In this document: positions 1 to 41,452 of the stretch, one piece after another
Position numbering within the stretch: position 1 is the stretch's first letter
How the letters are laid out: each line of letters begins with the position of its first letter
NCBI GenBank assembly: GCA_018240895.1
Contig: JAFEEX010000035.1
Location: 1 to 41,452, forward strand
Direction: 5' to 3'
Length of the DNA: 41,452 bases
Source: Pseudomonadota bacterium
Lineage (GTDB): Bacteria; Pseudomonadota; Alphaproteobacteria; Sphingomonadales; Sphingomonadaceae
Translations under genes and position numbers: made by a program
The notes under the pieces: model-generated
The model's input: the letters and a program-made list of their open reading frames with translations, nothing else
What the model was told of the DNA's origin: nothing
The model's database searches: none

Positions 1-535
1 GGCGCAAAACCGTTACAAGTCCAGAGCGATGAACTCGGAACATTCCCGACCAGTCCAGTTCGTCTACGACGAGGACATCGATACGATCCAATGCCCGGGT
101 GGCCAGACCCTGCGGCCATCGGGTATCCATACCCGCAATCGCGCGATCCGCTATCGCACCCCGGCCTGCACAACCTGCATCCTCAAGCCCCGCTGTACGC
201 CCGGTGCCCAGCGCACGATCCACCGCCTGATCGATCAGAGCGCACTCGACCGCATGGAAAATCACATCCATGCCAATCCCGGCTTGATGACCATCCGACG
301 ATGCACGGTGGAACACCCGTTCGGCACGATCAAACGAATGTCGGGTGGCGGGCGGTTCCTGACCAGAGGGTTGAAAGCGGTAAAAGCAGAAGCGGCCCTG
401 TCGATCCTCGCATTCAACATCCTCCACGCCGCCAACCGCTTCGGAACAGCGGCGGTGATCCCGATCTGAACCCGCCAACCGCATCGCCCCTATCGCCTAT
501 ATCCACCATCGCGCGCGGTGTTTTGGCACAGCCTG
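1..535 (+). mobile_element. Right end of an IS1182-like insertion sequence
   Basis: The transposase stop at 469 is followed by about 65 noncoding bases ending in TTTTGGCACAGCCTG (521-535). On the other strand this reads CAGGCTGTGCCAAAA, which resembles the terminal inverted repeats of IS1182-type elements. The left end lies outside the window, so neither the partner repeat nor a target duplication can be checked. The boundary at 535 is inferred. Confidence 0.5.
2..469 (+). CDS. IS1182-like transposase, C-terminal part (cut by window edge)
   Basis: The reading frame is open from base 2, so the gene starts before the window; an internal ATG at 29 is not taken as the start. The visible 155 residues match the C-terminal part of IS1182/DDE transposases. 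They include a zinc-finger-like stretch (CPGG, then [10 protein letters not shown]), followed by the HPFGTIKR motif around the last catalytic Glu ([11 protein letters not shown]) and a terminal helix ending [14 protein letters not shown]. The frame is undamaged in the visible part, so the element could be intact upstream. It sits about 170 bases from a tRNA gene, a common place for mobile elements. The family call is from recognised motifs; the exact IS name is not known. Confidence 0.85.
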
Positions 536-542
536 GGGGTGT

Positions 543-604
543 CCCCGCCGAAGGGGTAGCTGGAGACGGTGTAACGGCTCCAGCTCAGGGGAACGCATTC
601 CCCT
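543..604. repeat. Cluster of three short inverted repeats
   Basis: Three palindromes follow one another between the IS end and the tRNA gene: CCCC(543-546)/GGGG(553-556); AGCTGGAG(558-565)/CTCCAGCT(578-585), a perfect 8-bp stem with a 12-base loop; and AGGGGAA(587-593)/TTCCCCT(598-604), a perfect 7-bp stem with a 4-base loop. On the minus strand they lie 3' of the tRNA and could act in tRNA transcript termination or processing, or could be mobile-element end structures. No T-run follows them directly; a run of seven A (625-631 on plus, so seven T on minus) lies between them and the tRNA. Confidence 0.5.
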
Positions 605-640
605 CAAGATTCATGTGGAATGGGAAAAAAATGGAGAAGC

Positions 641-717
641 TGGCGCACCCGACTGGATTCGAACCAGTGGCCTTCGCCTTCGGAGGGCGACACTCTATCC
701 AGCTGAGCTACGGGTGC
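641..717 (-). tRNA. tRNA-Arg (anticodon CCG)
   Basis: The minus strand folds into a full cloverleaf of 77 bases. The acceptor stem is GCACCCG/CGGGTGC, with G as discriminator and CCA encoded at 643-641. The anticodon stem is TCGCC/GGCGA with loop CTCCGAA, giving anticodon CCG, which reads the CGG Arg codon. The T-loop is GGTTCGAATCC. The anticodon stem differs from the CTGCC stem of the partial copy at 842-882, so the two are not recent exact duplicates. Confidence 0.95.
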
Positions 718-719
718 AT

Positions 720-840
720 CTGCTTGCGTGGTGCTTACGCGGAAATATTTGAGGTGTGAAGCCAATTTGGCTATCCCCATAAAATCCTGAAAACACGCGT
801 TAAAATATACTCCAATCAATACTGACTTGCCTTGACACCT
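720..840. other. AT-rich spacer between tRNA and tRNA fragment
   Basis: About 120 bases between the intact tRNA and the half-copy are clearly richer in A and T than anything nearby (for example the run around 745-825). No gene is supported here. An open frame on the minus strand (604-819) runs through the tRNA and is not a gene. The composition and the flanking tRNA repeats suggest foreign DNA left at a tRNA attachment site. Confidence 0.5.
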
Positions 841-841
841 T

Positions 842-882
<41 letters not shown>

Positions 883-995
883 GTGGCTGCGGCGGTTAGC
901 AGCGGCTGGGGAAATGCGCCAGTCCCTTTTCCGCTCAATCCGCCGGCCGCGTGAATTAGCGATTTGGCAAGCTGGATCGGTTACGAATCGCTGGC

Positions 996-1433
996 ATGAA
1001 CGCTCTTACCAACTTTGTTTCGCCTTCACCCGGGGCTTTGCCCTCTGGCCCCTTGCCGGGCACCGGGCGGGCCGAATTCGGTCAGGCTTCGGCCAGTGCG
1101 GTCAGCATGAAGTGGTCCGCGCTGCACGATGCCCTGGCGGTAGTGACCATGCTGGCGGGCCTTGCCGCCGAATCGCTGCGTCCCGAAATCCGCAATTTCC
1201 CGGCCGTGATGCGCGATGCCGGAGGGTGGCGGCGCGAGGTGAGCGAACAGGGCATCGATGATCTGGCCGCGATCATGGAGCCGGGCCTGGCCGCATTGCT
1301 GGCGGTCCACGCCCGCGGCGCCAATTCCGGGCCGGCTGCCCTGGCGCTGTGGCAGGAATTCCACGCAGCGCGCGCGGCATTGCTGGCCATGGTTCCGCCG
1401 CCGCAACAACCCGGGCCGCGCCGCTTTGCCTGA
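996..1433 (+). CDS. Small protein of unknown function
   Basis: A 145-residue protein that I do not recognise as a named family. The first 30 or so residues are Pro/Gly/Ser-rich and probably disordered. The rest looks mainly helical and rich in Ala and Leu, with no clear membrane segment, no Cys and no catalytic motif. The start ATG at 996 is the first in the frame. It is the first gene to the right of the tRNA fragment and ends 51 bases before the MmcB gene, so the two may be co-transcribed. Overlapping open frames exist on both strands; this one was preferred because of its position before mmcB and its protein-like composition. Confidence 0.6.
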   Translation: MNALTNFVSPSPGALPSGPLPGTGRAEFGQASASAVSMKWSALHDALAVVTMLAGLAAESLRPEIRNFPAVMRDAGGWRREVSEQGIDDLAAIMEPGLAALLAVHARGANSGPAALALWQEFHAARAALLAMVPPPQQPGPRRFA

Positions 1434-1484
1434 CTTTGCCTGACAAGGCTTGCAAGGTTCACTTTATGTTCCTATTGCCGGGTC

Positions 1485-2009
1485 ATGTCTGAGGCCGATC
1501 CGATTCTGTCTGTTGCCGATTCGGACGAACTGCCGGTGGACGCGGCTGCGGCGGACCTGGCCACTGCCCGCGGGGTTGCGCGGGGGATTTGCCGGCTGTT
1601 TGCCCGCAATGACATCTGGTGCCTGGCGGAAATGCCGCTTCGCTCCAATCGCCGCGCCGATCTGATGGGAATCGATGCAAAGGGGCAGGTCATCATTGTC
1701 GAGATCAAGGTCAGCCGCGCCGATCTGCTTGGCGATGCGAAGTGGACCGACTATCTTGACCATTGCGACAGGTTCTATTGGGGGCTGGCCCCGCATCTCG
1801 ATCGTGCCTGCATGGAGACCGAGGCATTTCTGCCCGCTCGTTGCGGACTGATCGTTGCCGATGGCTATGACGCCGAAATTCTGCGGCCCGCACCAACGGT
1901 GGCCATGGCCGCTGCGCGCCGCAAGGCAGAGGTTGAACGGCTGGCCCGTGCGGCGCTGCGCCGCCAGCTTGGCCTGATCGATCCGCATCTTGCCGGATGG
2001 ACCGGTTGA
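1485..2009 (+). CDS. mmcB: MmcB family DNA repair nuclease
   Basis: A 174-residue protein of the MmcB family (formerly DUF1052). The Caulobacter member is an SOS-linked DNA repair protein that acts after mitomycin C damage. A PD-(D/E)xK nuclease core is visible: Asp59 in RRADLMGID, then Glu73 and Lys75 in IIVEIKVS, with an upstream Glu49. The conserved block WTDYLDHCDRFYWG follows at about 87-100. Length is near the family norm. The first 25 residues are acidic and probably disordered. No clear SOS box was noticed upstream. The cut substrate is not known from sequence alone. Confidence 0.88.
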   Translation: MSEADPILSVADSDELPVDAAAADLATARGVARGICRLFARNDIWCLAEMPLRSNRRADLMGIDAKGQVIIVEIKVSRADLLGDAKWTDYLDHCDRFYWGLAPHLDRACMETEAFLPARCGLIVADGYDAEILRPAPTVAMAAARRKAEVERLARAALRRQLGLIDPHLAGWTG

Positions 2010-2044
2010 CCGACCCGCGAAGCCGGGCCTAACGCTGCAGGACC

Positions 2045-3313
2045 GTGAGCGAGCCTGCCCCGCCATCCGACCGGATTTCACAGCGCCCGGCGCGAATCGA
2101 CCCGTTCGCTCCCTTTGCCTATCCGGCGTTCCGGGCGATCTGGATCGCCAACCTGACATCCAACCTGGGATCGATGATCCAGTCAGTCGCGGCGGCCTGG
2201 CTGATGACCGATCTGACCACGTCGCACCAGTTGGTCGCCCTGGTTCAGGCATCGGTGACGATCCCGGTGATGCTGCTGGGGGTTCTGGCCGGGGCCATTG
2301 CCGACAACTATGACCGCCGGCTGGTCATGCTGGCGGCGCAGGCGGGAATGCTGGTTACCTCAGCGCTGCTGGCGCTGTTCACCTTTGCCGGAACGATCGG
2401 TCCCTGGCTGCTGCTGGCCTTCACACTGGCGATGGGCTGCGGCTCGGCGCTCAACGCGCCGGCCTGGCAGGCCTCGGTGCGGTTGCAGGTGGCCCCGGCG
2501 GACCTGCCGCAGGCAATTTCGCTTAACACCATTGCTTTCAATCTGGCGCGCAGCGTTGGCCCTGCGCTGGGCGGGCTGTTGATTTCGCTGACCAATCCGG
2601 CGGTGGCCTTTGCGCTCAATTCGCTCAGCTTCGTGGCGCTGATTGTGGTCCTGCTGCGCTGGCACCCGGAAACGCGTCCGCGTGTGCGGCGACCGATCGG
2701 GGCTTCAATCATGCAGGGCCTGCGGTTTTGCGCCGGCTCCAGCCCGCTGCGGCGGATTCTGGCGCGCGGCTTTGCCTTTGGGTTCTGCGCGGCCAGCTAT
2801 CAGGCGGTGATGCCGGTGCTGGTCAGGGATAAGTTGCACGGCAGCGAGATCGATTATGGCCTGGTGCTGGGCGCTTTCGGGATCGGCTCGATTGTCATCG
2901 CGCTGTGGGTTGCGCCGCTGCGACGGCGCTTTGGCAGCGAGGCGGTGGTGCGGGCGGCTTCGCTGGCCTTTGCCAGTGCGATACTGCTGGTCGGCCACGC
3001 CCCTGCATTGGCTCCGGCGATCGTCGGGGCGTTGATCGCCGGCGGCGGCTGGGTTGCGGTGCTGACCACGCTGAACGTGGCAATGCAGCTGCGCTCTCCC
3101 GAAGCGATTCTCGGGCGGTGCCTGTCGATCTATCAGGCGGCAACCTTTGGCGGAATGGCGCTGGGCGCTTATTCCATGGGGCTTGCTTCCGATATTGTGG
3201 GACTGACCCCGGCAATGACCGGGGCGGCCGGATTGATGGCGTTTTCCGCCCTGTTCCTGCCACTGTTTGCGCCAATGCCTGAACGGGATGAAGGGCGCGT
3301 CGAACCGTCTTGA
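2045..3313 (+). CDS. MFS transporter (EntS/MFS_3-like)
   Basis: A 422-residue Major Facilitator Superfamily protein with about 12 hydrophobic segments after a 30-residue soluble N-terminus. The block GVLAGAIADNYDRRLVM is the loop 2-3 signature typical of the MFS_3/EntS exporter group, which sends siderophores or drugs out of the cell. The start is GTG at 2045; the mmcB stop lies 35 bases upstream. The short Pro-rich C-terminal tail is cytoplasmic. The substrate cannot be deduced: no siderophore genes lie nearby. Confidence 0.85.
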   Translation: MSEPAPPSDRISQRPARIDPFAPFAYPAFRAIWIANLTSNLGSMIQSVAAAWLMTDLTTSHQLVALVQASVTIPVMLLGVLAGAIADNYDRRLVMLAAQAGMLVTSALLALFTFAGTIGPWLLLAFTLAMGCGSALNAPAWQASVRLQVAPADLPQAISLNTIAFNLARSVGPALGGLLISLTNPAVAFALNSLSFVALIVVLLRWHPETRPRVRRPIGASIMQGLRFCAGSSPLRRILARGFAFGFCAASYQAVMPVLVRDKLHGSEIDYGLVLGAFGIGSIVIALWVAPLRRRFGSEAVVRAASLAFASAILLVGHAPALAPAIVGALIAGGGWVAVLTTLNVAMQLRSPEAILGRCLSIYQAATFGGMALGAYSMGLASDIVGLTPAMTGAAGLMAFSALFLPLFAPMPERDEGRVEPS

Positions 3314-3343
3314 TATTGCCACGGTCCGGCTGATGACGATTAC

Positions 3344-3376
3344 GCGCAACTTAACGGTAAGTTTACCATGTTGCGC
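3344..3376. promoter_or_regulatory. Nested palindrome with CtrA-like half-sites
   Basis: GCGCAAC (3344-3350) pairs with GTTGCGC (3370-3376), and inside it GGTAA (3356-3360) pairs with TTACC (3363-3367). Within the palindrome TTAA (3351-3354), seven bases, TTTA (3362-3365) is one base away from the CtrA site TTAA-N7-TTAA known from alphaproteobacteria. It lies about 40 bases before the PAS protein start and could be an operator or a leader hairpin. Only the symmetry is seen; the factor is inferred. Confidence 0.4.
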
Positions 3377-3411
3377 CAGAAGGTGATCGCAAGATTTGGT
3401 GGGGAAACCAC

Positions 3412-4959
3412 ATGGACACGTTTCGGGGCAATTTCATCGATCGCAGCGATGAGGGCGATGACTGGCCCGCGGTTGATCATGACGATGAGGAGGCCGTGCG
3501 CGAACCGCCGCCGGGGCCGGTCGGCCAGGATGAACGGCGGATGCAGGTACGTGCCTATAATCATTGGGCAAGTCTGCTCGACAATCGCAATTTTCCGTCG
3601 ATCGAGGATCTGGAACCCGAGGCTCTGCCCGATTTCGGCCCCTTCAGCGTCCTGCTGGATTTTACCCAGGGCATTGAAAATCCGGCGATCCGCTATCTTG
3701 GCGACAAGCTGGCGATCGAATGCGGCGTCGATGGTGAAATCGAATCGCTTGATGATGTGCCCAGCCGGTCGCTGCTGTCGCGCATTACAGACCACTATAT
3801 GCAGATCCTGGCCAACCAGGCACCGATCGGGTTTGAGGCGGAATTCGTCAACCAGCGCGAGATGACGATCCTGTATCGCGGGATCCTGCTTCCCTATTCA
3901 AGCGACGACGATACGATCGATTTCATCTACGGCGTGATCAACTGGAAGGAACTGGCGGACCAGAAAACCACTGACGCCCTGCTGCTGGAAATCGATCAGG
4001 CGCTGGATGCCCAGCCCGCACCCGAAGCGCGGCGCGATGACCCGTTGACCGATTGGGCCGACGGCCCGGCCGATATCAGCGGCCTGGTAAACGCACCGAC
4101 GGGCGATGACGACCAGGCCGACCATGACGTGCTCGATCTTGGTGCCTTTGCCGAAACCGATGCGGCCGCCTCCTCTGATCTGCCCCGGCCAGCGTTCGCC
4201 GCCGGGGGCTGGGCGAGCATCGTTGCCGCCGAGAACGATCAGGATGGGGAAGACGATGGTGTTCCGCCGCCCGCCCGCGCGATTGATTTTGCCGCTCTTG
4301 ATTCGGATGAATTTGCATCGCCCTCGGTCTTTGCTCCGGTGGCGGATGCCGCTGATATGGAGCTTGCCGACTGGCTCGCATCGGCCCGTGAACTGGCCGA
4401 TGCCGCGCGCGGGTCTGAGGACCGGACCCGCACCGCGCTCTATGCCGCAATCGGCCGCGCCTATGACTTTTCGCTGGCAGCGGCGCAGGCCCCGGAGGAT
4501 TTTGCCGAGCTGGTCGCCGATTCGGGCCTGACCGTTCAGGAACGCGCCCCGATGACCCCAGTGGTCAAGCTGGTGTTCGGGGCGGACTATGACAAGACGC
4601 GGCTGACCGAATATGCCACGGCGCTGAGCCACGGGCATCGTCTGGGCACCCCCCGCGGCCAATTGGGCCAGCTGCTGGCCGATGCCCCGGGCGGGCTCAA
4701 AGGCGTGGTCAATGCCGAGCGCAAGCTGAAGCGCGAGGAAAGCGGCAAGCATGATGCCGCCCGCGCAACGCCGCAGGAAGTGCTGGCTGGCAAGCTGCGC
4801 CAGCTTGAACCGATTGCGCTGAGCGATCTGCCGGAAGATGGCGGCGAATTCACCCTGCTGATGGCGCGGCGACTGCCGGATGGCACTGTGGTGGTGCTGG
4901 GCGAGGTGGCCGGTGATGCGCCGATGCTGGAACGCGCCGCGCGCAAGCTGTTGGGCTGA
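3412..4959 (+). CDS. PAS_5-domain protein with acidic linker and unknown C-terminal domain
   Basis: A 515-residue soluble protein. Residues about 45-190 resemble the PAS_5 family: a VRAYNHW.SL start, then LPDFGPFSVLLDF, RYLGDKLA and a closing FIYGVINW strand. PAS_5 proteins are common in alphaproteobacteria, mostly of unknown ligand. Residues about 195-330 are acidic, low-complexity and probably disordered. A helical C-terminal part (about 335-515) ends with a strand-rich block EFTLLMARRLPDGTVVVLGEV; I do not recognise this part. There is no kinase, GGDEF, EAL or helix-turn-helix domain. It stands alone between a palindrome at 3344-3376 and a terminator at 4993. Confidence 0.75.
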   Translation: MDTFRGNFIDRSDEGDDWPAVDHDDEEAVREPPPGPVGQDERRMQVRAYNHWASLLDNRNFPSIEDLEPEALPDFGPFSVLLDFTQGIENPAIRYLGDKLAIECGVDGEIESLDDVPSRSLLSRITDHYMQILANQAPIGFEAEFVNQREMTILYRGILLPYSSDDDTIDFIYGVINWKELADQKTTDALLLEIDQALDAQPAPEARRDDPLTDWADGPADISGLVNAPTGDDDQADHDVLDLGAFAETDAAASSDLPRPAFAAGGWASIVAAENDQDGEDDGVPPPARAIDFAALDSDEFASPSVFAPVADAADMELADWLASARELADAARGSEDRTRTALYAAIGRAYDFSLAAAQAPEDFAELVADSGLTVQERAPMTPVVKLVFGADYDKTRLTEYATALSHGHRLGTPRGQLGQLLADAPGGLKGVVNAERKLKREESGKHDAARATPQEVLAGKLRQLEPIALSDLPEDGGEFTLLMARRLPDGTVVVLGEVAGDAPMLERAARKLLG

Positions 4960-4992
4960 CAACAACCGAAATTCCATGAGAGTTGGGGGAGG

Positions 4993-5035
4993 GGGCGTCA
5001 TTCCTGCAAAGGGAATGGCGCCCTTTGCTTTTGCG
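4993..5035 (+). terminator. Rho-independent terminator
   Basis: GGGCGTCATTCC (4993-5004) pairs with GGAATGGCGCCC (5012-5023) over 12 bp, one of them G-T, around a 7-base loop. A T-rich tail follows (TTTGCTTTTG). It ends the PAS_5 gene transcript before the hydrolase gene at 5051. Confidence 0.8.
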
Positions 5036-5050
5036 CGTTAGGAGCAGAGC

Positions 5051-6004
5051 ATGGTGGCGGGGGCACACAGAACACGGGCGGGCAGAATGGTGCGGTTTGC
5101 GATTGTGGCGGCCTGCATCGGCCTGGGCCTGTTCGGGCTGTGGCGATATGCCCTGGCAACGCAAGGGGTTGCAATTCTCGATCGATTTGACCGTTTGGTG
5201 GGCGGAACCGTCGGCACGCGGCTGGCGCTGAGCGGCGGCAGCTATGGACCGCTACCCGCCCAACGCGTCGACATCGTGGTGCCGGCATCACCCGCCGGAC
5301 CGCGACCGGTCATCGTTTTCGTCCACGGTGGCGGCTGGGATTCGGGCAGCCCGGCAGAGTATCATTTTCTGGGCCGGGCATTCGCCCGCGCTGGCTATGT
5401 CGTGGTTTTGCCGGGTTATCGGCTGACCCCGGACGGGGCCTGGCCCCATATGTTGCAGGATACCGCCAGCGCGGTCGGCTGGGTCCACGATCATGTTGCC
5501 AGCTATGGCGGCGATCCGGACCGGGTGTTTCTGATGGGTCAGTCGGCCGGGGCCTACAATGTGGTAATGGTGGCGCTGGAACGGCAATGGCTGGGCCGCG
5601 CGGGGGTGGCGGACGGTTTTGTCAAAGGGGTGGTCGGGCTTTCCGGCCCCTATGATTTTCTGCCGCTGACCACACCTTCCGCGCAGGCCGCATTCGGCCA
5701 GGTTCGGCCAGCGGCGATCACCCAGCCGGTGAGTTTCGCGCGCGGCGATGCTCCGCCGATGCTGCTGCTGACCGGAGACAGGGATGAAACGGTCAAGCCG
5801 CGCAACACCGCGTCACTGGCCGCGGCGCTGAGCGCGGCAGGCGGCCAGGTTGAAACCGTGACCGTCCCCGGCGCTGATCACCGTGATACGATCATCAAGC
5901 TGGCTCAGCCGTTCCTGCGCGACCGGCGCGTGGTCGATCCGGTGCTGGCCTTCCTTGCCCGGCACGGCGGCGCTTCAGCGCCGGTTCAGGCGAAAGGCGG
6001 CTAG
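5051..6004 (+). CDS. Alpha/beta hydrolase (carboxylesterase type), membrane-anchored
   Basis: A 317-residue protein. A hydrophobic segment at about 14-37 should anchor it in the inner membrane or act as an uncleaved signal, putting the catalytic domain in the periplasm. The oxyanion motif HGGGW is at 92-96, the nucleophile elbow GQSAG puts Ser165 in place, and TGDRDETV (Asp243 or Asp245) and GADH (His277) complete the triad. This fits the BD-FAE/HSL-like esterases with the HGGGW signature. The natural ester is unknown. The next gene starts 9 bases after the stop, so it is probably co-transcribed with the protease gene. Confidence 0.85.
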   Translation: MVAGAHRTRAGRMVRFAIVAACIGLGLFGLWRYALATQGVAILDRFDRLVGGTVGTRLALSGGSYGPLPAQRVDIVVPASPAGPRPVIVFVHGGGWDSGSPAEYHFLGRAFARAGYVVVLPGYRLTPDGAWPHMLQDTASAVGWVHDHVASYGGDPDRVFLMGQSAGAYNVVMVALERQWLGRAGVADGFVKGVVGLSGPYDFLPLTTPSAQAAFGQVRPAAITQPVSFARGDAPPMLLLTGDRDETVKPRNTASLAAALSAAGGQVETVTVPGADHRDTIIKLAQPFLRDRRVVDPVLAFLARHGGASAPVQAKGG

Positions 6005-6013
6005 GGGGCACCC

Positions 6014-7378
6014 GTGCGCGCACTCTTTCGCCTGGCAGCACGTTGCACTGCGATCATTGCGGCACTTGCCCTTGCCGCCCAGCCGGCGTCTGCCCAATCG
6101 GTGCTGCGCGATGCCGAAACAGAGGCACTGCTGAAGGATATGGCGCGGCCGCTGGTCGCCGCCGCGCAGCTTGATCCGAAGAATGTCGATATCGTTCTGA
6201 TCAACGATCCCTCGGTCAATGCCTTCGTCGCCGGGGGGCAGGCGGTCTATATTCATTCGGGCCTGATCAACGAGGCATCGAGCGCAGAGGAAGTGCAGGG
6301 CGTAATCGCGCACGAGCTGGGCCATATCACCGGCGGCCACGCGATCAGCAACGGCGGCGCCAAGGCTGCGACCGGAATCAGCATCCTGTCGCTGCTGCTT
6401 GGGGCGGCGGCGGCGGCGGCCGGGGCCGGCGATGCCGCGATGGGCGTGGTTATGGCCGGGCAGCAGGTTGCGCTGGGCAAGTTTTTGTCCTTCACCCGCG
6501 GGCAAGAGGCGTCAGCCGACGCCGCCGGTGCGCAATATCTTTCCAAGGCGGGCCTTTCAGGGCGGGGTTCGATCAACTTCTTCAAGAAGCTTCAAGGGCT
6601 TGAGATGCGCCATGGCTATACCCGCAATGCCGACAGCGAGTTTTATTCAACCCACCCGATGACCGGTGATCGCATCGCCACGTTGCAGGACACCTATGAA
6701 AAGGATCCGGCCTGGACCAAGCCGGCCGATCCGGCGCTTCAGGCGCGGTTCCTGCGGGTAAAGGCCAAGCTGTACGGCTATCTGGCGGAACCCAAGTCCA
6801 CCTATCAGGTCTATCCCGCAAGCGACACCAGCGAACCGGGGCACTATGCCCGGGCCTATGCCTTTCACAAGGATGCCTTTCTGGACAAGGCCATGGCGGA
6901 AACAGACGCTTTGCTGGCGCAGAAGCCCAACGATCCATATTATCTTGAACTGAAGGGCCAGATCCTGCTCGAAGCGGGAAAGCCGCTCGATGCCATTGCC
7001 CCGCTGCGCCGCGCGAGTGAGCTGTCATCCAACCAGCCACTGATCGCCACCACCTTTGGCCACGCCCTGATCGCCAGCGAAAACCCTGCCTACCTGCCAG
7101 AGGCGGAGCAGGTGCTGAAAACCGCCGTCTCGCGTGACCGGGAAAACCCCTTTGCCTGGTATCAGCTTGGCGTGGTCTATGGCCAGCAAGGCGATATGCC
7201 CCGCGCGCGGCTGGCCAGCGCGGAACAGCAGGTGATGGAATTGCAATACGGGGCCGCGCTGCAAAGCGCGGAAGCGGCGGAAGCCGGCCTGCCGACCGGC
7301 TCGCCCGACTGGCTGCGCGCGCAGGACATTGCGATGCAGGCCCGCGCGGCGATTGAACGCGGCAAGAAACGCAGGTAG
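6014..7378 (+). CDS. Periplasmic M48 metalloprotease with TPR-like C-terminus (BepA-like)
   Basis: A 454-residue exported protease. The start is GTG at 6014 and a signal peptide of about 28 residues ends ASA-Q. The zinc site HELGH is at 100-104, and a second motif EASAD (165-169) gives the third ligand. The C-terminal 200 residues are helical and contain TPR-like repeats (for example DPYYLELKGQILLEAGKPLDAIAPL). This layout is that of BepA/YfgC, which degrades or helps assemble outer membrane proteins such as LptD and BamA. Its neighbours, an esterase and a DsbA-like oxidoreductase, fit an envelope quality-control role, but the target is not visible. Confidence 0.9.
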   Translation: MRALFRLAARCTAIIAALALAAQPASAQSVLRDAETEALLKDMARPLVAAAQLDPKNVDIVLINDPSVNAFVAGGQAVYIHSGLINEASSAEEVQGVIAHELGHITGGHAISNGGAKAATGISILSLLLGAAAAAAGAGDAAMGVVMAGQQVALGKFLSFTRGQEASADAAGAQYLSKAGLSGRGSINFFKKLQGLEMRHGYTRNADSEFYSTHPMTGDRIATLQDTYEKDPAWTKPADPALQARFLRVKAKLYGYLAEPKSTYQVYPASDTSEPGHYARAYAFHKDAFLDKAMAETDALLAQKPNDPYYLELKGQILLEAGKPLDAIAPLRRASELSSNQPLIATTFGHALIASENPAYLPEAEQVLKTAVSRDRENPFAWYQLGVVYGQQGDMPRARLASAEQQVMELQYGAALQSAEAAEAGLPTGSPDWLRAQDIAMQARAAIERGKKRR

Positions 7379-7389
7379 TTGCCGCCAGC

Positions 7390-8151
7390 ATGACAGATAC
7401 TCAGCCGCATACGCGCTCAACGCTCTATTTAACCTTGGCGGCAGTCGGCATCGCCGGACTGGGTGCGCTGGGCGGCTGGATGCTTGAGCGCAATCGCGTG
7501 GACTTTGCCGATCTCAGCCCCGGGCAGAAAGCGGCGATGGGCAAGGTGGTCCATGACTACATCCTTGAACATCCCGAAGTTCTTCCCGAAGCAGTTGACA
7601 AGCTGCGCCAGAAGGACAGCGCCCGCCAGCTTGCCGGGATCGCGGACAAGGTTGCGATGCCCTATCCCGGGGCGGTGATGGGCAATCCCGCAGGCAAGGT
7701 GACTTTGGTGGAATTTTCTGATTTCGCCTGCACTTACTGCCGCCAGAGCGAAGCGGCGCTGGCGGAACTGATTGCCGAAAATCCTGATCTGAAAGTGGTG
7801 GTCCGTCACTTGCCGATCATCGCCCAGACCAGCCCGGCCGCTGCCGCCATGGGCCTGGCTGCGGCCGATCAGGGCAAGTATCCGGCCTTTCACAAGGCGA
7901 TGTTCGCCGCCGGGCGGACCGATCCCGCCTCGATCGAGGCGGCAGCGCGGGCATCCGGGCTTGACGTGGCGCGCGCGCGCCAAGCGGCCCAGCGGCCAGA
8001 AGTGCGCGCAGAGCTTGAGGCCAATATCGCCTTTGCCCGCAAGCTGGGGTTTGACGGTACGCCCGCCTGGGTGATCGGCGATCAGGTTCTGCAGGGCGCG
8101 GTCGGCAAGGAGGCGCTGGCCAAGGCGGTTGCCGAAGCGCGCAAATCGTGA
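7390..8151 (+). CDS. DsbA-like thiol oxidoreductase, membrane-anchored
   Basis: A 253-residue protein with a hydrophobic anchor at about 11-31, a helical region at 45-85 (as in ScsC/Com1-type DsbA proteins), then a thioredoxin fold with the active site FACTYC (Cys114, Cys117) and the cis-Pro loop GTPAWVIG near 215. It probably forms or reshuffles disulfides in periplasmic proteins. It starts 11 bases after the M48 protease stop, a pairing that suggests co-expression for protein folding and turnover in the envelope. No DsbB partner is in the window. Confidence 0.9.
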   Translation: MTDTQPHTRSTLYLTLAAVGIAGLGALGGWMLERNRVDFADLSPGQKAAMGKVVHDYILEHPEVLPEAVDKLRQKDSARQLAGIADKVAMPYPGAVMGNPAGKVTLVEFSDFACTYCRQSEAALAELIAENPDLKVVVRHLPIIAQTSPAAAAMGLAAADQGKYPAFHKAMFAAGRTDPASIEAAARASGLDVARARQAAQRPEVRAELEANIAFARKLGFDGTPAWVIGDQVLQGAVGKEALAKAVAEARKS

Positions 8152-8190
8152 ATGGTTCGCGCGGCGATACAGTTCTGCTAGGGTAGCGTC

Positions 8191-9348
8191 ATGGCCGTGC
8201 TGCCCTTTCGCCCGATCCCGTTCTTCGCCAACAAGAATCGCGCATTCTGGCGGCTTCAGGCTGCTGGTTGGGGCGGGGCCATGCTGCTGCGCGCGATGTC
8301 CAGCCTGGCCAACGGCCTTGCCCTTTCATTTCTGGTGCTGGTGCTGATCGCCACGATCACCGGCTTTTCGATCACCCTGATCCTTTCGGTCATCTACCGC
8401 AATCTGATCAACCGCCGTCCGATCGTTACCTGGGGGGTGACCGCGCTGGTTCTGGCGGTGGCGGTGGTGCTTTATGCCTTTGTCGATTCGTGGGTGAACG
8501 GGCTTTACTACGGCGATAGCAGCACTGGCTTTGCCCAGCGGTTCATCGGCCTGTTCTATATCGACCTGACGCTGCTGGGCGCCTGGACCGCGCTTTACTA
8601 CATGGTCAACTACTTCCTGCAGATCGAGGAACAGGCCGACCAGATGATCCGGCTGGAAAACCAGGCAACGCAGGCACAACTGGCGATGCTGCGGTATCAG
8701 CTCAATCCGCATTTCCTGTTCAACACGCTCAATTCCATCTCGACGCTGGTGCTGCTCAAGCAGACCGAGCCGGCCAATGCCATGCTCAGCCGGCTCTCCT
8801 CGTTCCTGCGCTATACCCTGGTCAACGAGCCGACTGGCCGCGTCACCGTGGCGCAAGAGGTGGAGACGCTGAAGCTCTATCTGGAAATCGAACGGATGCG
8901 GTTTGAAGAACGGCTGCGCACCAGTTTCCGTATCGATCCGGTCAGCGAATCTGCCCTGTTGCCCTCGCTGCTGCTGCAGCCCCTGGTTGAAAATGCCATC
9001 AAATATGCGGTCGGCCCGCAGGAAACCGGGGCTGAAATCATCATCGCCACGCAACTCGTCGGCCAGAACCTTCGCATCACCGTCTCCGACACTGGCCCGG
9101 GATTGCAATCGAACGCGGCGAACAACAGATTTGCCGGCGTGACTTTCGACGGCGGCGAACCTGTATCCACCGGCGTAGGGCTGGCCAACATCCGTGACCG
9201 GCTGGGCCAGGCCTATGGCGAGAACCATCGTTTTGAAACGATGGAGCCTTCCGAAGGCGGGTTTGCCGTGCTTATAGAAATACCGTTCGAACGCCGCGAG
9301 GCTGCTGCCGCCGTTGCGGCCATCAAACGTCCGGCGCTGGCCGGCTGA
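8191..9348 (+). CDS. LytS-type sensor histidine kinase
   Basis: A 385-residue kinase. Three or four membrane segments (about 40-145) form the sensor part, with a short periplasmic loop around 100-120 and no recognised ligand domain. A coiled stretch leads to the His_kinase (PF06580) motif LNPHFLFNTLNS, with His174 as phosphorylation site. The ATP-binding part shows the N-box LVENAIKYAV (Asn268) and the G-boxes DTGPGL and GVGLANIRDRL. The next gene encodes the LytTR regulator, 14 bases away, so the pair is a classical two-component system. The signal is unknown. Confidence 0.92.
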   Translation: MAVLPFRPIPFFANKNRAFWRLQAAGWGGAMLLRAMSSLANGLALSFLVLVLIATITGFSITLILSVIYRNLINRRPIVTWGVTALVLAVAVVLYAFVDSWVNGLYYGDSSTGFAQRFIGLFYIDLTLLGAWTALYYMVNYFLQIEEQADQMIRLENQATQAQLAMLRYQLNPHFLFNTLNSISTLVLLKQTEPANAMLSRLSSFLRYTLVNEPTGRVTVAQEVETLKLYLEIERMRFEERLRTSFRIDPVSESALLPSLLLQPLVENAIKYAVGPQETGAEIIIATQLVGQNLRITVSDTGPGLQSNAANNRFAGVTFDGGEPVSTGVGLANIRDRLGQAYGENHRFETMEPSEGGFAVLIEIPFERREAAAAVAAIKRPALAG

Positions 9349-9362
9349 ACAAGGACTGCCGG

Positions 9363-10157
9363 ATGACAATCCGCACGATCATCGTTGATGATGAAAAACT
9401 TGCAATCCAGGGCCTGATGCTCCGGCTTGAGAAATTCGCTGATGTTGAGATCATCGATACCTGCTCCAACGGGCGTGAGGCGATCCGCAAGATCAAGACT
9501 GAAAAGCCTGATCTGGTGTTTCTTGATATCCAGATGCCCGGGTTTGACGGGTTTTCAGTGGTCAAGGGCGTGATGGAGATCGAACCGCCGCTGATCGTTT
9601 TCGTCACCGCCTATCAGGAACACGCGGTCCGCGCGTTTGAAGCCAATGCCGTCAACTATCTGATGAAACCAGTGGATGAGGACAAGCTGGCCGACACGAT
9701 GGAGCGGGTGCGGGTGCGCCTGTCCGAAAAACACGCGGCGGAAGAAGCCGAAAAGCTGAAGAATGTCCTTGCCGAAGTCGCCCCCGACGCGATCGAGGCC
9801 ATGCCGGAAGATGTCGAAAGCACGGGCCGCTATGAAAAGCTGATCAACATCAAGGATCGCGGCCAGATATTCCGCGTCGATGTCGATTCGATCGAGCACA
9901 TTGAGGCTGCGGGCGATTATATGTGCATCTACACTGGCGATAATTCGCTGATCCTGCGCGAAACGATGAAGGATCTGGAACGCCGGCTTGATCCGCGCGT
10001 GTTCCAGCGGGTTCACCGCTCCACCATCGTCAATCTCAACCAGGTCCGCCAGGTCAAGCCGCACACCAACGGCGAATGCTTCCTGGTACTCGATTCGGGT
10101 GCGCAGGTGAAAGTCAGCCGGTCCTACCGCGACGTGGTGGCGCGTTTCGTTCACTGA
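9363..10157 (+). CDS. LytTR-family response regulator
   Basis: A 264-residue regulator. The receiver occupies 1-120 with the acidic pair Asp9-Asp10, phosphoacceptor Asp55 in LVFLDIQMPG, Thr in FVTAY and Lys in YLMKPV. A helical linker rich in Glu and Lys (about 120-150) leads to a LytTR DNA-binding domain (about 155-262, IEHIEAAGDYMCIYT, RVHRSTIVNL). LytTR proteins bind direct repeats in DNA through strands rather than a helix-turn-helix. It pairs with the kinase just upstream. Targets are not known; the two genes' own operon is one possibility. Confidence 0.93.
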   Translation: MTIRTIIVDDEKLAIQGLMLRLEKFADVEIIDTCSNGREAIRKIKTEKPDLVFLDIQMPGFDGFSVVKGVMEIEPPLIVFVTAYQEHAVRAFEANAVNYLMKPVDEDKLADTMERVRVRLSEKHAAEEAEKLKNVLAEVAPDAIEAMPEDVESTGRYEKLINIKDRGQIFRVDVDSIEHIEAAGDYMCIYTGDNSLILRETMKDLERRLDPRVFQRVHRSTIVNLNQVRQVKPHTNGECFLVLDSGAQVKVSRSYRDVVARFVH

Positions 10158-10174
10158 TCCGGGGCAGGCGATCC

Positions 10175-10657
10175 TTACAGCGCGCGGTGCATCACCAACG
10201 CATCAACCAGGCCAAGCGCCGGGTGATCGAAAGCGGCGGGTATTCGGCCGATCACAGCGAAGCCCAGTGATTGCCACAGGGCAACCGCGCGCGCGTTGCT
10301 GGCAACCACGAAGTTGAACTGCATCGCGTGAAAGCCGCGTGCCCGCGCTTCCCCAAACGAATGTTCGCACATCCGCCGCGCCACGCCGCGTCCGGTGGCC
10401 GCAGTGCCGGTCATATAGCCGCAATTGCAGACGTGGCTGCCGCCGCCCGCCTGATTGGCTCGCAGATAATAGGTGCCCAACACTTCGCCGTTCTCCTCGG
10501 CAACGAAGGGCGTCTTGTCCGCGCCCAGCCAATAGGCCAGCGCGGCTGCGCGGCTCATGTTCCGGTCAAGCGCATAGGTTTCCCCGGCGCGAATCACCGG
10601 TTCAAGGATCGCCCATATCGCAGGGGCGTCGGCGGGCGTCACAGGACGGATCAGCAT
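10175..10657 (-). CDS. GNAT family N-acetyltransferase
   Basis: A 160-residue acetyltransferase. The start at 10657 gives MLIRPVTPADAPAIW, the usual GNAT beginning; a longer open frame up to 10801 would run into the nadC coding region and is rejected. A GNAT beta strand (GTYYLRAN), an acetyl-CoA loop (TGRGVARRM) and the C-terminal SNARAVALWQSLGF block are visible. Proteins of this type modify small amines or the N-termini of peptides; the substrate is open. It is divergent from nadC, with 39 bases between the two starts. Confidence 0.85.
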   Translation of the reverse strand: MLIRPVTPADAPAIWAILEPVIRAGETYALDRNMSRAAALAYWLGADKTPFVAEENGEVLGTYYLRANQAGGGSHVCNCGYMTGTAATGRGVARRMCEHSFGEARARGFHAMQFNFVVASNARAVALWQSLGFAVIGRIPAAFDHPALGLVDALVMHRAL

Positions 10658-10696
10658 CGGGACCGCTTGCCACGGGGCGGAACTTGATGGCAAGGA

Positions 10697-11566
10697 ATGA
10701 AAATCATGAACAGCTTCACCCTTCCCGGCTTCGATCTTGAAGCCTTTGTTCGCGCGACGCTTGATGAAGATCTTGGTGTGGGCCTGCCCGGCGGCGGGCA
10801 CGATGTAACCAGCGAAAGCGTCATCCCCGCTGATGCCCGGTTTTCAGGCGTGATGGACACCCGCGATGCGATCACGGTTGCCGGCTTGCCGATCGCTGCC
10901 GCGTTCTTCCATGCGCTTGATCCCGCGATGGAGGTGGCGATCCTGGTTGATGAAGGCGCACAGGTGCCCGCCGGAACCGACCTGATGCACCTTTCGGGCA
11001 ACGCCCGGGCCATGCTCACCGCCGAACGCGCCGCGCTCAACACGGTTCAGCACCTTTCCGGCATCGCCACCATGGCCCGCAGCTATGTCGATGCGATGCA
11101 GGGCAATGCCGTGCTGCTCGATACCCGCAAGACCATCCCCGGCCTGCGTCATCTTGAGAAATACGCAACGCGGATGGGCGGCGCGCAGAACCACCGCATG
11201 GGCCTGTGGGACGCGGCGATGATCAAGGACAACCACGTTCTTGTCGCCGGCGGTGTGGGCGAGGCGGTGCGCCGGGCCAGGGTGGCAGGGGTGCAGGACA
11301 TCATCTGCGAGGTTGATGCGGTTAGCCAGATCGAACCCGCGCTGGCCGCCGGGGCCAGCCACATCCTGCTGGATAACATGAACCTTGATGACCTGCGCGC
11401 ATCGGTGGCGCTGATCGCCGGGCGGGCGCCATGCGAAGCCTCTGGCGGGGTCAGGCTGGACACCATCGCCGCCATCGCCGCCACCGGCGTCACCTATGTT
11501 TCCGTCGGGCGCCTGACCCAGAGCGCACCAGCGGCGGATATCGGGCTGGATTTCACGCCGCTGTGA
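10697..11566 (+). CDS. nadC: Nicotinate-nucleotide pyrophosphorylase (carboxylating)
   Basis: Converts quinolinate and PRPP to nicotinate mononucleotide, CO2 and pyrophosphate in NAD synthesis from aspartate. The 289-residue protein has the conserved blocks DLGVG...GHDVTSE near the N-terminus, RKTIPGLRHLEKYA in the middle, and LLDNMN followed by SGGVRL and VSVGRLTQSAPAADIGLDF at the end, covering the quinolinate and PRPP sites. An ATG nine bases downstream (10706) is an alternative start. nadA and nadB are not in the window. The stop overlaps the start of the RNase T2 gene (GTGA). Confidence 0.96.
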   Translation: MKIMNSFTLPGFDLEAFVRATLDEDLGVGLPGGGHDVTSESVIPADARFSGVMDTRDAITVAGLPIAAAFFHALDPAMEVAILVDEGAQVPAGTDLMHLSGNARAMLTAERAALNTVQHLSGIATMARSYVDAMQGNAVLLDTRKTIPGLRHLEKYATRMGGAQNHRMGLWDAAMIKDNHVLVAGGVGEAVRRARVAGVQDIICEVDAVSQIEPALAAGASHILLDNMNLDDLRASVALIAGRAPCEASGGVRLDTIAAIAATGVTYVSVGRLTQSAPAADIGLDFTPL

Positions 11567-12273
11567 GCCGCGCGGCCTTCATCGCCGCCGCGCTGGCTCT
11601 GCTGCCCGCGCCCGCGCTCGCCCAGGCGTACCAGTGCCGCGTGCCGGACAGTGTCCAGTTGCCCCCGCCGATCCAGCCCGATGGCCCCACCCTGCGCACG
11701 GCGATTGGCGGTTATACCCTGGCGGTGAGCTGGTCGCCGGAATTCTGCCGTGGCGGCCGGACGGATGATCCGGACAATTTCCAGTGCAATGGCCGCAATG
11801 GCCGGTTCGGCTTCGTGCTGCACGGGCTGTGGCCCGAAGCGCCGGAAGGAGGGCGACCGCCGCAGTGGTGCGCGATTGATCCGCGTCCCTCGGCAGAGGA
11901 TATGCGCGCCAATATGTGCATCACCCCGGTTCCCTGGCTGCTGGAACACGAATGGGCCAAGCACGGCAGTTGCATGTCGCCAAACCCCAAAGCCTATTTC
12001 AAGGCGAGCGCGATCCTGTGGAACTCGCTGCATATGCCCGATGCCGACAAGCTGTCGCGCCACCCTGGATTGACCATGGGCGATCTGCGCGGCGCATTCG
12101 TGGCCGCCAACCCGGGTTTTCCCCGCGCGGCGATTGGCATCGTGGCCAGCAACGGCGGCTGGCTGCGCGAAATGCACCTGTGTTACGGCAAGGACTTCAT
12201 GCCAGGCGCCTGTGACAGACGCGGCTTCGGGCCAAGGGATACTGTCCCGCTGAAGATCTGGCGCGGGCTCTGA
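11563..12273 (+). CDS. RNase T2 family ribonuclease, exported
   Basis: A 236-residue secreted endoribonuclease. The start is GTG at 11563, overlapping the nadC stop by four bases, so translation is probably coupled. A signal peptide of about 20 residues ends ALA-Q. Both catalytic blocks are intact: CAS I, LHGLWPE (His87) and CAS II, HEWAKHGSC (Glu130, His134). Cys residues suited to disulfides are present. RNase T2 enzymes cut single-stranded RNA through a 2',3'-cyclic phosphate. Location should be periplasmic, where it may scavenge RNA. Confidence 0.92.
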   Translation: MSRAAFIAAALALLPAPALAQAYQCRVPDSVQLPPPIQPDGPTLRTAIGGYTLAVSWSPEFCRGGRTDDPDNFQCNGRNGRFGFVLHGLWPEAPEGGRPPQWCAIDPRPSAEDMRANMCITPVPWLLEHEWAKHGSCMSPNPKAYFKASAILWNSLHMPDADKLSRHPGLTMGDLRGAFVAANPGFPRAAIGIVASNGGWLREMHLCYGKDFMPGACDRRGFGPRDTVPLKIWRGL

Positions 12274-12289
12274 CGGGAACCCGCCGGGG

Positions 12290-12847
12290 ATGGCTGCCGC
12301 GCTCTTCAGTTTGCTGATCGTCACGCTGGTTGGCTTTGGCGGGCGGGATCAGAACCTGCTCACCGCCATGGTGACGCGCCAGGGACGGCGGCCGGGGCTG
12401 CTGCTGGTGGCGCTCGTCTCTGGAGTGGGCACGGTTGCTCTGGCCGCCTGGGCCGCGCCGCTGATTGCTGCACAGATGCCGGCCCCGGCGCGCGAGATAT
12501 TTGCCGCGCTGGCGCTGGCGCTGGCCGGGGCGGAAATGATCTTCACCCGGCGCACGGCCACTCCAGCCGAACCGACGCACTCGCTGGGTGCCTTTGCGCT
12601 GGTCCTGCTGGCGGGGCAATTGACCGATGCGGCACGGTTCGCGGTTGTCGGCCTGGCAGTCGCTACCAATGCGCCGTGGCCAACCGCGCTGGGCGGCGGC
12701 GCAGCGGCGATCGGCACTGCCCTGGGCGCGTGGCTGTCGGCGGAGGAACTGGCCAGACTGAACCTTGCCGGTGTGCGCAGGTGGATCGGTGCGGTGATCC
12801 TGGCTGCTGCTCTGTTTGTGGGACTGCGGGCGATTGGCCGGATATGA
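12290..12847 (+). CDS. Small multi-pass membrane protein, possibly degenerate GDT1/UPF0016-like
   Basis: A 185-residue, very hydrophobic protein with about six membrane segments in two halves. Each half begins with a polar motif in or before a helix: GFGGRDQN (about 16-23) and LAGQLTDAARF (about 106-116). In TMEM165/GDT1 cation transporters the two halves carry E-x-G-D-(K/R)-(T/S); here the acidic residue is shifted and the motif is not canonical. The family call is therefore tentative. The gene begins 16 bases after the RNase T2 stop and is on the same strand as its neighbours. Confidence 0.6.
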   Translation: MAAALFSLLIVTLVGFGGRDQNLLTAMVTRQGRRPGLLLVALVSGVGTVALAAWAAPLIAAQMPAPAREIFAALALALAGAEMIFTRRTATPAEPTHSLGAFALVLLAGQLTDAARFAVVGLAVATNAPWPTALGGGAAAIGTALGAWLSAEELARLNLAGVRRWIGAVILAAALFVGLRAIGRI

Positions 12848-12917
12848 TGTCCACCCCCACCCGCATAGCAATGCGCAGCCGTTCCGCCGGGTGCCGGGCG
12901 GTGCTATCAACCGTATC

Positions 12918-13538
12918 ATGACAGATGTGAAAATCGTGGCAGATGCCGATGACGAGGCAATCGCCCTGTGGCTCGAAAGCTGGCTGAAGCAGGCTCTTGC
13001 CCGGCAAGCCGGCATGATCACCATCACCATTCCGGGCGGATCGACCCCGTTTCCGATTCTGGCGCGGCTGGAAAAGAGCGCGATCGACTGGGCGCGGATC
13101 GCCGTGTGGCCGGGGGATGACCGCGTCGTTCCCGAAGACAGTCCGGCCAGCAACGTCGGCCGTATTCGCGCCGCGCTTGAACCGCTTGGCGCGAAGGTTG
13201 TGGCCCTTGCGGAAGGGGCGCAGCCGCCGCATTTTGCGCTGACCTGGCTGGGAATGGGCGGCGATGGCCACGTTGCCTCGCTGTTCCCCAACACCGATCC
13301 GCAGGTTGACGATCCGGCTGCGGTCCGCCGCCTGGTTCCCGATCCGCTGCCGCCAGAGGCACCCTATCCGCGCCTGAGCATGACGATCCCGGCCTTGCTC
13401 AACAGCGATGCGCTGATCTTCGTCATTCGCGGGGCGGACAAGCGCGCGATATTTGATGCCGCGCTGGCGGGCGCAAATGATCTGCCGATCGCCCGGGTGC
13501 TGCGCAGCGCGCGTCAGCCGGTGATATGCTTCGCCTGA
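12918..13538 (+). CDS. pgl: 6-phosphogluconolactonase
   Basis: Hydrolyses 6-phosphogluconolactone to 6-phosphogluconate in the pentose phosphate and Entner-Doudoroff routes. The start at 12918 (MTDVKIVAD) was chosen over upstream in-frame codons that overlap the previous gene. Signature blocks are GGSTP (about 40-44), PGDDRVVP (about 65-72) and GMGGDGHVASLFP (112-124). At 206 residues it is somewhat shorter than the usual 225-260. Neither zwf nor edd lies nearby, so the gene is separated from the rest of its pathway. Its end overlaps the NUDIX gene start by 13 bases. Confidence 0.93.
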   Translation: MTDVKIVADADDEAIALWLESWLKQALARQAGMITITIPGGSTPFPILARLEKSAIDWARIAVWPGDDRVVPEDSPASNVGRIRAALEPLGAKVVALAEGAQPPHFALTWLGMGGDGHVASLFPNTDPQVDDPAAVRRLVPDPLPPEAPYPRLSMTIPALLNSDALIFVIRGADKRAIFDAALAGANDLPIARVLRSARQPVICFA

Positions 13539-14026
13539 TCCCGCCGCCGCTGCACCGCGGCGCGCTGATTGCGGCGCACCTTCTGCGGCGGATCTGGTGG
13601 CGGCTGCGCAAGCCGCGGCTGACCGGATGCCGGGTGCTGGCCCTTGATGAACGGGGCTGGGTGCTGCTGGTGCGGCATTCCTATGGCAGTGGGCGCTGGA
13701 TGCTGCCCGGCGGCGGTGTTGGGCGGCGCGAGAATCCGCTGGCCGCGGCCCAGCGTGAACTGCGCGAAGAGGTTGGTTGCACTCTGGACGATCCGCGCCA
13801 GTTTGACCAGCTTGATGAACCGCTGTCCGGCACGGTCAACCAGGTTCACCTGATCGGCGGCCGGATTGTCGGAACACCCCGGCCCGACGGGCGCGAGATT
13901 GTTGAGGCGGTGTTTTTCGATCCTGCCGCTCTTCCCGGCGATATGGCGCTGACCGTTGCGCGCGGCTTGCCCGGGTGGATCACAGCAGCGAAAGCTGCGC
14001 GTCTCCGCCCACCGGTGCAGGTGTAG
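13526..14026 (+). CDS. NUDIX hydrolase
   Basis: A 166-residue protein with a perfect Nudix box (GX5EX7REUXEEXGU) near residues 69-91, running from GGVGRRE to RELREEVGC. These enzymes cleave nucleoside diphosphates linked to another group, with magnesium. A basic, hydrophobic N-terminus (about 1-30) is unusual and may touch the membrane. The substrate is not deducible. The start overlaps the pgl gene end; the 3' end overlaps that of dinB on the other strand by 47 bases. Confidence 0.88.
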   Translation: MLRLIPPPLHRGALIAAHLLRRIWWRLRKPRLTGCRVLALDERGWVLLVRHSYGSGRWMLPGGGVGRRENPLAAAQRELREEVGCTLDDPRQFDQLDEPLSGTVNQVHLIGGRIVGTPRPDGREIVEAVFFDPAALPGDMALTVARGLPGWITAAKAARLRPPVQV

Positions 14027-15110
14027 CATCCTCTTCCCCATCAAGCTGTGACAGGATCAGGCCAAGCAGCCGGACCGGCTGGGCCAGCGGCAGCACCTCG
14101 TCCAGCAGGGCATGGCCAATCGCGGCGAACTGGGCGCGATCGGCGACGGGCTGGGCCAGCGACCGGGCGCGGGTCAGGTTGGAAAAGTCCGCGTGCTTCA
14201 GCTTCAGCGTCACCGTGCGCCCGCGCGTGCCGCCAGCCTCGATCCGGTCCCAGGTGATCGCGATGATCCGTTCCAGCACTTCGCGCAGCGTTGATCCGGA
14301 AGATATGTCCTTGTCGAAAGTCCGCTCCGCGCCAAGCGACTTGCGCGGGCGATGAGCCTTGACCCGGCGCAGATCAATCCCCCGCGCGGCGCGGTAAAGA
14401 TAATCCGCCTGACTGCCGAAATGGGTGCGCAGGAAGATGATGTCACAGGCGGCAAGATCAGCCCCGGTTGCGATTCCCAGCGCCGCCATCTTTTCCGCGC
14501 CGCGCGGCCCGATGCCAAAGAAGCGGCGGACAGGCAGCACCGCGACAAAGGCCGCGCCTTCACCCGGGCGGATCAGGCACAGCCCGTCAGGCTTGTTCTG
14601 ATCGCTGGCCAGTTTGGCCAGGAATTTGTTGTAGGATACGCCGGCGCTGGCGGTCAGCCCGGTTTCGGCGCGGATGCGGGCGCGGATCAGTTCGGCAATG
14701 CGGGTGGCGGAACCGATTCCCTTCATATCCTCGGTCACGTCAAGGAAGGCTTCATCCAGACTGAGCGGCTCGACGTGAGGGGTATAGTCACGAAAGATCG
14801 CCCTGATCTGGCGCGATATCGCGGTATAGACGGCAAAGCGCGGACGGCGGAAAATCAGATCAGGGCAGAGCCGCCTTGCCGTAACCGAGGGCATGGCCGA
14901 TCGGCAGCCAAACCGCCGCGCTTCATAGCTGCAGGTGGACAGCACGCCGCGCGGGCCATCGCCGCCCACCGCAACCGGTTTGCCGCGCAGGCTGGGATCG
15001 TCACGCTGTTCAACGCTGGCATAGAACGCATCCATATCGACATGGATGATTTTGCGCAGGCCGGGGCCCGAACCGTCATCCTGATCGTTGCCCGCGGCAG
15101 AGTCGCTCAT
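13980..15110 (-). CDS. dinB: DNA polymerase IV (Y-family)
   Basis: Error-prone translesion polymerase. The start at 15110 (MSDSAAGN) gives 376 residues; a longer open frame to 15512 would run into the divergent exporter gene. The catalytic sites are VDMDAFYASVE (Asp25, with Phe29-Tyr30 at the steric gate position) and SLDEAFLDV (Asp119, Glu120). Helix-hairpin-helix and little-finger regions follow. The protein ends in QLSLL, which matches the sliding-clamp binding motif. No LexA box was recognised in the 51 bases between dinB and the exporter gene. Confidence 0.95.
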   Translation of the reverse strand: MSDSAAGNDQDDGSGPGLRKIIHVDMDAFYASVEQRDDPSLRGKPVAVGGDGPRGVLSTCSYEARRFGCRSAMPSVTARRLCPDLIFRRPRFAVYTAISRQIRAIFRDYTPHVEPLSLDEAFLDVTEDMKGIGSATRIAELIRARIRAETGLTASAGVSYNKFLAKLASDQNKPDGLCLIRPGEGAAFVAVLPVRRFFGIGPRGAEKMAALGIATGADLAACDIIFLRTHFGSQADYLYRAARGIDLRRVKAHRPRKSLGAERTFDKDISSGSTLREVLERIIAITWDRIEAGGTRGRTVTLKLKHADFSNLTRARSLAQPVADRAQFAAIGHALLDEVLPLAQPVRLLGLILSQLDGEEDATPAPVGGDAQLSLL

Positions 15111-15161
15111 GCCGGCACAATAGGCTGGCCTGCGCGGGCAAGAAAGGCCAAGGGGGTGACG

Positions 15162-16433
15162 ATGAGCGGTTCCGAGATCAAAGCTGCTGAAAAACCTGTG
15201 ATCGGTGAGCGTGAATTTGTCGCGCTGATGGCGATGATCATGGCGCTGCAGGCGCTGTGCATTGATGCCATGCTGCCGGCGCTGGGGCAGATCGCCGCGG
15301 ATCTTGATGTGACCGATCCCAACCGGCGCCAGCTGGTGGTGGGGGTGTTCCTGTTTGCGGCGGGTTTTGGATCGCTGATTCCGGGCGCGCTGGCAGACCG
15401 CTATGGCCGCCGCCGCGTGCTGTTCGTTTCGTTTGCGGGCTATGTGGTTCTGGCCCTGGCCTGCGCGCTGGTGCGCAATTTCACGGCCCTGCTGGTCCTC
15501 AGGGTGCTGCACGCACTGTTTTCTGCCGGGCTTGCGGTTTTGCCCGGCGCGATTTTGCGTGACCGGTTTTCTGGCGACCGGATGGCGCGAACCATGTCGA
15601 CCATTGCGGTGGTTTTCATGATCGTGCCGATGATCGCGCCCAGTTACGGCCAGGCGGTGATGGCGGTGGCGGGCTGGCGCTGGATCTTTGGCGGCATGGC
15701 CCTGATGGCCGTGGCGGTGTGGTTCTGGGCCTGGCAGCGTTTACCGGAAACGCTAAGGCCCGAATTCCGCCAGAAGATAGAGGTTCGCACAATCGCCGCC
15801 AACATGTGGCAAGCGGCGATCAACCGCGCCGCGATGGGCTATGTCCTGGGCGGGGCGCTGCTGACCGGGGCATTGTTTGGTTACATCAATTCGGCGCAGC
15901 AGCTGATTGCCGAACATTTTGGCGCTGGCGATCGTTTCCCGCTGCTGTTCGCGCTGATGGCCGGGGGCATGGCGCTGGCCAATTTTTCCAATGCGCGGAT
16001 TGTGGAGCGGTTTGGTGCGCGGCGGGTTTCACAGACGGCGCTGCTGCTGTTCATCGCCGCCGGGGCCGGGCAAGTGTGGCAAGCCTACCACGGGAATGAA
16101 ACGCTATACCAGTTCATCCCGCTGATGGCGCTGAATGTTGCGCTGATCGGCTTTACCGGGGCGAACTTCAGCTCGATCGGGCTGCAACCTTTTGCGCGCA
16201 CCGCCGGCGCTGCCGCATCGCTTCAGGCGTTTTTGCGGATGGTGATCGGCTCGCTGCTGGGGGCGGTGGTCGGTCAGGCCTATGACGGCAGCGCCCGCCC
16301 CCTGGCCTGGGCAATGTTTGGCTGCGGATTGGGCGCGCTGGTGCTGGTGCTTTACAGCGAGCATGGGCAGTTGTTCCGCCGTCTCAACCCGCCGGGAACA
16401 CCGCGCCCGGTTGCCGAACCAGGGCTGCATTGA
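15162..16433 (+). CDS. Bcr/CflA-type multidrug MFS exporter
   Basis: A 423-residue MFS protein with about 12 membrane segments. LQALCIDAMLPALGQIAADL at the start and PGALADRYGRRRVLF in loop 2-3 are typical of the Bcr/CflA drug:proton antiporters (bicyclomycin, chloramphenicol). The start ATG at 15162 was preferred over a GTG six bases upstream; a large open frame from 14352 is an artefact lying over dinB. Divergent from dinB, with 51 bases between the starts. The stop overlaps the extreme upstream end of the glpD frame. Confidence 0.88.
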   Translation: MSGSEIKAAEKPVIGEREFVALMAMIMALQALCIDAMLPALGQIAADLDVTDPNRRQLVVGVFLFAAGFGSLIPGALADRYGRRRVLFVSFAGYVVLALACALVRNFTALLVLRVLHALFSAGLAVLPGAILRDRFSGDRMARTMSTIAVVFMIVPMIAPSYGQAVMAVAGWRWIFGGMALMAVAVWFWAWQRLPETLRPEFRQKIEVRTIAANMWQAAINRAAMGYVLGGALLTGALFGYINSAQQLIAEHFGAGDRFPLLFALMAGGMALANFSNARIVERFGARRVSQTALLLFIAAGAGQVWQAYHGNETLYQFIPLMALNVALIGFTGANFSSIGLQPFARTAGAAASLQAFLRMVIGSLLGAVVGQAYDGSARPLAWAMFGCGLGALVLVLYSEHGQLFRRLNPPGTPRPVAEPGLH

Positions 16434-16441
16434 TCCCGCTT

Positions 16442-17896
16442 ATGGAAGATATCTTTGATCTGGCGGTGATCGGCGGCGGGGTGAACGGTGCTGGCATCGC
16501 CCGCGATGCGGCGGGACGCGGAGCCAGGGTGCTGCTGCTTGAGGCGGGCGATCTGGCCTGCGGCACATCATCAGCATCGACCAAGCTGATCCACGGCGGT
16601 CTGCGCTATCTGGAACACTATGAATTCGCGCTGGTGCGCGAATCGCTGAAAGAGCGCGAGGTGCTGTGGCGGATCGCGCCGCACATCATCCACCCGCTGC
16701 GCTTCGTCCTGCCTTACCAGCGGGGCCTGCGTCCGCGCTGGCTGCTGCGGCTGGGGCTGTTCCTGTACGATCATATCGGCGGGCGAAAGTTGCTGCCCGC
16801 CACCCGGACGGTGAACCTGCACCACCACCCGGCGGGTGCGCCGCTGAAGCCGGGGTTCGGCACGGGGTTTGAATATTCAGACGGCGCGGTTGATGACGCG
16901 CGGCTGGTTGTGCTGAGCGCGCTCGACGCGGCGGAGCGCGGCGCCACGGTGCTGACGCAAACGCCCGTCACTGCCGCGCGGCGCGAGGCGGGATTGTGGC
17001 GAATCGAAACGCCCGCCGGGCAGTTCGCCGCCCGTGCGCTGGTCAACGCCGCTGGCCCGGCGGTGCTGAAGGTGGAAGGGCTGATCGGTGACAAGCCCGA
17101 TCATGCCATGCGGCTGGTGCGCGGCAGCCATATCGTGGTGCGCCGGCTGTTTGATCATCCTTATGCCTATTTCTTCCAGCTGCCGGACGGGCGGATATTC
17201 TTCGCCATCCCCTATCGCCGCGACTTTACCCTGATCGGCACGACCGATGCTGATCAGCAACCACACGATCCGATCGCCGCATCGGCCGAGGAAATTGCCT
17301 ATCTGTGCGAAGGGGCCAGCGCCTATTTCCGCCGCGCGGTGACACCGGCGGACGTGGTGTGGTCCTACGCCGGGGTGCGCCCGCTGATAGACGATGGATC
17401 GGGCAAGCCCGAAGCGGCGACGCGCGGCTATCGGCTTGATCTGTCGGCGGAGGAGGAAGGTGCGCCGCTGCTCAGCGTCTATGGCGGCAAGATCACCACG
17501 TACCGCCACTTGTCGCAAGAGGCGGTGGACCTGCTCACCCCGCGCCTTCCCGCACTGACCGGCCCGGCCTGGACCGCGAGCCGGCCTCTGCCCGGCGGCG
17601 ATTTTCCGGTCGACGGGCTTGAGCCGCTGATGGCGGCGCTGGCGGCGGAGAACCCCGATCTTGACCGGGCCACCGTTGACCGTGTGGCCCGCGCCTATGG
17701 CACGCGGGCGCGGCGCTGGCTTTCCGCTCCGCGCGGGCGGCATTTTGGTGCGGGACTTTATCAGGCAGAGGTTGATTACCTGCGCGCCGCCGAATGGGCC
17801 GTCAGTGCAGATGACGTGCTGTGGCGGCGCACCAAGCTGGGACTGCTGCTGGACAATGCGCAGCAGGCATCGCTCGCGGCCTATCTGGCGGGATAG
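16442..17896 (+). CDS. glpD: Aerobic glycerol-3-phosphate dehydrogenase
   Basis: FAD enzyme that oxidises sn-glycerol 3-phosphate to dihydroxyacetone phosphate and passes electrons to quinone at the inner membrane. The 484-residue product starts at ATG 16442 (MEDIFDLAVIGGGVNGAG); a TTG at 16430 would add four residues and overlap the exporter stop. The FAD motif GGGVNGAGIARDA is at about 11-23, GTSSASTKLIHGGLRYLE follows, and YGGKITTYR comes before the C-terminal domain. Glycerol kinase and uptake genes are not nearby. It ends 9 bases from the convergent carboxylase gene. Confidence 0.95.
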   Translation: MEDIFDLAVIGGGVNGAGIARDAAGRGARVLLLEAGDLACGTSSASTKLIHGGLRYLEHYEFALVRESLKEREVLWRIAPHIIHPLRFVLPYQRGLRPRWLLRLGLFLYDHIGGRKLLPATRTVNLHHHPAGAPLKPGFGTGFEYSDGAVDDARLVVLSALDAAERGATVLTQTPVTAARREAGLWRIETPAGQFAARALVNAAGPAVLKVEGLIGDKPDHAMRLVRGSHIVVRRLFDHPYAYFFQLPDGRIFFAIPYRRDFTLIGTTDADQQPHDPIAASAEEIAYLCEGASAYFRRAVTPADVVWSYAGVRPLIDDGSGKPEAATRGYRLDLSAEEEGAPLLSVYGGKITTYRHLSQEAVDLLTPRLPALTGPAWTASRPLPGGDFPVDGLEPLMAALAAENPDLDRATVDRVARAYGTRARRWLSAPRGRHFGAGLYQAEVDYLRAAEWAVSADDVLWRRTKLGLLLDNAQQASLAAYLAG

Positions 17897-17905
17897 ACTG
17901 CCGCG

Positions 17906-19429
17906 CTACTCATGGCGCAAGGTGCGCCATGCCAGTCCGGCAAATTCGCACAGCAATGGCCGGGTATCGCGCGGATCGATGATGTCCTCGATCCCGAATA
18001 TCTCGGCGGTGCGGAACGGGCTGCGCACCCGGTTCAGCCGCTCGCGAATCGCCGCAAGATGGGCAAGCGGGTCTTCTGCCGCCTCGATCTCCGCCTTGTA
18101 GGCCACCTCTATCCCGCCCTCGATCGGCAGGCTGCCCCAGTCGCCCGATGGCCAGGCGAAGCGGTACTGAAAGGCGTCGGCGTTGCTCATCGCGGAACCG
18201 GCGATGCCATAGGCGCGGCGGATGACCATGCAGCACAGCGGTACGCTGGCCTTGTACACCGCATTCATCGCCTGCACGCCATAGCGGATCGTTCCGGCCA
18301 TTTCCGCCTCGCGCCCGATCATGAAGCCGGGATTGTCCACCAGATGAACCACCGGCAGGCGGAACTGGTCCGCCAGCTTGATGAAGCGTTCAACCTTTTC
18401 GCTGGTGCGCGCTTCCCACGATCCGCCCAGAAAGCTGGGGTCGCTGGCCAGCACCGCCACCGGCCAGCCGTCCAGCCGGGCAAAGGCGGTAATCGCGGCG
18501 CGGCCCCACTGCTTGCCCATTTCGAAGACCGATCCCGCGTCGAACACCAGGTCCAGCAACTTGCGCATTGAATAGACCTGCTTGGCCTCTCGCGGGACCA
18601 TGCCGATCAGCTTTTCCTCGCGCCGGTCTGCCGGATCGGCACATTGCGTGCGCGGCGCAGGCTCGCCCACGCAGCCGGGCAGATAGGACAGGAAACGCCG
18701 GGCGCGGGCAAATGCCTCGGCCTCGCTCGCCACCTCTTCGTCAACCACTCCGTTGCGGGTGTGAATGATTGATCCGCCCAGCGATTCCTTGTCGGAAGGC
18801 TCGCCAATCGCCTCGACCACGGCGGGGCCGGCGGCGAACAGCTGCGACAGGCCCTTGACCATCAGCGAATAGTGGCTGGCGACGACCCGCGCGGCGCCCA
18901 GTCCCGCCGTTGGCCCCAGCGCCATGGCGACCACGGGCACCGTCTCAAGGTTCCTGACCACGTCGCTCCACCCCGGAACGGCGGGCACATAGGTTGCGCC
19001 GATCATTTCCAGCGTCTTGACCGATCCGCCGCCGCCGGTGCCGTCAATCATGCGGATCAGCGGGATTTTCAGCGTGTGAGGCATTGCTTCACACTGTTCG
19101 AACTTGCGCCTGATCGCCGCGTCCGCCGCTCCGCCGCGGACGGTGAAATCATCAGCGCTGGCCACCACCGGGCGGCCTTCGATGCTGGCCCGCCCGAAAA
19201 TCAGGTTTGACGGGGCCAGATCGATCAGATCCCCGTTCTGGTCATAATGGCCCTTGCCGGCGATCTTGCCGATTTCGCGAAAACTGCCAGGATCGACCAG
19301 ACCCTTGATCCGCGCCCGGGCGTCCAGTTTCCCGCGCGAATGCTGGCGGGCAACCTTGTCCACCCCGCCCATCTGTTCGGCCAGCTTGCGGCGGCGGCGG
19401 AGTTCCGCGATCTCTGGCTTCCAGGTCAT
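17906..19429 (-). CDS. Acyl-CoA carboxylase, carboxyltransferase (beta) subunit
   Basis: A 507-residue carboxyltransferase of the propionyl-CoA/acetyl-CoA/methylcrotonyl-CoA group. It moves the carboxyl group from carboxybiotin to an acyl-CoA. Both crotonase-fold halves are present: N-terminal blocks RGKLDARARI, DFTVRGGAAD and GTGGGGSVKTLE, and C-terminal LVDNPGFMIGREAE and RRAYGIAGSAMS. The partner biotin carboxylase subunit, which normally lies next door, is absent, as are enzymes of Leu or propionate breakdown. The acyl-CoA specificity cannot be set from the sequence. It has 170 bases of noncoding DNA upstream, shared with the divergent cytochrome gene. Confidence 0.9.
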   Translation of the reverse strand: MTWKPEIAELRRRRKLAEQMGGVDKVARQHSRGKLDARARIKGLVDPGSFREIGKIAGKGHYDQNGDLIDLAPSNLIFGRASIEGRPVVASADDFTVRGGAADAAIRRKFEQCEAMPHTLKIPLIRMIDGTGGGGSVKTLEMIGATYVPAVPGWSDVVRNLETVPVVAMALGPTAGLGAARVVASHYSLMVKGLSQLFAAGPAVVEAIGEPSDKESLGGSIIHTRNGVVDEEVASEAEAFARARRFLSYLPGCVGEPAPRTQCADPADRREEKLIGMVPREAKQVYSMRKLLDLVFDAGSVFEMGKQWGRAAITAFARLDGWPVAVLASDPSFLGGSWEARTSEKVERFIKLADQFRLPVVHLVDNPGFMIGREAEMAGTIRYGVQAMNAVYKASVPLCCMVIRRAYGIAGSAMSNADAFQYRFAWPSGDWGSLPIEGGIEVAYKAEIEAAEDPLAHLAAIRERLNRVRSPFRTAEIFGIEDIIDPRDTRPLLCEFAGLAWRTLRHE

Positions 19430-19599
19430 TCACGCTCCTTGCGGGTAAGGGGTTGCGGCGGCTTGCGCCGTCATGAAAGGGAAAATCTCGGCAACACTGG
19501 CTAAGCTGCCATTGCCAGCGCCGCAATGCCCCTTGCACTTGTCATGAGCCGCCACTAGAGCCACGGCCAATTGCAGGGTTTTCCCAACGGGGCACTTCC

Positions 19600-20487
19600 A
19601 TGTCTGAGTCTGATCGCTTCAATACCATTGCAGGATGGACGCTGGCTGCGGGCATCGTCATTTTCGGGCTGCGCGCCGTTTCCAACGGTTACTTCGGTGC
19701 GGACAAGGTCCATGCGCCCAAGGAAGAGGCTGCTGCGGCGGGCGGCGGTGCGGCGGCCGTGCCCATCGAAACCCTGCTGGCCAGCGCCGACCCTGCGAAG
19801 GGCGAGGCTGTGTTCAAGAAGTGCGCCAGTTGCCACACCGCCAACCAGGGCGGTGCCAACGGCATTGGCCCCAATCTTTATGGCGTGCTGGGGGATTCGA
19901 TTGCGGCGGGCCGCGGCGGATTTGCCTTTTCCGATGCCCTGAAGGGCAAGGGCGGCAAATGGGATTTCACCAGCCTGAATGAATGGCTGACCAATCCCAA
20001 GGGCTTTGCCCCGGGTACCAAGATGAGCTTTGCCGGCCTTAGTGACCCGGTTGAGCGCGCCAACCTGATGGCCTGGCTGAACACGCAGGGTTCAAACCTG
20101 CCGCTTCCCGCTGCTCCGGCCGCGCCTGCTGCCGGTGCGGCTGGTGCAGCCGGCGGCACTGCCGCTGCTGCGGTAGTTGGCGATGCGGCGGCCGGTGAGA
20201 AAAGCTTTGCCAAGTGCAAGGCTTGCCACACCGCGAATCCGGGCGGTGCCAACGGCATCGGTCCGAACCTGGCCGGAGTCTATGGCGATTCGGTTGCCCA
20301 GGGGCGCGGCGGATTTGCCTTTTCCGATGCGCTGAAGGCCAAGGGCGGCAAGTGGGATGACGCCAGCCTGGATGCCTGGCTGACCAATCCCAAGGCCTAT
20401 GCCGCCGGCACGAAGATGACCTTCGCCGGGATCAGCGATCCGCAAGAACGCGCCAACATCATCGCTTACCTGAAGACCGCCAAGTAA
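19600..20487 (+). CDS. Membrane-anchored diheme cytochrome c (tandem CycM-like domains)
   Basis: A 295-residue electron carrier. An uncleaved N-terminal anchor (about 9-28) leaves the rest in the periplasm. Two class I cytochrome c domains follow: CASCH (Cys75, Cys78, His79) with axial Met142 in PGTKMSF, and CKACH (Cys206, Cys209, His210) with Met273 in AGTKMTF. They are joined by an Ala/Pro/Gly linker (about 168-192). The domains are close copies (SFAGLSDP/TFAGISDP). Related single-heme proteins (CycM, cytochrome c552) carry electrons from bc1 to cytochrome oxidase. A strong terminator follows at 20509. Confidence 0.92.
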   Translation: MSESDRFNTIAGWTLAAGIVIFGLRAVSNGYFGADKVHAPKEEAAAAGGGAAAVPIETLLASADPAKGEAVFKKCASCHTANQGGANGIGPNLYGVLGDSIAAGRGGFAFSDALKGKGGKWDFTSLNEWLTNPKGFAPGTKMSFAGLSDPVERANLMAWLNTQGSNLPLPAAPAAPAAGAAGAAGGTAAAAVVGDAAAGEKSFAKCKACHTANPGGANGIGPNLAGVYGDSVAQGRGGFAFSDALKAKGGKWDDASLDAWLTNPKAYAAGTKMTFAGISDPQERANIIAYLKTAK

Positions 20488-20508
20488 GCGCGGGTCCACC
20501 AATTGCGC

Positions 20509-20543
20509 AAAAGGGGCGGGGCTGAAAGGCTCCGCTCTTTTTT
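20509..20543 (+). terminator. Rho-independent terminator
   Basis: AAAAGGGGCGGGGCT (20509-20523) pairs with the strand starting GGCTCCGCTCTTTTTT (20528 onward) around a GAAA tetraloop, with some G-T pairs, and runs into six T. It closes the cytochrome gene 22 bases after the stop and also stands between it and the convergent TetR gene. Confidence 0.88.
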
Positions 20544-20582
20544 GTTTTGCCTGATGTTTGTCCGGCGGGCGGATCGGGCCGG

Positions 20583-21173
20583 CTATCGTTTCAAGACAGC
20601 GGCGAACACCCGTGTCATCAAGTCGACCAGCACGGCAGGTTCTGCTTCAACCAGCGGACCGAGTTGCAGCATTTGCCGCATCATCTGAAACCCCGCAACG
20701 ATCGACAGAAAGATCGCCGCACGCTCGGCGTGGTGCTCACCCTCGATCAGGGCTTCCGCCGTGTGCTGATGAATCGCGGCAATGCGTTCGCGGGCAATAC
20801 GCGCGGCGACCGGACTGGAGGTGGAGCGGAACAGGATGAGGAATCCGTCAAGCGGCCGGGCATCGCGGTCCGTCAGGCCGACCAGCGCCGCTGCAAAGGC
20901 CCCTGCCAGATCAGCGGCACCAAGATTTTCGTGAGACAGGATGACCGGATCGCGCATGGTATCGGTAACCACATCGCCAAACAGCCCCTCCTTCGATCCG
21001 AAATAACGACCGATCATCATGGCCGTCACTCCGGCACCTTCAGCAATTCCGCGCAGGCCCGCGCCTTCATAACCGTATTCGGCGAACTGGCGCCGCGCCG
21101 AAGCGAGAATGGCAGCCTTGGTCGCTTCGGCCTTGGCCGACCGGGTTGCGTAAGGGGCCTGCGACGAATTCAT
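20583..21173 (-). CDS. TetR family transcriptional regulator
   Basis: A 196-residue repressor-type protein. The start at 21173 (MNSSQAPYATRSAK) was chosen; the longer frame to 21290 would overlap the divergent gene. The TetR helix-turn-helix spans about 18-62: ILASARRQFAEYGYEGAGLRGIAEGAGV, MIGRYFGSKEGLF. The C-terminal domain should bind an unknown ligand. It is divergent from an SDR reductase gene, and inverted repeats in the 69 bases between them (21201-21226) are likely operators, so it probably represses both genes until an aldehyde, ketone or similar compound appears. Confidence 0.9.
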   Translation of the reverse strand: MNSSQAPYATRSAKAEATKAAILASARRQFAEYGYEGAGLRGIAEGAGVTAMMIGRYFGSKEGLFGDVVTDTMRDPVILSHENLGAADLAGAFAAALVGLTDRDARPLDGFLILFRSTSSPVAARIARERIAAIHQHTAEALIEGEHHAERAAIFLSIVAGFQMMRQMLQLGPLVEAEPAVLVDLMTRVFAAVLKR

Positions 21174-21200
21174 TATATACCTGTAGACTTTTTCTCCTTG

Positions 21201-21226
21201 CGAGTATACACTCGTATATAAACGAG
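21201..21226. promoter_or_regulatory. Probable TetR operator: overlapping inverted repeats
   Basis: CGAGT (21201-21205) and ACTCG (21210-21214) form one inverted repeat; CTCGT (21211-21215) and ACGAG (21222-21226) form a second that shares the middle half-site. Three half-sites with alternating direction thus cover the gap between the TetR gene and the reductase gene. TATA-like stretches within it could be -10 elements. Binding by the neighbouring TetR protein is inferred from position. Confidence 0.6.
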
Positions 21227-21242
21227 ACAAAGGAGAAACGGC

Positions 21243-22274
21243 GTGACGACGGTTCTGGTGACCGGGGGTAGTGGTTTCATTGCCCAGCACTGCATGATTG
21301 CGCTGCTCAATGCGGGTTATGATGTGCGGACCACCTTGCGATCAATGACGCGCGAAGCAGAGGTGCGGGCCAATTTGCTGGCAGGCGGGGTTGATGCTGG
21401 CGACCGGCTGTCATTTGTTGTTGCCGATCTGTCGTCGGATGACGGCTGGGCGCAGGCGGCGCAGGGTTGCACCTATGCATTTCATGGTGCCTCTCCGACC
21501 CCCTCTGGCAGTCAGGTGCTTGAAGATGACTGGATCAGGCCGGCGGTTGAAGGCAATCTTCGCGTCTTGCGCGCCGCGCGCGATGCAGGCGTGAAGCGGG
21601 TAGTGCTGACATCGGCCTTTGGCGCGATTGGCGCCGGGCATGACAAATCGCTGGGCCGGCCGTTTGTCGAAACCGACTGGAGCGATCTTGGCGGAAACAT
21701 CGCGCCATACCAGAAATCGAAGACCCTGGCCGAGCGGGCATCGTGGGAATTCATCGCCCGCGAAGGGCAGGGGCTGGAACTCACATCGGTCAATCCGACC
21801 ATGGTGCTTGGCCCCACCCTTGGCACTGATCTGTCGCATTCGATTCGCATGATCAAAAATATGCTTGATGGTCAGCCGGGCAATCCGCGAATCAACACCT
21901 GCATCGTCGATGTGCGCGATGTCGCTGACCTGCATTTGCGCGCCATGATTGATCCAGCCGGTAACGGTGAGCGATTTCTGGCGACATCGGGTGATAGCCT
22001 GTGGATGGCAGATATCGCAAAGCTGCTGAAGGCGCGGCTTGGTACTACGGCCGCAAAGGTTTCAACCCGCGTCCTGCCAAATGTGCTTATCCGCACGCTG
22101 GCGCTGACCAATCCGACGATGAAGGGGATAGTGCCGCTGTTGGGGGTGCGCCTTGATGCCAGCGGAGACAAGGCCCGAAGCCTGTTGGGCTGGGCACCCC
22201 GGTCCCCGGAAGATGCCATTCTGGCAACGGTTGAAAGCCTGGTCAGTGTTGGCCTGATTCCTGCCGCGCGTTGA
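21243..22274 (+). CDS. Extended SDR NAD(P)-dependent reductase (aldehyde/dihydroflavonol reductase-like)
   Basis: A 343-residue extended short-chain dehydrogenase. The Rossmann motif TGGSGFIAQ is at 7-15 and the catalytic residues are Ser124, Tyr156 and Lys160 (TSAFGAIG, YQKSK). FHGASPTP and SVNPTMVLGP match the dihydroflavonol reductase/methylglyoxal-aldehyde reductase branch, which reduces carbonyl groups with NADPH. The start is GTG at 21243, supported by AAAGGAG seven bases upstream (21229-21235). Control by the divergent TetR protein suggests an inducible detoxification or catabolic role. Its 3' end overlaps that of the small lipoprotein gene by 32 bases. Confidence 0.9.
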   Translation: MTTVLVTGGSGFIAQHCMIALLNAGYDVRTTLRSMTREAEVRANLLAGGVDAGDRLSFVVADLSSDDGWAQAAQGCTYAFHGASPTPSGSQVLEDDWIRPAVEGNLRVLRAARDAGVKRVVLTSAFGAIGAGHDKSLGRPFVETDWSDLGGNIAPYQKSKTLAERASWEFIAREGQGLELTSVNPTMVLGPTLGTDLSHSIRMIKNMLDGQPGNPRINTCIVDVRDVADLHLRAMIDPAGNGERFLATSGDSLWMADIAKLLKARLGTTAAKVSTRVLPNVLIRTLALTNPTMKGIVPLLGVRLDASGDKARSLLGWAPRSPEDAILATVESLVSVGLIPAAR

Positions 22275-22458
22275 GGGGGGCGGCGGCCGTCGCGGTTGCA
22301 GCATCGCTCGTCACCGGCGCGCCCGTTTCGATCTCCTTGTCAATCGCCACGCCCCGGGCATCGATCTGCTGCTGCGCCGCCTTGTAGCGATCATCGAAAT
22401 CGGGTTCCTGCCGGCAGGCGGCCAGCAGCAGAAACAGCGGGGCAAGGCGCAGCGGCAT
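22243..22458 (-). CDS. Small lipoprotein downstream of tamB
   Basis: A 71-residue protein with a lipoprotein signal: MPLRLAPLFLLLAAC, giving Cys15 as the lipidated residue. The mature part is about 57 residues, charged (DFDDRYKAAQQQIDARGVAIDKEIE) and probably helical, with an Ala/Thr-rich tail. I do not recognise a family. The ATG shares one base with the tamB stop (TGATG), so it is very likely translated together with TamB and may belong to the same envelope complex. A TTG at 22461 is a weaker alternative start. Confidence 0.75.
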   Translation of the reverse strand: MPLRLAPLFLLLAACRQEPDFDDRYKAAQQQIDARGVAIDKEIETGAPVTSDAATATAAAPLNARQESGQH

Positions 22459-25400
22459 CAATAGCGTTTCCTGTAGCGCAGGTTGAAATTGGTCACGCCC
22501 GATCCGCCGGCCTGGCTCAGGATCGACAATGTCCGGCTCAGGCTGATCTCGATCTGGGTTGCGGTAAAGCCGCGCGCGTCGGTAATCAGTTCAAGATAGA
22601 CGTTGTTGGTAATGTAACTGCCGCTGGCAATCGCGGTGCCCCGGCCCGTGGTTTCATCCGGCGCAAGAATCCGCAGCCGCGAAATGCCGGTGGCGGCGCG
22701 TAGCTTGCCCAGGGGATTCAGCCCGCCGCCGGTGCTGCGCAAGGCATTGAGCGACGCGGCGAGTTGCAGCCCCTGCAGCGGGGATAGCTGCCCGACCGAA
22801 TTGCCGAACATGATGCGCGAAACGATCTCGTCCGATGGCAGGGCCGGGCTGGAGGTGAATTCGATCTTCGGATTGAAGACCCCGCCCGATGCGGTGACTG
22901 TGACCGCCACATCATCAATATCCTCCGTGGCGCTAAGTGCGATCGTGGTATCGGCAATCGGCCCGCCGGTGAACAGCAGCCGCCCTTCCTGCAACTGGAA
23001 TTGGCGGCCGGCAAAGCCAAGGTTGCCCCGCACCAGATCGACCGTGCCGTTCAACCGCGGATCGGTGTTGGTGCCGGTAACGTGCAGATCGGCGCTCCAT
23101 TCGCTGTCCAGTCCCATGCCGGTGACAAAGAACTGCCGCGGCGCGGTAAGGGCTATGTCCAGCCGCAGCCCCTGAAGCAGGCTGCCTTGCGGCGGTGCCG
23201 GTTCATTGCCGGTCACGCGCTGCGGCGCGCCGGATGCCTTGAAACGTACGCCCCCCAGCTCGGGAATTTCGGCGCTGCCTTGCCGGACCAGTTGATAACG
23301 GGTTTCGGGCAGCCGCAGCGTGCCGGACAGCACGGCGGTTTGCCCGGCGGTCTTGGTCAAACGCAGCCGTCCGGTGGCCGATGATGACAGGGCATCGCTG
23401 CGCGCCAGCCGGGCATTGTCTAGATCGGCGGTGACATCCATGGGATAGCCGCCAGCCGCCGCCAGGCTGATATAGCCCTGCGCCGCGATCTTGCCCTGAC
23501 CCGCCGTGGCGGTCATCTGATCGATCTGGAGCCGGTCCCCCACGAATTTGCCGGTCAGCATCATGTTGGTCAGGCGCGTGCCGTATGTCTGGTTGTCATA
23601 GGCCATGTTCTGGCCGCGGACGATCCCGCTCAATTGCGGGTGATCGAGCCGTCCGGAAAAATCCACCCCCACCGCGATCGATCCCGACAGGCTCTGGTCA
23701 ACCAGACCGGCGAAGGACCACAGTGTTTCCGCCGGTCCGTTGAAGCGGATGCCGCCGCCCAGCGGGGCAGAGCCAAGGCGTGCCGCCCAATCGCCGCCCC
23801 CGCCGCCGCCCAGCGGCCCGAGCGATGCGTTCATCCGGCCGATTACCGCGCCGCGTTGGCGGATCACCGCGCGGCCTTCTCCGCCGGTATCGAGCAGATG
23901 GCCAACAAAATTCACGTCCACCGGCTTGCTGACCGAAACCGCCGTTGTGCGGGTAAAACCGTTGATCGATAATGTGGCATCGGCGCGGGGGAAGGCGGAC
24001 GGGCTGGACTGTTCGAAATCCAGACTGCCGGTCAGCTGTCCGCCGATGCCATAGCCCGGGTAAAACGCATTGAGCAGCGCCATGTCCAGCTTGTCGATCC
24101 GGCTTTGCAGCTTCAGCCCCGCCCCATATGTGCCGGCCAGCCGCATACTTCCCTGGCCAAAATCAATCCGGGTGGGCAACAATTCATACCCGCTGCGCGA
24201 AGGGACGATACGCGCCGGGCTGGAGGTGCGGAACGGCACCCCGCGCACCCGTCCGTCCAGCGCGACGCGCCACAGGCCGGGCTCAAGCTGGGCATTGCCG
24301 GCAATGCGGAACGGGGCCGCACTGATTCCCTCGGTCAGGAACTGCGCCTGGCCGCGGCCATCGCGGTAATCGACCTTGGCCCGCGCCGCGACGAGGGTCA
24401 GGCTGCGCAGCCGGGTCTGGGCAAGCTGGACGTCGGCCACCACCCACGGCTGATCATACAGGACCACCCGTGCATCGATAATCGCGCTGCCGATTGCCAG
24501 GCTGGCCGGCCCCGGCAGCACCGTGTCCCTGGCGCGGACATTGATCAGCGCCAACTGGTGACGCCCTTCCGCGTCCAGTTTGACGATTCCGGTCAGGCCG
24601 CGGCCATTGGCGTCAAGCTGCCCGACAAAGGGGCCAGCCGGACTTTGCCGGATTGTTCCGCTGATGCCGATCCCGGCCAGATCGCCGCGGGTAATCTGCA
24701 GGGTAAGCGGTCCCTTGCCGCTGACCATGCTGACCTCTGCGGACAGCGGGCCATAGTCGGTCTGGCCGGTCGCGGCGAAGCGGTAATCGCCGGCATTGCC
24801 AATCACCTGCGCCCGCAGCCCGGTCAGGCCCATGCCGAAACCGGGGCTGTTCGCCACCAGCACCGCACGCGGATTGGCGGCGGTTCCGGTCAGCTCAACC
24901 GCCAGCGGGCCATAGCGGGTGGAATGGCCACTGGCGCTGATCGCAAGCTGGCCGCCCGCGCCATAGCTGCCGTGCCCATCGGCAATGCGCAGCAGCGGGG
25001 CAGACAAGCGCAGCCGGGAAAAGCGCACAACGCCGTCCGCACCATAGGCGACTTGCGCCGAACCGGCTGCGTTTCCGCCCAGAAAGTCTTTGACGCTGGT
25101 GTTGAACAGCTGGGTGGACCGCGCCTTGACCGTTCCTGTCAGGGCAAAGCCGCCGCCGGCCTGCTTCAGCCTGGCATCGGTTTCGATGGCGAAAGTCCCG
25201 ACGCTGTCGATGCGATAGGCGTTGACCCTGCCCGCCAGCGCTCCGGTATAAAGCCTGCGCGACATATCGGCCAGAACAATGGCCTTGGCATCTATCCGAT
25301 CGGAATGGATGCGCAGATTGTCTGACATTATGCGCGGTCCGTTGAAGGCCAGATCGCCGCTGAGCCGCACCTGCGCCAGGGGGCCACCGGCGGCGCTGTC

Positions 25401-26684
25401 CAGCCCGGTGATCCGCGCGGCCCGGGCATCGATCGGAACAAGGATCTGCCCGGGCCGGACCCGGGCCTGCCCTTTGGCCGTCAGCCCTTCGGCGGTCACA
25501 CCGTTCATCGTCAGCGCGGCGGCGGACAGGGCGTAATCCACCTGCGGCTGGGCAAAGGCTCCGTCCAGGGCGAACTGGCCGCGCAGCGCCCGCCCGTCGA
25601 TGCCGGCGCCAAGCGCGGCGGGGCGCAGCACTTCAACGTTCAGCTTCAGGCCGTCAAAGCTGCTCCGGGCCAGATCGATCACCCCCGCCGGGATCACTGA
25701 CAGCACATCTGACCGCACAGAGCCTGATACCGCAGCACGGCGCTGATCAAGCGCGGCGGTCAGGGCGATCCGGGTGACCGGGCCCAGCAGGGCGGCGGGC
25801 ACGCCGGGATAGAGCAGGCCCGGCGTAGCGGTGCCATTGATCGCGAATGTTCCGCTTCGCGCCGTCAGGCCAAGCCGGGCCAATTGCTCTCCGCCAAGGT
25901 CCGCAGCGGCGGTGCCGTTCCAGCGCTCCCAATCGCCCGAACCGTCGATTTTGGCAGTCAGCGCCTGATCAAGTCCGGCCAGCGCGGCGATCACCCCATT
26001 CTTCGGCGCGTCGAGTTTCAGGTTCAGGGCAAGGCGGTTCGCCTCTGGCACGGCATCCAGCGTCAGGTCGAGCCTGTCCCCGCCACCTGTGCCGCCAGGT
26101 GCGGCTAGCGTATTGACCCGCGCGGTCACCTGCGCGCGGCGTCCGGCGATGCGGGCCTGTCCGTCCACTGACAATTCGCGCCGCGCGCCGGTTACCGCCG
26201 GATCGGCAATCAGCCGGGCGATGTGCAGCCGCCCGACATCGATGGCAAGGTCGGGCAGCAATGGGCCGCTGGCGATGCTGGGCTTCAGGCGCGGGGCGCG
26301 TTCCAGCAGCACGCTGTCCGCCGCCGCTGATCGCACGTCGACATGGCTGCGCAGGTAAGCGAAGGGGCGCCAGTCAAGATCGATCGCCGGCGCGCGCAGG
26401 AATTCACCGTCGCCGTCATAAGCGCGCAGATCGATCAACCGGGCCTTGCCGTAAAGCGATCCGTCAATCCTGCCGATGCCGATGCGCAGGCCATTGGCAA
26501 AGGTCATGCCGGAAACCTGCCGGGCGATGAACGCGCGGCCTGGCCCGGTGTTGATCGCCAGGATCGCCAGCAGCAGACACAGACCCAGCGCCAGCAATCC
26601 GCCCAAGGCCCAAATCACCAACCGCCTGGCCCGGGACGGCGGCGCGGAAGGGGCGGGCGGGGGAAGATCCGCTTCCGCCGTCAT
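22458..26684 (-). CDS. tamB: TamB, translocation and assembly module inner-membrane component
   Basis: A 1408-residue AsmA-like protein that bridges the periplasm as a long hydrophobic beta groove, partnering TamA; proposed to move phospholipids and help insert outer membrane proteins. An N-terminal anchor (about 23-46) is followed by more than 1000 residues of short beta repeats (typically LSGDLAFNGPRI-like strands). The C-terminal TamB domain (DUF490) covers about the last 350 residues with GNLGFAGRQFQLQEGRLLFTG and ends in YRKRY. Length is typical. Its ATG overlaps the tamA stop by one base. Confidence 0.95.
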   Translation of the reverse strand: MTAEADLPPPAPSAPPSRARRLVIWALGGLLALGLCLLLAILAINTGPGRAFIARQVSGMTFANGLRIGIGRIDGSLYGKARLIDLRAYDGDGEFLRAPAIDLDWRPFAYLRSHVDVRSAAADSVLLERAPRLKPSIASGPLLPDLAIDVGRLHIARLIADPAVTGARRELSVDGQARIAGRRAQVTARVNTLAAPGGTGGGDRLDLTLDAVPEANRLALNLKLDAPKNGVIAALAGLDQALTAKIDGSGDWERWNGTAAADLGGEQLARLGLTARSGTFAINGTATPGLLYPGVPAALLGPVTRIALTAALDQRRAAVSGSVRSDVLSVIPAGVIDLARSSFDGLKLNVEVLRPAALGAGIDGRALRGQFALDGAFAQPQVDYALSAAALTMNGVTAEGLTAKGQARVRPGQILVPIDARAARITGLDSAAGGPLAQVRLSGDLAFNGPRIMSDNLRIHSDRIDAKAIVLADMSRRLYTGALAGRVNAYRIDSVGTFAIETDARLKQAGGGFALTGTVKARSTQLFNTSVKDFLGGNAAGSAQVAYGADGVVRFSRLRLSAPLLRIADGHGSYGAGGQLAISASGHSTRYGPLAVELTGTAANPRAVLVANSPGFGMGLTGLRAQVIGNAGDYRFAATGQTDYGPLSAEVSMVSGKGPLTLQITRGDLAGIGISGTIRQSPAGPFVGQLDANGRGLTGIVKLDAEGRHQLALINVRARDTVLPGPASLAIGSAIIDARVVLYDQPWVVADVQLAQTRLRSLTLVAARAKVDYRDGRGQAQFLTEGISAAPFRIAGNAQLEPGLWRVALDGRVRGVPFRTSSPARIVPSRSGYELLPTRIDFGQGSMRLAGTYGAGLKLQSRIDKLDMALLNAFYPGYGIGGQLTGSLDFEQSSPSAFPRADATLSINGFTRTTAVSVSKPVDVNFVGHLLDTGGEGRAVIRQRGAVIGRMNASLGPLGGGGGGDWAARLGSAPLGGGIRFNGPAETLWSFAGLVDQSLSGSIAVGVDFSGRLDHPQLSGIVRGQNMAYDNQTYGTRLTNMMLTGKFVGDRLQIDQMTATAGQGKIAAQGYISLAAAGGYPMDVTADLDNARLARSDALSSSATGRLRLTKTAGQTAVLSGTLRLPETRYQLVRQGSAEIPELGGVRFKASGAPQRVTGNEPAPPQGSLLQGLRLDIALTAPRQFFVTGMGLDSEWSADLHVTGTNTDPRLNGTVDLVRGNLGFAGRQFQLQEGRLLFTGGPIADTTIALSATEDIDDVAVTVTASGGVFNPKIEFTSSPALPSDEIVSRIMFGNSVGQLSPLQGLQLAASLNALRSTGGGLNPLGKLRAATGISRLRILAPDETTGRGTAIASGSYITNNVYLELITDARGFTATQIEISLSRTLSILSQAGGSGVTNFNLRYRKRY

Positions 26685-28894
26685 CAGAACGCCTGACCGA
26701 TCGAGACATAGACGTTGATCCGGCTTTCATCGGCCTTGCGCGCCAGCGGGGTCGCCAGATCAACCCGCATCGGACCGAAACTGGTGTAGATACGCACGCC
26801 CAGGCCGACCCCGGCGCGCAGATCAGTAAAGCGCGGCATGGTGCCTTGATAGGACTGGCCAATATCGGCAAAGGCCACCAGCCCATAGTCGCCAAAGCGA
26901 TAGCGCGCTTCAAGCGAGGCTTCGTTCAGGCTGCGGCCGCCGGTGGGGTCATTGTTGGGATCGCGCGGGCCAAGCTGTTGATAGGCAAAGCCACGCACCG
27001 ATCCGCCGCCGCCGGCATAGAACCGGCGTGACGGCGCCAGATCGTTCAATGCCGCGCCCTGGATCGTCCCAAGCCGCGCCCGTGCCGCCAGCACGAAATC
27101 GCCGCCCACGTTTAGGTAGGTCGATCCATCGATCCGCAACCTGGCATAGGGTGAGAATTTGCCGCGCACCGATCCTTCGGGTTCGGCCAGAACGGTCAGG
27201 CGGAAACCACGGGTTGGGTCAAGCAGGCTGTCGGTGGTGTCCATCCCGACCTGCCCGGTCAGTCCGGCGATGGCATAGGTCCGCCGCACCCGCTGGGCCT
27301 GCGCCGCATCATAGACGCTTTCGTCCGTTCCCAGCAATTGCACGCCATAGGCATAGCTCAGGCGTTTTTGCCACAGCGGGGTCGAATCGTAACTTACCCG
27401 TGCGGAAAGGCGGCCGGTATAGGCGGAATAGGCATCATAGTCCGAATGCAGCAACTGGGCCATCAGTTCAAAGGTGCGGTCGCGCCTGCCAGCGTTGGAC
27501 CGGCGCATGGCGACGCTGGCGCCTTGCTCCAGCGTGCCGGCCACCCCGGTAATGATCAGCGCCCCCTCCGGCGGGAACAGGTTGCTGTGGGTCCAGCTTC
27601 CCTGAACGCGCGGCCCCTCTCCGGTGCCATAGCCGGCGGTTGCGGCCAAAACGCGCGGCGGCCCGGCGTCCTGTGTCACCATCAGCGTCACTTTTTCGGT
27701 TCCGTCGGGATCGGCCGCGCCGGTTTGCTGCGGCTCAACCGCGATCGTCCGGAACAGCCCGGTAGCGATCAGCGCCTGACGCAGATCATCCACCTGGCGG
27801 CTGTCATAGATTTGCCCCGGCTTGAACCGCGCCAGCACCGCCAGATGATCCGCGCCGAATGCCTGTTTGCCCTGGCTGACCAGTTCGCCATAGCGTCCGC
27901 GCGGTCCGATGGTGACGGGCAAGGTATAGTCAGCGCCACCGGTGTCGCGGTCCAGCAGGATATCGCGTGCGCCGATCCGGGCAAAGGGATAGCCATTTTC
28001 GGGCAGGGTCAGCGCGGTCCGGGCCTCTGCGGCAAGGACAGTTGCGGTCACTACTGGCTGGCCCACTTTCAGCGCCAGGGTGTCGCGGATCAATCCTGCC
28101 GGAACGGTCGGTTCGGCGGCAACCGTGATGCCGGAATAGGCAAAGCGCTTGCCCGGCGCGGCATCCAGCACCACCGCCAGCGGCTGACCGGCGGTGCGAT
28201 CAATGCGGGTTGCCACCTGCGCGTCGAACCAGCCTTCCGCAGCCAGCAGCTTTTTCAGCAGGGCCGCATCCTCGCTCACCCGGCTGCTGAGTTGCGCCAG
28301 GTTTGCGGCGTGGCCCTTGCCCTGGCGCAATGCCGAAAGATCGTTGAAGTGGCTCGCTATGCCGCCGCCGCTCAGGGCGTCGGCCTCGCTCAGGCCGTTG
28401 ACCTGCATCGCATAGCCAACCTCAACCGTGCGGTTATCGACCTCCGCATCGACGAATTCGGTTGGTGTGACATTGAAGCTGTCAAGCGGGGGAAGCGGCT
28501 TGGCCAGTTCCGCGTCGATGATTGGCGCGGTGCCGGGCAGGTCCGGCGCACGGGATTGACCTCCGGTCTGAGCAGCTTCCGGAGCGGCAGCCTCCTTCGC
28601 GGCGGCAATGTTCCGTTCGAAGGCTTCGATCGATTCCAGCGGGCGGTTTAGTTCGGGATCGTCCGCCGGGGCAATCTTGGGGATCGCGGCATCGAATTCG
28701 GTATCGGGGATGATCGGTTCGATCGCTGGCAGCTTTGCGCTGGCCGGCGCCGATGGGATGACGGCGGGCGTTCCCGGTCCGGCTTGTTCGCTGGGCCTGA
28801 CTGGCGGGGGCCTTGGTGGAGGGATTGTCTGGGCGTGGCTGGCCGTACTGGCCATCGCTGCCGCGACAATGCCCACGCCGACCCGGCGAGCCAT
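26684..28894 (-). CDS. tamA: TamA, outer-membrane assembly protein (Omp85 family)
   Basis: A 736-residue Omp85 protein. The start at 28894 (MARRVGVGIV) gives a signal peptide ending SHA-Q; a longer frame to 28975 is less likely. After the signal comes a Pro/Ala-rich low-complexity stretch of about 130 residues, longer than in enteric TamA (577 residues in total). POTRA-like domains follow (about 180-400), including GKRFAYSGITV and PENGYPFARI. The beta-barrel has RRFYAGGGGSVRGFAYQQLGP, with the conserved VRGF motif, and ends in Phe, the outer-membrane beta-signal. It is the first gene of the tamA-tamB-lipoprotein unit. Confidence 0.93.
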   Translation of the reverse strand: MARRVGVGIVAAAMASTASHAQTIPPPRPPPVRPSEQAGPGTPAVIPSAPASAKLPAIEPIIPDTEFDAAIPKIAPADDPELNRPLESIEAFERNIAAAKEAAAPEAAQTGGQSRAPDLPGTAPIIDAELAKPLPPLDSFNVTPTEFVDAEVDNRTVEVGYAMQVNGLSEADALSGGGIASHFNDLSALRQGKGHAANLAQLSSRVSEDAALLKKLLAAEGWFDAQVATRIDRTAGQPLAVVLDAAPGKRFAYSGITVAAEPTVPAGLIRDTLALKVGQPVVTATVLAAEARTALTLPENGYPFARIGARDILLDRDTGGADYTLPVTIGPRGRYGELVSQGKQAFGADHLAVLARFKPGQIYDSRQVDDLRQALIATGLFRTIAVEPQQTGAADPDGTEKVTLMVTQDAGPPRVLAATAGYGTGEGPRVQGSWTHSNLFPPEGALIITGVAGTLEQGASVAMRRSNAGRRDRTFELMAQLLHSDYDAYSAYTGRLSARVSYDSTPLWQKRLSYAYGVQLLGTDESVYDAAQAQRVRRTYAIAGLTGQVGMDTTDSLLDPTRGFRLTVLAEPEGSVRGKFSPYARLRIDGSTYLNVGGDFVLAARARLGTIQGAALNDLAPSRRFYAGGGGSVRGFAYQQLGPRDPNNDPTGGRSLNEASLEARYRFGDYGLVAFADIGQSYQGTMPRFTDLRAGVGLGVRIYTSFGPMRVDLATPLARKADESRINVYVSIGQAF

Positions 28895-29056
28895 CGGCCA
28901 GTGTCGCTGCTGTCCATTGCGGATCAAAATTTCTCCATCGCCATCGGCGGCATTGCCGGCTGCAACCAATGCCAATTATCCTTGTGATGCAACCGGTCTT
29001 TGACCCGGCACCATGCATCTCGGTCGGTGCCACGATCAGGTCAGAGGGTGCTTGTG

Positions 29057-29464
29057 TCAATGCAAGGCATGAAGCCCGCACGGCTTGGCGCAATTGGGGT
29101 GGCCAACGGCCATACTGATCGCTCCCAGGATATCGGCGGCGTGAAACGGCTTCTGGATATAGCCGAGTGCAGTGGCCGGCGGCTGATCTATCTGATCGGG
29201 ATTGGCGGTGACAAAAATGATCGCCGTGCCGAATCGGCTGGCCAGACTCCGCGCGATCGCCGGCCCGGTCAGCCCGTCGCGCAGGTTGAGATCGACCAGC
29301 GCAACCTCAGGCCCGCGGCCGATCTGATCAGCGCCAAGCTGGTCGGACACGACGCCGACAACCTCATGCCCGGCGCCGGCGACAATCCCTTCAAGATCGA
29401 GCGCGATCAGGTGTTCGTCCTCAACTATCAACACACCGCCAACCGGATTCGCGCCTTGCATCAT
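29057..29464 (-). CDS. Single-domain response regulator
   Basis: A 135-residue stand-alone receiver with no output domain. The acidic pair is Glu15-Asp16, the phosphoacceptor is Asp58 (ALVDLNLRDG), Thr lies in FVTAN and Lys in YIQKPF. Its gene begins 2 bases after the stop of an EcfG-like sigma gene, so the two are surely co-transcribed. In Sphingomonas, single-domain receivers such as SdrG feed into or drain the PhyR phosphorelay; this one may do so, although it lacks the exact FATGUY motif described for that group. The short tail PNCAKPCGLHALH is unusual. Confidence 0.88.
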   Translation of the reverse strand: MMQGANPVGGVLIVEDEHLIALDLEGIVAGAGHEVVGVVSDQLGADQIGRGPEVALVDLNLRDGLTGPAIARSLASRFGTAIIFVTANPDQIDQPPATALGYIQKPFHAADILGAISMAVGHPNCAKPCGLHALH

Positions 29465-29466
29465 GG

Positions 29467-30129
29467 TCAGGCTGCCTGCGCCTGATGAGGCCGGCTGGCA
29501 TTGGCAACCCGGTTGAGCTCAGCAAACAGAAGATTGGCGGCATCGCCTTCGATCACGAAATCATGCCGCGAATCCGGCAATTGCCCGCCTTCGATCGCCG
29601 CGGACAACATCGCGCGGGCGCGGCAAATCCGGCTTTTGACCGTGCCAAGCGCCACACCGCAGATGCTGGCGATTTCTTCATAAGACATATCGCCCACCGC
29701 CACCAGGATCAGCGCATCGCTGTGCGTGTCCGGCAGCGTTGCAAATGCGCGCAGCACATCCGCCAGATTGACCGAGGCTTCCTGATTGCCGCTGGTCTGC
29801 AAGGTCCGTTCGGCAAGGTCCGCGTCATATTCTCCAACGAAGCGGCTGCGCCGCACTTCGCTGTAGAACTGGTTGCGCAGGATGGTGAAGGTCCAGGCCT
29901 TGAAATTGGTGCCTGCATGAAAGCTGGTCCGGGCGGACCACGCCTTCAGCAAGGTTTCCTGGGCCAGATCGTCAGCCCGCTCGCTGCATCCGGTAAGCGT
30001 CCGGGCAAAGGCCCGCAAATGGGGGGCGATGCGGGTCAATTCGGCGCGAAATTCGCTGTCGCGCAGCACATCATGCCGGAACGGTGAAGATCGGCGTTGT
30101 GTTTGCTCGCGCTGCGCCATTTCCGGCAT
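29467..30129 (-). CDS. Second EcfG-like ECF sigma factor
   Basis: A 220-residue ECF sigma factor. Region 2 (about 27-95) contains LRAFARTLTG, ADDLAQETLLKAW and NFKAWTFTILRNQFYSEVRR; region 4 (about 120-175) contains LPDTHSDALILVAVGDMSYEEIASICG and GTVKSRICRARAML. It closely resembles EcfG at 33241. A C-terminal tail of about 45 residues beyond region 4 is absent from that paralogue. The start at 30129 has GGAGCGGATC just upstream as ribosome binding site. A GGAAC-N17-TGTT match lies at 30160-30185, so it is likely induced by EcfG itself. A receiver gene follows in the same operon. Confidence 0.9.
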   Translation of the reverse strand: MPEMAQREQTQRRSSPFRHDVLRDSEFRAELTRIAPHLRAFARTLTGCSERADDLAQETLLKAWSARTSFHAGTNFKAWTFTILRNQFYSEVRRSRFVGEYDADLAERTLQTSGNQEASVNLADVLRAFATLPDTHSDALILVAVGDMSYEEIASICGVALGTVKSRICRARAMLSAAIEGGQLPDSRHDFVIEGDAANLLFAELNRVANASRPHQAQAA

Positions 30130-30159
30130 GATCCGCTCCTGTCTGTAGGCTATCTGGTC

Positions 30160-30185
30160 AACACGGGCGAACGGCAGATGGTTCC
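30160..30185 (-). promoter_or_regulatory. EcfG-type promoter for the second sigma gene
   Basis: On the minus strand GGAAC (30185-30181), 17 bases, TGTT (30163-30160). The known EcfG pattern is GGAAC-N16/17-CGTT. Transcription would start near 30152, leaving a short leader of about 23 bases before the sigma gene start at 30129. Confidence 0.6.
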
Positions 30186-30284
30186 AGCACCGCGCAACAA
30201 ATTTTCACGCCTTTTGCGTTGATCGTGCGCGCGGGGCATCTTTGCCGAGGATTATTTGGCGCAAGGCCGAAATATCAGGCGGGC

Positions 30285-30298
30285 GCGAATAGATTCGC
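30285..30298. promoter_or_regulatory. Short perfect palindrome upstream of phyR
   Basis: GCGAAT (30285-30290), two bases, ATTCGC (30293-30298). It is followed by TTGACC at 30309-30314, a possible -35 box for phyR. No GGAAC element is present on this side, so phyR may be under housekeeping control with an extra regulator binding here. The binding protein is unknown. Confidence 0.35.
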
Positions 30299-30396
30299 AC
30301 GCTTGGCATTGACCGTTTGTTACGGTGCAGTAGTGTTGCATTGCACAGGGCAATCAACGCGAAGCAGGGCAGGCTCCGCTTCGGGCAGGATCGACA

Positions 30397-31194
30397 ATGC
30401 CGATACAACAGAACCTTGCCGCGATGTTGCCACCCCTGCGCCGCTATGCGCGGGCACTGTGCGGTTCGCAGCGGCACGGCGATGCCTGGGTGCGGGAACT
30501 GCTGGAAGCCGCGGTGACGGACAGCGCGCTGCGGCAGGAACTTGGCCGGGACCGGGTATCGCTTTACCGGGCCTTCACGCGGGTCTGGTCGCGCGGGCAA
30601 ATGGAACTGGCCGGCGAGGGTGCGGCTGCGCCCACCGGGCATGAGGCGGCGGTTCAGGCCAGGCTTGACCGTATCTCGGCCGAACACCGCCAGGCGTTGC
30701 TGTTGGTTACGCTGGAGGAATTCAGCGAGCGCGACGCGGGCGAAATCCTTGGAATATCCGCCGACCGCGTGATTGATCTGGTTGCTCAGGCCATCGCCGA
30801 AATCGATCGGGAGACAGCGACTCAGGTTCTGATCATCGAGGATGAGCCGCTTATCGCCATGCAACTGGAAGCATTGGTCCGAGACCTTGGCCACCGGGTT
30901 GTGGCGATGGCAGCAACCCGTAGCCAGGCAGTTGATGCATTTGACCGCACCGGTCCGGGGCTGGTGCTGGCCGACGTCCAGCTTGCCGACCACAGCAGCG
31001 GGATTGACGCGGTTGAGGATATTCTGCGGATCGGCCAGGTTCCGGTCGTGTTCGTTACCGCCTATCCCGAACGCTTGTTGACCGGCGAACGCCCGGAACC
31101 GACTTATCTGGTGACCAAGCCGTTTCGCGAAGAGGCAATGCGCGCCGCAATTGGTCAGGCGCTGTTTTTCGGATCAACTCAGGAAATCGGATAA
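30397..31194 (+). CDS. phyR: General stress response regulator PhyR
   Basis: A 265-residue anti-anti-sigma factor with the inverted layout specific to PhyR: an N-terminal sigma-like domain (about 1-140, with LPPLRRYARALCG and LLLVTLEEFSERDAGEILGIS) and a C-terminal receiver (about 143-265; acidic pair Glu148-Asp149, phosphoacceptor Asp193 in VLADVQLAD, Thr in FVTAY, Lys in VTKPF). When phosphorylated the sigma-like part is exposed and binds NepR, releasing EcfG. It converges on the kinase gene with 17 bases between, and is divergent from the second sigma gene. Confidence 0.97.
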   Translation: MPIQQNLAAMLPPLRRYARALCGSQRHGDAWVRELLEAAVTDSALRQELGRDRVSLYRAFTRVWSRGQMELAGEGAAAPTGHEAAVQARLDRISAEHRQALLLVTLEEFSERDAGEILGISADRVIDLVAQAIAEIDRETATQVLIIEDEPLIAMQLEALVRDLGHRVVAMAATRSQAVDAFDRTGPGLVLADVQLADHSSGIDAVEDILRIGQVPVVFVTAYPERLLTGERPEPTYLVTKPFREEAMRAAIGQALFFGSTQEIG

Positions 31195-31211
31195 GACGGC
31201 GACCGGTCGTT

Positions 31212-32888
31212 CTATCCGCTCGTCATGCCCGGAACGGGGGGCGCGGCATCGCACACCGGCACCGTCAGCACGCAGGTTACGCCGGAGGGATCGAAACGCA
31301 GATCAACCGGTGACTGCAATTCGTGGCTGACGATCTTTTCGATAAGATCAGTGCCAAAGCCGCGGTGCTGCGGTGGCTGCACCGGTGGGCCGCCGCATTC
31401 ACGCCACTTTATCTGGCACGCTGCCGGAGAGATCAGGTGCCAGGCGACCGACACCCGGCCCTCCACCGTTGAAAGTGCCCCGTATTTTGCTGCGTTGGTT
31501 GCCAATTCGTGCAAGGCAAGCCCAAGCGACAGTGCATCCCTGGGGGCCAGCATCGCGTCTGGCCCGTCAATTTCGGCATGGCTGTCATCGGGATCAAGGT
31601 AGGGCGCAAGTTCGGACTTCACCACGTCGCGGACCGGGGCATCCTTCCAGTCACGTTCGGACAGCAGATCGTGCGTGGCGGACAGCGCCCTGATGCGCCC
31701 GGTCAGACTATCGGCAAATGCATCAAGGCTGCCGGACCGGCGGCGGGTCAGGGCAACGATCGACAGCACATTGGCCAGCGTGTTCTTGACCCGGTGGTTC
31801 AATTCGCGGGTCAATGATCTGCGGATCGCTTCCTGGGTGGCGAACGATTCCAGAATCAGCCGGTCATCCGCCGCACGGCGGATGAACAGCGATGTCAGCG
31901 CCAGCAGCAGCAGGCTGACAATGCTGCCGCCGATCAGTACCACTACCGAAGCCAGGGTCAGCCCGTCCTGTTCGTTTGACGTAACAACCAGCGTCCAGTT
32001 GCGGTCAGCGAATGCCATCTGGCGCTTGATCTGCCCGTCGTTGCTGGCCTCCTCCGGCACGATCGTTGCCAGCAGGTTCGCCTGCGACACCTGCCCGTCA
32101 TAGAGCGCTATGCTGGCGCGCCCGTGATGAAAGCCCTGACCGATCGTGCTGACAAAATCCTGCAGGCGTAGCGGAGAATAGGCAAAACCCTTGGGCCGGG
32201 CGACGCTCGGCGCGCCGTTTGCGGTGCGGGTATAGACCGGAACAACCACCAGCACCCCCGGGTTGGGCGGCTTTCCTTCATCCTGGATCAGGTGGACAAT
32301 GCCCGAAACGGTGGGCCGTCCGGTACGCAATGCCTTGTCAATCACCGCGCGCCGGACTTTCTCCGAATACATGTTGAAGCCCAGCACACGGCGGTTCGCC
32401 GCGTCCTGCGGTTCCAGCAGTTCGATTACGGCCACGTCGGCATTGGGGTTCGCCGGAACCGGTTTTACCGTAAGCGCCCCCGTCGCCGGCATCGTGCGCC
32501 ATCTGGCCTGGTAAGCCGCACAGTCCCTGGCCTTCATCCACCGCGCCCAGCCCATGCCCAGCGCGCCGCGCGCAAGGTGATTCTGGCTCAAATCCTCCAC
32601 AAACCGGCCAAATTCCTGCGGAGAAACCTGCTCCGAAACCGACAGCAAGGATGCCGCAGCATTGAGGTATGCGATATTTTCCGCGGCCTTGCGTTGCAGC
32701 TCGCCGATGAACGCGGTGGTATCGCGGTCCAGTTCCAGCCGGCGTTCGCGCGCTTCGGATTGTTCGATGTTGCGCATGATCAGCACCGTCACCGCCAATC
32801 CGAAGATCAGCAGCGCCAACGGCAATCCCCGCGGATAACGCAGGAACCAGGTCCGGCGCAGCGCACGCTTTTCAAGCCGCTTTTCCAT
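31212..32888 (-). CDS. CHASE-domain HWE/HisKA_2 sensor kinase (PhyK/PhyP-type)
   Basis: A 558-residue membrane kinase; the start at 32888 (MEKRLEKRALRR) was preferred over 32936. Two membrane segments (about 20-38 and 312-336) enclose a periplasmic CHASE domain (about 60-290). The HisKA_2/HWE part has LNHRVKNTLANV (His365), N-box HELATNAAKYGALS, and WRECGGPPV plus GFGTDLI. It lies between phyR and nepR-ecfG, as do PhyK of Caulobacter and PhyP of Sphingomonas; PhyP was reported to act as a PhyR phosphatase. The motifs look complete, so which activity dominates is open. An EcfG-type promoter lies at 32963-32987. Confidence 0.92.
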   Translation of the reverse strand: MEKRLEKRALRRTWFLRYPRGLPLALLIFGLAVTVLIMRNIEQSEARERRLELDRDTTAFIGELQRKAAENIAYLNAAASLLSVSEQVSPQEFGRFVEDLSQNHLARGALGMGWARWMKARDCAAYQARWRTMPATGALTVKPVPANPNADVAVIELLEPQDAANRRVLGFNMYSEKVRRAVIDKALRTGRPTVSGIVHLIQDEGKPPNPGVLVVVPVYTRTANGAPSVARPKGFAYSPLRLQDFVSTIGQGFHHGRASIALYDGQVSQANLLATIVPEEASNDGQIKRQMAFADRNWTLVVTSNEQDGLTLASVVVLIGGSIVSLLLLALTSLFIRRAADDRLILESFATQEAIRRSLTRELNHRVKNTLANVLSIVALTRRRSGSLDAFADSLTGRIRALSATHDLLSERDWKDAPVRDVVKSELAPYLDPDDSHAEIDGPDAMLAPRDALSLGLALHELATNAAKYGALSTVEGRVSVAWHLISPAACQIKWRECGGPPVQPPQHRGFGTDLIEKIVSHELQSPVDLRFDPSGVTCVLTVPVCDAAPPVPGMTSG

Positions 32889-32960
32889 TACGCCCCGTCT
32901 GTCCCCGGTTGCAGACTTGTCGCAGCCTGATGGCAAGTCTTCGCCACGGTCACATTTCAG

Positions 32961-32987
32961 GGAACCATGGCACGCATCAGTTGTTCC
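32961..32987. promoter_or_regulatory. Bidirectional EcfG-type promoter (kinase / nepR-ecfG)
   Basis: Plus strand: GGAAC (32961-32965), 16 bases, TGTT (32982-32985), facing nepR. Minus strand: GGAAC (32987-32983), 16 bases, GGTT (32966-32963), facing the kinase gene. Because -35 and -10 elements are near mirror images at this spacing, one 27-base inverted repeat gives both. Leaders would be about 70 bases on each side. Self-activation of nepR-ecfG is known in other alphaproteobacteria. Confidence 0.7.
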
Positions 32988-33059
32988 CTTACTTGTCCAA
33001 GCAAGGCAAGCTGAATTACAATCTGGCAGGAAGGGGCGCGCTACTGCCCTGCGGAGCTG

Positions 33060-33248
33060 TTGTTGACCCGTTCACCCGGCAAATCCCCGTTACCGAATCC
33101 GAAGCGCAAGCAGGCGCGGCGGCGGGCATCGCGCAAACCTGATTGGGCCGATGGACTGCGCAAGCTTTATGACGATGTGGTGGCCGAACCCTTGCCCGAC
33201 AGTTTCGAACAGCTGTTGAACAAGCTTGATCAGGCCAGTGATGATTGA
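33060..33248 (+). CDS. nepR: Anti-sigma factor NepR
   Basis: A 62-residue protein that holds EcfG inactive and is taken up by phosphorylated PhyR. The hallmark block GLRKLYDDVVAEPLPDSFEQLLNKLD (about 32-57) covers the two conserved helices; the N-terminus is basic and flexible. No ATG or GTG is available: translation must start at TTG 33060 or TTG 33063, with GGAG at 33053-33056; the spacing favours 33063. The weak start may keep NepR low relative to EcfG. It overlaps the ecfG start by 8 bases. Confidence 0.93.
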   Translation: MLTRSPGKSPLPNPKRKQARRRASRKPDWADGLRKLYDDVVAEPLPDSFEQLLNKLDQASDD

Positions 33249-33792
33249 CCGCACTGTGCCGGGTGCCTCGGGCAAAGCCGCGCCGTCGGATAAGTTTCGC
33301 AATGATCTGGTCGCTCTGCTGCCCCATCTCAGAGCATTTGCGCGCGGCTTGTGTACCCGTTCGGACCTGGCTGACGATCTGGTTCAGGAAACGGTGATGC
33401 GGGCCTGGCGCGCGCGCGACCGGTTTGCGGCCGGGACCAATCTGAAGGCCTGGACTTTCACGATCATGCGCAATCATTTCCTCAATGACCTGCGCAAAAA
33501 TCGCCGGATGACGCAGCTTGATCAGGACGCGGCCGAAACGGCGCTGGTGGTGCGCGCGACCCAGGACGCGGGCATTCACCTCAGCGATTTGCAACGTGCG
33601 CTGGAACAATTGCCTGATGAACGGCGGGAGGCGCTCCTGCTGGTTGGCGCTGGCGAATTTTCCTATGAGGAAGCGGCGCGGATTTGCGGGGTTCCCATCG
33701 GGACGATGAAAAGCCGCGTTGCACGCGGCCGCAGCCAGTTGCGCGACCTGATCGACCCGCCAGATGGGCGCGCGGTTCCGCCAGGCGGATAG
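33241..33792 (+). CDS. ecfG: General stress response sigma factor EcfG
   Basis: A 183-residue ECF sigma factor directing RNA polymerase to GGAAC/CGTT promoters. Region 2 has LRAFARGLCTRSDLADDLVQETVMRAW and NLKAWTFTIMRNHFLNDLRK (about 28-85); region 4 has LPDERREALLLVGAGEFSYEEAARICG and GTMKSRVARGRSQL (about 115-170). The ATG at 33241 lies inside the nepR end, giving coupled translation and balanced amounts of sigma and anti-sigma; an in-frame start at 33226 is less likely. It converges on sodB, 22 bases away. Confidence 0.96.
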   Translation: MIDRTVPGASGKAAPSDKFRNDLVALLPHLRAFARGLCTRSDLADDLVQETVMRAWRARDRFAAGTNLKAWTFTIMRNHFLNDLRKNRRMTQLDQDAAETALVVRATQDAGIHLSDLQRALEQLPDERREALLLVGAGEFSYEEAARICGVPIGTMKSRVARGRSQLRDLIDPPDGRAVPPGG

Positions 33793-33814
33793 GCGCGCCC
33801 ATCACGGGTTTGCC

Positions 33815-34426
33815 TCAGGCGGGGTATTCCCATGCACTATCGCTGGCAAAATTCCTGGCGGCGAAGTGCCAGTTCAGGATCTGGGTAGCCGCTGTCAGAT
33901 AGGCCTTCCTGTCGTTCTTGCGATCAAGGTAATAGGCGTGTTCCCACACATCGATTACCAGCAACGGCTTCAGTCCGTCGGTGATCGGGCATCCCGCATC
34001 GTGGGTCGTGATCACTTTCAGGCTGCCGCCTTCCGCAACCAGCCAGGCCCAGCCTGACCCGAACTGCCCCAGCCCCTGTTCAACCAGCGTGTCGAGCAGC
34101 GCCTGCGTCGATCCGAAAGCAGCGTCTATCGCAGCAGCCAGAGCGCCGTCGGGCTGACCCTCTACGGGGGACAGGCTGTGCCAGTAGAAACCGTGGTTCC
34201 AGGCCTGCGCAGCCTGGTTGAAGAGTTTGCCATCCTTGCGATTTGCTGCTGCCAGAACGATCGCGTTCAGCGCGGCGTCGGCAAGGTCGGTTCCGGCAAC
34301 CAGTTCGTTGGTCTTGTCGACATAGGCCTTGTGGTGCTTGCCGTGATGGACGGCCAGTGTCGCGGCTGAAATCGCAGGCTCCAACGCAGTTTCGGCAAAA
34401 GGCAATTCGATCAGCTTGATGGACAT
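33815..34426 (-). CDS. sodB: Superoxide dismutase, Fe-type
   Basis: A 203-residue cytoplasmic enzyme that turns superoxide into oxygen and hydrogen peroxide. Metal ligands are His27 (VHHGKHH), His78 (AWNHGFYW), Asp159 and His163 (VIDVWEHAYYLD). Gln73 in QAAQAWNH supports the iron form rather than manganese. No signal peptide. The upstream region has an exact EcfG promoter match at 34562-34586, about 130 bases before the start, which ties it to the general stress response genes next door. Confidence 0.95.
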   Translation of the reverse strand: MSIKLIELPFAETALEPAISAATLAVHHGKHHKAYVDKTNELVAGTDLADAALNAIVLAAANRKDGKLFNQAAQAWNHGFYWHSLSPVEGQPDGALAAAIDAAFGSTQALLDTLVEQGLGQFGSGWAWLVAEGGSLKVITTHDAGCPITDGLKPLLVIDVWEHAYYLDRKNDRKAYLTAATQILNWHFAARNFASDSAWEYPA

Positions 34427-34463
34427 CTCATACTCCGGAAGGATCTGCGAATGGCGCGGCCCA

Positions 34464-34488
34464 GGAACGGATTTGTGCCAATTTGGTT
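34464..34488 (+). promoter_or_regulatory. EcfG-like promoter match facing away from sodB
   Basis: GGAAC (34464-34468), 16 bases, GGTT (34485-34488) on the plus strand. No plus-strand gene lies downstream; a transcript would be antisense to the sodB leader and to the candidate sRNA. It may be chance. Confidence 0.25.
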
Positions 34489-34561
34489 AGTCTAGCATGA
34501 TGATATCAACCAATCCGGCAATTACAGACGGTCAATCCCTTTCCTGCGCACCTGTCATGTC

Positions 34562-34586
34562 AACGGCGTCGGATGGAAATGGTTCC
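34562..34586 (-). promoter_or_regulatory. EcfG promoter upstream of sodB
   Basis: Minus strand GGAAC (34586-34582), 16 bases, CGTT (34565-34562): an exact fit to the EcfG consensus. Transcription would begin near 34555, giving sodB a leader of roughly 130 bases. Confidence 0.65.
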
Positions 34587-34634
34587 CGAAATTGAAGAAA
34601 ATGCCGGACCGGACTTTTTGGTGGACATCCCGAT

Positions 34635-34720
34635 AAACGCGGGCCCCCTGCACCGCGTGCAAGAGGCCCGGAAGGTCATCTGCAGACAGTCGGGGGGGAA
34701 GGGCTTGCTGCAGATGTCAT
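34635..34720 (-). ncRNA. Candidate stress sRNA, GsrN-like
   Basis: No protein gene fits 34427-34832. On the minus strand, after an EcfG-type promoter (34728-34752), transcription from about 34720 would give first a hairpin, CATCTGCAG (34716-34708) with CTGCAGATG (34685-34677), whose 22-base loop contains seven C in a row (34698-34692) next to CCCTT. A second hairpin follows, 34670-34657 with 34653-34640, 14 bp with a 3-base loop, then CGTTTAT as a weak terminator tail. Caulobacter GsrN is also EcfG-type (SigT) dependent and uses a C-rich exposed loop to bind G-rich mRNA leaders. Homology itself is not shown; structure and promoter are. Confidence 0.5.
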
Positions 34721-34725
34721 AGGAA

Positions 34726-34752
34726 GGAACCTTCCAACCGTGATCGGGTTCC
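34726..34752. promoter_or_regulatory. Bidirectional EcfG-type promoter before the candidate sRNA
   Basis: GGAACC (34726-34731) and GGTTCC (34747-34752) form a perfect inverted repeat around 15 bases. Each strand therefore reads GGAAC-N16-GGTT. The minus-strand copy (GGAAC 34752-34748, GGTT 34731-34728) faces the candidate sRNA; the plus-strand copy faces the end of the PotD-like gene, where no plus-strand gene exists. Confidence 0.5.
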
Positions 34753-34832
34753 CGGGCTTTGAAAATTTTTACGCAGCGCCGGTAATCCGGTACCCCGTGT
34801 TCATTTGCAGCGGTGCTGTCAGCCCCGCAGGT

Positions 34833-35945
34833 TCAGCCAGCCCGGACGCGGGCAAAGGCCGCTTCATAGAGTGGCTGCATCGCGGGACGGTATCTGGCAT
34901 ACTCGCACTTGGCCAGTTGCGCCGCAGGCGGAAAGATAACCGGATTGTTCTTGTAGTCTTCCGGCATCAATGCCTTTGCCGCCGCGTTGGGGGTGGGGTA
35001 AAGGATTGTTTCGGTGATCTTTCTGTCCACTTCGGCATCAAGCAGATAATTGATGAAGGCGTGCGCATTTTTGGGGTGAGGCGCGCCGTTGGGGATGCAC
35101 AGCGAATCCGAGCTTAGCTGACTGCCTTCGCGCGGCAGTACGAAGGCAAGATCGTTGTCCTCGATCATCACCTGGGCGATGTCGCCATTGTATTCCAGCA
35201 CCAGATCGACTTCGCCCCGCAGCAAAAGATCCTGTCCATTGTCTTCGTGAAAGACCTTCACGAACGGCTTCTGCTTTTCCATCATCGCCTGAATGGTCTT
35301 GACGTCCTCAGCGGTCAGGGCGTTGACCGACTTGCCCAGGTACTTGCCATAAAGCCGGAACATATCGCCCGCCTCTGACAGCCAGCCGATCCGGCCTTTG
35401 TATTGATCGGAATCGAACAGCACCTTCCAGCTGTCGGGTACGCCTTTCACCCTGGACTTGCGATAACCGATTCCCAGCGTCAGCCAGGTGTACGGCACCG
35501 AATATTTTCGCCCCGGATCATAGAGAAGCTGGATGAAGGCCGGATCGATGTTCTTCAGGTTGGGGAGCAGCGCATGGTCCAGCGCCATGATCATTTCGGC
35601 GGCGACCATCCGTTCGACAAAGTCGTTTGACGGCACGATCACGTCATAACCCGGGTTTCCGGCGCGCAGCTTGTCAAACAGTTCATCATTGCTGGAAAAC
35701 AGCGTCAGGTTAACGTCAATGCCGCTGTCGCCCTTGAAATCGGTCAGCGTGCTGTCGCCAAGATAGGTTCCCCAATTGTGAAAATTGAGCCGTGGCTCTT
35801 CGCCGGTTGCGGTGATCTTGTGGTCGCCCGTCAGGCCCGGCTTGCCGCAACCGGCCAGCCCGCCCAGACTGATGCCGATCGCGGCGGCGCCCAGCCGCTG
35901 CAACAGCGATCTGCGCCCCAGACGGGCAATGGGGATCGCGTTCAT
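34833..35945 (-). CDS. PotD/PotF-like polyamine-binding lipoprotein
   Basis: A 370-residue extracellular solute-binding protein of the spermidine/putrescine group. The N-terminus combines a twin-arginine-like RRSLLQ and a lipobox LAGC, so the mature protein is lipid-anchored outside the inner membrane. [15 protein letters not shown] and [14 protein letters not shown] match PotD/Pot[16 protein letters not shown] and [14 protein letters not shown] line the cleft. The ATPase and permease genes (potABC) that should accompany it are not present on either side, so it is an orphan here. The ligand is inferred from family only. Confidence 0.88.
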
Positions 35946-36118
35946 CGCTTCCCCCTGCGCGAGGGCAGCCAGCTTGCTTGTATGTGCATGATTTGCACAA
36001 TGGCGTCGCGGCTGCGTCGCGGCAATGGATTTCGGGCATGGTCATTGACAGCGCGGCTTGGCGGGGGAACAAAAATGCTAAGTCGCATCGGGCGAACCGA
36101 GGGGCTAGGGGCGCGGCA

Positions 36119-37024
36119 ATGACGACTACGCTTACCCATCTTCAGCGGCTTGAGGCCGAGGCAATCCATATCATGCGCGAAGTGGTGGCCGAGGCTGAGC
36201 GGCCGGTGATGCTCTATTCGGTGGGCAAGGATTCGGCGGTAATGCTGCACCTGGCGAGGAAGGCCTTTTATCCCGCGCCACCGCCCTTTCCGCTGCTGCA
36301 CGTCGATACCACCTGGAAATTCCGGGCGATGTATGACCTGCGCAACCGGATGGCGACCGAATCCGGCATGGAACTGCTGGTCTATCAGAACCCCGAAGCG
36401 CTGGAGCGCGGGATCAATCCGTTCGATCACGGCGCGCTGCACACCGATATGTGGAAGACGGAAGGATTGAAGCAGGCGCTTGACAAGTGGCAGTTCGATG
36501 CGGCCTTCGGCGGGGCGCGGCGCGATGAGGAAAAGAGCCGGGCCAAGGAGCGGATATTCTCGTTCCGCAGCGCCAGCCACGGCTGGGATCCCAAGAACCA
36601 GCGGCCCGAACTGTGGAACCTCTACAACGCGCGCAAGCACAAGGGCGAATCGATCCGGGTCTTTCCGATCTCCAACTGGACCGAACTGGATGTCTGGCAA
36701 TATATCCAGCTTGAAGGCATTCCGATCGTCCCGCTCTACTTCGCCGCGCCGCGCCCGACCGTGGAGCGCGACGGGATGCTGCTGATGGTTGATGACGATC
36801 GCTTCCGGCTGCTCCCCGGCGAGGTGCCGGTGGAACGCTCGATCCGTTTCCGCACCCTGGGCTGCTATCCGCTGACCGGCGCGGTGGAGAGCGAGGCGAC
36901 GACCCTGAGCGAGGTAATTCAGGAAACGCTGCTGACCACCACCAGCGAGCGGCAAGGCCGCGCGATTGACAAGGACGCGGGCGGGGCTGGGATGGAAGTC
37001 AAGAAGCAGCAGGGGTATTTCTGA
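36119..37024 (+). CDS. cysD: Sulfate adenylyltransferase subunit 2
   Basis: A 301-residue PP-loop ATPase that, with CysN, joins sulfate to ATP to make [15 protein letters not shown] is the PP-loop (about 35-46); [19 protein letters not shown] and [19 protein letters not shown] are signature blocks; the end VKKQQGYF is typical. ATG 36119 was chosen; the open frame upstream to 35978 overlaps the divergent PotD-like gene's leader. It is the first gene of cysD-cysNC-cysQ and ends in TGATG with cysNC. Confidence 0.97.
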
Positions 37025-38970
37025 TGTCTGTCGCACCCTCTGCGGACGCTGCCTATGTCACCGACGCCCTCATCGCCGAAGATATCGACGCCTATCTCGA
37101 TACGCACCGGCACAAGACTATGCTGCGCTTCATCACCTGCGGGTCAGTGGACGATGGCAAGTCGACGCTGATCGGGCGGCTGCTTTACGACAGCAAGATG
37201 ATCTTTGAGGATCAGCTTGATGCGCTTCAGGCGGACTCCAAAAAAGTCGGCACCCAGGGGCAGGAGATTGATTTCGCGCTGCTGGTCGATGGCCTGGCCG
37301 CAGAGCGTGAACAGGGCATCACCATCGATGTCGCTTACCGCTTCTTCAACACCGAAAAGCGCAAGTTCATCGTCGCCGACTGTCCGGGACACGAGCAATA
37401 TACCCGCAACATGGTGACCGGCGCCAGCACCGCAGACCTCGCGGTGATCCTGGTTGACGCGCGCAAGGGCGTGCTGGTCCAGACCCGGCGGCATTCGTAT
37501 CTGTGCCACCTGATCGGCATCAGGAACGTGGTGCTGGCGGTCAACAAGATGGACCTGGTGGGTTATGATCAGGCCAGATATGACGCGATTGTTGCGGATT
37601 ATGCTGTCTTCGCCCGGTCGATCGGGATCGAAAGCTTCACCGCCATGCCGATTTCGGGCTTCAAGGGCGATAACATCACCGCCCGTTCGCCCAATACACC
37701 GTGGTATCAGGGGCCGACCCTGATCGACCATCTTGAAACGGTTGAAGTGCTGTCCTCGCGCGATGCCGACAAGCCGTTTCGGATGCCGGTGCAATGGGTC
37801 AACCGGCCCAACCTTGATTTCCGGGGTTTCGCCGGGCTGATCGCCAGCGGCTCGGTCAAGCCGGGCGATGCGGTGCGGGTGCTGCCTTCGGGCAAGACCT
37901 CCACGGTCGCACGGATCGTTACCCTTGGTGGTGATCTGGATAAGGCGGTTGCCGGGCAGGCGGTAACGCTGACGCTTGCCGACGAGATCGACTGTTCGCG
38001 CGGCGATGTCCTGGCCGCCGCCGACGCCCCGCCGCAAGTGGCCGATCAGTTTGAGGCGACGCTGGTGTGGATGGCGGACGAGCCGATGTTGGTCGGACGC
38101 GGATATTGGCTGAAGCTGGGTACGCAAACCGTTAGCGCCACCGTTCAGCAGCCCAAGCACACCATCAACGTCAACACGCTGGAACATCTGGCTGCCAAGA
38201 CGCTGGACCTCAATGCGATTGGCGTGGCCGAACTGGCGACTGACCGGCCACTGGTGTTTGAACCCTATGCCGACAGCCGCACGCTTGGCGGCTTTATCCT
38301 GATCGACAAGCTGACCAATGCCACCGTCGCTGCCGGAATGCTCAATTTCAGCCTGCGCCGGGCGCAAAACGTCCATTGGCAGGCGCTGGACATTACCCGC
38401 GATGCCCACGCCGCGCTCAAGCACCAGAAGCCGGCTGTGCTGTGGTTCACCGGCCTGTCAGGTTCCGGCAAGAGCACGATCGCCAATCTGGTCGAAAAGA
38501 AGCTCCACGCGCTGGGCCACCACACCTTCCTGCTTGATGGGGACAATGTCCGGCACGGCCTCAACAAGGACCTTGGTTTTACCGAGGCTGACCGGATCGA
38601 GAATATCCGCCGGGTTGGCGAAGTGGCGAAACTGATGAGCGATGCCGGGCTGATCGTGCTGACCGCCTTTATCAGCCCCTTCCGGGCCGAACGCGAGATG
38701 GTCCGCGCGATGCTGCCCAAAGGCGAATTCGTGGAAATTTTCGTCGATACCCCGCTGGCGGTTGCGGAAAGCCGCGATGTGAAGGGCCTTTACAAGAAGG
38801 CGCGCGCGGGTGAGCTGAAGAACTTCACCGGGATCGACAGTCCTTATGAACGGCCCGAATGGCCCGAACTGCGGGTTGATACCACCGCCGAGACATCCGA
38901 AGCGGCGGCGGAACGGATCGTCGATCATATTCTTGGCGCGCGCGGTGATATGTGGATGCCAACCATATGA
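37024..38970 (+). CDS. cysNC: Bifunctional sulfate adenylyltransferase subunit 1 / APS kinase
   Basis: A 648-residue fusion. The N-terminal CysN GTPase (about 30-450) has G1 GSVDDGKST (40-48), G3 DCPGHEQ and G4 NKMD, and drives APS formation by CysD. The C-terminal CysC kinase (about 460-648) has P-loop [24 protein letters not shown] and [24 protein letters not shown], and makes PAPS. Fusion of the two is common in alphaproteobacteria. One-base overlap with cysD and four-base overlap (ATGA) with cysQ show tight coupling. Confidence 0.97.
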
Positions 38971-39710
38971 CGGACGCTGAACTCGCGGCGCAGCTTGCCG
39001 ATGAAGCGGGCCGCCGGCTGCTGGCCCTGCGCGGTGAGGGACGGCTGGAAGGCAAGGCCCTGGGCGCGGAGGCGGACCGGATCGCCAATGCTTTCCTGTG
39101 CGAAGCGCTGCGCCGCGAACGTCCCGGCGATGCCCTGCTGTCAGAAGAGGAAAAGGACAGCGCTGATCGCCTGTCCGCCGTGCGCTGCTGGATCGTCGAT
39201 CCGCTCGACGGGACGCGTGAATATGGCGAAGGGCGCAGCGATTGGGCGGTCCACGTCGCGCTGGCGGTGGATGGCACAGCGCGTGACGGGGCCGTGGCGC
39301 TGCCCGGCCTTGGCATGGTGCTGCGGTCCGATGCCCCGGTGCCGCTGCGCCCACTGCATCAGCCGCCGCGCTTGCTGGTCAGCCGTTCGCGCCCGGCGGC
39401 CGAGGCGCAGGCCGTGGCCCGGGCGCTGGGCGGTGAACTGATCGCCATGGGCAGCGCCGGGGCAAAGGCCATGGCGGTGGTTCGCGGAGAGGCGGAGATC
39501 TATCTTCACACGGGCGGGCAATATGAATGGGACAATTGCGCGCCCGCCGCGGTGGCGCAGGCGACGGGGCTTCACGTCAGCCGGGCGGACGGCGCGCCGC
39601 TGCGTTACAACAGGCCCGATCCCTATCTGCCTGATCTGCTGATCTGCCGCCGGGAATGGGCCGCGCCGGTTCTGGCCGCGGTGGCCGCGCTGGAATTGCC
39701 CGGCACCTGA
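38967..39710 (+). CDS. cysQ: 3'(2'),5'-bisphosphate nucleotidase
   Basis: A 247-residue inositol monophosphatase-family enzyme that removes the 3'-phosphate of PAP, the by-product of PAPS use, and may also limit PAPS. Metal-binding motifs are EEEKD (about 60-64), [12 protein letters not shown] (about 76-87) and the C-terminal WDNCAPAAV. The start at 38967 overlaps the cysNC stop (ATGA); an in-frame ATG 15 bases upstream is less likely. Its place in the operon couples PAPS production with PAP clearance. Confidence 0.93.
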
Positions 39711-39730
39711 TCGCGTGGCATAAGCCGGCC

Positions 39731-40465
39731 ATGGAAGGGGATGACGAACTGGATCTTTCACCGCCCCCGCGGGTCAAGGTGGGGGTGGCGATCGGGGTGG
39801 TCCTGTTGCAGGTCGCGGTGGTGCTGGGTCTGATCAAGGCCTTCGCGCCCGATTTTGCCGCCAAGGCGGTCCAGTCTGTTTTCTTGACCTTTTCCGTCAC
39901 GGTTACAACCCCGCCGCCCAAACCGCCGCCGCCCGAAAAGAAGGCCAGCAAGCCCGCTGGCGCGTCGGGAGAGATCGGCAAAAAGGCTGTTCCAAAAGCA
40001 GCGAAAGCCCCCGATCCGAAGATCAGGATTGCCCAGGCTCCGGCCCCCAGGGCGGCCAGCACCGGCAGCGCTGACAGCTCTGGCGCAAAGGACCAGGGCA
40101 ATGGCACCGGGGCCGGCGGAAACGGCAACGGCACAGGCAGCGGCAACGGCGGAAACGGCAGCGGCGGCGGTATCGCGGTCAAACCATCGGTGCGATCAGG
40201 CGAGATAAACGATTCGCGCGATTTTCCCATTCCAGAGGGGGGCCGCCAGGCGCGCTTTGGCAAATCGGTGATCGTGTTCTTCACGGTAACGGTTGATGGG
40301 CGCGCGCGTGATTGCGCGGTAACCCGCTCCTCGGTCGATCCCGAAACGACCGCGCGGGTCTGTCCGCTGGTCATGCAGAAAATCCGCTTCAACCCGGCGG
40401 TGCGCAGCGATGGCACGCCGGTTGAGGCGCGGTATGGCTATCGTGTCGATTTCACCGGGCGATGA
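39731..40465 (+). CDS. TonB-like energy transducer
   Basis: A 244-residue protein with the TonB plan: short cytoplasmic N-terminus, one membrane anchor (about 18-40), a Pro/Lys/Ala-rich linker (PPPKPPPPEKK), a Gly/Asn-rich stretch (about 115-145), and a C-terminal TonB domain (about 165-244; VIVFFTVTVDGRARDCAVTRSS, ALL-type ending RYGYRVDF). Such proteins pass proton-motive force to outer-membrane receptors. ExbB, ExbD and a receptor are not in the window. The start ATG 39731 lies 20 bases after the cysQ stop. Confidence 0.82.
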   Translation: MEGDDELDLSPPPRVKVGVAIGVVLLQVAVVLGLIKAFAPDFAAKAVQSVFLTFSVTVTTPPPKPPPPEKKASKPAGASGEIGKKAVPKAAKAPDPKIRIAQAPAPRAASTGSADSSGAKDQGNGTGAGGNGNGTGSGNGGNGSGGGIAVKPSVRSGEINDSRDFPIPEGGRQARFGKSVIVFFTVTVDGRARDCAVTRSSVDPETTARVCPLVMQKIRFNPAVRSDGTPVEARYGYRVDFTGR

Positions 40466-40566
40466 CGCCCGCCGCCGATGAATACGATTGAATGGTCCGC
40501 GCCCCGGTCCCTTGCGGCGGGCGGCCCGGTGTTTCCGGCTTGATCGCATTGCCCCGCAACCCGTAG

Positions 40567-41016
40567 ATGCAGGCCATGATCGCACAGACCATCCAGCTTG
40601 CGCTTGCCCCGGTCTTCGTCTTGGTGGCGATGGGCAATCTGCTCAACCTGCTGACCTCGCGGCTCAGCCGGGTGGTTGACCGCGCCCGCGCGTTGCAGGA
40701 ACGGCACGTCGCAACAGAAGGCCCCGATCATGACGAGGTTGTCGCGGAAATCCGCATGATTGACCGGCGGATCAACCTGATTACCCGCGCGATCCGCCTG
40801 ATGGTGATCAGCGGGCTGATGATCGGCACGACGGTTGCGGTGCTGTTTCTTGAAGAACTGGCCAATCTCAGGCTGCAACGGCTGGCCGCCACCACCTTTC
40901 TGGGGGCCATTGCGCTGCTGATGTGGGCGCTGGTGCTGTTCCTGCGCGAAACCCAGGTGGCCGCGGAACAGCTGCGGATCCCGCGCACTTTTCTGGAACT
41001 TGAGCGGGAGGTTTGA
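40567..41016 (+). CDS. DUF2721 membrane protein
   Basis: A 149-residue protein of family DUF2721, function unknown. A first hydrophobic segment (about 5-30) leads to a charged helical stretch with the conserved LTSRLSRVVDRARAL and IRMIDRRI, then two membrane helices (about 75-98 and 105-127) and a charged C-terminal tail. An in-frame ATG at 40576 is an alternative start. It is a single gene about 100 bases after the TonB-like gene, and is the last recognisable gene in the window. Confidence 0.85.
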   Translation: MQAMIAQTIQLALAPVFVLVAMGNLLNLLTSRLSRVVDRARALQERHVATEGPDHDEVVAEIRMIDRRINLITRAIRLMVISGLMIGTTVAVLFLEELANLRLQRLAATTFLGAIALLMWALVLFLRETQVAAEQLRIPRTFLELEREV

Positions 41017-41452
41017 AGCCGGCGATTGGTGGGAGCAAACAAACTGACTCGCCTCGGCACGCCTGCCTGACTCAACGTGGCAGCTACCGACCAACTTTCG
41101 CCGTTCAAGTGTCGTGCTTGGAGTGTCAGCTTGCGCCGACACCGGTCATTCCGCGCACATCGCGCCCTTCGGTCAAGGCCGCTAACAGAGCTGCCGTTCG
41201 AAGGACCGAAACGGCTCCCTGATAGCGGTCATCCGTTCACTTTGCCTTCGGCGCCCTGCATTGACCGAGCCTAGGACTTCGCGGTCATTCCCGAGGTCCG
41301 TACTGAAAGTCAGGTCTTGCGACGAGACGACAATCAGCGTTTACCTGATCGACCTCGCACAGCGGCTATAGCTGGGCCGAGAGCGGGGACTGGAAGCTTG
41401 TAGCCACGGAACCTGATAGAGCTGCTGGTGCTAGCTGTGAGCTTTCAGGAGG
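41017..41452. other. Stretch without a supported gene
   Basis: Composition is less GC-rich than the genes before it, and short open frames on both strands show no family features, no plausible ribosome site and skewed amino-acid content. CGGTCATTCC or close variants occur three times (about 41144, 41227 and 41282), which may be remnants of a decayed repeat or gene. No tRNA, transposase or terminator was recognised. A gene may begin just past the window edge, since the last bases are CAGGAGG, a ribosome-site-like sequence. Confidence 0.4.

Follow-up and report, generated by a model that had tools for sequence, protein, structure and literature searches.

The gap between sodB and a solute-binding-protein gene, next to the general stress locus of a sphingomonad genome, raises the question of whether it holds a small RNA gene, and how such an RNA would relate to GsrN of Caulobacter crescentus. 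The window, meaning the whole stretch of DNA that was analysed, comprises positions 1 to 41,452 of contig JAFEEX010000035.1 (assembly GCA_018240895.1). A sequence-only reading had proposed a GsrN-like stress RNA on the minus strand of this gap, which is flanked by sodB (34426) and the solute-binding-protein gene (34833). Genes of the general stress locus lie within 5 kb of the RNA, and the sigma factor gene among them is called EcfG because it adjoins nepR:

30397–31194, plus strand: phyR (PF22029, PF22233, PF00072)
31212–32936, minus strand: CHASE/HWE histidine kinase gene (PF03924, PF07536)
33060–33248, plus strand: nepR, anti-sigma factor (PF18557)
33226–33792, plus strand: ecfG-type sigma factor gene (PF04542, PF08281)
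33815–34426, minus strand: sodB, Fe/Mn superoxide dismutase (PF02777, PF00081)

Within the gap, the following features were assigned. The transcription start of the putative small RNA would lie near 34721.

34728–34752, minus strand: EcfG-type promoter match GGAAC N16 GGTT, from pattern search (GGAAC 34752–34748, GGTT 34731–34728)
34631–34723, minus strand: putative small RNA gene of approximately 90 nt, predicted from a full-length match to covariance model R3
34677–34716, minus strand: hairpin I, 9-bp stem CATCTGCAG/CTGCAGATG (34716–34708 with 34685–34677)
34686–34707, minus strand: C-rich apical loop CAAGCCCUUCCCCCCCGACUGU of 22 nt, the proposed seed, with C7 at 34698–34692
34640–34670, minus strand: hairpin II, terminator-like, 14-bp stem (34670–34657 with 34653–34640), followed by CGUUUAUC
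34562–34586, minus strand: separate, perfect EcfG-type match GGAAC N16 CGTT before sodB, from pattern search

The elements named by the sequence-only reading, that is the promoter match, the 9-bp hairpin with its 22-nt loop and seven consecutive C, and the fully paired 14-bp hairpin, were all found in place on the minus strand. All 14 pairs of hairpin II are formed, including two G-U pairs, around a GCG loop, and the fold of the window RNA beat 200 of 200 dinucleotide shuffles in each of two runs (z −4.08 and z −4.37). The gap had also been described as free of protein genes. No ORF of at least 60 aa is contained in the RNA, and on the plus strand an ORF begins at 34740, inside the promoter match. 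The tail CGUUUAUC after hairpin II is poor in U, which was counted against the small RNA reading, and a simple terminator scan called no terminator. The U tract following this hairpin is longer in many relatives than in the window.

Conservation could not be judged from BLASTN, which found no match beyond the window's own genome among 61 genomes at E ≤ 0.01. At E ≤ 1 within the genus, the matches near q42–68 among 12 loci read sit inside another gene, acyl-CoA ligase-like by eye, and were rejected as copies of the RNA. BLASTN misses the RNA, and a sequence search alone would have wrongly read it as not conserved. The closest relative (L003, G086) carries the same plan upstream of sodB with different stems, and further copies were found via a pattern combining the EcfG promoter with a C tract. 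Covariance model R3 was built from 46 sequences, excluding the window and the genomes G086, G008, G073 and G107. It recovered the window copy at 34723–34631 on the minus strand with 40.1 bits (E 8.3e-9), the next best match in the window reaching 9.3 bits, and it also recovered the copies of the four excluded genomes with 31.9–46.1 bits. This held-out match is the best sign against chance. Model R1 scored the window copy at 69.9 bits, a value that is not independent because the window copy was part of the training set of R1.

With a threshold of E ≤ 1e-8, R1 had matches in 94 of the 149 genomes sampled from the genus and in 71 of the 246 sampled from the order; all 71 belong to the GTDB family of the window, and the two samples overlap, with at least nine of the 71 genomes present in both. 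A weaker match in the order sample was found in G213 (E 3e-5). A DNA pattern derived from the family returned at least 119 stretches from named species genomes, and R1 confirmed 86 of the 119 listed (57 of 80 plus 29 of 39). As these contigs were found by a family-derived pattern, the confirmation shows range and not independence, and the counts do not add up because some named contigs are identical to contigs in the genome samples. Among the matches listed, the confirmed contigs are of Novosphingobium and Erythrobacteraceae types (Qipengyuania, Porphyrobacter, Tsuneonella, Croceibacterium and others), with the lineage looked up for two genera and the others placed by name; metagenome-assembled genomes named only Sphingomonadales, Sphingomonadaceae or Proteobacteria are also in the set. 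Novosphingobium subterraneum (L158) is among the species with a copy. The 33 of 119 without such an R1 match were, judged by name, from other groups, including two Alphaproteobacteria (Seohaeicola and Hyphomonas) and one uncultured bacterium.

In a class sample of 318 genomes, model R2 was strong in three of the four genomes of the window's family and in none outside it. At E ≤ 0.1 it matched 27 of the 318, of which 23 lie outside the family (best 38.5 bits, E 1.2e-6, in G655). Thirteen of these outside loci were mostly terminator-like, none of the 13 had the EcfG pattern between −60 and +20, and no match to the GSR proteins of the window occurred within them; they were taken as chance. Two of the outside matches, L271 and L274, do carry C runs in a loop. 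At L271 (G610, another alphaproteobacterial family), a hairpin with a C7 loop is followed by a terminator-like hairpin, the EcfG motif is absent nearby, and the locus is perhaps a different C-loop RNA. Searches over 40 genomes used stricter filters and scored few candidates, so that weak relatives may be missed.

Three alignments were used to examine the structure. For A1, a MAFFT alignment of thirteen copies, unguided RNAalifold returned the same two helices, which comprise 23 pairs; in 16 of these, pairing is preserved through changes on both sides. Under the 25-pair structure, 87.4% of the A1 cells pair compared with 35–48% in slid controls, and both-side changes occur in 17 of 25 pairs compared with 9.3 ± 1.8 in shuffles; the shuffles ignore relatedness, and the slid controls (29–49%) are the safer comparison. 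A2 holds 64 matches (62 distinct) and A3 holds 46, without the window and the four close relatives. Both gave 93.0% pairing cells and both-side changes in 19 of 25 pairs, counts that lean towards the R1 structure because the rows were fitted to it. Two short antisense matches (L109 and L110) are included among the 64 rows of A2 and in R2. By helix, both-side changes affect 8 of 11 (A1), 8 of 11 (A2) and 7 of 11 (A3) pairs in helix 1, and 9 of 14, 11 of 14 and 12 of 14 pairs, respectively, in helix 2. A C run of at least six is present in the loop of all 62 sense rows of A2. Its greatest length ranges from 6 to 16 and the flanking letters vary, and many members conserve more than the C run (CCCGUCCAA). 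Both helices are conserved with covariation, and the hairpins and the C run recur in related genomes.

The promoter motif keeps a fixed distance to this structure. In all 62 A2 members GGAAC stands 28–29 nt upstream of the first model position, and the same −28/−29 spacing is seen in all 86 members from named-species contigs, whereas 93 of 1300 control windows contain GGAAC. The window itself contains six occurrences of GGAACN16-17[CG]GTT, with 0.91 expected. A strict −10 (CGTT or GGTT) is found in 31 of 62 members and in 22 of 86 named members, which was counted against the small RNA reading, as was the GGTT of the window. In members such as L122, L124, L125, L127, L128 and L134–L147, the −10 following GGGAAC is often CATT-like, which suggests a relaxed or lineage-specific EcfG −10. 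The match in the window is palindromic (GGAACC...GGTTCC, 34726–34752), so both strands score, the plus strand at 34726–34750; a plus-strand transcript from it would be antisense to the solute-binding-protein gene. The alternative that the locus is no gene, and combines the terminator of the solute-binding-protein gene with a chance promoter match, would fit the position of that gene, which is also on the minus strand and ends at 34833. Against it, the promoter motif, both hairpins and the C loop recur as a set at loci with differing neighbours, and we regard this alternative as highly improbable.

The surroundings of the RNA differ between the window's close relatives and the remaining family. 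The window, G086, G008, G073 and G107 carry the RNA 0.2–2.4 kb upstream of sodB and in the same orientation as that gene. Among the R1-confirmed named loci from the matches listed, phyR is divergent and 139–1549 bp upstream of the RNA in 77 of 86, and the remaining nine contain just 73–886 bp upstream of the RNA. The position near sodB, as originally described, is that of the window and its close relatives. At 29057–30129 (minus strand), upstream of phyR in the window, there are two genes that by eye resemble those of a response regulator and a further ECF sigma factor, in the place where named relatives have the RNA. At L003, L004, L005 and L006, a gene for a small membrane protein (transglycosylase-associated type, by eye) lies between the EcfG-like site and sodB; no such ORF was found upstream of sodB in the window.

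This arrangement bears on a second alternative, in which read-through of a weak terminator from the promoter at 34752 would make the hairpins a cis-acting regulatory 5' UTR of sodB. It would be in keeping with the weak U tract of the window and with sodB, which is encoded on the same strand and starts 204 nt downstream. Yet the RNA points away from phyR, and not into sodB, in the 77 named loci mentioned above, U tracts follow hairpin II in many relatives, and a separate EcfG-type match lies between the RNA and sodB. We consider a leader of this kind quite unlikely. With that perfect match 135 nt upstream of it, sodB itself may be a member of the EcfG regulon.

Ten genomes of the genus sample were chosen among those in which the RNA was not strongly matched, and in seven of them PhyR was not found at E ≤ 1e-40, which was counted in favour of the small RNA reading. 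The presence of PhyR does not imply the RNA, however, which was counted against it: PhyR was found in 14 of 16 genomes from other genera of the family that were chosen for having no strong R1 match. Eighteen PhyR loci (17 genomes) without a strong R1 match were inspected: an EcfG-like site lies 58–158 bp upstream on the other strand in 14, several of these sites resemble promoters of another gene (by eye), and a C-loop hairpin was suggested only in L347. There (G314), approximately 140 bp upstream of phyR and divergent from it, an EcfG site is accompanied by a hairpin whose loop reads TCACCTGCCCCCGA and by another strong hairpin. A remote counterpart in another genus is possible, with an R2 score of just 13.9 bits. 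With filters off, R2 gave 25.6 bits at PhyR locus L353, which has no EcfG motif in the preceding 80 nt, and 15.3 bits at L348.

The search for targets did not return a candidate mRNA. The sequence-only reading had pointed to G-rich leaders and named katG as a target of GsrN. In 30 katG leaders from 23 genomes, with start codons guessed by script, a G4 run occurs within 220 nt in 13 and a G5 run in one, and neither of the two full-length katG genes of the window's own genome has a G4 run in its leader; with G tracts this inconsistent, katG is not supported as a target. The perfect loop complement GGGAGGGGGG had 44 sites in nine genomes (30 inspected) compared with 42 for the reversed pattern, and GGGGGRRGGG had 115 matches in four genomes (29 loci inspected) compared with 139 for the reversed pattern. 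A recurring complement site was rejected as it lies inside a coding gene, methionyl-tRNA synthetase-like by eye, and a site at L391, approximately 12 nt before an ATG, was rejected because it occurs in one genome only. The prediction of G-rich targets yielded none, with perfect complements not above the reversed pattern, which was counted against the small RNA reading. The target sites of GsrN printed in the cited sections of Tien et al. (2018; PMC5869019) are only about 7–14 nt long, and short seeds of this kind would escape a perfect-complement search.

A C-rich sponge, which titrates a protein or another RNA and does not pair with mRNAs, would agree with the variable length and flanks of the C run and with perfect mRNA complements that are not enriched. 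Against it, GsrN has a comparable C loop that pairs with mRNA (PMC5869019, cited sections), and many members preserve more than the C run, namely CCCGUCCAA. A sponge appears unlikely.

We consider it likely that the locus instead encodes a small RNA that acts in trans in the general stress response, is transcribed by EcfG and pairs with G-rich mRNAs through its C loop. In the mechanism that we infer, from transcription and its dependence on EcfG to target pairing and the direction of regulation, stress would act via PhyR to free EcfG from NepR, and EcfG would then transcribe the RNA of approximately 90 nt. Hairpin I would display the C run in an open loop and hairpin II would end transcription, while the loop would pair with short G-rich mRNA stretches and alter how stable these mRNAs are or how they are translated, in the manner of Caulobacter GsrN. 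If this is true, Novosphingobium and Erythrobacteraceae possess a post-transcriptional arm of their general stress response for which Rfam gave no matching family. Culturable strains offer a way to test expression, EcfG dependence and targets on the basis of the covariance model, the position of the promoter and the phyR locus. Existing start-site data could serve in part, such as the TSS-seq data of N. aromaticivorans DSM 12444 (GEO GSE150944, PMC7471390), which come from unstressed mid-log cultures.

With regards to known RNAs, Rfam 15 matched only a tRNA in the window and gave nothing above the gathering cut-off at 17 member loci (E ≤ 5). The best Rfam scores over the RNA were 29.0 bits for ctRNA_p42d (cut-off 50, E 0.014, L134) and 29.9 bits for sodF_sRNA on the other strand of L140 (cut-off 46). 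CcsR1 (RF02791) and related CCUCCUCCC stress RNAs have C-rich motifs and a link to stress in common with the RNA. These RNAs are controlled by RpoH, and L084 scores 17.6 bits against the CcsR1 cut-off of 65.3. A sphingomonad GsrN-like RNA was not found in the open-licence literature searched. The conserved RNA family described here, placed at the general stress locus, was matched neither in Rfam nor in that literature.

GsrN of C. crescentus, as described in the cited sections of Tien et al. (PMC5869019), is a 106-nt RNA with a SigT/EcfG promoter, an exposed C tract in its 5' half and an intrinsic terminator at its 3' end. Its homologues typically adjoin ecfG/nepR/phyR, and its C loop pairs with mRNA. 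It has in common with the window family the 5' C-rich loop, the 3' terminator hairpin and the closeness to ecfG/nepR/phyR, and the EcfG-type motif of the family may be the counterpart of its promoter. The same sections report BLASTN matches of GsrN confined to Caulobacteraceae, propose rhizobial counterparts from position, promoter and transcript data, and describe no apparent gsrN-like gene in Erythrobacter litoralis. The GsrN-like RNAs of Rhizobiaceae and other Rhizobiales share the EcfG site, the closeness to the GSR locus and the exposed C-rich 5' loop (PMC5869019, cited sections); they are likened here by description, and R2 is strong in no class genome outside the window's family (n = 318).

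For direct comparison, locus L365 was taken as GsrN-type from a pattern of the printed GsrN target sites, which matched one of 385 class genomes, with phyR nearby. L365 and the window loop have CCCCCCCGACT in common, which contains CCCCGAC and thereby the complement of GUCGGGG, the katG site given in the cited sections (PMC5869019). L365 folds with its C tract in a loop next to another, inner hairpin, and the stretch that precedes the terminator is longer, whereas in the window RNA a single stem closes the C loop and leads into the terminator, and the inner hairpin is absent. R2 and R3 scored L365 at 7.6 and 10.6 bits over its 3' part only and left the C-loop part unmatched. Because the models do not match the GsrN-type locus, the RNA is not filed as GsrN. 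The sequence-only reading was thus supported in part: the evidence favours an RNA with a C loop and a terminator-like end, preceded by an EcfG-type promoter match at the general stress locus of Sphingomonadales and conserved with covariation, but does not support its identity as a GsrN.

By analogy, the RNA probably works like GsrN. More tentatively, and at somewhat less than an even chance, it could be the sphingomonad orthologue of GsrN, diverged beyond sequence recognition but retained at the phyR/ecfG locus, controlling a separate regulon without katG, and lost or replaced in other sphingomonad genera, which would make an RNA arm ancient in the alphaproteobacterial general stress response. 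If so, the published view of Erythrobacter as being without a gsrN-like gene would be wrong.
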